NCBI GenBank assembly: GCA_001692895.1
Contig: KV748182.1
Location: forward strand, 682,001-746,000
Reading direction: 5' to 3'
Source: Cenococcum geophilum 1.58
Taxonomy: Eukaryota > Ascomycota > Dothideomycetes > Gloniales > Gloniaceae
Length of the DNA: 64,000 nucleotides
Both the position numbers and the translations under genes were made by a program. The notes under the pieces are model-generated. The model saw only the letters and a program-made list of their open reading frames with translations. It made no database searches and had not been told where the DNA came from. Positions 1-64,000 of the stretch are shown one piece after another (position 1 is the stretch's first letter; every line of letters starts with the position of its first letter).

Positions 1-84
1 CTAATAGTAGTTATACCGTATAGGAGATTACCTATATAGTATAACTCTACTTAGATATAAATAGGCACTAGAAAGAACTCTAGT
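1..84. other. Unassigned left flank of the tandem gypsy array
   Basis: These 84 bases lie outside the first LTR. They are as TpA-rich as the rest of the window and have no usable reading frame. I could not match them to any of the gypsy, copia or LINE coding regions found elsewhere here. In particular they do not look like the RNase H region of element D, which borders the array at its right end. The last five bases (CTAGT) do not match the five bases after the right-hand LTR (ACGAA), so no target-site duplication supports a simple single insertion. Confidence 0.5.
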
Positions 85-486
85 TATTATAGACGCTTTA
101 AGTACAATATTATAACTACTAGGAGAGGAGTTAAAAGCAGCTAGTTATTTAATTAAGGCACGGTCTAGAATGGAGCTAATAGAACTATATAACAAGGAAT
201 GGTAACTAAGGTTATATAACGTGCTACGTATTAAATAAGAGGAATAAGAGGAACTTATATACCTTACATATAAGGAGGATTTCTTAGGAGTACGGTTATG
301 TATTTAAAGGACCACAGTCCCTACCTAAATAGTTCTTCTCTTTATAGTAAATCTTAGAATATAATTAGAGTTATTCTGTTAGGCAACTACTCCACTAGTT
401 ATTATTACATTATTAACTTCTTATTTACCTATATACCTAGCCTATTAATAAGTCTACCGTAGTTCCTACTATAAGGCTTTATTATA
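85..486 (+). repeat. Family G LTR, first of three
   Basis: This repeats at 7,457-7,905 and 50,120-50,538, and a diverged relative bounds elements B and C. Its start, tattatagacgc, is the mutated form of TGTTACGGACGC seen intact at the end of element C. Its end, ttattata, corresponds to CCGTTACA. This copy lacks the extra short tandem duplications found in the second LTR. The gag start region follows about 40 bp downstream, as expected for a 5' LTR. Confidence 0.85.
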
Positions 487-527
487 TATTTACTACTAAG
501 GTTATAGTATTAATAAAGTTAAATAAT

Positions 528-3500
528 ATACTACTAAAAGTAGCAGCTATAACGGCGTCTATAGCAGCGATTACCTTAGGATTAGGTAATAATACTAGTA
601 TAGTAAATACTAACTCGCAACTAGTTACTATTAGATAGCTATAGGAAATAGTTAATTAATTAACAGGTGGTAATAGGATATTTAAAGAAAGGATTAATAG
701 AATCGGAGTAGCTAAGGTTAAGTTACCCTTAATTAAGCGATTCTTAGGGAAGAAGTTAAAGCTTAAGGAATTCCTTACGTAAATGCACTTTAAGGTTATA
801 TAGGAAGGGGTAAAGCTAGGAACGCCTATAAATTAAGTCGCTTATATAGGATTATTCTTAACAGGAAGGGTACTTAAGTAGTTTAAATTTTACCTTATAG
901 AGGTATAGGAGTACGGTATAATAACTACTAACTAGGAGGTATAGTATATATTTTTAAGTTAAAATAGGTTTATAGAACGCTTAATATAGATATTTAGAGA
1001 CTTAAAGATAACTACTATAGCGGAACGAAAACTTTAAAACCTAATATAAAGAACTTTAGCAATTAAGTATATAACGTAGTTTTAAATATTAGTAATATAG
1101 GTTAAATAGAATGATAAAGCGCTTATAGCATAGTATAAATAGGGACTTAAAGTAAAAGTCTAGGACGTAATTATTCTAATAGAAGATGCGGATACTCTTA
1201 GGGATTTAATTAATTAAGTAATTAAGATTAATAATAGGATCTACTAAAGAGAGCAGACTAAGAAGGGTTAGGATAGAGTTTTATAGTTATATAAGGCGTA
1301 GGGTAAGTAATAATAAAGTTAGAGTTAAAAACTATAGTATAGCGCAGAGCTAATAAACCTAAGTAGTACTAAAAAATTTAAAAGATAAAATAAAAAATTA
1401 TAGAAATCTAGAGGATAAGAATTAAGTAATTAAAGGCCTAAAAAGCAAAGGCTAAACTAGGGATTTTAGTAGCAGAAGACGTTTAGGCGGACTTTATAGC
1501 AAGAAAAATAGTTTAAAAAAGGAGCTTATATAAATTGCGAAAAATAATAATATTATATTAGAGACTATAGAAGTGGTTAAAGATACTATATAATAAAAGG
1601 AATAAGACTAGTAGATAATATATATATATAAAGGGATAATAATATACTATAAGAAACAAAAGAATATTTAATTAAAAGTTTTGCGTTTTACTATAATAAT
1701 ATATACCAAATTTATAAAGACGCTAAGTATAGCGTAANCTATTAGCTATAGGAGCTAAAATTATTAGAGTTTAGAGGAACTAATAAACTAGTTTATAGAT
1801 TAAATATTAAGGATAATAAGTTTAATATAGGCGAAATATTTAGTAATAATAAGGTAATAAAAGCAGCTTATTAGGAGTATATAGACCTTAGAAATATTAT
1901 ATAAAAAATAGAGGATAATTTTACTATAGAATAGGGAATATTAGTAGGGATTAAGACCCTACTAGACACGATATCTATCGCTTTATAAAACGTAAGGGAA
2001 GTAAGATAGTGAACTACTTCGGTACTTAATAAAGGCAAAAGGCCACAGACTTAAGATTCTTAAAAAGAGATAAGAGATAACTAAGATTCTTAAGATAAGA
2101 TAAGGTAAGCTTAAGGATCTATAATAGACGATAACCGATAAAGTAGAGTAACGGCTTAGTTTAGTAATATATAAATAAGCTTAGGATAAAGTTTCCTAAA
2201 AGTATAAGACTCTTAAGATAAGATAAAAATACTATAAAAGCCTAGTTAGACTAAGGCAGGAGCTAAGCTTAAGAAAGAAGTAAGCTTAAGATTAAGAATT
2301 CTATAAGACTAAGATTTTAGTAATAGAATAAGGACTATTAAAGAAATTATAAGTAAGGCTCAGCAATAGGATCAAAATATTAATACTATAATTAAAAAGT
2401 AAGAGAACTTTAAAGATTTACTTATAAGACGCAAACCAAAAGAAACTATAAAAGAATTTAGATAAAGAATTATTGCATAATAAGAATAGAAACTAGATAA
2501 GAGATTTAGTATACTAAGTTATATAAGGGATAGAGTACTTATATAAAGAATTACTAATAGGCCTAAGGTAGGTATACTAAGAGCTAAGTAGCTTATTAAA
2601 CTAGAAAATAAAGAGAATCTAAAAATCTTTACTAGATTTAAAAAATAATATATAAAGGGCTATTATAATATAGTAATAAGAAGATACTTCCTTATAAATA
2701 AGCCGTATATACTCTAGTAGCTATACTAAAAGTAGTATAGACAGCGATATAATAATAAGTAGGAAGATTTCTATATATAGTTAGATAAATAAGTTATTTA
2801 AAACCACCCAATTATAGAGAAGGCTATAACTTATATTAAAGGAGCCTTAATTATAATGTTAAAGGATCTAAAGGAACGGTTAGAGGACTAAAAAAGTAAG
2901 AGATATATTTTAGTACCTACGAATAAAGTTATAACGTTTAGATTAGTATAGTAAAAGTTTAAACTTAAAAATAAAAATAAGTTAAAAGTTAACCTAAAGC
3001 ACCTAGCATACTATACGCTATTATAGATTATATATATAGATAATATATACAAAATTTATAAAAATCTATATATAAAAAAAAGAAATACCCTATAAGGATA
3101 TATTAGGCGCCAAATAAGCGATAGTATAAAAATAATAAGTATATATATAAATGGCATTTAACGGAAGTATAAGAGTTAGGAGACTTAATACTTTAACTAA
3201 AAAGATTCCTTATAAAAAAATACTTAGATAGATAATAGTGGTAGGAATGCCTAGAAAATACGTATCTATAATATATTAAAGATAAAAAGCAGACTAGGTA
3301 TTAGCTAAAAAGTAAGCTAAGTGTAATAGGATTGGGTAGCTAATAGTTAGGAAAAGTAGAGGCCTATAAAACTAGAGGGGGCTAGTAATAGAGCTTTAGA
3401 CCTTTAAAGGAATTTAAGGATAACACCTAAATTTATAAGTTAATTAATAAGATTAATAGTTTAAAGTACTAATAAATAGTAGAGTAATATAGAACTATAT

Positions 3501-6500
3501 TTTACTAATAGTAGTTAAAAAAAAATAGGATTACTTTATAGATAAAAGGAGCAATCTTACCTATTAGTTATAATTTTAGAAGATCTAATAGCCTATAAAG
3601 GAGGGATTATTAATCTAAAAATAGGACCTATTTAGATAACTATTAAAGAAAGATAAATTAAGATATCTTTTAATATCCTACTATTAGGACGGAATAAGGC
3701 AGTATTAAGAATACCTTAGTTATAGGAATATAATTTAAGGATTAATTAGATTATAGGTTAGGTTAATATTAGGGACACTTAATAACATAGAATGCGATAA
3801 TAGACTAAGTTAGTATAGTACTAAGTTGGAGTAATATATAAAGAGACTAAGTAAGGCTTAAGCTATATACTAAAGAGATACTATAAATATGGTAAGAAAC
3901 TATAGAGCCTAGAAAGTAAAAGGCTGGCAGATTATATAGTATAGGACTATAAAATAGAGTTAGAACTAGAAATAAGTTTAAAGTCCCTTCTAACCTATAA
4001 GCTTACTTAAAAGGAGTTAAGAGCACTTAAAGAGTTTATTTAGGAAAACTTACAAAAGGGATATATTAGACTATTATAGTTATTAATAGGTTATCTAGTA
4101 CTATTCGTATTAAAGAAGAATAGAAAACTTAGGTTATACATTAACTATAAATAGTTAAATAGTATTACTTAAAAGGATAGGTATCCTTTATCCTTAATTA
4201 GCGATATTTAAAATTAAATAAGTAATGCGTAAATCTTTATAAAGATAGATCTAAGATAGGCGTACTATTAAATTGGAATTAAGGAAGGTAATAAATAAAA
4301 GGCAGCCTTTAGGTTAAGAGAAAAACTATATAAGCTATTAGTTATATAATTTAGGTTAACAAATATACTAGTAATATTTTAGAAAATAATTAATAGTATA
4401 TTAGGAGAATACCTTAATAAATTTATTATAGTATACCTTAATATTATTATTATCTACTTAATAAATAAGGAAGAGTATAAGGAATACATTAAATAGGTCT
4501 TAAAGAGACTATAGGAAGAACAGATACTAGTAGCAATTAAGAAGTATAAGTTCATTATAAGGAAGACTAATTTTATAGAATTTATTATTAAATTAAGTTA
4601 TATTAGTATAGACCTAAAGAAAATTAAAGCTATAGTAAGTTAGCAAGAACTAGAGAATATAATATAGTTAAGGTTATTCTTAGGGTTTTATAATTACTAT
4701 AGAAGGTTTATAGCATAATGGTTAAAAAAATATTAAACCGTTTACTAGGCTTATAAAGAAATAGAAATTATAGGCATAGGGAGATAAATAAAAGAAGCTA
4801 TTTAGAGAACTTAAAGAGCTATTTACCTAGGAGCTAATCCTTAAAATTTACCAACTAGGATTAAACACAGTTGTGAAAATAGACATATTAGACTATATAC
4901 TAAGAGTATACTTACTATAAAAGTATAAAGATATATAGCATCTAGTGGTATACTATAGTAGAAAAATAATACTACTAGAGTTAAACTATAACGTCTATAA
5001 TAAGGAGTTGTTAGGTATAATTATAGCATTAAAGAAATAGAGAGCATTCTTATAAGGCGTAGAAAAACTATTTATAGTTAAGATAGATTATAAGAACTTA
5101 ACGGGGTTCTTAATAATAAAAGAACTTAATTATAGATAGGTTAGATAGGTAGAGATGCTTATAAAATACTATTTTAAGATTTAGTATACTAAAGGGACTA
5201 AAAATGCAAGAGTAAATGCACTTAGCAGAAAGGCTAAACTATAAAATAATAAGAAACTATTAGGAGTAATACTATATAAAGATAAGGATAGATTAATTAG
5301 ATATAATTATCCTAAGCTAGTAGCAACTTAAGAGGATAATAAACTAAAAAGAGTTTATAAGACACTAGAAAGCTTTTAGGTATAAAAAATTCTAAAAGTA
5401 TAGCTAAAAGATCTACGGATAGATATATACAAAAATTAAGAAATAAAGTATATCCTAAAGAGCATAGCAGAGTATTTTATAGAAGATTTCTATAAGGGAA
5501 TAACTTAAGGACATAATAGAGTAATAGGCTTAGTGTTAAGACTATAAGAAGAATATATTATTAACGGAATCTAGGGCATAGCTAGAAAAGTAATAAAAAA
5601 GTATTTAGATTACTAAAGAAATAAACTAATAAGGCATAAGCTATATAGAGGGCTATAACCTTTTAAAATACTAGAGAGACTATAGGAGGTTATATTATAA
5701 GACTTTATTATTAAGTTACTAAAGTTAAAAGATCTTATTACTAGATAAAAGTATAATATAATCTTAGTAATAGTAGATAAGTTAACTAAATAGAGCTACT
5801 TTATAATATATATAGAAGAAATCTTAGTAGAAAATATTACTAGAATCTATATTAAAGAAGTATTTATAAAATATAGAGTACTAAGGAAAATTATATCAGG
5901 CAAAGATTTAAGATTTATAGCAGTATTTTAGGAGGTATTCTTAGTAGAATAAGGAGTTAGAGCAGCAACTTTTACTATATATTATCCGCAGATGGATAAA
6001 TAAATAGAAAGATTAAATTAGACGCTAGAATAGTATCTAAGATATTATATTAATTACGTATAGAATAATTGGGTATTATTATTACCAGTTACACAGTATA
6101 TATATAATATAACACTATAAAATGGAATAGGCATATTATTTAAGGCAAATTATAGATATAAGATAAGAATATTGTTATTACTATAATAAGAAAAGAAAAG
6201 AAGTAGTATAGCTAAAAAAAAAAGGATAAAGATACTAATAAATCTTTATATAAACCTTATAGAATTAGTAAAAAAAGTATAAAAAAGAATAAAACGATAC
6301 TATAACGCTAAGAGATCTAAGGGACTAGATCTTAAGGAGGGNGATAAAGNATNGCTACTATATAAAAATTTTAAGAGTTAATAACTAAGTAAAAAGTTGG
6401 ACTATATTAGACTAGGACCTTTTAAAATTATATAAAGGATTTTACCGGTTACGTTTAAGTTAAACCTACTAGCTAAGATAAAGATCTACTATATACAGTA

Positions 6501-6775
6501 TATAACTATGCTAGAGCCAGTATATAGGAATATTAAGCTACTAGTTTATAAAGTAGATATATATAAAGGATAAAAGGAAGATAAATAATAAGTTTTAAAG
6601 ATCGTTAGTTATAAGAACATTAATAATAAAATATAGTATAAGGTTAAGTAGATAGGCTATAATAAAACTACCTAGGAGCCACTAGAGAATCTAAAAAACG
6701 CTATAAGAAAGGTATAGGAGTATTAGAAGAAATTAGGTTAGATAGCATTAATAAAGAAGAATCGCTAAAAAATAT
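528..6775 (+). pseudogene. Gypsy gag-pol with C-terminal chromodomain, RIP-inactivated
   Basis: This is the remnant of a polyprotein for capsid, protease, reverse transcriptase, RNase H and integrase. The start codon is already ATA where related copies have ATG. A CCHC zinc knuckle lies near 1,530-1,575 (only the second Cys survives), and the protease active site near 3,463-3,480 reads INS for IDS/IDT. The RT core, with a KLRLYINY-like segment, starts at 4,113; its catalytic YLDD region at 4,428-4,455 is destroyed. RNase H spans about 4,870-5,170. The integrase zinc region is at 5,500-5,640 and the core at 5,690-6,060, and a chromodomain (IGY...EPLENL) lies at about 6,610-6,735. Dozens of in-frame TAG/TAA replace Gln and Trp codons. 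Gag and protease lie in different frames, and so do protease and RT. Ambiguous bases occur at 1,738, 6,342, 6,350 and 6,353. Confidence 0.9.
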
Positions 6776-7456
6776 GTTATATAAGGGGGACCTAAAAAAA
6801 GCAGTTACTAAACTACTTAGATTTATTTCCTTCTCAGCTAAAAAAAATTCCATTTTTTTATTATTAAGTTCCTATAAACCTTATTCTATAAGTTTCTACT
6901 CCTTAAAATAAACCTTTTTATAAACCTTTTTAAGACAAAGTAACTAAGTAGATACCGCGATATAAGTATCTAAAGCCTTTTATTCCGCATTATAAGAACA
7001 TTCTAACTTAGTAAGAGTTTAAAACAACTCGCTATTAAGATAAATAGCAGTAGATTAAATATAAGACTTTAAGACAAATTAACTAGGGAATTAGATAACT
7101 ATTAAGAGTAATAAAACGCGTATATTTAATATTAGAAGTAGAGTAAACATTATAAAATAAATAAATATTTGCTTTAGTGCACTCTAAATAAGAGGACGGT
7201 TATCGCTTAGACTTACTAACGTAATATAAACCAGCCCCTTTTTCGCATAATAAGAATATAAAGACGGTATAATTTCACTAAGTAATAATATTACAGCAAT
7301 GGTGCGGGCATGACATTAGGCGTATAAAAAAGAAGAAGCTTTAGGTATAATAAGTAACAATATTAACTAAATTAATTAGATAGATATTACACCTCTAGTA
7401 AATAACTTAGAGATATTAAGAGTCTTTAAGAACAAAGATAAAAGGAAAAAAGATGG
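6776..7456 (+). other. Gypsy 3' noncoding region and polypurine tract
   Basis: This lies between the chromodomain and the second LTR. It is also present, about 75-90% similar by eye, at 41,216-41,925 and 49,426-50,119, so it is a regular part of the family rather than a host gene. The last 20 bases (gataaaaggaaaaaagatgg) are purine-rich and directly touch the LTR, as a plus-strand priming tract should. The better-preserved copy of this tract before 50,120 reads aaaagggagggagatag. No reading frame of note. Confidence 0.75.
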
Positions 7457-7905
7457 TATTACGGACGCTTTAAGTATATTATTATAACTACTAGAAGAGG
7501 AGTTAAAAGCAGCTAGTTAGTTAATTAAGGCACGGTTTAGAATGGAGCCGATAGAACTATATAACGAGGAATGGTGCCAATAAAACTATATAACGAGGAA
7601 TAGTAACTAAGGTTATATAACGTGCTACGTATCAAATAAAAGGAATAAGAGGAACTTACGTACCTTATATATAAGACGTATCTTATATATAAGGAGAATT
7701 TCTTAAAAGTATAGTTGTATATTTAAAGGACTATAGTCCCTCCCTAGATAGTTCTTCTCTTTATAGTTCTTCTTAGAATATAATTAGAGTTAATCTATTA
7801 GGCAACTACTCTACTAATTATTATTACGTTATTAACTTCTTATTTACCTATATACCTAGCCTATTAATAAGTCTACCATAGTTCCTACTATAAGGCTTCG
7901 TTATA
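7457..7905 (+). repeat. Family G LTR, shared middle copy
   Basis: This is 449 bp and serves as 3' LTR of the first internal region and 5' LTR of the second. It is longer than the first copy because of a 29-bp tandem duplication (7,547-7,604, unit containing actatataacgagga) and a duplicated ccttatatataag segment near 7,660-7,695, also seen in the third LTR. Start tattacggacgc, end cgttata. Confidence 0.85.
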
Positions 7906-7946
7906 TATTTACTATTAAGGTTATAGTATTAACAAAGCTAAATAAT

Positions 7947-10900
7947 ATGCTACTAAAAGTAGCAGCTATAATAGCGTCCACAGCGGCGACTACCTTAGGA
8001 TTAGGTAATAACACTAGTATAATAGATACTAACTCACAACTAGTTACTGTTAAACAGCTATAGAAAATAGTTAATTAATTAACAGATAATAATAGGATAT
8101 TTAAAGAAAGATTTAATAGAATCGGAGCAGCTAAGGTTAAGTTACCCTTAATTAAGCGATTCTTAGGAAAGAAGTTAAAACTTAAGGAATTCCTTATATA
8201 AATGCACTTTAAGGTTATATAGGAAGGGGTAAAGCTAAAAACGCCTATAGATTAAGTCGCTTATATAGGATTATTTTTAATAAAAAGGGCACTTAAGTGG
8301 TTTAAATCTTACCTTATAGAGGTATAAGAGTATAGCATAACGACTACTAACTAGGAGGTATAATATATATTCTTAAGTTAGAATAGGTTTATAGAACAAT
8401 TAACGCAAATATTTAAAGACCTAGAGGTAACTTCTATAGTAAAAAAAAGCTTTAAAACCTAATATAAAGAACATTAACAATTAAATATATAACGTTGTTT
8501 TAGATATTAGCAATATAAGTTAAATAAAATAATAAGGCGCTTATAGTATAGTATAAGTAAGGACTTAAGGCGAAAGTCTAAAATATAATTATCCTAATAG
8601 AAGATATGGATACTCTTAGGGATTTAATTAATTAAGCAATTAAGATTAATAATAGGATCTACTAAAGAGAGTAGGCTAAGAAGGGTTAGGATAGAGTTTT
8701 ATAGTTATATAAGGCGTAGGGCACATAATAATAAAGTTAAAGTTAAAAACTATAGTATAGCGTAGAGCTAATAGACCTAAGTAGTACTAAAGAAAATAAA
8801 AAATAAAATAAACGACTATAGAAACCTAGAGGATAAGGATTAGGTAATTAAAGGTCTAAGGAGTAAAGGCTAAACTAGAGATCTTAGCAGCAAAAGATAT
8901 TTAGGCGGACTCTATAGCAAAAAAAAATAGTTTAAAGAAGGAGCTTATATAAATTATAGAAAATAAGGTTATTACGTTAAAGACTATAGAAGTAGTTAGA
9001 GCTACCATATAGTAAAAGGAATAAAACTAGCAGATAATAATATACTACAAGGAATAAAAGAATATTTAATTAAAAGTTTTGTGTTTTATTATAATAACGC
9101 ATACTAAATTTATAAAGACGCTAAGTATAGCATAAGCTATTAGCCATAAAAGCTAAAATTATTAGAGTTTAGAGGAACTAATAAACTAGTTTATAGATCG
9201 GATATTAAGGATAATAAATTTAATATAGGCAAAATATTTAGTAATAATAAGGTAATAAAGGCAGCTTACTAGAAGCATATAGACCTTAAAGATATTATAA
9301 TAAAGGTAAAGGATAATTCCACTATAGAATAGGGAATATTAGTAGGGATTAAGACGCCATTAAATACGATATCTATTACTTTATAAGACGCAAAAAAAGT
9401 AAAATAGCAAATTATTTCGGCACTTAATAAAGGCAAAAGGCCACAGGCTTAAGATTCTTAAAAAGAGATAAAAGATAACTAAAATTCTTAAGATAAGATA
9501 AGGTAAGCTTAAGAACCTATAATAGACAACAACCAATAGAGTAGAGTAACGGCTTAGTTCAGTAATATATAAATAAACTTAGGACGAAGTTTCCTAAAAG
9601 CATAAGACTCTTAAGATAAGATAAGTAAGATTTAAGGTTCTTAAAATAAGATAAGAATACTAAAGAAGCCTAATTAAACTAAGGCTAAAGTAAAGCTTAA
9701 GACAGAAGTAAGCTTAGAATTAAGAATTTTATATGACTAAGATTTTAGTAATAGAATAATGACCATTAAAGAAATTATAAGTAAGGCTTAGCAGCAGAAT
9801 TAAAATATTAATACTATAATTAAGAAGTAAGAGAACTTTAAGGATTTACTTATAAGACATAAACCAAAAGAAACTATAAAAGAATTTAAGTAAAGAATTA
9901 CTGTATAGCAAGAACAGAAACTAGATAAGAGATTTAGTATACTAGGTTATATAAGGGACAGAGTACCTATATAAAGAATTATTAATAGGCCTAGGGTAGG
10001 TACGCTAAGAGCTAAGTAGCTTATTAAACTAGAAAATATAAAGGATTTAGGGATTTCTATTAGATTTAAAGAACAATATATAAAGGGCTATTATAATATA
10101 GTAATAAGAAAATACTTCCTTATGGACAAGCCGTATACACTCTAGTAGCTATACTAAAAGTGGTATAGATAGCGATATAATAATAAGTAGGAAGATTTCT
10201 ATATATAGTTAAATAAGTAAGTTATTTAGGACCACCTAATTTTAGAGAAGGCTATAACTTACATTAAAGGAGCCTTAATTATAACGTTAAAAGATTTAAA
10301 GGAATAATTAGAGGACTAGAAAAGCAAATAATATATCTTAATACCTATAAATAAAGTTATAACGTTTAGATTAATACGGTAAAGGTTTAAACGTAAAAAT
10401 AAAGATAAGTTAAAAATTAACCTAAAGTACCTAGCGCACTATATGCTATTATAGATTATATATAGACAATATATACAAAATATATAAAAACCTAAAAAAA
10501 AAAGAATTGGAAATACCCTATAAGAATATATTAGGCGCTAAATAAGTAATAGTATAGAAATAGTAAGTATATATATAGATAGCATTCAACAGAAGTATAA
10601 GAGTTAGAGAACTTAATACTTTAATAAAAAAAATCCTTATAGAAGAATACTTAGATAGATAATAGTAGTGGGAATGCCTAAAGAATATATATCTATAGTA
10701 ACTATATTAAAGATAAAAAGTAAACTAGGCATTAGCTAAAAAATAAGCTAAGTATAATAGGATTAAATAGCTAATAGTTAGAAAAAGTAGAGGCCTATAA
10801 AANTAGAGGGAGCTAGTAATAAAGCCTTAGACCCTTAAAGAAATTTAAGGATAACACCTAAATTTATAAGTTAATTAGTAAGATTAATAGTTTAAAGTAT

Positions 10901-11236
10901 TAATAAATAGTATAGTAACGCGGAACTATATTTTATTAATAGTAATTAAAAAAATATAATTACTTTATAGATAAAAGGAGTAATCTTACCTATTAGTTAT
11001 AATTTTAGGAGATCTAATAACCTATAGAGGAGGAATTATTAATCTTAAAACAGGACTTATTTAAATAACCATTAAAGGAAAATAAATTAAGATATCTTTT
11101 AATATCCTACTATTAGGACGGGATAAGGCAGTATTAGGAATACCTTAGTTATAGGAATATAATTTAAAGATTGATTAGATTATAGGCCAGGTTAATATTA
11201 AAGATACTTAATAATATAAGATATAATAATAGACTA
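7947..11236 (+). pseudogene. Gag and protease of the second gypsy copy (5' part)
   Basis: The ATG at 7,947 is intact and is followed by LLKVAA, matching the ATG of element B at 19,260. Gag runs to a zinc knuckle near 8,943-8,985, where the Cys codons are now Tyr but the KQGHYVRDC spacing is recognisable. The KEFK/KLIK gag-linker and the protease region follow, with the mutated active site at 10,894-10,915 (LINS). Gag and protease are in different frames. The sequence stops at 11,236 because Cop1 inserted there; the host line GACTA is duplicated on both sides and the polyprotein resumes at 16,783. One undetermined base is at 10,803. Confidence 0.88.
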
Positions 11237-11471
11237 TGTAACCGACTACCGAGGCTCGCATTACCTCGTGGCTCACCACCTCGTATGTCTTACATCGTAT
11301 GTCTCACTACCTATTTTCATTACCTATTACCGACTGTAAGCGCTGTCTACCTCGGCAATTGAGCATCATCGTCATCATCTTCTTGTCACCCACTTCGTGT
11401 ATATATAGACGCTTTAGAGCTACATTCACAATTAAGTCGTTCATTCAATTCTTCGCACTGCAAAGCTTACA
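11237..11471 (+). repeat. Cop1 5' LTR
   Basis: Begins TGTAACCG, ends GCTTACA, 235 bp. A tatatata box at about 11,400 and a downstream C/T-rich stretch suggest the promoter and transcript start region. It is matched by 16,543-16,777 with only transitions between the two copies. Confidence 0.93.
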
Positions 11472-11738
11472 GTTGAGCCCGGATCGCACTACCTGCTGAG
11501 CAATTAATCTACCTGTTGCATCATTAATCTACTACCTCATTCAAGAAGTCACTACTTCTACTACCTTTGCAGTGTCTCGAGCTTCTTTATCTATCAAACG
11601 AACGGACGATCGACCCCAGTCGACGTACGTACTCGGCCGACGAACGAACTGACGAATCAAATTAAAAGTTCGGAACGTTAAAATAAGGTTTCGCTAAGAC
11701 GCCAATTGGACCCTGCCTGACCTGTCAAAATCCTAAAA

Positions 11739-14700
11739 ATGACGACCACCAACGAATCAAAAGTCAACCTCATCCTTAACCAGCCTTCTAATTGGACACA
11801 GTGGTTCTTTATCATCCAAGACACAGCCAAAACCAACGAGGTATGGCAGTACATCGACCCATCCACGAAAGGCGAGCTTCCAAAGCTAAAACCACCGCAT
11901 CGACCCATACCAGCGGACGTACTTCCTAATGCTACATTGATAGCTAAGCTAGACCCAAACCAACTCATTGCCTATAATTAGCTCTATGCCGAATATAAGG
12001 ACGATCTACGCGTACACCAGAAGGAAAAACAGGCTATAAACGATATCAGTAACTATATCGTTCGCACCACATCGGTAGCCTACCTTCCACTCATCGACGA
12101 CCTCAACACGGTACACGAACGGCTTCAAGCACTTAAGACTGCACTAGCCCCTACCACCTCAGGTCAAAAACGAGACGTCCTCAATCAGTACACGGCTTTG
12201 AAAGCCTATAATAAAAAGCAGAACATCGACAAATGGTTAAACAACTGGCGGAATGTCTACAAGCTTGCGGAACAATTAAAGCTACTAGATATGCAGGGAT
12301 TTAGGCCACACTATAATTTCGTTCAAGCAATCAAACCTATCTCTTCTAGTTTCGTAGGAGCACTAGAAGTAGACCTCATCAGGAAAGAACGGAAGGATGA
12401 AGCCGCCCCATCTATTATCGATCTAATTGAGGAATTTAAGGAGCACTACCGCATGCAGCAAGCAGCATCCTCTGCTACCCCTGCCAATAATTCTGCTTTT
12501 ACAACCCTAGGTAATTCGAATTCTAATTTAGATTCCAACGGCAATTCCAATTCCAATTCCAAATGGAATAAGATATGCGTATGCGACCTTAAGTATTAAT
12601 TTGGCGACTGCTTCTATATCGTTAAGCGGAAGCGCCCTTAAGGATAGAAGCCAAACCCAGACGTCCAGAAGGAAGTAGACGAAAAGATCTTATCTACACC
12701 TTGGATTAAACGTATTGTTAACCTTATCTTAAAAAGAGAATAGGAAGCAAAGAAGAACACAGAATCTATAATAGATTTTAATTCTAAAACCCTACCGTCT
12801 AAGACCCCAACTAGCTATGCTGCCGTGTTCAGTACTAGTTAATTTCCATTCGAACTCTAGAACACCTAGATACTTAACCCTAGTATAGATACCCACGTCT
12901 ACAACAACTAAGAAGACTTTACCTTCTCCTACCTAGCTGCAGAAGACGACTACCTGATTGCTGGCGGAAATTTTGAAAAGATATAAGCTTACGGAACAGT
13001 AACGATTACTGTTAATACACCTACTGGGAGCTCAAAAATGAAGCTATCCTATGTAGCATTAGTACCTACCATGTTTATAAATATTGTAGCACTATTAAGA
13101 GCTACTGATAACGATATCCATTTCGACTTAGGACGAAACTTGCTATACTGTCTAGCAACTGGCGAAACAGTATGCTATGCGAAACGACTAGGGGGCCACT
13201 AGGCACTGATGCACAGAGAGCCTACCCTAGATTCGATAACTCAATCGACCTTCTTAATAAGAAGATATTAACTAAGCAGAATGGCCCGTAAACTAGTCGG
13301 AGCCACAGCTATAAAATGGTATATAATACTTGGCCATACAGGACCTGACGCTATTAAGCAGCTTTCTAAGCACGTTAATGGCGTAGAGCTTGAAGAGCTA
13401 ATCGACGAACGAGCACCGCTTAAAATTAAATGCGAAGTCTGCTTATTAGCAAAGCATACGCAGCAGATCTCTCGAAGATAACAACACAAATTTCCAGCTA
13501 CTCAACCATTTGAGCGGATAGTATTCAATATTATTACCCTTAGAGAACTAGGGTATAACGGCGATAGATACGTGATACACTTCTATTGCACATATTCCAA
13601 ATTTAATTTTATATCTACCACTAAGAATAAGGACAAAGCTACCGTCCTACCTACCATCCGTAAGACCTACCGTTTGATCAAAATACGATTTTATTAAGAC
13701 GTCGTCTTCTTCTGGAGTGATAACGAACGAGCTTTTGGACAGATAGGAGACACCCTATAGACATGGTGCGCAGACAAAGGCATTACTTTTAAATGCCGAG
13801 CCTCGTATACAGAAGAATAAAATGGCGGAGCTGAACGATCTGGACGAACCCTTATAGAACGATCTAGGGCTATGCAGCTAGGAGCTTCCTTACCCCCGTC
13901 TCTAGGACTAGAGGCGTTCCTTACTGCCGGATACGCACTTAATCGAACCCCAAATGAGCAACTAGGATAGAAAACTCCGTACGAGATCGCCTACGGCAAG
14001 CCACCGTTACTTACCCATATGCATGTATACGGTTATAAGACCTATACACTGGATAAATAAATTAAAAGGGGAGACAAGCTAGCTCCTCGTGCATTAATTG
14101 GACACCTAGTCGGCTACGATTCAACTAATATCTATTAAATCTGGATCCTAAGTCTCCGCAAGGTTATTCGAACCAGAGACGTTATATTTAACAAGACCTC
14201 GTTCTATGACCCCAAGGGGTCAAGACATCGACTACCTACTAAGGGAAGCATTAGAAGACACCCTCTAGACAATTAGTCTACCAGAACCTCTCTATAAGGA
14301 CAAATCTAAGGACGAATCAATCCTATATACAGTTAATCTGGACCCTTAAAGATCTACCTTAGGTGTAGATTAAACGACTATATCTAAATCGAACGATTTA
14401 GCAGAGCTTCGTACGAAGGATACTGAGCAGTTACTGACACCTAGCAGAACGGTATCTTCAGATTTACCAGAATCGAACGCCTCACCACAAGGACTTTAAG
14501 ACGACATCCTGGATATAATTGAAACAATTCCTACCTAGCCAAGCTCTCTAGAACTATCTAATAGAGCAACTAATACAGCTCCACGAGCTGACGAAGTCTT
14601 GGCTAAACCTTCTACCGACCTTATCCTACCAGAAGGATTAAAATGAATTCGACGTTAAGCGCATGCAGCAGCACTAGCCAATCTATCTACCCTATTTGGT

Positions 14701-16366
14701 TACTACGCTGGATTTGCTATAGGACTAGTAAAGGACATCGACCGAACTAGATCCTTATCTCTATATTATAACAATCTTCCTCCTAAACTAAAGAATCTTA
14801 AAGAACTGAGAAAGCATCCTTTGACTACTGGTTTTTAAAAGGCTATGGAAAAAGAATACAATGACCTAAAACGCTAAGGGACATTTAAGACTGTACCAAA
14901 AGTAGAAGCAGGTAACGAGCAGATCCTTCTACTAAAATGGGTCTTTAAATATAAGCTCGACAGCAACGGTTACCTTTAAAAGCTTAAAGCTAGACTATGC
15001 GTCCGCGGAGACCTGTAGATTATAGAGGAAGAGACCTATACAGCAACCCTAGCTGCTTGAATATTCCGTGCTCTTATGGCTATAGCAGCCGCATTTAACC
15101 TGGAAATTCGACAGTATGACGCTGTAAACGTATTTATAAACGCCAAGCTTAGTAAACCAATCTACTGCTACTGCCTAGAAGGATTTGATTAAAACGGACA
15201 TATCCTAAAGCTACTTATGGCGCTATATGGATTGAAAATCTCACCACTACTTTAGTATAAAGAGCTTACCAATACACTGGCTAAATTTGAATTAGAACCA
15301 GTACTAGGTACTAACTGTCTATTTACCGACGGACGACTTATTGTCTTCTTCTATGTAGATAATATTGCCGTCCTATTTGCCAAGAAGGACCTTTTAAAAC
15401 TTGAAGAATTTGAAGCAAAATTGCTGCACTGATACGAGATCCGTGCACTAGGAGACCCACAGTGGTTCCTAGGAATTCGAATCGAACGAGATCGACTAAG
15501 TTGAAAGCTCTAGCTCTGCCAAGACTCCTATATCAAAAAGATAGCCAATTGATTTAATATTTAACTACCAGAAAGATTTCCTAAGTTACTACTTCCTGCC
15601 AAAGAACTAATTCCGTCCGACTAGCAAACGAAGAACCCTAGCCTACTAGTAATGAGTAGGGTCACTTACATACCTTGCCGTATTTAGAAGACCTGATATT
15701 GCTAAGACGCATTTTAAGCTGGCCGAATTCCTTATTAATCTAAATTAATAACACCTTAACGCAGCAAACCAAGCTATTGCTTACTATCTTGGAACAAAAT
15801 TTACAGCTATTGAATACTCTGGCGAAGTATTTGGAGCCTATATCTACTTTAGAAACCCTAAAGGAGAAGACGTCACCTTTTACGGAGTATCTGATATAGC
15901 ATTTGCGGACAATAAGGAGACTAGACGGAGCTCTTAAGGGTACCTATTTATGCTATTTGGAGGACTAATTAATTGGAAAGCTACCTTACAACGATTAGTT
16001 ACTCATTTAACTACCAAAGCGGAGCTTCTCTCCCTATCTACTGCTGCCGTTGAAATTATCTGGTGGTAATAATTCTTTAAGGCAATCGGGTTTAACTTAG
16101 AACGCGATTTTACCGTACTCTGCAACAATATGCAGACTATACAACTCTTAAGACAGGATACACTAAAGCTTAACACTAAGCTTCAATATATCGACGTCTA
16201 CCAGCACTAGCTGAGACAGAAAGTCCAAGACAAAAAGATCGACGTCCAATAGGTCCCTATAGATAAGATACCTACCAACGGCCTTACTAAGATCCTACCT
16301 CGTTAAAAGCACAAAGCTTGGATAAAGCAATTGAATTTGGTGGATATTCGACATTAGATCAATTAA
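11739..16366 (+). pseudogene. Cop1 copia gag-pol polyprotein, lightly RIPed
   Basis: Gag starts at ATG 11,739 (MTTTNESKV). A Gln codon at about 11,979 has become TAG, so it appears as two open pieces (to 11,981 and from 12,198). An Asn/Ser repeat from 12,515 precedes a CCHC-like CVCDLKY...DC box. The protease WILDSG-type site is at about 12,870-12,900 and is altered (ILNPS). The integrase H-H-C-C zinc region is at 13,330-13,480. The core has VFNII for the first Asp, SDNERAF at 13,713 and an E in NGGAER near 13,830. RT has the YVDN box at 15,352-15,363 (YVDD mutated). RNase H lies at 15,850-16,090, with a KAELLSLSTA segment. The frame shifts between 14,220 and 14,840 and again between about 15,420 and 15,655, so it cannot encode one protein. 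Confidence 0.92.
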
Positions 16367-16542
16367 TTCCATTCGCAATGTCCGCGATATCCGCAATATC
16401 CACGATATTCGCAATATGCCATTTTAATTACCCTACCCTTTTGCTACTCCTAAATTGTATCTAAATTTCCTATTTTGGTATAACCTCTACCTTTATTTTT
16501 GTTTTCTATAGCTTTAACTACACCGTTAAATCTGGGGGGGTG
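16367..16542 (+). other. Cop1 3' noncoding region with polypurine tract
   Basis: This is short noncoding sequence between the RNase H end and the 3' LTR. It includes a run of gcaatatccgcgatatccgc-like short direct repeats (CGCAAT/CGATAT) near 16,370-16,420 and ends with tctgggggggtg, a plausible plus-strand primer directly before the LTR. Confidence 0.7.
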
Positions 16543-16777
16543 TGTAACCGACTACCGAGGCTTGCATTACCTCGTGGCTCACCACCTCGTATGTCTCACA
16601 TCATATGTCTCACTACCTATTTTCATTACCTATTACCAACTGTAAGCGCTGTCTACCTCGGCAATTGAGCATCATTGTTATTATCTTCTTATTACCCACT
16701 TCGTGTATATATAGACGCTTTAGAGCTACATTCACAATTAAGTCGTTTATTCAATTCTTCGCACTGCAAAGCTTACA
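16543..16777 (+). repeat. Cop1 3' LTR
   Basis: 235 bp, TGTAACCG to GCTTACA. It differs from the 5' LTR at about ten sites, all C/T or G/A, with three clustered in one CATCATCGTCATC stretch that here reads with T in place of C. It is followed directly by the TSD GACTA. Confidence 0.93.
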
Positions 16778-16782
16778 GACTA

Positions 16783-18790
16783 AGTTAATATAGTACTAAG
16801 TTAGAGCAATATATAAAGAGACTAAGTAAGGCTTAAGTTATATACTAAAGAAATACTATAAGTATAGTAAGAAACTATAGAGCCTAAAAAGTAAAAAGCT
16901 AGTAGATTATATAGTATAGGACTATAAGATAAACTTAAAACTAAAAATAGGCCTGGGGTTCTTTTTAACCTATAAGCTTACTAAAGAAAAATTAAGAGTA
17001 CTTAAAGAGTTTATTTAGAAAAACTTATAAAAGGGATATATTAGACTATTATAGTTATTAGTAGGTTATCTAGTACTATTTATACTAAAGAAGAACGGGA
17101 AACTTAGGCTATGCATTAACTATAAATAGTTATATAGCATTACTTAAAAGGATAGGTATCCTTTACCCTTAATTAGCGAAATTTAGGATTAGATAGGTAA
17201 CACGCAAATCTTTATAAAGATTAATCTAAAATAGGCATATTATTAGATTAGAATTAAAAAAGGTAATAAATAAAAGGCAGCCTTTAGGTTAATAAATACA
17301 CTTATAATATTTTAGAAGAGAATTAATAGTATATTAGGAGAGCACCTTAATAAGTTTATTATAGTATATCTTAACGATATTATTATCTACTTAATAACTG
17401 AGGAAAAGTATAGGGAATATATTAAATAGGTCTTAAAGAGACTATAGGAAGAATAAATGCTAGTAATAATTAAGAAATATAAGTTTTTTACTAAAAAGAC
17501 TAATTTTATTAAATTTATTATTAAACTAAGTTATATTAGTATAGACCTAAAGAAAATTAAAGCTATAGTAAGTTAGTAAGAACTAGAGAATATAATATAA
17601 TTAAGGTTATTTTTAGGGTTTTGCAATTACTATAGGAGGTTTATAGTACAGTGATTGAAAAATATTAAACCATTTACTAGGCTTATAAAGAAAGAGGAAG
17701 TATAGGCATAGGGAGATAAGTAAAAAAAGCTATTTAAGGAACTTAAGAAGCTGTTTGCCTAGGAGCTAATCCTTAAAATCTACTAACTAGGATTAGATAT
17801 AGTTATAAAAACGAACGTATTAGACTATATATTAGAAGTATACTTACTATAGAGGTATAAAGATATATAGTACCTAGTAGCATATTATAGTAGAAAGATA
17901 ACACTACTAGAGTTAAACTATAACGTCTATAATAAAGAGTTATTAAATATAATTATAGTACTAAAGGAATAAAAAGCATTCTTATAAGGCATAGAAAAAC
18001 TATTTATAGTTAAAACGGATTTTAAGAACCTAATAGAGTTTCTAATAATAAAAGAACTTAATTAAAGATAGGTTAAATAGGCAAAGATACTTATAGAATA
18101 CTATTTTAAGATTTAGTATACTAAAGGGACTAAGAATATAAGGGTAGATATACTTAGTAGGAAAGCTAAACTATAAAATAATAAGGAACTATTAGGAGTA
18201 ATACTACGCAGAAATAAGGATAGATTAATTAGATATAATTACCCTAAGCTAGTAGTAACTTAAGAGGATAATAAACTAGAAAGAGTCTATAAGATACTAA
18301 AAAGTTTTTAGGTATAAAGAATTCTAAAAGTATAGCTAGAAAATTTACGGATAGATATATATAAAAATTAAGAAGTAAAGTATATCCTAAAAAGTATAGC
18401 AGAGTATTTTATAGAAGATTTCTATAAGGGAATAACTTAAGGATATAATAGAGTAGTAGGCCTAGTGTTAAGACTTTAGGAAGAATATATTATTAACGGA
18501 ATCTAGGGCATAGCTAGGAAAGTAATAAAAAAGTATTTAGATTAGTAAAGAAATAAACTAATAAGGCATAAGCTATATAAAGGGCTATAACCTATTAAAA
18601 TACTAGAGAGACTATAGGAGGTTATATTATAGGACTTTATTATTAAGTTACTAAAGTTAAGAGATCCTATTACTAGATAAAAGCATAATATAATCTTAGT
18701 AATAGTAGATAAGTTAACTAAATAGGGCTACTTTATAACATATATAGAAGAAATCTTAGTAAAAGATATTACTAAAATCTATATTAAAGA
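16783..18790 (+). pseudogene. Second gypsy copy: RT, RNase H and N-terminal integrase
   Basis: This continues the polyprotein broken at 11,236. The RT KLRLCINY block is at 17,100 and the catalytic region near 17,370-17,390 reads YLNDIII, so only the first Asp is lost. RNase H lies at about 17,800-18,120 and the integrase zinc region at 18,440-18,560, with the core starting after 18,620. A 42-bp in-frame deletion at about 17,293 removed the segment between two copies of the 8-mer TAGGTTAA that are still present in the first copy (4,313-4,362). The line stops at 18,790, where element B inserted (TSD AAAGA). Integrase resumes at 42,332. Confidence 0.9.
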
Positions 18791-19216
18791 TATTACGGAC
18801 GCTTTAAGTACAATGTTATAACTACTTAGAGAAGAGTCGGAAGAAGCTAGTTAGTTAATTTAGGCACGGTCTAGGATAGAGCCGATAGAGCTATATAACG
18901 AGGAATAGTAACTAAGGTTATATAACGTAATCTATATAATCTATATAATCTGTATAATCCGTAATAGAGTAGATAGAGTATATATACATTATATATAAGA
19001 AGGATTTTATAGGAGTACGGTTGTGTATTTAAGGACCCTTAGTCCCTACCTAGATAGTTCCTTCCTTATAGTAATTCTCAGAATATAATTAGAGTTAATC
19101 TATTAGGCAACCACTCTACTAGTTATTATTACGTTGTTAACTTTACTTTATATTACCTATACACCTAGCCTATTAATAAGCCTATCGTAGTACTTGCTAC
19201 AAGGTTCCGTTATACA
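18791..19216 (+). repeat. Element B 5' LTR
   Basis: Starts tattacggacgc (TGTTACGGACGC) and ends ggttccgttataca; the last two bases are uncertain. It contains short tandem repeats built on tataatct near 18,930-18,962 that recur in its partner at 42,060-42,105. It matches the minus-strand LTRs of element C better than the LTRs of the host array. Confidence 0.88.
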
Positions 19217-19884
19217 ATTACTACCTAGTTATAATATTAAATACAAAAAGTTAAATAACATGCCACTAAAAGCAGCCACTATAACGCCATTAACGGCGGC
19301 AACTACTTCGAGATTAGGAAACGACACTAGTATAGTAGACACTAACTTATAGCAACCTATAACGGTTGGACAGTTATAAAAAATAGTTAACTAGTTAATA
19401 GAGAATAATGCAATATTAAAAAATAGGATTAATAGGATAGGAGCGGCGAAGATTAAGTTACTATTAATTAAGAGATTTTTAGGAGAGAGATTAAAGCTTA
19501 AAGGATTTCTTATATAAATGCACTTTAAAGTTACATAAGAAGGGGTAAAGCTACTAATACTTATAGATCGAATAGCCTATGCGGGACTATTCTTATTAGG
19601 AAGAGCACTTAAGTAGTTTAAGCCTTACCTTATAGAAATATAGGCAAACGGAATAATAACTACTAACCAAGATATGCGATTTATATTTTTAAATTAAGAA
19701 GGGTTTACGGAGCGACTTACGTAAATATTTAGAGACCTAAAATTAATAACCACGGCGGAAAGAAAACTCTAAGACATTACGTAACAAACCTTAGCAATTA
19801 AGTATACAACACAGTTCCAGACGTTAGCTATATTAGTTAAGTAGAATAATAGGGCGCTTATAGTATAGTATAAATAAAGACTTA

Positions 19885-20552
19885 GGGGTTGTTCGGTTGC
19901 ACCTCCGTTACGAATATGGAGCTCCTCCATATCGGTAAGCGCGTCAAATTTGCAAGCTATACTGTATACGGTAGTTGAAATGAGGTTCTTGGCACCGTTT
20001 CAATATGTAGCCTTCGAGCTCCCGTTCCATATTCCATATCAATCTGGAGCTCTCGTATGCACGACTTCTTGTAATACGGCGACTCCACACACTCCAATCG
20101 CGATACTGCTATCGTATTTGCGGGCCTTATATAATATTATTACCTTCGTAATTATAATAAGCTTATTTTCGGAGCGTCGCGGGCGTTGCGGGCGTCACTG
20201 TAACTCTACTACGGCTCCTATGGGAGGTGGGCAAAGGTGTAGAAAGCGTCGATCGCAGAGGGCGTTGGCCGAGCAGGAGGCTCTATTACTACACCAAAGT
20301 GGGGAGTTGCGATAGAGGCCTGGTGGCAGAGAGGGGCTCACTCGAATCGCTCACTGACGTCAATCGCGCATTGTGCGAAGTCAAATCTGGAGCCTTATCT
20401 GGAGCCTTATCTGGAGCCACCGAACAATCGTCTTTATTACAGATTTAAACGAGCCATGGTGGTAGCCGCCACTAATTACAGAACGGGCGACACTAAAAGA
20501 CGCACGGATTGAACAGTTATGAGATGGAGCCGATTTGCAACCGAACATACCC
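19885..20552. mobile_element. PIF/Harbinger-type MITE
   Basis: This 668-bp insertion in the gag of element B is much richer in GC than its surroundings. It is flanked by TTA on both sides (19,882-19,884 and 20,553-20,555). The termini are inverted: GGGGTTGTTCGGTTGCA at the left, and the complement of the right end reads GGGTATGTTCGGTTGCA (15 of 17 identical). A TTA/TAA target and GGG..TGTTCGG ends are the signature of PIF/Harbinger elements and Tourist-like MITEs. It has no transposase. The open frames here (19,950-20,448) have no recognisable domain and I regard them as chance. A 12-bp unit, atctggagcctt, is repeated nearly three times at 20,385-20,418. Confidence 0.88.
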
Positions 20553-20555
20553 TTA

Positions 20556-20964
20556 ACGTAGTTTACAAGCGAGCTGCGCACCCAAGCGAGCTGCGCACCT
20601 CAAAACTCACCAAAAAATAGAAAAATCGCACTTTAATATCTCAACAACCACTTAATAATAATTAATGCAAATTTAATAGCGGCCTATTAATGTAATAACT
20701 AACTTATATAGGAAGTATTGGAAATCTTATATAAGCGGAAGTATGTTAAATAGGAAAGTGGGGGCGGAATTGCCTCACTTTTTCTATTTAACATACTTCC
20801 GCTTATATAAGATCTCCAATACTTCCTATATAAGTTAGTTATTACATTAATAGGCCGCTATTAAATTTGCATTAATTATTATTAAGTGGTTGTCGAGATA
20901 TTAAAGTGCGATTTTTCTATTTTTTGGTGAGTTTTGAGGTGCGCAGCTCGCTTGTAAACTACGT
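20556..20964. mobile_element. Palindromic TA-target element 1 (fold-back, 409 bp)
   Basis: The whole element is one inverted repeat. The left arm from ACGTAGTTTACAAGCGAG is matched by the right arm ending CTCGCTTGTAAACTACGT with only a few changes over about 190 bp; the centre lies near 20,768. TA is duplicated at both ends (20,554-20,555 and 20,965-20,966), which fits Tc1/mariner-type integration. The left arm alone has a second tandem copy of the 17-mer caagcgagctgcgcacc (20,566-20,582 and 20,583-20,599). There is no coding capacity. The subterminal sequence from CTCAAAACTCACC to ACTTAATAATAA recurs in elements 2 and 3. It lies directly next to the MITE; their targets overlap in TTA. Confidence 0.9.
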
Positions 20965-21943
20965 TAAGGCTAAAGTCTAGGACGCGATTATCCTAAAAGA
21001 AGATGCGGATACCCTAAGGGAATTAATAGATTAAGTAATTAAGATTAACAATTGGATTTACTAAAGGGAATAGGCTAAGAGAGGCTAGAATAGAGTTCTA
21101 TAGTTATATAAGGCGTAAAGTACGTAATAACCAAAGCTAAGTTAGAAATTATAGTATAGCGCAGAGCTAATAGACCTAAGTAGTACTAAAGAAGCCTATA
21201 AGAGATAGAGTAAGAAACTATAAAAACCTAGAGGTTAAGGATCTAGTAATTATAGGACTAAGGAGTAAAGGCTAAACCAGGGATCTTAATAGCAGAAGAC
21301 GTTTAGGCAGACTCTATAGTAAAGTTAGTAGTTTAAAAATAGAGCTTATATAAATTATAGGAAATAAGGTCACTTCGTAAGGAATTATAAAAATGGTTAA
21401 AGTCACTATATAATAAAGGGAACCAAACTAGTAGAAGATATACACGTATAGAGGGATAATAGTGTACTGCGAGGAACAAAAGAATATTTAATTAGAAGTT
21501 TCGCGTTTTGTTATAATAACGTATGCTAAATTTATAAAAATACTAAATATAACGTAAGCTACTAGCTATAGGAGCCAGAATCCTTAGAATATAGGGGAAC
21601 TAACAAACTATCGCGTAGACTAGATATTAAAGATAACGAGTTTAATATAGGTAAAATATTTACAGATAATAAGGAAATAAAGGTAGCTTACTAGGAGCGT
21701 ATAAACCTTAGAGAAGTTATATTAAAAGTAGAAACTAAGACCGCTATAAAGTAAGGTTCAGTAACGGGTATTATAATACCGTTAGATACGGCATCTATTA
21801 CTTTATAAGATAAAAGGAAGAGTGTTTTATATAGACTAAGTAAGCAGATAACTGCTAGTGCTACTTTATTACTTAATAAAGGCAAAAGGCTAAAGGCTTA
21901 AGATTCTTAAGACGAGATAAGAGATAATTAAAACTCTTAAGAT

Positions 21944-22368
21944 TGTAACGGAACCTTATAGCAAGAACTACGATGGGCTTATTATTGGGCTAGGTGTGTA
22001 GGAAATGCAAGTATAAAAGTTAACAACGTAATAATAACTGGTGGAGTGGTTGCCTAACAGATTAACTCTAATTATATTCTAAGAATTACTATAAGGAAGA
22101 AACTATCTAGGTAGGGACTAAGGGTCCTTAAATATATAACTATACTCCTATAAAATCCTTCTTGTACGTAATATACGTCTTATATATAAGGTACGTAAGT
22201 TCCTCTTATTCCTCTTATTTAATATGTAGCATATTATATAACCTTGGTTACTATTCCTTATTATATAGTTTTATTGGCTCCATTTTAGACTATGCCTAAA
22301 TTAACCAACTAGCTTCTTCCGTCTCTTCTCTAAGTAGACGTAATATTGTACTTAAAGCGTCCGTAACA
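21944..22368 (-). repeat. Element C 3' LTR
   Basis: 425 bp, starting TGTAACGGAACC on the plus strand and ending GCGTCCGTAACA. The adjacent inner bases (22,369-22,390, minus-strand reading ggagggaaatag) are the polypurine tract. Confidence 0.92.
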
Positions 22369-23049
22369 CTATTTCCCTCCTCTTTATTTTCGTCCTTAAA
22401 GATTTAAAATATCTCTAAGTTATTTACTAGAGGTGTAATATCCGTCTAATTAATTTAGTTAATATTATTGCTTATTATGCCTAAAGCAATTTCTTCTTTA
22501 TACGCCCAACGTTGTGCTCGCACTATTGCTGCAATATTATCTTTTAGTAAGATTATACTGTCTCTATATTCTTGTTGTTTAAAAGAGGGATTGGTTTATA
22601 TTGCGTTAGCGAACCCATCTTTATAATAACTGTCTTTTTACTTAGAGTATACTAAAGTAAATATTTGTTTGTTTTATGACGTTCGCTCTACTTTTAATAC
22701 TAAATATACGCGACCTATTACTCTTAATAGTTGTCTAGTTCCCTAATTGATTTATCTTAGGGTCTTGTGTTTAATCTGCTACTGCGCGGCTAGATAGTAA
22801 ACTGTTGTAAGCCCTTGCTAAGTTAAAACGTTCTTATAATGCAGAATAGAAGGCTTTAGATACTTAAATCGCGGCGTTTGCTTATCTACTTTATCTTAAG
22901 AAGGTTTGTAAGAAGGTTTGTTTTAAGGAGTAGAAACTTATAAAATAAGGTTTATAGGAACTGGGTAATAAAAGAACGGATTCTCCTCTAATAGAGAAGG
23001 AAACAGATCTAAGTAGTTTGGCAACTGCTCTTCTTAGGTCCCCCTTAGG
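22369..23049 (-). other. Element C 3' noncoding region
   Basis: Reverse-complement counterpart of 6,776-7,456. It contains the polypurine tract next to the LTR and no reading frame. It is a shared family segment of about 680 bp between the chromodomain and the LTR. Confidence 0.75.
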
Positions 23050-26000
23050 TGACTTATTCTTTAGTAATTTTTCTTTATTAATACTACCTAACCTAATCTC
23101 TTTTAATACTCCTATACCTTTCCCCTAGCGTTTTTTAAATTCTTTAGTGGCTCCTAGGTAGTCTTAGTATAGCCTATTTACTTAACCTCGTACTATATTT
23201 TGTTGTTAATGTCCTTATAATTAACGATCTTTAAAACTTACTATTTGTCTTCTTCTTATCCTCTATATATATCTGCTTTATAAACTAGTAACTTAATATT
23301 CCTATATACTAGCTTTAGCATTGCAATATGCTATATAGGGTAGATCTTTATTTTAGCTAGTAGGTTTAACTTAAATATAACCGGTGAAATCCTTTATGTA
23401 ATTTTAAAAGGTCCTAGTCTAATATGGTTTAATTTCTTACTTAGTTATTAACTCTTAAAATTTTTGTATAGTAGCTATACTTTATCTCCCTCCTTAAGAT
23501 CTGGTCCCTTAGATCTCTTAGTATTATAGTACTTTTTTATTCTCTCTTATACTTTTTTTATTAATTCTATAAGGTCTGCATAAAGATTTATTAAATCCTT
23601 TATTTTTTCTTTAGCTGTACTACTTATTTTCTTCGCTTACTATAGTAATAACAATATTCTTAGCTCATATCCATAATTTGCCTTAAATGGTAATATACCT
23701 ATTTCTTCTTAAGGTGTTGCATTATATGTAAACTATATAACTAGTAATAGTAATACCTAATTATTCTATATATAATTAATATAATACCCTAGATACTGCT
23801 TTAGCGTCTAATTTAATCTTTCTATTTAACCGTCTGTCTGCGGATAATATACGGTAGAAGTTACTGCTTAAACTCCTTACTTCGCTAAGAATACTTCCTA
23901 GAATACTACTATAAATCTTAGGTCTCTATCTAATATAATCTTACTTAGTACTCTATATCTTATAAATACTTCTTTAATATAGATTCTAGCGATATCTTCC
24001 GCTAAGATTTCTTCTATATATGCTATAAAGTATCCCTACTTTATAAGCTTATCCACTATTACTAAGATTGCGTTATAATCTTGTTTAGTAATAGGATTTT
24101 TTAATTTTGGTAACTTAATAATAAAGTCCTATAATATGACCTCCTATAGTCTCTCTGGTGTTTTAATAGGTTATAGCCCTCTATACGGCTTATGTTTTAT
24201 TAGTTTATTTCTTTAGCAATCTAGATACTCTTTTATAACTTTTTTTAGCTATCCTTTAGATTCCGTTAATAATATACTCCTCTTAGAGTCTTAATACTAA
24301 GCCCTTAGCTCTATTATATCCTTAAGTTAATCCCTTATAAAAGTCTTCCATAAACTACTCTACTATGCTTCTTAGGATATACTTTACTTCTTAATTCTTA
24401 TATATATCCATCTATAGGTCTTCTAGCTATGCTTTTAGAATCCTTTATACCTAAAAGCTTTCTAGTATCCTATAGACTTTCTCTAGTTTATTATCTTTTT
24501 AAGTTACTATAATTTTTGGATAATTATACCTAATTAATCCGTCTATATCTTTTCGCAATAAAGCCCCTAATAGCTTTTCCTTATTTTGTAGTTTAGCTTT
24601 ATAGCTTAGAGTATCTACCCGCGTATTATCTGTGCCTTTAGTATACTAAATCTTAAAATAGTATTCCATAAGCATCTCTGCCCATCTAACCTATCTTTAG
24701 TTAAGTTCCTTTATTATTAGGAATCCTATTAGGTTCTTATAATCTATTTTAACTATAAATAATTTCTCCGTACCTTATAAGAATACTCTTTATTCCTTTA
24801 GTACTATAACTATACCTAATAACTCCTTATTATAGATATTATAGTTTAACTCTAGTGGTGTCATCTTCCAACTATAGTATGCTACTAGATGCCATTTATT
24901 TTAATACCTTTATATAAAGCACGCCCCTAGTATATAGTCTAATACATCTATTTTTATAACTATCTTTAGTCCTAGTTAATAGATCTTAAGAACTGGCTCC
25001 TAGGTAAACAACTCTTTAACTTTCTTAAAGAGTTTTCTTTACTCCTTTCCCTATACCTATAGTTCTTCTTTCTTTATTAACCGCGTAAATGGCTTAATAT
25101 TCTTTAACCACTGCGCTATAAACCTTTTACAGTAATTACAAAACCCTAGAAATGATTTTAACTATATAACGTTCTCTAGTTCTTGCCAATTTGCTATAGC
25201 CTCAATCTTCTTTAAATCTATACTAAGTTGGCCTAATTTAATAATAAATCTAATAAAATTAGTCTTCCTAGTAAAGAACTTGTATTTTTTAATTGCTACT
25301 AACATCTATTCTTTTTATAGTCTCTTTAAGACCTATTTAACGTATTCCCTATATTCTTTCTTAGTTATTAAGTAAATAATAATATTGTTAAAGTATACCA
25401 TAATAAATTCATCTAAGTGTTCTCCTAATACATTATTAATACGCTTTTAAAACGTTACTAGTGCGTTTATAAGCCCAAATTGTATAACTAATAGTTTATA
25501 TAGTCCTTCCTTTAACCTAAAGGCTGCCTTTTATTTGTTGCCTTCCTTAATTCTAATCTAATAGTACGCCTATCTTAGATCTATCTTTATAAAGATTTGC
25601 GCATTGCCTATCCTATTTTAGATTTCGTTAATTAAAGGTAAAGGATACCTGTCCTTCCTAGTAATACTATTTAACTATCTATAGTCTATATACAGCCTTA
25701 GTTTACTATTTTTCTTTAGTATAAATAGTACTAGATAACCCGCTAATAACTATAATGGTCTAATATATCCCTTTAATAGATTTTCTTAGATAAACTCTTT
25801 TAATACTCTACCTTCTTCTTTGGTAAGCTTATAGATTGGAAAGAACTTTAGACTTATTCCTGGTTTTAACTCTATCTTATAGTCCTATACTACATATTCT
25901 AACAGCTTTTTACTTTCCGGTGATTATAGTTTTTTACCATACTTATAGTATCTCTTTAGTATATAACTTAGTCCTTTTTCTGTTTCTTTATAAGTTGCTC

Positions 26001-29000
26001 CTACTTAGTACTATACTAACTTAGCTTATTATTACATCTTACGGCATTAAGTATCTTTAATATTAACCTGACCTATAATCTAGTTAATCCTTAGATTATA
26101 TTTCTATAACTAAGGTATACCTAATACTACCTCGTCCTATCCTAATAGTAGGATATTAAAAGACATCTTAATTTATCTTCCTTTAATAGTTATCTAAATA
26201 GGTCCTATTTTAAGATTAATAATCCCTCCTCTATAGGTTATTAGATCTCCTAAAATTATAACTAATAGGTAAGGTTACTCCTTTTATCTATAAGGTAGTC
26301 CCATTCTCTTAACTACTACTAGTAAGATATAGTTTCGCGTTACTCTACTATCTATTAGCGCTTTAAACTGCTAATCTTACTAATTAATTTATAAATTTAG
26401 GTGCCGTCCTTAAATTCCTTTAAGGGTCTAAGGCTCTACCACTAGCTCCCTCTGGTCCTATAGGCCTCTACTTTTCCTAACTATTAGCTACTTAATCCTA
26501 GTGTACTTAGCTCCCTCTTTAGCTAATATCTAGTTTACTTTTTATCTTTAATATACTATAGACACGTGTTTTCTAGGCATTTTTACTACTATTATCCGTT
26601 TAAGCATTCTTCCGTAAGGAATCTTCCTAGTTAAAGTACTAAACTTCCTTCCTCTTAGACCTCTGCTGGATGCTATTTATATATATATTTAGCATTTTTA
26701 TACTATTACTTATCCGTTATCCAGTATATCCTTATAGGGTATTTCCGATTCTTTTCCTTTAGATTCTTATATATTTTATATATATCGTCTACGCACATAA
26801 TCCATAATAACGTATAGTGTGCTAGGTGCTTTAGGTTAACTCTTAGCTCGTCTTTATCCTTAAGTTTAAACCTTTATTATGCTAATCTAAACGTTATAAC
26901 TTTATTTATAGGTACTAAGATGCGTCTTTTGCTTCTCTAGTCCTCTAAACATTCCTTTAGATCCTTTAACGTTATAATTAAGGCTCCTTTAATATATGTT
27001 ATGGCCTTCTCTATAATCGGGTGGCCCTAAATAACCTTTTCATCCAACTATATATAGAAATCTTCCTACTTATTATTATGTCTTTACCTATACCACTTTT
27101 AGTATAGCTGCTAGAGTATATACGGTCTATCCGTAAGAAAGTATCTTCTTATTACTATATTATAATAGCCCTTTATATATTATTCTTTAAACCTAGTTAG
27201 AATCCCTAGATCCTCTTTATCTTCTAGTTTAGTAAGCCACTTAGCTCTTAGTGTGCCTACTCTCGGCCTATTAGTAATTCTTTATACTAGTGCTTTGTCC
27301 TCTATACGTCCTAATATACTAAATCTCTTATTTAGTTTCTATTCTTACTATGTAATAATTCTTTACCTAAACTCTTTTATAGTTTCCTTTAGTTTGCGCC
27401 TTATACTCTAATTTTTAAAGTCGTCTTGCTTCTTAATCCTAGTATTAAACTTTTAATCTTTAGGCTAAACACTGCGTTCCCCTAGTAAGTTCTTTAGGTC
27501 TATATATTTATCTCCTAGTCTAACTGCTGTTTATATTATAGATTCTCTAGTCTATAAAGAAGCTTCTTACCTCTTACCTATAGGTGTCCTTATTTATACT
27601 CCGAAATCTTGGTCCCTTAGATTCTTTAATCCTAAGCTTACCTCTAACTTAAGCTTAGCTCCCGCCTTAGTCTAACTAGGCGTTTATAATATTCTTATCT
27701 TGTCTTAAGAGTCTTAAATCTTACTTATCTCGTCTTAAGAGTCTTATACCTATAGGAAATTCTATCCCAAGCTTATTTATATATTTCTAAACTAAGCTAC
27801 TACCCTACTCTATTAGTTTTCGTCCGTTGTGGGTCCTTAAGCTTACCTTATCTTATTTTAAGAATCTTAGTCGTCTCTTATCTCGTTTTAAGAATCTTAA
27901 GCCTTTAGCCTTTTGCCTTTATTAAGTGCTGAAGTGGTTTACTATCTTATTTCTCTTGCGTCTTATAAAGCGATAGATATTATATTTAGTGGGGTTTCGA
28001 TCCCTACTAATGTTCCCTATTCTATAGTGGAATTATCCTCTACCTCTAGTATAACATCTTTAAGGTCTACTCGCTCCTAGTAAGCGGCCCTTATTACCTT
28101 ATTATTATGGAATATTTCGCCTAGGTCGAATTTATTGTCTTTAATATCCAATCTGCGAACTAGTTCGTTAGTTCCTTTATATCCTATAGGTGCTGGCTCT
28201 TGTGGCTAATAGCTTACGCTATACTTAGCGTCCTTATAAATTTAGTATACGTTATTATAACAGAACGCAAAACTTCTAATTAAATATTCTTTTGTTCCTT
28301 ATAGTATATTATTATCCCTCTGTATATATATATCGTCTACTAGTCTTATACCTTTTACTATATAGTAACTCTACCTACTTCTATAGTCTCTAACGTAATA
28401 ACCCTGTTTTCCGTAATTTATATAAGCTCCTTCTTTAAACCATTTCTCTTGCTATGGAGTCCGCCTAAATGTCTTCTGCTACTAAGATCCCTAATTCGGC
28501 CTTTACTTCTTAAACCTTTAATTACTTAATCCTTGTCCTCTAGGTTTCTATAGTTTATTCCATTTTTTATAGGCTTCTTTAGTACTACTTAGGTCTATTG
28601 GCTCTGCGCTATACTATAGTTTTTAACTTAGCTTTTATCGTTGCGTATTTTGCGCCTTATACAACTATAGAACTCTATCCTAGCCTCTCTTAGCCTATTC
28701 CCTTTAGTAGATTTAATTATTAATCTTAATCGCCTAATCTATTAGTTCCCTTAGGGTGTCCGTATCTTCTATTAGGATAATCGCGTCCTAGACTTTAGCC
28801 TTAAGTCCCTGTTTATACTATACTATAAGCGCCCTATTATTCCACTTTACTTATATTGCTAGTGTCTAGAACTATATTATATACTTAATTGCTAAAGTTT
28901 ATTGCATAAGGTTCTGGAGTTTTCTTTCCACTATAGTTGTTTCTTCCAGGTCTCCAAATATCTACGTAAGTCGCTCTATAAATTCTTCCCAACTTAAGAA

Positions 29001-29426
29001 TATAAATCGCACATCTTAGTTAGTGGTTGTCATTCCATTTGCCTATATCTCCGTAAGGTAAAATTTAAACTACTTAAGTGCTTTTCCTAATAAGAATAGT
29101 CCTGCGTAGGCTATCCGATCCACAAGTATAGGTAACTTTGCTCCCTCCTGTAAGACCTTAAAGTACATCTGCGTAAGGAACCCTTTAAGCTTTAACCTTT
29201 CTTCTGTAAATCTCTTAATTGATAGTAGCTTAATCTTTACTGCTCCTATCCCGTTAAGTCTTTCTTTTAATACTGTATTATTAGCTGTTAGCTAGTTAAC
29301 TATTTCCTATAGCTATCCGACCGTTATAGGTTGCTATAAGTCAGTATCTGCCATACTGGTATCACCTCCTGTCCTTAAAGTAGTTGCTGCCGTCAATGGC
29401 GTCATAGTAGCTACTTTTAGTGGCAT
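23050..29426 (-). pseudogene. Element C gag-pol with chromodomain
   Basis: The start codon is at 29,426 (MPLKVATMTPLTAA). The gag zinc knuckle lies near 28,380-28,430 (INYGKQGYYVRDY, Cys mutated to Tyr) and the protease at about 26,310-26,352, where the active-site codon GAT for Asp survives (LIDS). The RT KLRLYIDYR block is near 25,690 and its catalytic motif, now YFNN, near 25,385-25,400. RNase H is at about 24,620-24,960, the integrase zinc and core regions at about 24,300-23,750, and the chromodomain at about 23,100-23,240. Stops at Gln and Trp codons inactivate it throughout, but the first 300 codons have fewer than in the outer array. Gag and pol are in different frames. Confidence 0.9.
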
Positions 29427-29468
29427 GTTATTCGACTTCTTATATTAATACTATAACTAGGTAGTAAT

Positions 29469-29895
29469 TGTATAAGGGAACCTTGTAGCAAGAACTACGA
29501 TAGGCTCGTTATTAGGCTAGGTATATAGGAAATGCAAGTACAAAAGTTAACAACGTAATAATAACTGGTAGAGTGGTTACCTAATAGATTAACTCTAATT
29601 ATATTCTAAGAATTACTACAAGGAAGGAACTATCTAGGTAGGGACTAAGGGTCCTTAAATACACAACCGTACTCCTATAAAATCCTTCTTATACGTAATG
29701 TACGTCTTATACGTAAGGTACGTAAGTTCCTCTCGTTCCTCTCGTTCAATACGTAGCACATTATGTGACCTTAGTTACTATTCCTCGTTATATGGTTCTA
29801 TCGGCTCCATCCTAGACCGTGCCTAAATTAACCAACTAGCTTCTTCCGTCTCTTCTCCAAGTAGACGTAATATTGTACTTAAAGCGTCCGTAACA
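29469..29895 (-). repeat. Element C 5' LTR
   Basis: 427 bp, plus-strand start tgtataagggaacc and end GCGTCCGTAACA. It differs from its 3' partner by scattered transitions. On the minus strand the leader continues with attactacctagttata, the likely primer-binding region, which is identical downstream of the LTR in element B. Confidence 0.92.
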
Positions 29896-29900
29896 AAGAT

Positions 29901-32900
29901 AAGATAAGGTATACCCTAGGACCTATAATGAATAGAAACCAATAGAGCAGGGCAATAGCTTAGTTTAAGGATATACAAATAAGCTTAGGATAGAGTTTCC
30001 TATAGGTATAAGACTCTTAAGACAAGACAAGTAAGATTTAAAACTCTTAAGATAAGATAGGAACACCTAAGCCTAGTTAGACTAAGGTAGGAGCAAAGCT
30101 TAAGACAGAAGTAAGCTTAGGATTAAGAATTCTATAGAACTAAGATTTTAAGACATAAATAAGGACTATTAACGAGATTAAGAAGCGAGGAGACTTTAAG
30201 GATCCACTTATAAGACGCGAAAGGAAAGAAACTATAAAGGAGTTTAGAGTAAGAATTACCTTATAGCAAGAGCAGAAACTAAACAAAAGATCTAGTATAC
30301 TAGGCCGTATAAGGGACTAAGTACCTATATAAAGAATCACTAATAGGCCTAGAATAGGCACACTAAAAGCTAAGTGGCTTATTAAACTAAAATAAGAAGA
30401 GGATTTAGGGATTCTAACCAGGTTCGAAGAACGATACATTAAAGGCTATTACAATATAGTAATAAAAAGATACTTCCTTATAGACGAGCCGTATATACTT
30501 TAGTAGCTATACCAAAAGTGGTATAGGCAAAGGCATAATGATAAGTGGGAAGATTTTTATATATAGTTAGATGAGAAAGTTATTTAAGACTACCTAATTA
30601 CGGAAAAGGCTATAAATCACATTAAAGGAGCCTTAATTATAATATTAAAGAATCTAAAGGAGCCTTAATTATAATATTAAAGGATTTAAAGGAGCGTTTA
30701 GAGGACTAGAGAAATAAAAGACGTATTTTAGTACCTATAAATAAAGTCGCGACGTTTAGATTAACATGAGAAAGGTTTAAACTTAAGGATAAAAACGAGC
30801 TAAGAGTTAACCTAAAACACCAGGCATATTATATATTAGTATAAATTATATACGTAGATAATGCGTATAATATATATAGAGCACCTAAGGATAAGTATTA
30901 AAAATACCCTATAAGGATATATTAGATAGTAGAAGAATAAAAATATAAAAATATTAAGTATATATATAGCTGGCACCTAGTAGAAGTTTAGGAGTTAAGA
31001 GACTTAATACTTTAGCTAGAAAGATTCCTTACAGAAGAATGCCTAAACGGATAATAGTAGTGAGAATGCCTAAAAAATATATATCTATAGTATATTAAAG
31101 ATAAAAAGCAAACTAAGTATTAGCTAAAGGAGGACTAAGTATAAACCAGATTAAGTAACTAATAGTTAGGAAAAGTAGAGGCCTATAAAACTAGAGGGAA
31201 CTAGTAGTAGAGCCTTAGACCCTTAAAGAAATTTAAGGATGACACCTAAATTTATAAGTTAAGTGGTAAGATTAACAGTTTAAGGTATTAATAGATAGTG
31301 GAGCAATAAGGAACTATATCTCGCTAATAGCAGTTAAAAGGATAGGTTTACCATATAGGAAAAAGAAGCACCCTTACCTATTAGTAACAATTTTAGGAGA
31401 TCTAATAACCTATAGAGGAGGCATTATTAATCTTAAAACAGGACCTATTTAGTTAACTATTAAAGGGAGATAGATTAAGATGTCTTTTAATATATTACTA
31501 TTAGGGAATAATAAGGCAGTACTAGGAATGCCTTAGTTATAGAAATATAATCTAAAGATCGATTAGGTTATAGGTTAGGTTAATATTAGAAATACTTAAC
31601 AATATAAGACGTAATAATAAGCTAAGTTAGTATAGTATTAAGTAAGAGCGACCTATAAAGAAACAGAAAAAGGACTAAGCTATATACTAAAAAGATATTA
31701 TAAGTATAGCAAGAAACTATGGTCACTAGAAAGTAAAAAGCTATTAGAGTATATAGTATAGGACTATAAAATAGAATTAAAACTAGGAATAAGTTTAAGG
31801 TTTTTTCTAATCTATAAGCTTACCAAAGAAGAAGGTAGAGCATTAAAAGAGTTTATCTAGGAAAACTTATAAAAGGGATATATTAGACTATTACAGTTAT
31901 TAGCGGGTTATCCAGTACTATTTATACTAAAGAAAAATAGTAAACTAAGGCTATATATTAACTATAGATAGTTAAACAGCATTACTAGAAAGGATAGGTA
32001 TTTTTTACCCTTAATTAGCAAAATCTAAGACAGGATAAGTAATATATAAATCTTTACAAAGATAGATCTAAGATAGGCGTACCATTAGATTAGAATTAAG
32101 GAAGGCGACAAATAAAAGGTAGCCTTTAAATTAAAGGAAAAACTATATAAACCATTAGTTATACAATTTAGGTTTATAAATATACTAGCGATATTCTAGA
32201 AATATATTAACAATATATTAGAAGAACACTTAGATAAATTTATTAGAGTATATCTTAATATTATTATTATCTACTTAATAATAAAGGAAGAATACGGGGA
32301 ATACGTTAAATAGGTCTTAAAGAGACTATAAGAGGAATAAATACTAGTAGTAATTAAGAAATACAAGTTCTTTATTAGGAAAACCAATTTTATAAAATTT
32401 ATTATTAAACTAGGCTAACTTAGTATAGATCTAAAAAAGATTAAGGCTATAGTAAATTAGTAAGAACTAGAGAACGTTATATAGTTAAAATCGTTCCTAG
32501 GGTTTTGCAATTACTATAAAAAGTTTATAGCGTAATAGTTAAAGGATATTAAACCATTTACGCGATTAATAAAGAAAAAAGAACTATAGGCATAAGCAGA
32601 GGAATAAAGGGAACTCTTTAAAAAAGTTAAAGAGTTGTTTACCTAGGAGCCAGTTCTTAAAATCTATTAACTAGGACTAGAGACGGTTATAAAAACGGAT
32701 ATATTAGACTTTATACTAGGGGTATACTTTATATAGAAATACTAAGATAGATAGCACCTAGTAGCATACTATAGTTAAAAGATAACACTACTAGAGTTAA
32801 ACTATAACATCTATAATAAGGAGTTATTAGGTATAGTTATAGCACTAAAGAAATAAAGAGCATTCTTATAAGGTATAGAGAAACTATTTATAGTTAAAAT

Positions 32901-33918
32901 AGATTATAAGAACCTAATAGAATTCCTAATAATAAAGGAACTTAACTAAAGATAGGTTAAATAGGTAGAGATGCTTACGGAATACCATTTTAAGATTTAG
33001 TATACTAAGGGCATAAATAATATATAAGCAGATACTTTAAGTTAGAAGACTAAACTATAAAACAATAAAAAGCTATTAGGGGCTTTACTATAAAAAGATA
33101 CAGACGGACTAATTAGGTATAATTATCTAAAAATTATAATAACTTAAGAGGAACTAGATAGGGTTTATAAGTTACCAGAAAGCTTTTAGATATAAAGAAT
33201 TCTAAAGGTATAGCTAAAAGATCCATAAATAGATATATACAAAAATTAAGAAGTAAAGTATATCCTAAAAAGTATAGTAGAGCATTTTATAGAAAATTTC
33301 TATAGGGGATTAACTTAAGAATATAATGGAGCTATAGGCTTAGTGTTAAGACTTTAAGAGGAGTATATTATTAATAGAATTTAGGGCTTAGCGCGAAAAG
33401 TTATAAAGAAATATTTAAATTGCTAGAGGAATAAACTAATAAGGCATAAGCTATATAGAGGGCTATAACCTATTAAAATACTAGAGAGACTATAGGAAGT
33501 TATATTATAGGACTTTATTATTAAGTTACTAAGGTTAAGAGATCCTATTACCAGATAAGATTATAATATAATTTTAGTAATAGTAGATAAGCTTATGAAG
33601 TAGAGATACTTTATAGCATACATAGAAGAAATATTAGTAGAAGATATCGCTAGAATCTATATTAAAGAAGTATTTATAAGATATAGAGCACTAAGTAAGA
33701 TTATATCGGATAGGGATTTAAGATTTATAGCAGTATTTTAAAAGGTATTCTTAGCGGAATAAGGAGTTAAAGTAGTAACTTCTACCGTATATTATCCGCA
33801 GACGGATAGTTAAATAGAAAGACTAAATTAGACACTAGAGTAGTATCTAAAACACTATATTAATTACGTACAGAATAATTAGGTATTATTATTACCTATT
33901 ATATAGTTTATATATAAT
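29901..33918 (+). pseudogene. Element B pol: protease, RT, RNase H, integrase core
   Basis: Resumes the element B polyprotein after element C. The gag linker is broken by a 32-bp tandem duplication at 30,624-30,687 that shifts the frame. The protease motif at 31,282-31,302 is well preserved (VLIDSGA). RT starts at about 31,920 (KNSKLRLYINY), with the catalytic block at about 32,250-32,275 lost. RNase H is at 32,690-33,000, the integrase zinc region at 33,320-33,450, and the core includes SDRDLRF at about 33,706 and a following IERLN block. Protease and RT are in the same frame. It is interrupted at 33,918 by Cop2a and continues at 40,552. Confidence 0.9.
30624..30687 (+). repeat. 32-bp tandem duplication in element B pol linker
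   Basis: The unit beginning aaaggagccttaattataat occurs at 30,624-30,655 and 30,656-30,687; the first family copy has it once, at about 2,840. The length is not a multiple of three, so the duplication moves the frame. A shorter repeat of aaaggag follows at 30,688 and probably primed the slippage. Confidence 0.85.
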
Positions 33919-34186
33919 TGTATAATTACAGCACCTGTTATACCAAACGCGTGCTTACGCGTTCGGTACACCAGGTACGCGTTTACGCGTTCAGTGCACC
34001 AACCACTCACTTACGCGTCTGGTGCACTTATAAAGCACTAACTAATTAGGGGGGAGGTGCATTAGTATATAGACCACGTAGTCTGCTTTATACAATTGAC
34101 AGTCACCATCTAAACAAGCATATAATACTATACGTATTTCGTGCCCGTGGATACGACTCGCCTGTACTATTAAGTTAGTATAAACA
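33919..34186 (+). repeat. Cop2a 5' LTR
   Basis: 268 bp, TGTATAATTACAG to GTATAAACA. The first third is packed with CG-containing words (five ACGCGT) and three related units ending in a GTRCACC-type word. The partner LTR at 40,279 has about a dozen differences, nearly all transitions. Confidence 0.93.
33947..34018 (+). promoter_or_regulatory. Cluster of five ACGCGT boxes in the LTR
   Basis: ACGCGT occurs at 33,947, 33,957, 33,977, 33,985 and 34,013, within 72 bp of the likely U3 region. ACGCGT is the MluI cell-cycle box bound in yeasts and filamentous fungi by MBF (Mbp1/Swi6) at the G1/S transition. Family members keep most boxes (four exact in the Cop2b LTR at 48,640-48,720). A regulatory role is inference. 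The clustering is seen in the sequence. Confidence 0.55.
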
Positions 34187-34630
34187 CTGATTAGTAAGCG
34201 CGCACAGATCAGCAATCACTTAATACCTCCCCCTGAGCGATATATACGACAGCGACCACCCGTTTAGACTCCTAGTACGACCTACTAGAAGGTTGGAAGT
34301 TGGGGATTACGGACTTATCTCCAACTCTATATACTTATTTAAGTCTTAGTACGGTTTACCGGAAGTATAATAGACGCGAATACAGACCTATACGGAACCC
34401 CCTACCCTTAAACCTTAAACCCCTATTCCTACTACACCCTCCCTTAATACCCCCGACCTCTTTTCGGACCCCTTACGAAGACCCCCTACCTTTTTACGAA
34501 CTATTACGGACCTATTAAAACCCCTTACGGACACCCTTACCCTTCTACAAACCGCTATAGATATTAACCGCCTTTACGGACCACTACAAGACCTCTTCTA
34601 CCTACTGCGTACTATACTACACTATATAGT
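34187..34630 (+). other. Cop2a leader
   Basis: Noncoding leader between 5' LTR and gag. It is C-rich (many cccctacc and tacgga words), as are the leaders of Cop2b (48,042-48,469) and Cop2c (58,803-59,223). A 72-codon open frame at 34,300-34,518 is not conserved as coding in the other two copies and I do not call it. Confidence 0.7.
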
Positions 34631-35195
34631 ATGGCAGACCTAAGGAAGCAAGTTAATGAAGGCTAGGAAAAGTAAAGGTAGGGAGCCGACCTTACGTCTA
34701 TGCCTGACGTTAATAACTATATTAAATTTAAAGTTCTTAAATATAAATATTTTAAGCTTATAAACGTTGACCTATGGAAGCAATACTAGGAAGACTTCGC
34801 GGACTTTATGGAAGCTATCTTTAAAGCATGCAACCCTACTACTATCCGTAACCTATGGACCCTCTTACGTAACTAAGGTGTATGGGTTAAAAGGAATAAA
34901 CGAGTTACTATTATACAGTCCTTGTATAATATAATACACAAGAAGGACTAAACGGAATAGACTAAAGAGGAAATCCTAGACCAGTTTTAAGAAACTAAGG
35001 AACTCTTTACTTCTTCCAAACTTAATGTAATCGCTAGCCTTATACCTAACCCACTTAACCAAATTTATCCTATAAACCTAAGTAGTTTTAGAATTGATTT
35101 TACGGGCTAAAGCACACCTAGTACTTAAGTTACGGACCGTAATACCCCCGCAAACCAAAATACGGACTAAATTACCCCCGTTATTTAAGTCACAG

Positions 35196-35255
35196 ATCCG
35201 CAAGCTATATATCCGCAAACTATAAATCTGTAAGTTATAGATCCGCAACTTACCT
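35196..35255 (+). repeat. 15-bp coding repeat in Cop2a gag, four units
   Basis: Units start with atccg/atctg at 35,196, 35,211, 35,226 and 35,241. Each encodes about five residues (DPQAI-like). Cop2c has six units at 59,831-59,920, exactly 15 bp apart. Cop2b shows only about two degenerate units near 47,450-47,480. Confidence 0.85.
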
Positions 35256-37626
35256 AACTAAAGACCTACGGCAAGGAGCTAGCTAACCTAGCTAAGCTCT
35301 ATACCGACAAATCTAAGTATAGCGGCGAAAACGATAACTTTAACTTTAAACTAACTATCTTTACGGACCTCTGCCAGAAGGCTAATATTTTTAAATAAAA
35401 GTTTAGCCAAGCCTACTCTACTATGCTGCGCGGCCTAGCACTCGACCACTACTACACCAACCTTAAGAGTAACCCCCTTAGTGTTCCTTTTAATAAGCTA
35501 TGCGAAGCTATATATAACTACTTTAAAGGACCGGAATATAAGCGTAATATCCTTACCTAATGGAATGCGACTAAGCTACGGACCGTAATAGATAAGAATA
35601 CTGAAAAATCGACTATAGAGTGCCTGCAAATCCTTATTAAAGACCTCTACTACCTACAGCACGGTTTTAATATTAAGCTTTAAACGGACGACTTCCTGTA
35701 TAATAAACTTATTACGGCCTGCTAGGAAGTAGAGCCCTGTAAGTACGCCTGCTATAAGCCTATAGATACCTTAGCTAGCCTTATTAATGACCTACGCTCC
35801 TTTATTATAACGTATGAAGTCTTAAACCTACCAGGCAGCACTTAAGCCTTTGTTACGGATATTTAATATCCGTAAATAGACTTAGACGTCTACTTTACGG
35901 ACCGCCGCTACCGCTAGCAGCACCTGTACCGACTAAGTCCTACCTATAACCCCCGTAGTAACCCCCGTATAAAAATATACCCCCGCAGACAAACTAGCCA
36001 GAAGTGCTTCGTATACGGTAAGGAAGGATATTAGTCTACAAGGCATACTTAGGAAGAATGTAATAAGTCTAAAAAGAGACTTAATAGCTGTATTAACCAG
36101 TTTATTTTAGAATACGAAGGAGAGGAAGTAGAGGAGCCCCCTAATGAGTTAATAGAAGCCCTTATAATTAACTTTAACTTAGACGCTTAGGAATAAGAGA
36201 CCTTAGAGACGTTCTTAACTACTTTTAGACCTTTTATGGATAGCTAAGCCTTTAATATTACGACCGTATTAGCTGACCACTCCTTTATACACTTACTTAC
36301 GCCCAAAAACTATCCTGTAAGTACCCCCGTTATAAATATTATAGATTATAAGCAGGACTTATTTGCATATATTACTACAGAACGCTATACCCCTAAGGAA
36401 TTCTACGGTGTTATAATCGACACAGGTGCCTCTAAGAAGTCTACCGTAGGCTATAGACAATACCTTATATATAGGACCACCACAAATAATAATACGGACA
36501 TTGATATTACGCAAACTAGGGCCGTAAACGTCCAATTCGGCATCAGCTTAACCGCATTAATTAGATTAGTTAAAGTTAAGACTCTAATTAGCCTAGTTAA
36601 CTTCTACGTGGTAAAAGCGGACACCCCTTTCCTACTCTATCTTATAGACATAGACAGGTTATAGGTGTACTATAATAATGTTATGGACACCCTAATTGGC
36701 CCCGCAACTGCCCTAGGAAGTAAGTATATTACCCTACTAATTACACGACAATTTGGACACCCGTTCCTTATATAGGGAGAGACTTTACAGACCTATATTT
36801 AGAAATCTTTTAACTATAACCTATACTACCTTACTAGTACTAAGATCTACCGCCTATACCGCCATTTCGGCCACCCGTTAGCCGAAAAGCTGTATAGAGT
36901 CCCTAAACGCTCTGGATATGACGACGTTAATAGGAAGGCAATTAACCACCTAACCAAATACTGCTCCTTCTGCCAGAAATACGGACGTTCCCTAGGCCGA
37001 TTTAAGTTTACCCTTTATAAGGACCTTAACTTTAACCACTTAGTATACGTGGACATTATATATATTAACGGCAGTCCAGTATTACATATAATCGACGAGG
37101 CAACCCACTATTAAGTTGCTCGTTGGTTATAAAATATATCCATAAAATACACTTAGGATATTTTACGGACCTACTAGATCGACACATACGTTAGACCTCC
37201 GCAGTATATTACCTATAACACTGGTAAGAACTTTATTAGTAAGGAATTCTAGCAGTATACTATAGCCATAGCTATATTAACAAAAGCTATTCCAGTTAAG
37301 GCGTACTAGTCTATTAGGCTTATTAAGCGAGCTTACCTAGCCTTATAGAGAGCTTACCAGATCATTACAGACGAGTGTAAGGACATCTAAAAGGAACTAG
37401 CTTTACAGATGGCCGTAAAAGCTATTAATAACACCACTGGCCCTAACGGACTAGTACTTACCCTCTTGGTTTATAGAGCCTACCTAAGGATAAGCAACCT
37501 AGGCCCTCCTGCCCCGTCTATTATGGAACGAGCAGCTGTAATACGGAAGGCAATAACTAAAATAGTTAAGCTACGGGCTAAGCAAGCTATTAATAACGCC
37601 CTACACTACCGCAATGGACCTAATAC

Positions 37627-37850
37627 TGTGGTGGGGTAAAATGTCTCACGCCTAGTACCTTGGCATTTTCCTGTATTTATAGAGCCTTCGGCTTCCCTCC
37701 TTCTTGGACCATCACGACCTACCGGAATACATTCTTTCCTTTCTTCTTACTGACTGCTTTCCTACTGATTGATTACGACTGACGACCGACTGACCGACAG
37801 ACAGACGGCACTGTGACTTTCCTATCTGAGAGTGGTCGTACCCTCCCACA
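37627..37850. repeat. Solo LTR, family S, copy 1
   Basis: This insertion of about 224 bp runs TGTGGTGGGG to CCTCCCACA within the Cop2a integrase. Flanks repeat ATAC (or AATAC if the final A is counted as target). The coding line rejoins perfectly across it (GPNT then TLVYDLPF). A second copy is at 55,256-55,532. It contains tatttata, a short agccttcggct hairpin and a degenerate array of gactgac/cgac words near 37,740-37,810. Confidence 0.85.
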
Positions 37851-39844
37851 ATACGACCCTAGTATACGACCTCCCGTTTAACTCTGAAGTCCTTATATGG
37901 CGTAAAAGCGGCAGTTAGAATAGACCTTATTGTCTACTAGCCGTAGAAAACGAGATATGCTGCGTATAGCTTCCTAGTGGGCCAACTAGCTTTAGAAGCA
38001 CGTCCGTAAAACCCTACTTTTGGCCTAAAAACACCTATGACGTTAAACTAGACAAACTAGAAGCACCTATTAAACTAGACGAACCGGAAGCACCCGCCGA
38101 ATTAGATAAACTAGAAGCACCCTTACCTACCCTAGAAGTCCCCTAGAAACCCACTAAACCTACTAAACCTACTATAAAGCGTAGTTAAGGACACCCCTAA
38201 AAGCACCCCGTAACTAAGAATACCGTAATAGAAAATTACCTAACCTCCGCAGGAATATCCGCAAGGCAATCTCCGCCTGCGGATATATTAGTTTTAGTAT
38301 AGGAAACCCCGTTTACAGACTTACGACGTAAAGAGATTAACGGACTACTTAAAAAGGGTGTCTTTGCGGTTATAATAGAGAAAGACGTCCCATAAGGCGT
38401 CCGTATATTTAACTTACGCTTTATTAACAAGATTAAGCACCCTAGTACTAATAAAGCCTTTAAGAAATTAAGGCTTATCGTACAAGCTTATAACGATAAG
38501 GGAAAGGACTTAGTCCTTACGCAATCGCCTATAATTTAACGAGTTAGCCAACGAATTATACTTACACTTACGCCGGGACTACAGCAAACTAAACCCGTAG
38601 CCCTATACTTACGGGATATCTCGCAAGCCTACGTGCAGTCTAATACCTACCTAAGTAGGGACATCTTTATACAACCACCCCATGAGCTTAACCTATAACT
38701 AGGAATAATTTTACGGGTTATAAAACCTCTTTACGGATTACTAGAAGCTAGGAACTACTGGTTTAGGACGTACTACCAGCATCACGTTAGTAAGCTTAAA
38801 ATGGAATAGTTAACCTACGACCCCTACCTCCTATACAGCCCATTAAACGGCCTTAGTATTATTAGACTTTAAATAGACAATACCCTATTCCTAGCAGACT
38901 AGACCTTTACGGACGCTAAAGAAACTAAACTATAAAAGGCTAAGTTCCTAGTAAAGCCGTAAGAGTAGTTAACTAAGCAGAATCCGATTAAGTTTAATAG
39001 AGGCCTAATTATATAAAAGGGCAACCTAATTAAGCTAACTTAGGAACGCTAAGCTTAAAACCTAAAGCTCGTTATAGCAAAGCCTACGGACCTTACTAGT
39101 TCCCGCGGAGAGACCCGTAAAACCGTAAATATAAAGGACTAATACGCTGTATAGCGTGCAAGAGGCGCCTATATTGTTATAGTCTGCCAACCCAAATCTA
39201 CCTATAACTTATCCTTTGCGGCCTAGGTAGTAGATCCGTAAGAAGAAAATATTAAGCAGCTTAATAAGCGTATTTAGTGACAAATTGACAATACAGCAAG
39301 GGGACTTACTTTTATACCACTAGACCTAAATTCCCTTAGCCTACTAGCATTTATAGACGCCTCCTTTGCTAATAACAAAGACCTATTATTACAAATTAGC
39401 TTTATAATTATACTTACGGACCGCAATTAGGACGCAAATATACTATACTAGTCTTTAATTAAGTGCAAACGAGTAACCTATAGTGTACTAGCTTTTAAAC
39501 TATATACACTAGCTTATAGATTTAATATAGCAGCTGCAATTAAATTAACGGTCCAGAAGATTCTATAACTAGAGTAGTTACCCCTAGTTTTATACACTAA
39601 TTTAAAGTCCCTTTACGACTGCCTAGTTAAACTAGGTATAACACAAGAGAAGAGGCTTATAGTCGACCTAATATACTTACGTTAGGCCTATAAATAACGT
39701 AAGATTACGGAGGTTAAATGGATTAGCAGCGGAAACAACCTAGCGGACGCTATAACTAAGGCAAAGCCGTGTTAAGCCCTTAAAACCCTAATTAACACGA
39801 ATAAGCTTAACCTAAAAGTTATAAAATAGGTAAAACGGGACTAA

Positions 39845-40278
39845 CGGAGCACCTATGGTATGTTTACAGCCCGTTAGAAGGCCGTATGGCTCGTTATACG
39901 GTATAGGTGGAAAACGGTAGAAAGCTACGGTAGAATTTAGTAAACTCACGTAACCTGCCGAATTTTGCAGGGTGGTTAAATTAACTAATTACGATTTTCT
40001 ATCCCCGGGATAAAAAATCGCCATTGGTTCGCTTAGCACTAGCGCCTTAGCGGCCCTTAAAATCTGATTTATAGCTCATCTACTGCCCGTCAAAAGGCCG
40101 TACGGTTTATTTTACGGACCGTAAGCAGAACTTACGGCCAGCTTGGGGCACCGTTTAGAAGGCAGCCTAGACGGCACCTCAGGGAGATTTCCTATGTATT
40201 TTCCTTTATGTTCTATGGTTTTATTAAAGCAATTACGGAGGCTATATATAGGTGGTTTCATTTTTTAAGTACTGCCAG
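39845..40278 (+). other. Cop2a 3' region with an extra segment and a hairpin
   Basis: Noncoding sequence between stop and 3' LTR. Compared with Cop2b and Cop2c it carries about 190-200 extra bases (roughly 39,885-40,080) inserted between two hairpin repeats of the ggcccg...ggccgt type. This extra piece contains an inverted repeat at 39,992-40,020 (cgattttctatccc with gggataaaaaatcg). No coding frame, and the source of the insertion is unknown. Confidence 0.6.
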
Positions 40279-40546
40279 TATATAATTACAGCACCTGTTA
40301 TACTAAACGCGGGCTTACGCGTTCGGTACACCAGGTACACGTTTACGCGTTCAGTGCACCAACCACTCGCTTACGCGTCTGGTGCACTTATAAAGCACTA
40401 ACTAATTAGGGGGGAGGTGNATTAGTATATAGACCACGTAGTCTGCTTTATATAATCGACAGTCACCATCCAAACAAGCATACGATACTACACGTATTTC
40501 GTGCCCGTGGATACGACTCGCCTGTACTATTAAGTTGGTATAAACA
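40279..40546 (+). repeat. Cop2a 3' LTR
   Basis: 268 bp, beginning tatataattac (first G mutated to A) and ending GGTATAAACA, followed by the TSD ATAAT. Only three of the five ACGCGT boxes remain. The N at 40,420 falls in the GGGGAGGTG stretch. Confidence 0.92.
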
Positions 40547-40551
40547 ATAAT

Positions 40552-41215
40552 ATAATACTATAAAAAGAAATGGGTATATTACTATTTAAGGCGAATTATG
40601 GATATAAGCTAAGAACATTACTATCGCTATATTAAGTAAAGAAAATAAGTAATATAGCTAAGTAAAGAATGGAGATATTAATAAATCTTTATAAAAACCT
40701 TACGGAAATAGTAAAGACGGTATAGTAAAGGATAAAAAAGTATTATAATACTAAGAGATCTAAGGGACTAGATCTTAAGGAGGGAGATAAAGTATAGCTA
40801 CTATATAAAAATTTTAAGTGTTAATGGCTAAGCAAAAAGTTAAACTATGTTAGACTAGGACCTTTTAAAATTAAGTAAAGGATTTTACTAGTTATGTTTA
40901 AGTTAAACCTACTAGCTAAAATAAAGATCTACCCTATATAGCATATCGCAATACTAAAGCTAGTATATGGGAATATTAAGCCATTAATTTACAAAGCAGA
41001 CACGTATAAAGAATAAGAAGAAGATAAATAGTAAGTTTTAAAGATTGTTAACTATAAAGACATTGATAATAAAATATAGTATAAAGTTAAGTAGATAGGC
41101 TATACTAAGACTACCTAAAAACTACTAGAGAATTAAAAAAAACGCTATAGGAAAGGTATAGAAGTATTAGAAGAAATTAGGTTAGGTAGTATTAATAAAG
41201 AAGGATTACTAAAGA
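40552..41215 (+). pseudogene. Element B integrase C-terminus and chromodomain
   Basis: Last part of the element B polyprotein after Cop2a. It holds the integrase C-terminal GD..W region around 40,755-40,850 and a chromodomain near 41,050-41,170 (KVKQIGYTKTT-like, with Trp and Gln codons now stops). Chromodomains of this group guide insertion to methylated H3 lysine 9 chromatin. Confidence 0.85.
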
Positions 41216-41925
41216 ATAAGTCACCTAAGGGGGACCTAAAAAGAGTAGTTGCCAAACTACTTAGATCTATTTCCTTTTTAGTTAAAGAAGAATCCGTTTT
41301 TATATCACTAAGTTCCTATAAACCTTACTTTATAAGTTTTTACTCCTTAAAACAGACCTTCTTATACACCTTTTTAAGATAGATTAACTAAGCGGACGCC
41401 ACCAGACAAGACTTAAGGGCCCGTTACTAAGCATTAGCAGCCTCCTACTTAGCGTCCTAAAAATAGCGTAACTTAGTAAGAGTAATAAACAGCTTATTAT
41501 TTAGCCGCGTAGCAGCAGATTAAATATAAAACCCTAAAATAAATTAATTAGGGAACTAAACGACTATTAAAAGTAATAGGTCGCGTATATTTAGCATTAA
41601 AGACGGAGTAAATGTTACAGAACGAATAAATATTTACTTTAGTGCACTTTAAATAAAAAGACAGTTATTATAAAGATAGGTTCGCCAATATAATATAAAC
41701 TAACCCCTCTTTTAAATAACAAGAACATAGAGATAATATAATCTCACTAAGAGACAATATTATAGTAATAGTGCGAGTACGACAAGCGGTTAAAGAAGAA
41801 GAAATTACTTTAGGTATAATAAGTAATAATATTAACTAAATTAATTAGACGGATATTATACCTCTAGTAAACAACTTAGAGATATTTAGAATCTTTAAGG
41901 ATAAAGATAAAAAGGAGGGAGATAG
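41216..41925 (+). other. Element B 3' noncoding region and polypurine tract
   Basis: Homologous to 6,776-7,456 and 49,426-50,119. It ends with aaaaaggagggagatag next to the LTR. No supported reading frame. Confidence 0.75.
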
Positions 41926-42326
41926 TGTTATGGACGCTTTAAGTATAATATTATAACTACTTAAAGAAGAGTTAGAAGAAGCTAGTTAGTTAATTTAAAT
42001 ATAGTCTAGGATAAAGCTAATAGAGCTATATAATAAGGAATGGTAACTAAGGTTATATAACGTAATCTATATAATCTATACAATCTGTATAATCTATAAT
42101 AGAGTAAATAGAGTATACGTATATTACGTATAAGAAGGATTTTATAAGAGTACGGTTATATATTTAAGGACCCTTAGTCCCTACCTAGATAGTTCCTTTC
42201 TTATAGTTAATCTATTAGGCAACTACTCCACCAGTTGTTATTACGTTGTTAACTTTATTTTGTATTACCTATATACCTAGCCCATTAATAAGCCTATCGT
42301 AGTACTTACTATAAGGTTCCGTTATA
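41926..42326 (+). repeat. Element B 3' LTR
   Basis: 401 bp, start tgttatggacgc (TG kept) and end ccgttata, followed by TSD AAAGA. About 20 bp shorter than its 5' partner because of a deletion near the aatctcagaatataatta segment (around 42,200). Confidence 0.9.
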
Positions 42327-42331
42327 AAAGA

Positions 42332-42550
42332 AGTATTTATAAAACACGGAGTATTAAGTAAGATTATATTGGATAAAGACCTAAGATTTATAGCAGTATT
42401 TTAGAAGGTATTTTTAGCGGAATAAGAAGTTAGAGTAGTAACTTCTATTATATATTATCTGCAGATGGATAGATAAATAGAAAGATTAAACTAAATGCTA
42501 GAATAGTATTTAAGACATTATATTAATTACATATAGAATAATTAGGTATT
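42332..42550 (+). pseudogene. Second gypsy copy: integrase core fragment
   Basis: Continues the host integrase from 18,790. It reads VFIKHGVLSKIILDKDLRF, then the catalytic-region KVFLAE and IERLN blocks. It is 219 bp long and cut by Cop2b at 42,550 (TSD GTATT). Confidence 0.88.
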
Positions 42551-42821
42551 TGTTTGTATTAACTTAATAATATAATTAAGTTATATCCCAGGGCACAAAA
42601 TACGTATAGTATCGTATGCTCTTTGGGATGGTGGTAACTATCAATTATATTAAGTAGACTACGTAGTCTATATACTAATGCGCCTCCCCCTTAATTAGTT
42701 AGTGCTCTAGGAGTGCACCAGACGCGTAAGCGGGTGGTTGGTGTACCGAACGTGTAAACGCGTGGTTAATATACCAAACGTATAAGCACGCGGTTGGTAT
42801 AGCAGGTGCTATAATTATACA
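42551..42821 (-). repeat. Cop2b 3' LTR
   Basis: 271 bp, plus-strand TGTTTGTATTAAC to ATAATTATACA. More RIP-like changes than in the 5' LTR at 48,470; for example several ACGCGT boxes have become acgtgt or acgtat. Confidence 0.93.
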
Positions 42822-42998
42822 CTGGCGGTACTTGAAAAATGAAACCACTTATATATAGCCTCCGTAATTGCCTTAATAGAACCGTAGAACATGTAAGAAA
42901 ATATATAGGAAATCCCTCCTAAGGTGCCCTCTGGCCTGCCTTCTAAACGGTGCTTTAAGTCGGCCGTAAGTCCTGCTTACGGTCCGCAAAATAAGCTA

Positions 42999-43091
42999 TA
43001 CGGTCTTCTAACGGGCCGTAAATGTACCATACGGCCTTCTAACGGGCCGTAAATAAACCGTACGGCCTTCCGACAGGCCGTAAATAGACCG
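42999..43091 (-). repeat. Three exact-length 31-bp hairpin repeats
   Basis: Units start at 42,999, 43,030 and 43,061 and stop at 43,091. The two cleanest units hold acggcc...ggccgt inverted words (6-bp stem, 8-base loop). They lie just after the gag-pol stop (43,103 on the minus strand) in the 3' untranslated region. Cop2c has about two units near 60,690-60,755 and Cop2a has them split by the extra segment. Confidence 0.85.
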
Positions 43092-43102
43092 TAGGTGCTC
43101 CG

Positions 43103-46100
43103 TTAGTCTCGTTCTACCCATTCTATGACCTTTAGGTTAAGCCTATTTGTGTTAATTAGGGTTTTTAGAGCTTGACACGGCTTTGCCTTAGTTATGGCGT
43201 CTGCTGGGTTGTCTTCGCTACTAATCTATTTGACCTCCGTAATCTTATGTCGTTTATAGGCCTAACGTAAGCATATTAGGTCGACTATGAGCCTCTTCTC
43301 TTATATTGTACCTAGTTTGACTAGGCAGTCATAGAGGGACTTTGAATTGGTGTATAAAACCAGGGGTAGCTACTCTAATTGTAGGATCTTCTAGATCGTT
43401 AATTTGATTATGGCTGCTATATTAAAGCCATAGGCTAGTATATATAGTTTAGAAGCTAGTACACTGCGGGTTACTTATTTGTATTTAATTAAAGACCAAT
43501 ATAGTATATTTGCGTCTTAATTACGGTCCGTAAGTATAATTATAAAGCCGATTTGCGATGACAGGTCCCTATTATTGGCGAAGGAGGCGTCTGTAAATAC
43601 TATTACGCTAATAGAGTTTAGGTCTAGCGGTATAAAAGTAAGTCCTTTTATCGCATTATTAATCTGCTATTAAATGCGCTTATTAAGCTGCTTAATATTT
43701 TTTTCTTGCGGATTTACTGCCTGGGCCGTAAAGGATAAGTCGTAGGCAGATTTAGGTTGGCAGACTGTGGCAATATAGGCGCCTCTTACACGCTGTGCAG
43801 CGTATTGGTCCTTTGTATTTATAGTCTTATAGGTCTCTCCGTAGGAACTGGTAAGGTCCGTAGGCTTTACTGTAATAAGCTTTAGGTTTTAAGTTTGGCG
43901 TTCCTAGGTTAGCTAGATTAAGTTGCCCTTTTATGTAATTAAGCCTCCGTTAAACTTAATTGGAGTCTACTTAGTTAACTACTCTTGCGGCTTTGCTAGG
44001 AACTTAGCTTCTTATAGTTTAGTTTCCTCTATATCCGCAAAAGTCTGGTTCGCTAAAAAGAGAGTATTATTTATTTAGAGCCTAATAATACTAAGGCCGT
44101 TTAATAGGGTGTATAGGAGGTAAGGGTTATAGGCTAACTGCTCTATCTTAAGTTTACGGACGTAATGTTAGTAATACGTCTTAAACCAGTGGTTTCTAGC
44201 TTCTAGCACTCCGTAAAGTGGTTTTATAACCTATAAAATTATTCCTAGTTGCAAATTAAGCTCGAGCGGTAGTTATATAAAGATGTCCCTACTTAGGTAG
44301 GTATTGGATTGTATGTAGGCTTATAAGATGTCCCGTAGGTAAAGAGCTACGGGTTTACTTTACTATAGGCCGGGGGTAAGTATAAGTATAATCTGTTGGC
44401 TGACTCATTAGATTATAGGCGATTGCGTAAGGACTAAGTCCTTTCCCTAGTTATTATAAGCTTGTATAACGAGCCTTGACTTTTTAAAGGCTTTATTAGT
44501 ACTAGGGTGCTTAATTTTGTTAATAAAGCGCGAGTTAAATATACGGACGCCTTGCGGAACCTCTCTCTCCGTTATAACCGTAAAGACGCCCTTTTTAAGT
44601 AGTCCGTTAATCTCTTTGCGTTATAAGTCCGTAAAAGGGGTTTCCTGTACTAGAACTAATATATCTATAGGCGGAGATTGCTTTGCGGATGTGCCTATAG
44701 AGGTTAGGTAATTCTCTATTATAGGGTTCTTGTAGGGGCGTCCTTGGCCACGCTTTATGGCAGGTTTAGTAGGTTTAGTAGGTTTCTGGGGGACCTCTGG
44801 GGTAGGTAAGGGTGCTTCTAGTTTATCTAATTTGGCGGGTGCTTCTGGTTTGTCTAACTCGGCAGGTGCTTCTAGTTCGTCTGGCTTGACGTTATAGGTG
44901 TTTTCGGACCGAAAATAGGGTTTTATGGATGTGCTTCTAAAGCTTATTGGTCCGCTAGGGAGCTGTATACAGTAGGTCTTATCTTCTACGGTTAGTAGAC
45001 GGTAAGGTCTAGTCCAATTGCTGCTTTTACGCTATATGAGGACTTTAGAATTAAGCGGGAGGTTGTGTACTAGGGTTATATTAGGTCCGTTTCGGTAGTA
45101 TAGGGCGTTATTAATAGTTTATTTGGCCCGTAATTTAACTATTTCGGCTATTGCCTTCCGTATTATAGCTACTTGATCCGTAATAGATAGGGCAGGAGGG
45201 TCTAGTTTGCTTATCCTTAGGTAGGCTCCGTAGACTAAGAGGGTAGGTACTAGTCCGTTAGGGCTAGTGGTGTTATTAACGGCTTTTACGGCTATCTATA
45301 AAGCTAGTTCCTTTTAGATGTTCTTATACTTGTCCATAATAATCTAGTAAGCTCTCTATAAAGCTAGGTAAGCTCGCTTAATAAGCCTTAACTGGAACGG
45401 CTTTTGTTGATATAGCTATGGCCGTAATATACTACTGGAATTCCTTGCTGATAAAGTTCCTACTAGCGTTGTGGGTAATATACTTAGGAGGTCTAAGGTA
45501 TATATCAATCTAGTAGGTCCGTAAAATGTCCTAAGTATGTTTTATAGATATATTTTGCAATTAACGGGCGGCTTAATAGCGGGTTGCCTTATTAATTATA
45601 TATAATACTAGACTGCCGTTAATGTATATAATGTCCACGTATACTAAGTGGTTGAAGTTAAGGTCCTTATAAAGGGTAAACTTGAATCTGCCTGGGGAAC
45701 GTCCGTATTTCTGGTAAAAAGAGCAGTATTTGGTTAGGTGGTTAATTGCTTTCCTATTGACGTTATATCTAGAGCGTTTAAGGACTCTATATAGCTATTC
45801 GGCTAACAGGTAGCTAAAACGGCGGTGCAGTCGGTGGATTTTAGTACTGGTAAGGTAGTATGGGTTGTGGTTAAAAGATTCCTGAATAGAGGTCCGTAAA
45901 GTCTCTCCCTATATAAGGAACGGGTGTCCAAATCGTTGTATAATTGGTAGGGTAATATGCTTACTTCCTGGGGCAGTTATAGGGCTAATTAAGGTGTCCG
46001 TAACGTTATTATAGTAGACCTATAACCTATCCATGTCCGTAAGGCAGAGTAGGAAAGGGGTATCCGCTTTTACTATATGGAAGTTAACTAGGCTAATTGG

Positions 46101-48041
46101 AGTTTTAACTTTAGCTAATTTAATTAATGCGGTTAAGCTAATGCCGAATTAGACGTTTACGGCCCTAGTTTGCATAGTATTAATGTTTATATTGTTATTT
46201 ACGGTAGTCTTATATATAAGGTACTGTCCGTAACCTATAGTAGACTTCTTAAAGGCACCTATATCGATTATAACGCTATAGAATTCTTTGGGGGTATAGC
46301 GTTCTATAGTAATATATATAAATGGGTCCTATTCGCGGTCTATAATGTCCGTAATAGGTCTAATGGGTGTATTTATGGGCTAGTTTTTGGGTGCAATTAA
46401 GTGTATAAAGGAGCGGTTAGCTAATACGGTCGTAATATTAAAGGCTTAGCCGTCCGTAAAAGGTCCGAAAGTGGTTAGGAACGTCTCTAAGGTCTTCTGT
46501 TTCTGAGTGTCTAAGTTAAAGTTAATTATAAGGGCTTCCATTGACTTGTTAAGGGACTCCTTTGCTTTCTTTTTTTTATAGTCTAAGATAAACTGGTTAA
46601 TCTAATTGTTAAATCTCTTCTTAGACTTATTATGTTCTTCCTAGGTGTGCCTTATAGACTAATATCCTTCCTTGCTATATATAAAGCACCTCTAATTGGT
46701 TTATCTATGGGGGTATGCTTTTATATGGGAGTTAGTGTGGGGGTTATGGGTAGGACCTGGTCAATGTGGGTGCTGCTAGCAGTAGCGGCGGTCCGTAAAG
46801 TAGGCATCTGAGTCGGTTTGTGGATTTTATAGGTCCGTAATAAAGGCTTAAGTACTGCCTAGTGGGTTTGAGGCTTTGTACGTTGTAATAGAGGACTGTA
46901 AATCGTTAATAAGGCTAGCTACGGTGTTTGCGGGCTTGTAATAGGTGTATTTATAAGGTTCTATTTCCTAGCAAGCCGTAATAAGTTTATTGTGCAGGAA
47001 GTCGTCCGTTTAAAGCTTGATATTAAGACCGTGCTGTAGGTGGTGGAGGTCTTTAATAAGGATTTGCAGGCACTCTATGGTCAATTTTTTAGTGTTCTTG
47101 TCCATTACGGTCCGTAACTTGGTCGCATTCTATTGGGTAAAGATATTACGCTTATATTCTGGTCCTTTAAAGTAGTTGTATGTGGCTTTGTATAGCTTAT
47201 TAAAGGGAACACCAAGGGGGTTATTCTTGAGGTTGGTGTAGTAGTGGTTAAGTGCTAGGCCGCGTAGTATGGTAGAGTAGGCTTAGCTAAACTCCTATTT
47301 AGGAATATTAGCCTTCTAATAGAGGTCCGTAAAGATGGTTAGTTTAAAGTTAAAGTTGTCGTTTTTACTGCTGTATTTGGATTCGTTAGTATAGAGCTTA
47401 GCTAGGTTAGCTAGCTCCTTACCGTAGGTCTTTGCTTGGGTAGTTTTTGGATCTATGACTTGGGTAGGTTACGGATCTGTAGCTTAGGTAATGGGAGGGT
47501 TTTAGTCCGTATTTTGGTTTATGGGGGTATTACGGTCCGTAACTTAAGTACTAGGTGTGCTTTGGCCCGTAAGATTAATTCTAAAATTGCTTAGGTTTAT
47601 AGGACAAATTTGGTTAAGTAGGTTAGGTATAAGGCTAGCGATGCTATTAAGTTTAGGAGAAGCAAAGAGTTTATTAGTGACTTTAACCTAGTCTAGGATT
47701 TCCTCTTTAGTCTATTCCATTTGGTCCTTCTCCTATATTATGTTATATAAGGACCGTATAACAGTAACTCGTTTATCCTTTTTAACCTATATACCTTGGT
47801 GACGTAAAAGGGTTTGTAGGTTATGGATAGTAGTAGGGTTATAAGCTTTAAGAATATCTTCCGTAAAGTCCGCAAAGTCTTCCTTATATTGCTCCCATAG
47901 GTCGTCATTTATAAGCTTAAAATATCCGTATTTAAGGATTTTATACTTAATATAGTTGTTAACGTTAGTTATAGACGTAAGGTTGACTCCTTGTCTCTAT
48001 TTCTCTTAACCTTTATTAATCTGCTTGCTTGTGTCTGCCAT
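43103..48041 (-). pseudogene. Cop2b copia gag-pol polyprotein
   Basis: The start ATG is at 48,041 (MADTSKQINKG). Gag runs to the zinc-knuckle region near 46,680, and the protease near 46,235-46,270 has DIG in place of DTG. The integrase zinc region is near 45,720-45,870 and the core around 45,400-45,680. RT starts near 44,640. Its catalytic box near 44,050-44,080 reads INNT (VDDT in the family). RNase H is at about 43,200-43,650 and the terminal stop at 43,103-43,105. Two plus-strand open frames at 44,517-44,711 and 46,170-46,400 are shadows of this gene. Inactivating stops are RIP-type. Confidence 0.92.
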
Positions 48042-48469
48042 ACTATATAGTATAGTATGTAGCGGGTGGTAGTAGCTTATAACGGGTAGGGGAGGTCTTA
48101 TAACGGTCCGTAAAATCGATTAACGGGTCCGTAATAGTTTAAGAGGTCTTATAATGGTCCGTAAAGGTAATTAATAGGTACGTAATAGTTTATAGGAGGG
48201 TAAGGGGTTTCTGTAAAAGGTCCGGAGGGGTTTAAGGTTTAAGGGGTTTAAGGATAGGGGGTTCTATAAGGGTCTGTATTTACGTTTATAAACTTCTAGT
48301 AAACCGTACTAAGACTTGAATAAGTATATAGAGTTAGTGATGGTTCCGTAATCCCTGGCTTCCAACCTTTTAGTAGGTTATACTAGGAGTCTAAACGGGT
48401 AGTCGCTGTCGTGTATCGCTTGGTAGGAGGTGTTAAGTAATTACTGATCTGTGCGCGCTCACTAATTAG
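48042..48469 (-). other. Cop2b leader
   Basis: Noncoding leader between 5' LTR and gag on the minus strand, counterpart of 34,187-34,630. It contains repeated taacgg/tccgtaa words and no supported frame. Confidence 0.7.
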
Positions 48470-48740
48470 TGTTTGTATTAACTTAATGATATAATTAAGT
48501 TATATCCCGGGGCACGAAATACGTATAGTATCGTATGCTCTTTGGGATGGTGGTAACTGTTAATTATATTAAGTAGACTACGTAGTCTATATACTAATGC
48601 GCCTCCCCCTTAATTAGTTAGTGCTCTAGGAGTGCACCAGACGCGTAAGCGGGTGGTTGGTGCACCGAACGCGTAAACGCGTGGTTGATGTACCGAACGC
48701 GTAAGCACGCGGTTGGTACAGCAGGTGCTGTAATTATACA
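48470..48740 (-). repeat. Cop2b 5' LTR
   Basis: 271 bp, plus-strand TGTTTGTATTAAC to GTAATTATACA. It carries four exact ACGCGT words and one ACGCGG between about 48,640 and 48,715. Flanked by TSD GTATT. Confidence 0.93.
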
Positions 48741-48745
48741 GTATT

Positions 48746-49425
48746 ATTATTACTAATTACGCAGTTTATATATAATATAATACTATAAGAAGGAATAGGC
48801 ATATTATTATTTAAGGCAAATTATAGGTATATTATTATTACTATAATAAGTATAAAAAAAAATAAGTAGTATAGCTAAAGAAAGGATAAAGATACTAATA
48901 AATCTTTATACGGACCTTATAGAATTAGTAAAAAGGGTATAAGAAAAAATAAAAAAGTACTATAATGCTAAGAAATCTAAAGGACTAGATCTTAAGGAGG
49001 GGGATAAAGTATAGCTACTATACAAAAATCTTAAGAGTTAATAACTAAGTAAGAAGTTAAACTATATTAAACTAGGACCTTTTAAAATTATATAAAGGAT
49101 TTCACCAGTTATATTTAAGTTAAACCTATTAGCTAAGATAAAGATCTACCCTATATAGTATATTGCAATACTAGAGCCAGTATATAGAAATATAGAGCTA
49201 CTAGTCTATAAAGTAGATATATATAAAGGATAAGAGGAAGATAAATAGCAAGTTTTAAAGATTATTAGTTATAAGGATATTAATAATAAAATATAGTATA
49301 AGGTTAAGTGGATAGGCTATAAGAAGACTACCTAGAAGCTACTAGAGAATCTAAAAAACGCTATAAGAAATGTATAGGAGTATTAGAAGAAATTAGGTTA
49401 GGCAGTATTAATAAAGAAAAATTAC
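48746..49425 (+). pseudogene. Second gypsy copy: integrase C-terminus and chromodomain
   Basis: Final coding piece of the outer gypsy. Integrase C-terminal residues lie around 48,960-49,060 and the chromodomain at about 49,280-49,390. There the Trp of KVKWIGYKKTT is still TGG although the next Trp is TAG. Confidence 0.87.
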
Positions 49426-50119
49426 CAAAAAATAAGTTACCTAAGGGGGACTTAAAAACAGTAGTTGCCGAACTACTTAGATTTATTTCCTTCTTAGCTA
49501 AAAAAAAATCTATTCTTTTATTACTAAGTTCCTATAAACCTTATTCTATAAGTTTCTACTTTTTAAAATAAACCTTCTTATAAACCTTCTTAAGACGGAG
49601 TAACTAAGTAAACGCCGTAATATATGTATTTAAGGCCTTCTGTTCCGTATTATAAGAACATTTTAACTTAGTAAAAGTTTAAGATAACTTACTATTAAGA
49701 TAAGCAGTAGTAGATTAAATATAAAACCCTAAAACAAATTAACTAGGGAACTAGACAACTATTAAGAGTAATAAAACGCGTATATTAGCATTAGAAGTAA
49801 AGCGAACGTTATAGGACAAATAAATATTCGCTTTAGTATACTTTAAATAAGAGGACTATTATTATAAAGATGGACTTATTAACGTAATATAAACTAACCC
49901 CTCTTTCGCATAATAAGAATATAAAGATAGTATAATTTTACTAAGCGATAATATTGCAGTAATAGTATGGGCACAACATTAGGCGTATAAAGAAGAAGAA
50001 GCTTTAGTTATAATAAGTAATAATATTAACTAAATTAATTAGATAGATATTACACCTCTAATAAATAACTTAAAGATATTAAAAGTCTTTAAGGACGAAG
50101 ATAAAAGGGAGGGAGATAG
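49426..50119 (+). other. Outer gypsy 3' noncoding region with polypurine tract
   Basis: Counterpart of 6,776-7,456. It ends with aaaagggagggagatag directly before the LTR, the best-preserved polypurine tract of the family in this window. Confidence 0.75.
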
Positions 50120-50538
50120 TATTACGGACGCTTTAAGTACAATATTATAACTACTAGGAGAGGAGTTAAAAGTAGCTAGTTAGTTAATTAAGGTACGGTC
50201 TAAAATAGAACCGGTAGAACTATATAATAAGGAATAGTAACTAAGGTTATATAATATACTACGTATTAAATAAGAGAAATAGGAGGAACTTATATACCTT
50301 ATATATAAGACGTACCTTATATATAAGGAGGATTTCTTAGAAGTATAGTATATATTTAAAGGACCACAGTCCCTACCTAGATAGTTCTTCTCTTTATAGT
50401 AAATCTCAGAATATAATTAGAGTTAATGTATTAGGCAACTACTCCACTAGTTATTATTATGTTATTAACTTCTTATTTACCTATATACCTAGCCCATTAA
50501 TAAGTTTACCGTAGTTCCTGCTATAAGGCTTTATTATA
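50120..50538 (+). repeat. Family G LTR, third copy
   Basis: 419 bp, tattacggacgc to ttattata. It shares the duplicated ccttatatataag word with the middle LTR. The sequence after it belongs to a different gypsy lineage (element D) and begins in the middle of its RNase H. Confidence 0.85.
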
Positions 50539-52440
50539 ACGAACTATTATAACCTGAAGTACTTTATAACCATAAAGTAGCTAAACTAACGCTAAGTATA
50601 TTAGAACGAGTTCCTCTTTAGTTTTAACTTTAAAATTGTATATAGACTAGGAGTATAAGGTACTAAACCTAATAGCCTAATATGCCGCTTATAAGACCTT
50701 TCTTAGTCTAAAGATAACCCCTATAATTAGTTCCAACAATAAACAATCCTAAAAGTATAAAATTTAGCCCTAGGCATACTACTTATAATAGAGCCAACTA
50801 TACCTCAGCTTTATACTATAGAACTAGAGTTACCTCCTAAAATTAATAAGCTTATTACTACGGTATATAATACCTCTATTAACCTATTACTATATTAACT
50901 TATTGCTATAAAGACCGCTAGCGCCTATATACTGCTTATTAACCTCTAAAGCTTAGGCCAGATTAATATAGCAGCCTTAGAAGTAAAAAAAAATAGGCTC
51001 TATTATAGAGGCCGCCTATTTATCCCTAACTTAGAAAATCTATAATAGTAACTAATCTAAATGGCTTACAACCTCTAATTAAGCGGCTACCTAGGCAGAG
51101 GAGGAACCTATAAGCTTCTTAGCCGATATTACTTCTAGCTAAAAATAATAGACTTAGTTAAACGCTTTATAGGCGCCTACTATAGTTATAAACGCGCCAA
51201 GGCCTTTAATATAAAGTACTAAGGACTACTACACTCTTTACTAGTACCTATATAATAATAGGCAGATATCGCTATAGATTTTGTTATTAACCTACCACCC
51301 TATAAACGATATAGCCGTACCTATAAGAACATCCTTATAATAATATACCGACTTATAAAAGAGCGCCACTATATCCTAACTAAAGGCGTAGCTATTAGCA
51401 ATATTACTAACGCCTTTTTTTGCGAAGTTTACTGACTATATAAGTTACCTAACTTAATTACGTCCAACTAAGGTATATAATTTAACTCTGATATATAGAG
51501 ACGAATCTACTAACGCCTTAGCATCTCTATTAAGATGTTTATATCCTTCTACTATAAAACTACTAAGTAACTAAAAAACGCTAATACTAGTATAAAAGCG
51601 TACCTATAATAGGTAGTTGCCTATAGTTAAAATGACTAGGTAGATTACCTCCTATTAGGTAAATTTGTAGCAAATAATTACGTCTTAACCACTATAGGAC
51701 TTACCCCGTTCTTCGCGAATAAGGGTTATTACCCCTAATCTAGTATAAAGCCACTAGAACCTATTAATAAGAAACTACTATATAAAAAACGCCTTAAGAT
51801 ACTACTTACTAACTAGTATATAGACTGTATAAAAAATCTACTTAACTACTATAAGGGAGAAATGGCCTAGGCTTAAGTAAAGTAGGCCTACTTCGCTAAC
51901 TATTATAGAACGCCACCACTGGAGATGCGTGTTGGCGACTAAGTATAGCTAAAAATATACATAATATCTCTACGCAGAGGCCTATAAAGTTACTTAATTA
52001 TAAGAACCTTAGCCCCTATTTAATTAACCAAGTTATTAATAGGGGAGCTATATATAAGCTAGAACTCCTACCTACCCTAGCTACCTATAGGATATAGCCT
52101 ATATTTTACCTATAGCTACTATACCTCTATTAGCCTAACCCCTTACTAGGGCAGATATAGCCTAAACCCCTACTAGTACTAATTTAAAATAAAAATAAAG
52201 ACGAAAACTATAAGGAGTAGACCGTTAAACAAATTATTAACTTTAAATACTTTGGCAAAGGTAGAGGACGATAGCTCTACTATAGAGCTATATACATAGG
52301 ATTTAATATAAATTAGCTAAAATGGCAACTATAGGAAGACTTTAAAAATGTAAAGGATTTAATTAGCGACTTTTATTACGTAAACCTATAGAAACCGGAC
52401 TTAAGCAGAGATTTTATACCTAATCCTCTATAGGAGCCTT
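50539..52440 (+). pseudogene. Element D: RNase H, integrase and chromodomain of a second gypsy lineage
   Basis: Starts abruptly inside RNase H (NLKYF and a following FNFKIVYR-L-G segment at 50,560-50,680). The integrase zinc region is near 51,060-51,190 (GGTYKLLSRYY). The core shows DIAIDFVINLP near 51,265 and a mutated second Asp block near 51,455 (TSN). A C-terminal chromodomain (about 52,205-52,385) ends in DFYYVN. The sequence is clearly distinct from family G. Its 5' half (gag, protease, RT) is not in the window. The neighbour to the left is the family G array, so D was either the target of that array or was truncated with it. Numerous RIP-type stops. Confidence 0.85.
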
Positions 52441-52739
52441 TATAGAGTTAAACTGTTATATATTGCCACGTAAAGGCAAATTGCCGTTAGATTGCTATTA
52501 GATTACGGCAAAGTGCGATTATATAACTGGGATATTATTAAGATGTCTAAGAACTTTAACTAGCAGTTAAAGTTATCTAATTAGTTAAATTCTTAGATGC
52601 CAAGCCTTATTATATAATATTATTTTAAGCCTTTAACGATATTCCCCTTTTCTTTTTCTCTATACCTTAAGCGTCCCTTCTATATATATATAGTAACTAT
52701 AGCGTTAGTAGAGCTCCGCCTCTATAGGAAGGGGGGCAG
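52441..52739 (+). other. Element D 3' noncoding region and polypurine tract
   Basis: Noncoding. It includes a gattacggcaaag/gattgctattag repetition near 52,480-52,510 and ends with ggaaggggggcag, a polypurine tract that touches the LTR. Confidence 0.7.
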
Positions 52740-52932
52740 TATTACGGAACCCTGCCGCTAGGGCCTCTATAGGAGAGCCCTGTGCTCTTGTATATACCTT
52801 ATGTATAGCTTATATTAGCTACGCGTAGGTATATTACCTCCTTACGCCCTTAACCCTTATAATTAATCGCGTAACGTTTTATAAACTCCTTGAATATATA
52901 CGCTCTATAGCCACTGCCCCCGACCCGTAATA
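52740..52932 (+). repeat. Element D 3' LTR
   Basis: 193 bp, tattacggaacc (TGTTACGGAACC) to CCGTAATA (CCGTAACA). Terminal inverted octamers match the TGTTACGG/CCGTAACA pattern. It has no partner in the window, and the flank beyond (tattt) cannot be tested as a TSD. Confidence 0.75.
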
Positions 52933-54283
52933 TATTTTAACTTATATATTATATAGTTAAAGTTATATCCTTTTTCTACTAAATAATTATAATAGAAGGT
53001 ACTAGCTTGGCCCCTAAGTATAACAGAATAGGCGTTATAGTATTAATTAGACTCTATTCCTACCTTCTAGCAATATTTATAGAAGATACGCAATTTCAAA
53101 TTAAGAATATTATATAATTCCCTACTAAACTTCTTCTCCTAATCTAAATAGAGCTTTATAAGCTCTGTAAGTAATTTTAAAATACCTCTAATTTAAGATT
53201 AAAATAAAGAAGGTAAGAGTTATATTATAGACTATAGTAGGGACATAGGTCTAGTTAGTAGAGTCCGAAGGTTATTAAATTATAAAATAATAGGATCCTA
53301 TACCTGCTCTTATTAGGGTATAGTATCTAGCGTTAAAGTTATAGGTTAAATTGGATATAGAGAAGTTAGAGGCAGAGGTAAATTCGTCTTTAGAGGTATA
53401 TTGCTTAGATTCTATTATAAGTTAAGCTTCCTTATAGTGCGTAATTGGTGCTTAATCTCTTATAGAGTCTATTTATACTCTTTTTTTACGTTAATAACCT
53501 ACTCCTAAATATTATCTCTAATAATACCCCCGTCCATAGGTATAAACACTCTCTACTCCTATAAGAAGTTACGGAAGTCTTATATAATATCCTTCTTTAT
53601 AAAATTCTATATTCCCTTTATCTATCTAATAAAGTCCTCCCTTATATAGTACTATAGTATAGTGTCGTTATATTTACTATCTTTATAATATACTATATGG
53701 TATAATAAGAATCTATTTAAATCTTATTAATTAATATCTTTAAGGTTAATTATATTGGTTTTCTATATCTCTAGGTTAATATCGTCCTTATACTTTTTAG
53801 ATAGGTTAACGCCATAATAGCTGTTATTAAAGGTTGTTTAACGCATTTTTAAAAAAAATAAGGGAAATAAAAGTTATTTAACGTGTAGTTAGGTAGTAAT
53901 TATAATCCTACGGTCCATAAAGGTACACTAAAGGTATTAAAATAGTTGTTTTAACGCGTTTTAGATATTAACTTAGGACCTTAGGTTTAGTAATACTTCT
54001 AACCTAAAGTACTTAACCAAATCTTTATAAATGTAGTTGTTTTATATAATAGACGTAACTTAGTATCTTTTAGTATTTAATAACACTTCTATTACTAGTT
54101 TTCTATAAGTTTAAGGTAGTATAGTATTACTAGGATCTATTCTATATAAGCGCATATAGCACCCCTATATAAGACTATCTCTTCTATTTAAAAACTTAGC
54201 TACTTTATAGTTGACTGTGTATTTAACTACTAATTAGTGTTAGTTATATAGGGTAACTCACTAATAACGACTACTTGAGTAAG
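52933..54283. other. Unassigned TpA-rich region between elements D and E
   Basis: About 1.35 kb of degraded sequence with no LTR pair or recognisable domain. It could hold the integrase or 3' LTR end of minus-strand element E, which should lie here, but no integrase motif is readable. A degraded minus-strand frame at 53,270-53,860 is listed separately. Confidence 0.5.
53270..53860 (-). pseudogene. Degraded coding-like frame, unrecognised
   Basis: Read on the minus strand in one frame, this stretch gives a composition like a degraded protein whose only stops are TAG/TAA (Gln/Trp sites). It has a lightly interrupted stretch (about 53,280-53,430) reading IESKQYTSKDEF and later NLTYNFNARYYTL. 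I do not recognise a family. It could be an element gag, an unknown retroelement or a host gene remnant. The evidence is only frame continuity, which RIPed DNA can fake. Confidence 0.3.
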
Positions 54284-54395
54284 TTATAGTGATGTTGGTT
54301 AATATGCTTTTTCTTAGAATGAGGAAGGACGAGGAGCTTAAGACTCCTCGCTACGCTAGTGCTACGGCAATACGTAACGACTGCTTACCTTATTC
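54284..54395. other. GC-richer insert with a hairpin
   Basis: A short block of normal base composition inside RIPed sequence. It runs from about tgttggttaatatgc to acgactgcttac and holds a perfect 7-bp stem (cgaggag with ctcctcg, 54,330-54,350). It may be the end of an LTR or a small element, but no matching copy or TSD is visible. Confidence 0.4.
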
Positions 54396-54399
54396 CTAA

Positions 54400-54817
54400 T
54401 ATAATCTATTTATCTAAAGCGTTTATAGATAGGTTCTATAATTGCTATATTAATAAATTAGACTTCTAATTAAGTTTGCTAAGTTAGAATATAATCTTAA
54501 AGTCGAATTATAAGAGGTATTCAGCCTAACAAATTTAGCATTATATTAATTGCTTTATAGTTATAAAATACTATAGGTTTTTATAGTCCGTTAATACGCG
54601 TATTAGGAATAACAATCCTTTAAGTTCTAAATACTATTATTTAAAGTATCTAATAATTATAAGCAGTTCCTTATTATATATTTTATAATTTAATTTAGCA
54701 GGGGCGAGTTTCTAGGAGGGAAAGGCTACTAAGTGTAGCTCGCTGTTTATATTATATTGCGATAATACTCCTCTTAGTATATAATTAGATAAGTCTGTTT
54801 TAACAATATATTTAAGC
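54400..54817 (-). pseudogene. Element E RNase H
   Basis: The minus-strand reading starts IVKTDLSNYILRGVLSQYN, which is the RNase H start of Ty3/gypsy (Asp of the catalytic site kept in KTD). Next come the EL-LLIII block and YKNL-YFITIKQL near 54,560-54,590. The frame becomes unreadable before 54,400. It continues directly from the RT piece at 57,519 when the LINE is removed. Confidence 0.82.
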
Positions 54818-54849
54818 TTAGAATTAATAATAATAATAATTTATTGCTT

Positions 54850-56564
54850 AACGTCCGATTTAGATCCCTATTAGGCCTATGCGGACTACTCCTTATTTAT
54901 ATATAGGGAGAAAACTTAACTTAAGAAAACCCTGTAATCCATCTCCCCGCCTTTTAAAACTTACCTACTTAACGCCTATAAGTTACTAGTGGTGCTCTAC
55001 TACCTTACTTTTTAACCTTTTTAAGAACCACTGCTGCCGTAATAAGCTGACGGACGCGCTAGTATCGCAAACTTTACTCTACTACTGTAGAGTTATTAGG
55101 GGACGCCTATTACTCGCCCCTTTGCCTTTTATTACTATTTCCTTTATAACCTAGAACTAGTCTAGTATATTTTAGCTAATAAGCTACTAGATAACCGCCT
55201 TAAGACCTTTTTATATTAAGAGTAGTGTATTATAGTTCTTTATACCAGCTACTAATATAGTGGTGTAGATTGGACGTCGCCTACTATCTTGGCATTTTCC
55301 TATATTTATAGAGCCTTCGGCTTCCTTCCTTCTTCCCTCTATTATATATATTACGACTCTACCAGTTACCGGAAATACACTCTTTTCTTTCTTTCTTACT
55401 AACTGTTCTACTGACTGATTATAACTAACCGACTGACTAACCGACCGACTGACCGACCGACTGACTAACTAACCGATAGACAGACTGACAGCACTGTGAC
55501 TTTCCATCTTAGAGAGGTCGTACCCTCCCACACTAAGAGTATTACTTCTTAGTTAGTGCGTAAGGGGTATAATAGTATTATATGTTTTGGAGTCTATCTT
55601 AGTTAGCTATATTCGCATCTTAGGCTACTTACTAGGACACCCACCCAGTAAAGCCAATCTTTTGGTTCTATTATTTCTATTCTTAAAAGTATTGGTATTA
55701 TATTTTCTGCCTTTATTAGGTATTTTTAGAGCCCCTAGGTATTTACCCCCTATAGAGTTAATTATACTACGGCTTAGGTTACTCTTACCTAAGTTATCCT
55801 TTATACCTTTAACTTCTATAAACCTCTCTAGTGTTAGTCTAGCCAGTATTATATTACGGTAGATAGTTTCCTAATACTTTTTTATACTTTACTTTAGCTC
55901 CTTTCTCTCTTTTATTATTGCCTTTACTGGCCTCTTACGCGTCTCCCTTCCTTCTTTATATAGGCCTAGGCCCTAACGCAGCACTATTCTTCTTTTATTT
56001 TCTTTACCTGTTTCTCTAATATATCTTCCCTACTTTACGGTATTTGGTTTACTCTCCTATAGGGTACCCTAGGGTCCCTCTATAGTTTATTTAGGTATGT
56101 TTTAATATACTTTATAACCTTAGAGTTATACTCCTTTTACACCCTTTATTTTACAGCGGCTTTAATATATAATTATAGGGGGGAGGATATTAGCTTCCTT
56201 CTCAAGCAGTACTGTAGCCGTTTGCCTATACCCGCCTATTATACTCTAAAGGTAAGCTATTTGGACCTTTTGGAGTAGTTTAAGAAGTAATTTAGGGGGG
56301 CCTTTTTTAGATTCTCCTATTGCCTAAATACTAGATCTATACGTTATAGTTAGCCGGACAACTACTATATATAGTAGGCGTAACCTTTAAAAGCATAGAC
56401 CCTATATAGAATTAACAATCCTAGATATTGTAATATACTAAGCTTAGCCCTTATAGGCCGCTTATAACGCATATGCGCTCTACTAGAGCTTACTATCTAC
56501 CTATACTCCTAATACCCTTAGGCCTTAAACTAGTTAACCCCTAAAGCCTTAAATATAAATTATA
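54850..56564 (-). pseudogene. LINE C-terminal region after RT
   Basis: Continues the LINE polyprotein beyond palindrome 2. The frame around 56,520-56,430 reads VLGVQVDSKL-type and then a VVVRLTITYRSS segment, the part that follows RT in Tad1-like elements. A long frame with few stops continues to about 55,560 (RLTLERFIEVKGIKDN, then a basic GGKYLGALK segment) and is split by solo LTR copy 2. The last 350 bp (54,850-55,250) are open in more than one frame and could be the end of ORF2 or the 3' untranslated region. The 91-codon plus-strand frame at 55,587-55,862 is its shadow. Confidence 0.7.
55256..55532. repeat. Solo LTR, family S, copy 2
   Basis: Counterpart of 37,627-37,850, inserted in the LINE. 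Shared blocks include ttggcattttcct, tttatagagccttcggctt and cggaaatacactctttc-like words, ending ggtcgtaccctcccac. The flanks repeat ACTAA (55,251-55,255 and 55,532-55,536). An expanded gactgac/cgac repeat occupies 55,425-55,490. Confidence 0.8.
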
Positions 56565-56566
56565 TA

Positions 56567-56950
56567 ACGTACTCCATAAGCGAGTCGGCCATACAAGCGA
56601 GCCGGCCACCTCAAAACTCACCAAAAATTGGAAAAATCGCACCTTAATATCTTGACAACTACTTAATAATAAATTCTAATATTTTAGATTTAGGCTTTTA
56701 TATATACTATATAGCTGCTATTATAGTTATATAGTATATAGTTTAGTAGTTTTTAAGATATAGCAATTTGACCTTATTTTAGCCTCTAAATAAGGCTAAA
56801 TTACTATATCTTAAAAACTACTAAACTATATACTATATAACTGTAATAGCAGCTATATAGTATATTATTAAGTGGTTATCGAGATATTAAGGTGCGATTT
56901 TTCCAATTTTTGGTGAGTTTTGAGGTGGCCGGCTCGCTTGTAAAGTACGT
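56567..56950. mobile_element. Palindromic TA-target element 2 (384 bp)
   Basis: An inverted repeat whose arms are the same element design as copy 1: outer ACGTAC, then ACAAGCGAGCCGGCC, then the conserved CTCAAAACTCACC...ACTTAATAATAA block, then a different core (a tatagctgctattatag-type stretch and a second inverted section centred near 56,785). TA is duplicated at 56,565-56,566 and 56,951-56,952. The left end has two aagcgag words exactly 17 bp apart and the right end has one. The host LINE reading resumes on the other side. Confidence 0.88.
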
Positions 56951-56952
56951 TA

Positions 56953-57508
56953 CTAAAGATCTATAAATTGGTTGCGTTTTCTTATAAAATGGATTAGCTG
57001 GTATTTCTCTGGAGAGAATTAGACTCTATATCGTCTTGCCTATTTTATATAGGTGTTATAGGCTTTCTCTAGTATTCTACAATTCTCTACGACTGTTGGC
57101 CCGTATATAATTAGGTTTATATCGTTAACGAAGCCTATCCCCTAAGTCGCCCCTTTTTTAAAGGAGTTAAGCAGGTTGCTTATAAAGAAAAGGAAGAGTA
57201 TAGGCGAGAGGGGTGATCCTTATAGTATTCCTATTGCGACTGTAATAGGGGGGCTCTAGTACCCGCTAAAGACTAGTAATGTTTTTTTCTGGCCTATAAA
57301 CCCTTAAACAAATTATATAATCCATTCTAGGAAGCCCTTTACCCTAAGGATGTATAGGAGGCGTTTGTGGGGTACGTTGTTATAGGCACCACTAATATCT
57401 AGGCTAAGCATTAATACAATAAAGTCCCTTCGCATCGCCTATATAGATTTAACAGTGGTAGCAAGTAGCGTAAGTGCTGATAATGTTAGGCGGTTCTTTC
57501 TTATAAGG
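56953..57508 (-). pseudogene. LINE reverse transcriptase fragment (Tad1-like)
   Basis: The minus-strand frame gives RKN-LTLSALTLL, then SLDISGAYNNVPHKRLL, a VFSGY-SPP segment, GSPLSPILFLFFIS and the catalytic box FVND at about 57,121-57,140 (FVDD in active elements). It ends with SPEKYQLIHF at palindrome 2. These are RT motifs of non-LTR retrotransposons. The endonuclease and ORF1 are absent because of 5' truncation. Confidence 0.88.
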
Positions 57509-57518
57509 TTAGAATTAA

Positions 57519-58530
57519 AGTAGGCGAGTATTAAAGTAGTTATAAAATAATATTTTAGGTCGTTAAAAGCTTATTTATATTTAGTAGTCCATTTAAATCT
57601 TATATTCTTTCTTGTTAAGTTTACTAATAGCTAATTAATTTTTAAGAAGTAATTAATAAATTAATAATAGAAATTTGCAAGTCCTAAAAATCCTTAGATA
57701 TTTTATATACTGCTAGGACTTTCCTAGTTTATAATCGCAGCAATTTTTTTAAGGTCTATCTTAATTCTATTACGGGATATAATTAGGCCTAAGTACGTAA
57801 CTTTAGACACGTAAAACTTGTATTTCTTAATATTATATTATATGCCCACGTCTCGCAGGCGTTTAAGGACTATTTAAACGTACTTCCAATATTTAGAAAG
57901 TAAAAACGAGTAGATTAAGATATTATTAATATACGCGGTAATAAATATATTAAGGAATTTACGGTGCCGTATTATTAATATATTACTAAAATATACTAAA
58001 ACCGTTCTTTATACTAAACGGCATTGCTAGGTATTTAAAAAGTCCCTATTATATATAGAAGGCCATATATTTCTTATCTCCTTTATAAATACAAATTTGA
58101 TTAAAGGTAGCGACTATATTAAGCTTTGTAAAATATTATACTTTTACTAAGCAGTTAAGCGTCTCTTAGATTAGGGGAATTAGATACCAGTTTTAAATTA
58201 TAATCGCGTTTAGAGCTTAGTAATTAATATAGAATCTTAAGCCTTCTGTTAGCTTCTTAACGAATAGTATAGGTAAGGTAAATAGTAATTAACTAGGGCG
58301 GATAAATTCTTTTTCTAGTTGTTCCTTAAGGTATTATTATATTATAAGCAGCTCTTCTTATAATATTCCATATAGCGGACCGAACTTTAATATTATACTA
58401 AGTTTAAGTTTTATTTTAAAATTATATTCCTCCTAATACTGGGGTAGTTAGTCTATAAATTATTTTTTTAAACTTATTAATTAGATTATAGTACTTTTTA
58501 GGTATATAAGGTTAAGGGTTAATATATTAC
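57519..58530 (-). pseudogene. Element E reverse transcriptase
   Basis: On the minus strand, FGPLYGIL and EFIRPS precede LPILFVKK-TEGLRFYINY near 58,240 and NIVATFNQI near 58,105. The catalytic box near 57,908-57,937 reads AYINN for AYVDD. The YFNS end of the RT connection domain touches the LINE target site. The gag-protease side is at 61,165, after Cop2c. Confidence 0.87.
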
Positions 58531-58802
58531 TGTATAATTACAGCACCTGTTATACCAACCGCGTGCTTACGCATTCGGTACACCAACTACGCGTTTACGC
58601 GTTTAGTGCACTAACCACCCACTTACGCGTCTAGTGCACCCCTAAAGCACTAACTAATTAGGGGGAGGTCGCATTAGTATATAGACTACATAGTCTGCTT
58701 TAATACAAGAGACAGTCACTACTATCCTAAAGAGCATACAATACTATACGTATTTCATGCCCCGGGATATAACTCACTCGTACTATTAAATTAGTATAAA
58801 TA
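58531..58802 (+). repeat. Cop2c 5' LTR
   Basis: 272 bp, TGTATAATTACAG to TATAAATA. Same layout as the other Cop2 LTRs, with some ACGCGT words kept and others mutated to acgcat. Confidence 0.9.
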
Positions 58803-59223
58803 CTAATTAGTAAGCGCGCACAGATTAGCAATTACTTAACACCTCCCCCCAAGCGATACTTAACAGTAACTACCCGTTTAGACTCCTAGTACGACCTACT
58901 AGAAGGTTAGAAGTTGGGGATTATAGACTTATTTCCAACTCTGTATACTTATTTAAGTCTTAGTACGGTTTACTAAAAGTATAATAGACGCGAATACAGA
59001 CCTATACAGAACCCCCTACCCTTAACCTCCGTTGAGCCTTAAACCCCCTATCCTTAAACCTTGAACCCCTACCCCTACTATACCCTCCCTTAGTACCCCA
59101 ACCCTTTTCAAACCCCTTACGGAAGCCTCTTACCCTCCTACGAACTATTATGGATATTAACCGCCTTTACGGACCACTACAAGACCTCTTCCACCCACTA
59201 TATACTACACTATACTATACAGT

Positions 59224-60671
59224 ATGGCAGACCTAAGGAAGTAAGTCAATAAAGGCTAGGAAAAGTGGAGGCAGGGAGCCGACCTTACGTCTATACCTGA
59301 CGTTAACAACTATATTAAATTTAAAGTTCTTAAATATAAATATTTTAAGCTTATAAACGTTGACCTATAGAAGCAATACTAGGAAGACTTCACGGACTTT
59401 ACGGAAGCTATCTTTAAAGCATACAACCCTACTACTATCCGTAACCTACGGACCCTCTTACGTAACTAAGGTATATGGGTTAAAAGGAATAAACGAGTTA
59501 CTGTTGCATAGTCCTTATACAATATAATATACGAGAAGGACCAAATGGAATGGACTAAAGAGGAAATCCTAAACCAGTTTCAAGAAATTAAGGAACTCTT
59601 TACTTCTTCTAAACTTAATGTAATCGCTAGCCTTATACCTAACCCACTTAACTAAATTCGTCCTATAAACCTAAGCGGCTTTAGACTTAACCTTATTAGC
59701 TAAAATATACCCTACTCTTAAGTTACGGACCACGCTACGGATTATAATACCCCTATAACCCAAAATACGGACTATAATACCCCTACAAACTAAAATACGG
59801 ACCAAATTACCCCTGTTATTTAAGTTACAGATCTATAAGCTATATATCCGCAAACCATATATCCGTAAGCCACATATCCGCAAGCTATAGATCTACAAGT
59901 TATAGATCCGCAACCTACTTAAGTAAAGACCTATAGTAAGGAGCTAGCTAACCTAGCCAAGCTTTATACTGACGAATCTAAGTATAGTGGTGAAAACGAT
60001 AACTTCGACTTTAAACTGACTATCTTTACGGACCTTTGCCAGAAGGCTAATATCCCTAAATAAGAGTTCAGCTAAGCCTACTCTACCATACTGCGCGGCC
60101 TAGCACTTAACCACTACTACACCAACCTTAAGAGCAACCCCCTTAGTGTTCCCTTTAATAAGCTATATAAAGCCACTCGCAACTACTTTAAAGGACCGGA
60201 ATATAAGCGTAATATCCTTACCTAATGGAATGCGACTAAGTTACAGACCGTAATCAGGACGTAAATATACTGCACTGGTCTTTAATTAAGTGCAAATAAG
60301 TAACCCGCAGTGTACTAGCTTCTAAACTATATACACTAGCTTATAGCTTTAATATAGCAGCCGCAATTAAATCAACAGTCTAGAAGATTCTATAACTGGA
60401 GCAGTTACCCCTAGTTTTATATACCAATTCAAAGTCCCTCTACAACTGCCTAGTTAAACTAGGTACGATATAGGAGAAGAGGCTTATAGTTGACCTAATG
60501 TGCTTACGTTAGGCCTATAAATGACGTAAGATTACGGAGGTCAAATGGATTAGCAGCGGAGACAACCCAGCAGATGCCATAACTAAGGCAAAGCCATGTT
60601 AAGCTTTAAAAACCCTAATTAACACAAATAAGCTTAATCTAAAGGTTATAAAATAGGTGGAACGTAACTAA
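59224..60671 (+). pseudogene. Cop2c gag joined to the RNase H end
   Basis: ATG at 59,224 (MADLRK). Gag is collinear with Cop2a, including six 15-bp repeats at 59,831-59,920. At about 60,245-60,258 it jumps from the gag word in acagaccgtaat to the RNase H sequence caggacgtaaat. In Cop2a the two breakpoints share the near-identical word tacggaccg(t/c)aat (35,577-35,590 and 39,413-39,427), so about 3.6 kb of element was lost between short homologies. Gag and RNase H are not in frame. The terminal stop is at 60,669-60,671. Confidence 0.88.
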
Positions 60672-60920
60672 CGGAGCACTTATGGTTCATTTGCGGCCCG
60701 TCGGAAGGCCGTACGGTTTATTTACGGCCCGTTAAAAGGCCGTATAGTTTACTTTACAAACCGTAAGCAGGACTTACGGCCAGCTTAAAGTACCGTCTGG
60801 AAGGCAGCCTAGAAGGCACCTTGGGAGAGATTTCCTATGTATTTCTTTTATGTTTTACGGTTCTATTAAAACAATTACGGAGGCTGTACACAGGTGGTTT
60901 CATTTTTTAAGTACCGCTAG

Positions 60921-61164
60921 TATATAATTACAGCACCTGTTATACCAACCGCGTGCTTACGCGTTCGGTACACCAACTACGCGTTTACGCGTTTGGTGCA
61001 CCCCTGAAGTACTAACTAATTAGGGGGAGGTTGTATTAGTATATAGACCACATAGTCTGCTTTAATACAAGAGACAGTTACCACTATCCTAAAGAGCATA
61101 CAATACTATACGTATTTCGTGCCCCGGGATATGACTCACTCGTACTATTAAATTAGTACGAACA
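60921..61164 (+). repeat. Cop2c 3' LTR
   Basis: 244 bp, tatataattac to AGTACGAACA. It lacks about 28 bp that the 5' LTR has between two similar gtgcac words near the ACGCGT cluster, so it has lost one repeat unit. Confidence 0.9.
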
Positions 61165-63029
61165 ATTACTTTAGTTCTAGCGCTTTCTTAATATATTCTA
61201 TTATTATAGTAAAGATTTTATAGTCTTATTTTCTTACTAATAAAATAAAAGGTACAGGATATATTATATAAATTTTAAGAGGTTTCGGTATAATATCTTT
61301 ATATTCTTTACTACAATTAGCAGTTATAGCTTTATTATTTTAGTTTAGAGTCTATAGTAGGGGTAGTTTATATTATATTAAGTTTGAATAATCTTATATA
61401 TATTTATAGTGTAGGTAGTATTTTAAATAATAGCTTTAGTAGTAGGTTATATAGAACATTAGTATTTCTTTAACCTAGCTAAGTAAAGGGTTATGTTATT
61501 TTAGCTATCTATATCTAAGTATTACTTTATAATGCTTTAGGGGCATTATAAATAGGGAAACGTATTTAAGGTATTTGCCTATCCATAATTATATAAAAGC
61601 GTAGTATATTAGTTCACTATATATTAAGGGTTTATCGTTAAAGCCTTATAGGCCTTAGGGCTTATTAAGTTTCTTTAATTTTAGGTATTAGGTTTTTGCG
61701 TAGTTTATATTAATAAAGCCTATACTAGTAGCCCCGCTATCTATTAGAATTTATACCTTCTTCTATTTTCTAAGTATTTAAATTTCGCTAAGTATATTAA
61801 GGGAGTTATATTATATATTAGCGCTAGAAGAGCCTAAATACTTATACTCTTCTACTTTTTATCTTAAGGTGCAACTTAGCCTTAGGATAATTTGTTTTCC
61901 AAGTTAACTAAAGGTAAGATACTTTATAACAACTAAGTATAATTTATAGAACGGGTATAATTTAATAATTAGAAGGAACTATAGCAGACCTTTTTAAAAG
62001 GGTAAGTTTAATAATTTCTCTAAATATATCCCCCTCTACCGCATTTAAAGCATTCTCTATTTACGGCTTAAGTTCTTTATTTATTAGTTCCTAAGGGTAT
62101 ATAGAATTAGATAGTATTAAGGTCTATAGGGTTATATATAGGGCTTTTAGGTCTTAGAGATAGATCGCGATTTAGGGTATATACTAGTTTTATAGAGTGT
62201 TAAACATAAGCTATAGTTAGCTTTAGAAAACGGGTTTATTTATTATATTAAAGGTCCTTATTAATTTATTAACATATTATAGTAAATTTGGATAGATCTT
62301 TTAGTAATTTTCTACCTACTAACTAGGCTTTAATTTTATCTAAAATAGCTTATTAAAGGGTAGTAACTTTAGTAACTTTATTCTAATCTAACTCGCTAAT
62401 AAGGCCTAAAAATTCCGAAAAAAAAGCTAGTAAAGTCTCAGTTCCGTTATTATAAAATTTTAAGTTTAGTAACAGCTATATACCTATAGCTAGCGTTATT
62501 ATACGTTTATTCTAGTAGAGAGATAAAGATTTTAAAATTAATAAAGGTGCTATTATAAAAGAATGGATCTATAGTTTATATAGCGCCTTTACTTAAATAA
62601 TATATTCCATAGCTAACCTTACTAGCTTTAGTAGGGTATTAATTATAGTTTGTTAAAAGTTTAAGACGGAGCTTAGTTATAAAGGGACGTAAGTTATTTT
62701 AATTTCTATTAAATATTAGAGGATTAGGGAGCTTTTTAGATTTTTATAATAGGTACTGGGTTTATTACATATATAGGTTAAGCTACTATTACTAGTTTAG
62801 TATTTGTATTTAACGGGCTAGGTTTAAATATAGTTATTTTAATCTTATTTAGGGGTATTACTATTAGGGTCTCTATTATAAGTGCCTTAACATTACAGAG
62901 TTCTTCGCGGAGTACTTCTATTAATTACTAATACTAAGCTTTTAGTACAGCCCGCTGCTAAGCTAAGGTATCTATAAAGGACTATTATATTATAGTTAAC
63001 TATTCCCTAACTAGGGATATAACACTCAT
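61165..63029 (-). pseudogene. Element E gag and protease
   Basis: The minus-strand start ATG is at 63,029 (MSVISLVRE) and is followed by a Gln-rich coiled-coil-like N-terminus with ELCNVKALIIETL. The middle of gag (about 62,600-62,250) has DPFFYNSTFINFKIF and a VTKVTTL-QAI segment, typical for gypsy gag. A CCHC knuckle at about 62,005-62,050 reads CFKCGRGGYI-RNY, with His and the last Cys mutated. The protease at 61,724-61,760 keeps its active site IDSGATSIGF. The linker toward RT ends at Cop2c. Confidence 0.83.
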
Positions 63030-63138
63030 AGTTATTAGGTTCGTTTACTATTTTAATAGTAGTTATTTAGATATAACGTAATATAAGGGCGCAAAGAGGC
63101 TTTAGAGGGGATTTAATATTAGGTAAAACCTAAGTAGA
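63030..63138. other. Element E leader, boundary unclear
   Basis: Short noncoding stretch upstream of element E gag. The 5' LTR of E is expected here or to the right but is not recognised, probably because another element starts near 63,139. Confidence 0.4.
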
Positions 63139-63393
63139 TAGTTATATAGCCGCAAGGTACGGGCGACCCTAGGGTAACCTAGGGATGACTCGCCCGTAAG
63201 GTATGTGCGCTATATATACCTAGGGAAAACCCTTCCTACCTTACACACAAACTCCTCCTTTTCCCTTAAGGATTTGTCTCTGTCTATATAATATACCTAT
63301 TATTCTATTATTAGATTCCCTATCCACATCCTTACCTTACATTTAAATCCTTACTAATCCCCTTAGGAGGATAGCCGGCTTAATTTTTCTATA
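63139..63393 (+). repeat. Possible LTR or promoter region, GC-richer
   Basis: A block with more normal composition that contains a tatatata box (about 63,211), a C/T-rich stretch after it (cacacaaactcctcc) and an imperfect inverted repeat between cgggcga and tcgcccg (63,162-63,199). The terminus cttacctta-ca near 63,335-63,345 could be an LTR end. There is no second copy or TSD in the window, so this rests on layout alone. Confidence 0.35.
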
Positions 63394-63735
63394 ATGCCTC
63401 TGAAAAGAAAACCGACGCCTATACCCGACGGTAATACGCTAGTAATACAACCGCAGAACGCCTTAGGATCTAGTGTAAACGAAACCGCTAGAAGTATACT
63501 AGTTGTATCTAAGCTACCTTCTAAACCTTAAAATAATTAGACATCTATAAACGCTAAAGACTAGTTTAACTTATATACCTAGGCTTAATAAGAGCTTAGC
63601 AAGGTTACTAACATCCTACCTAATATCACTAATATAAAGGAGCTAGATAAGCTGGCTAAGAAAATAGCTAACTTATAGAGCATTATTAATTTAATAAAGC
63701 CCTCCCGTTGCCTTTCTAGTAAAAAGTATAAGTTA
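63394..63735 (+). pseudogene. Gag-like N-terminal fragment
   Basis: ATG at 63,394 (MPLKRKPTPIPDGNT) opens a frame of 43 codons before the first TAA. It continues in the same frame to about 63,735 with only TAG/TAA stops of the RIP type and a hydrophilic, Lys/Asn/Leu-rich sequence (NIKELDKLAKKIANL). Basic start and coiled-coil-like end resemble retroelement gag or ORF1, but no domain is certain. It is cut by palindromic element 3. Confidence 0.45.
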
Positions 63736-63737
63736 TA

Positions 63738-64000
63738 ACGTGATCTACAAGCTAGTGGCCCACATAAGCGAGTGGCCTCCCCCAAAAACTCACCAAAAAA
63801 CCCAAAAATCGTTCTTTAATATCTTAACAACGGCTTAATAATAAATATTAAAATTTATAATTAGACTTTTATACTTATTTAAAAACCTCTATTAAAGTTT
63901 TAGAGTAATTAGTTTAGCTATTATTACTATATTAAGATTTAGCTTTTAAATTTAAGCCTAATTATTATATCTTAAAAACCACTTATTAAATTACTTTAAA
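63738..64000. mobile_element. Palindromic TA-target element 3, left part, cut by the window end
   Basis: Starts ACGTGATCTACAAGC after TA (63,736-63,737). It has aagctag and aagcgag words exactly 17 bp apart, then the conserved block (AAAACTCACCAAAAAAC...CTTAATAATAA), then an arm of its own. An imperfect inverted section is centred near 63,950 (tttagagtaatt against aattactttaaa). The right arm is beyond the window. Confidence 0.8.

Follow-up and report, generated by a model that had tools for sequence, protein, structure and literature searches.

Fungal Tc1-Mariner elements with ACGT ends and TA sites are already known together with their MITEs, as are palindromic MITEs of mariner transposons and, in corals, MITEs in which a conserved interior is combined with different TIRs. 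In Sclerotinia sclerotiorum, Tc1-Mariner transposons of 1.8 to 2.3 kb encode a transposase with DDE, HTH_psq, and HTH_Tnp_Tc5 domains and have MITE derivatives, and the same paper states that direct repeats in TIRs can serve as transposase sites (PMC4188875). Among the coral CMITEs (Wang et al. 2010, PMC2872659), whose families have a conserved interior and TIRs that differ between them, one family seemingly came from an identified autonomous transposon. Made1 is a human hairpin MITE and the source of hsa-mir-548 (PMC1784062).

The window, by which we mean the entire 64-kb stretch of DNA analyzed, is part of contig C7, and the genome searched comprises 177 Mb in 162 contigs. Three TA-flanked palindromes lie in the window (positions 20554–20966, 56565–56952, and 63736 to beyond the window end), each of which is built of TA-ACGT followed by one or two 17-bp iterons per end, a conserved block, and a core. 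An earlier note on this DNA had described three palindromes with ACGT ends, TA sites, and a shared block of about 60 bp. This description was confirmed, and the palindromes at the coordinates given there are real, although the flanking TA had been left out. Chance can be ruled out for the block, because an 18-bp block pattern matches five times in the window where 0.04 matches are expected and 123 + 124 times in the genome versus 2 + 2 times for the reversed pattern. The window is an AT-rich, RIP-type repeat landscape that also holds larger inverted repeats at 26953–30661, 40070–43031, and 18985–22175, and copy 1 is situated inside the third of these. Where the borders of these three inverted repeats were inspected, no MITE ends were seen.

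Every window copy carries two 17-bp direct repeats in its left end, whereas the right ends of copies 1 and 2 contain a single repeat each. Copy 1 is a whole palindromic element with TA on both sides and a core of class A (20554..20966, as read directly and by arm comparison; whole elements and cores are given here without strand). Its left-end tandem iterons (ACAAGCGAGCTGCGCAC / CCAAGCGAGCTGCGCAC; 20565..20598, forward strand) and its single right-end iteron (20939..20955, reverse strand) were read directly. The conserved subterminal block, located by the block pattern, extends from CTCAAAACTCACC to CTTAATAATAA in the left arm (20599..20661, forward strand) and recurs in the right arm (20876..20938, reverse strand), and arm comparison places core A, which includes both arms and an unpaired center at about 20758–20779, at 20662..20875. 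Copy 2, recognized by arm comparison and by its empty site, is likewise a whole palindromic element with TA and carries core B (56565..56952). Its two left iterons (ATAAGCGAGTCGGCCAT / ACAAGCGAGCCGGCCAC; 56576..56609, forward strand) and one right iteron (56925..56941, reverse strand) were read directly, and the block pattern places its blocks at 56610..56672 in the left arm (forward strand) and 56862..56924 in the right arm (reverse strand). Copy 3 enters the window with its left arm and part of its right arm and has a diverged B-type core (63736..64000); it continues to C7:746165 and is complete as locus L031. Its two left iterons (ACAAGCTAGTGGCCCAC / ATAAGCGAGTGGCCTCC; 63747..63780, forward strand) were read directly, and its left-arm block (63781..63844, forward strand), located by the block pattern, has changes relative to CTCAAAACTCACC...CTTAATAATAA.

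The description of the two arms of an element as matching holds for copies 1 and 2 and less closely for copy 3. The arms of copy 1 (20583–20757 and 20780–20954) are 175 nt long and 98% complementary with 22 nt between them, and their alignment has 186 of 189 aligned bases equal and 34 gap columns, some of which reflect the additional 17-bp iteron of the left arm. The arms of copy 2 form two blocks, one of 87 nt at 93% and one of 78 nt at 95%. Because its half-versus-half alignment (139 of 144 bases equal) contains 100 gap columns, the center of copy 2 is offset; the element is designed like copy 1 but has an indel close to its middle. The complete copy 3 is 430 bp long and has arms that are less alike (177/213). 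With respect to cores, copy 1 belongs to class A, copy 2 to class B (best matches 0.93–0.96), and copy 3 to the B type in diverged form, where it falls into its own small cluster at a stricter cut. Direct gapped core identities are 0.78 for copies 2 and 3, 0.74 for copies 1 and 2, and 0.69 for copies 1 and 3, so the separation of cores among the three window copies alone is modest.

Insertion of copy 2, which is flanked by TA, is shown by the span of matches across its joined flanks. All 40 of the matches listed (of 1130 candidates) cover query positions 1–322 at 90 to 92% identity, and the uninterrupted copy 2 site is therefore common, since each of these 40 runs through the joined flanks. 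An empty site of copy 1 was not found, as none of the matches listed crosses its joined flanks. These flanks (20394–20554 and 20966–21126) are two different high-copy repeats, and copy 1 thus marks a junction between repeats. TTAA adjoins copy 1 by chance and is absent beside copy 2. The elements have ACGT ends within TA, not the TTAA site and CCYT ends of CMITEs.

Copies elsewhere in the genome were taken from the best 40 candidates of each whole-element search and from about 100 listed places of the 18-bp block pattern. Fifteen entries were excluded because they repeated a place already included, either in reverse orientation or fetched a second time. Of the 113 loci then examined, the end motif served to delimit 92 but not the other 21. 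Two of the 92 (L078 and L082) were dropped for lacking the block, which leaves 90 copies that are all distinct in sequence and 390 to 449 bp long. Note that these copies were delimited with a 330- to 480-bp filter and by use of TA, and TA is therefore present in them by construction; palindrome spans measured without the size filter are 370 to 485 bp at 94 of the 113 loci. Copies 1 (L001) and 3 (L031) are among the 90, and copy 2 was compared separately. N bases occur in 20 of the 90 elements (up to 46 each) and hide part of some young copies.

The within-element and between-element comparison of arms that the earlier note called for gives a mean identity, excluding N, of 0.921 within an element versus 0.715 between elements (n = 90). 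By region, the within and between values are 0.969 and 0.781 for the ends, 0.934 and 0.593 for the iterons, 0.958 and 0.818 for the block, whose conservation is partly ascertained because many copies were found through it, and 0.891 and 0.682 for the core, which, as do the ends, lies outside the pattern used. The terminal iterons are accordingly the most variable region genome-wide. The cores fall into class A (28 copies) and the B type (62 copies, including small variant clusters). The interiors had been described as variable, and indeed classes A and B-type differ; however, interiors are not freely variable, given that there are two main classes and that the iterons vary most.

These elements have the properties of MITEs, being short, of uniform size, and present in many copies with TIRs, and the window contains no ORF of at least 150 amino acids when introns are ignored. 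The palindromes do not fit the class of foldback elements, which have long inverted repeats composed of short internal direct repeats and vary in length; here, size is fairly uniform, and direct repeats are limited to one family in copy 1 (the 17-bp iteron) and one imperfect 61-nt repeat in copy 2 (77%; AT-rich core). The two dropped loci, L078 (1049–1393) and L082 (246–664), are palindromes with TAACGT ends, without the block, and with different terminal repeats, and may represent further families of this sort. A 1:2 imbalance of iterons between arms is seen in L001, L008, L011, L017, L128, and copy 2, and also in the pogo elements L130 and C24. Three tandem iterons are present at the right ends of L028 and L088, which indicates that iteron number changes by 17-bp steps.

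The Tc1/mariner-type element with the same ends that had been anticipated was found. There are 713 candidate places for DDE_1 in the genome, of which 150 were scored, and the stops in scored transposase matches are mainly TAG and TAA. The MITE-end pattern has 60 + 62 genome matches versus 0 + 0 for the reversed control, and inverted pairs of such ends stand 1.82 to 1.86 kb apart around DDE_1 at five places (C2, C6, C17, C19, and C28), with a single end at C5. An inverted end pair of the same kind but only 1.29 kb apart (G000:C56:839585-840876), shorter than the 1.8-kb transposons, is possibly an internal-deletion derivative. The full sequences of two transposons, L129 (C6) and L130 (C28), were read, representing 2 of the 713 candidate places, and ends were read in ten more elements. 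Both have MITE-type ends and reading frames interrupted by stops. Pieces of L129, the one element in which HTH_Tnp_Tc5 was tested, match this domain (3.4e-6) and DDE_1 (4.2e-29). HTH_psq was not found in the 47-amino acid N-terminal piece of L129, and a search of solved structures with one transposase piece gave no match. When end windows were placed purely by the position of DDE_1, 12 of 13 contained an ACGT plus iteron end. The ends and TA site of the palindromes are as in elements that encode DDE_1 with HTH_Tnp_Tc5, and on these sequence features the palindromes look like nonautonomous partners of Fot/pogo-type Tc1/mariner transposons.

What the palindromes and the 1.8-kb DDE_1 elements have in common is an end unit of about 46 bp that comprises TA-ACGT, 17-bp iterons, and CACC. 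In 11 chosen transposon–MITE alignments, the match is near-perfect up to CACC and similarity is gone at or just after this point. The iterons are probably transposase binding sites. The two-iteron left end of copy 2 is 0.93 identical over 46 bp to the ends of L130 and C17, which do not differ in their ends. Over the same length, the identity to the best MITE end is 0.978 for C36; 0.957 for C108, C2, and C5; 0.913 for C17, L130, and L129; 0.891 for C100; 0.826 for C23; 0.739 for C24; 0.717 for C78; and 0.674 for C19. Thus, 8 of the 12 transposons examined have a best match of 0.89 to 0.98, three have no sampled MITE end above 0.80, and C23 is intermediate. Six of the 12 (C23, C24, C36, C78, C100, and C108) were chosen blind to their ends, by a DDE_1 match length equal to that of L129/L130, and three of these six reach at least 0.89. 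A shuffled-letter null proved too weak, with p ≤ 0.001 for all 12 transposons including those with poor matches, and the background of all transposon–MITE end pairs was used instead (mean 0.606, 95th percentile 0.804, 99th percentile 0.935). Measured against this background, C17, L130, and L129 (0.913) and C100 (0.891) fall below the 99th percentile. Different transposons compared by their best end pair have a mean identity of 0.643.

Ends and bodies of these elements combine independently, in a pattern like that of a four-gamete test. In 156 of 4005 pairs, which share elements and are therefore not independent, cores are at least 0.95 identical yet ends are at most 0.75 identical, with a lowest end identity of 0.40; the 30 most extreme pairs listed have ends at 0.40 to 0.58. 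Conversely, ends of at least 0.93 accompany cores of 0.45 to 0.56 in 12 of 1736 A/B pairs. Both cores are found with 4 of 41 end types at one cut and with 6 of 36 at another. The end type of L130/C17 is one that copy 2, with core B, shares with the core A elements L033/L035/L036. Co-divergence offers an account with no exchange, wherein ends and transposase specificity drift together by point mutation and the block and core are constrained for transposition. End identity among same-core pairs is in fact a broad continuum and not two clean classes, the Mantel correlations of ends with core (0.272 in A, 0.164 in B) and with block (0.342 and 0.282) are weak but positive, and the AAGCGAG half is common to many iterons. 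The continuum and the correlations indicate that gradual end change also occurs. Nevertheless, co-divergence is unlikely, because without exchange the same iteron pair would need to have evolved more than once, in at least four end types separately on core A and on core B, and because ends of 0.40 to 0.58 would have to arise on cores that remained at least 0.95 identical. Also against it, L085 and L124/L127 have similar cores (0.92–0.94) and ends only 0.58 to 0.60 identical, which match two different transposons at 0.957 and 0.96 to 0.98. There is thus good support for exchange of ends, alongside some drift of end sequence. Movement of either ends or cores could by itself give the recombination pattern, but since end sequences match separate transposons, it was more likely the ends that moved. 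The idea that new sequence is acquired in both arms survives in that subfamily differences are concerted, but it is mainly the iteron-bearing ends, and not the interiors, that have been exchanged. The match of ends to individual transposons could also be expected if each subfamily were an ordinary MITE that arose independently when a particular pogo transposon lost its interior, with the palindrome representing long TIRs, and a precedent exists in mFot5 of Fusarium, a pogo-like MITE with TIRs like those of its transposon (PMC3599309). We regard such an origin as very improbable, because the block pattern is absent, at up to five substitutions, from the two fully read transposons (2 of 713 places) and because BLAST comparison of seven MITE bodies with these two transposons gives nothing longer than 43 bases, mostly in AT-rich sequence (best E 0.001, over 26 bases). 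An origin of the block in the subterminal DNA of transposons was likewise rejected, since block similarity shows no excess over single-letter shuffles in the 17 of 23 transposon ends that were testable, six being too short to compare, except in C78 (p 0.004, uncorrected).

The history of the arms can be followed with transversions, which are not produced by RIP. Pairs of the same core class from different subfamilies have 12.12 concerted versus 0.74 arm-specific (arm-shared) transversions per pair, with concerted changes favored in 1951 of 1962 pairs, and core A compared with core B gives 41.31 versus 0.01, with all 1736 of 1736 pairs in agreement; as above, the pairs share elements. Because concerted transversions exceed arm-specific ones, the arms must have been made alike after the subfamilies separated. 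The earlier note named gene conversion between arms as a possible cause, and continuous conversion in every inserted copy would indeed keep the palindrome intact and yield concerted transversions between subfamilies. It would also suit the sister lineages L041/L043 and L042/L044/L047, which differ at 7 to 9 concerted and 0 arm-shared sites, and the 7 of 90 copies (L042, L044, L046, L047, L061, L089, and L106) whose arms are about 0.99 to 1 identical where the bases can be read. However, continuous conversion is quite unlikely, because the same two arm versions are found at separate loci (L079/L090/L097, L086/L087, L008/L012, and L109/L118/L124) and because 69 of 90 elements have an arm whose nearest relative is in a different element and not opposite it in the same palindrome (own partner closest in 19, with 2 ties). 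Left and right arms of one element are sisters in only 29 of 90 cases in the arm tree. Across 56 close pairs, there are 285 arm-shared versus 112 concerted sites, or 100 versus 111 outside the loop, where many of the concerted sites come from sister lineages such as those named above. Arm differences are therefore inherited within many young families, for which conversion in each copy is not supported. These inherited differences, together with a left–right asymmetry of the core A central loop that is kept across lineages, indicate that homogenization was episodic and spared the loop. That identical asymmetric arm pairs turn up at several loci also speaks against assembly artefacts, which the earlier note had named as a possible undoing of its claims; another, a common core with independently diverged arms, is borne out as regards shared cores, but the arms have not simply diverged independently. 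We consider it most improbable that the palindromes are chiefly long-hairpin RNA genes that feed Dicer and quelling. Copy 1 has a predicted RNA fold of −308 kcal/mol compared with a shuffle mean of −83, and 0 of 100 shuffles are as stable, but equally good folding is expected of any palindrome, and mobility accounts for copy number and structure.

We favor, as the probable explanation, that these elements are modular hairpins in which pogo-derived ends are exchanged during break repair and symmetry is restored, with transposition and RIP-like decay to follow. Subfamilies differ in which coexisting pogo transposon their ends resemble, and both arms of a copy agree in their ends; body lineages would accordingly have switched ends repeatedly. 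We infer the repair route as follows. The occasion for an exchange of ends would be a break or gap, left by an excised transposon or MITE, that is under repair. A template switch at the short common sequences ACGT or CACC could then bring in the ends of another pogo transposon. Since the body is self-complementary, the new strand might copy its own arm or its mirror partner, such that the arms would be alike at the birth of a subfamily. Alternatively, strands from the two sides might pair with each other. Either way, one event would produce matching arms, which fits the near-identical arms of some copies and the retained loop. Afterward, copies would multiply by cut-and-paste transposition, keep their arm differences, and undergo CpA-biased, RIP-like decay. 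The transposase on which a body lineage depends would by inference have changed together with its ends.

Decay of the copies is RIP-like and CpA-biased. C/T mismatches between arms affect 349 of 1345 CpA sites versus 55 of 1042 CpC, 66 of 976 CpG, and 168 of 2044 CpT sites, and CpA is the dinucleotide preference of repeat-induced point mutation.

More tentatively, and with some doubt on our part, the palindromic body may itself be an adaptation. Being self-complementary, it would allow repair synthesis that starts at one end of any pogo transposon, or at both, to run into the body, pair with its mirror image, and yield in one repair event a complete element with the ends of that transposon on both sides. 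The body would then be a general-purpose parasite that switches its transposase host in one step. If true, host switching may have occurred dozens of times in this genome (36 to 41 end types in 90 copies, depending on the cut). The modular-hairpin explanation suggests a genetic parasite that is able to change its ends on both sides and to be moved by different transposon enzymes. It touches on two open questions, namely how MITEs whose interior is unlike that of any transposon originate and how they survive after transposase loss. It also makes host switching of a nonautonomous element testable at individual sites, since a single genome holds both breakpoints and donors, and it separates two processes that are usually mixed, which are arm homogenization at subfamily birth and the later inheritance of differences.

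In the open-access literature searched, no palindromic body that bears ends from several different transposons was found to have been described, and there was nothing on TIR swapping or exchange or on a palindromic MITE with gene conversion and abortive gap repair; the term snap-back there has mostly unrelated uses. Made1 is short (about 80 bp) and has one end type, and in these respects it differs from the palindromes here. Like them, it is a near-full-length palindromic MITE of a Tc1/mariner transposon. mFot5 of Fusarium oxysporum resembles them in being under 500 bp with TIRs as in a co-resident pogo/Fot transposon, but the excerpted paper describes one MITE tied to one transposon and no shared body with changing ends (PMC3599309). 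The Sclerotinia sclerotiorum Tc1-Mariner elements share the ACGT ends, TA sites, transposase type, and MITE derivatives; however, their TIRs are reported to lack direct repeats, whereas the ends here carry one or more iterons, usually two, and their transposase has the HTH_psq domain that was not found in the N-terminal piece of L129 (PMC4188875). The coral CMITEs are similar in their conserved MITE interior with differing TIRs but are piggyBac-type elements of about 100 bp with TTAA sites and TIRs of 13 to 14 bp, and in the portions of that paper represented here the word palindrom is absent and no symmetric exchange of two arms is described (PMC2872659). In contrast to the coral elements as these portions present them, several end types of the palindromes described here match several distinct transposons.
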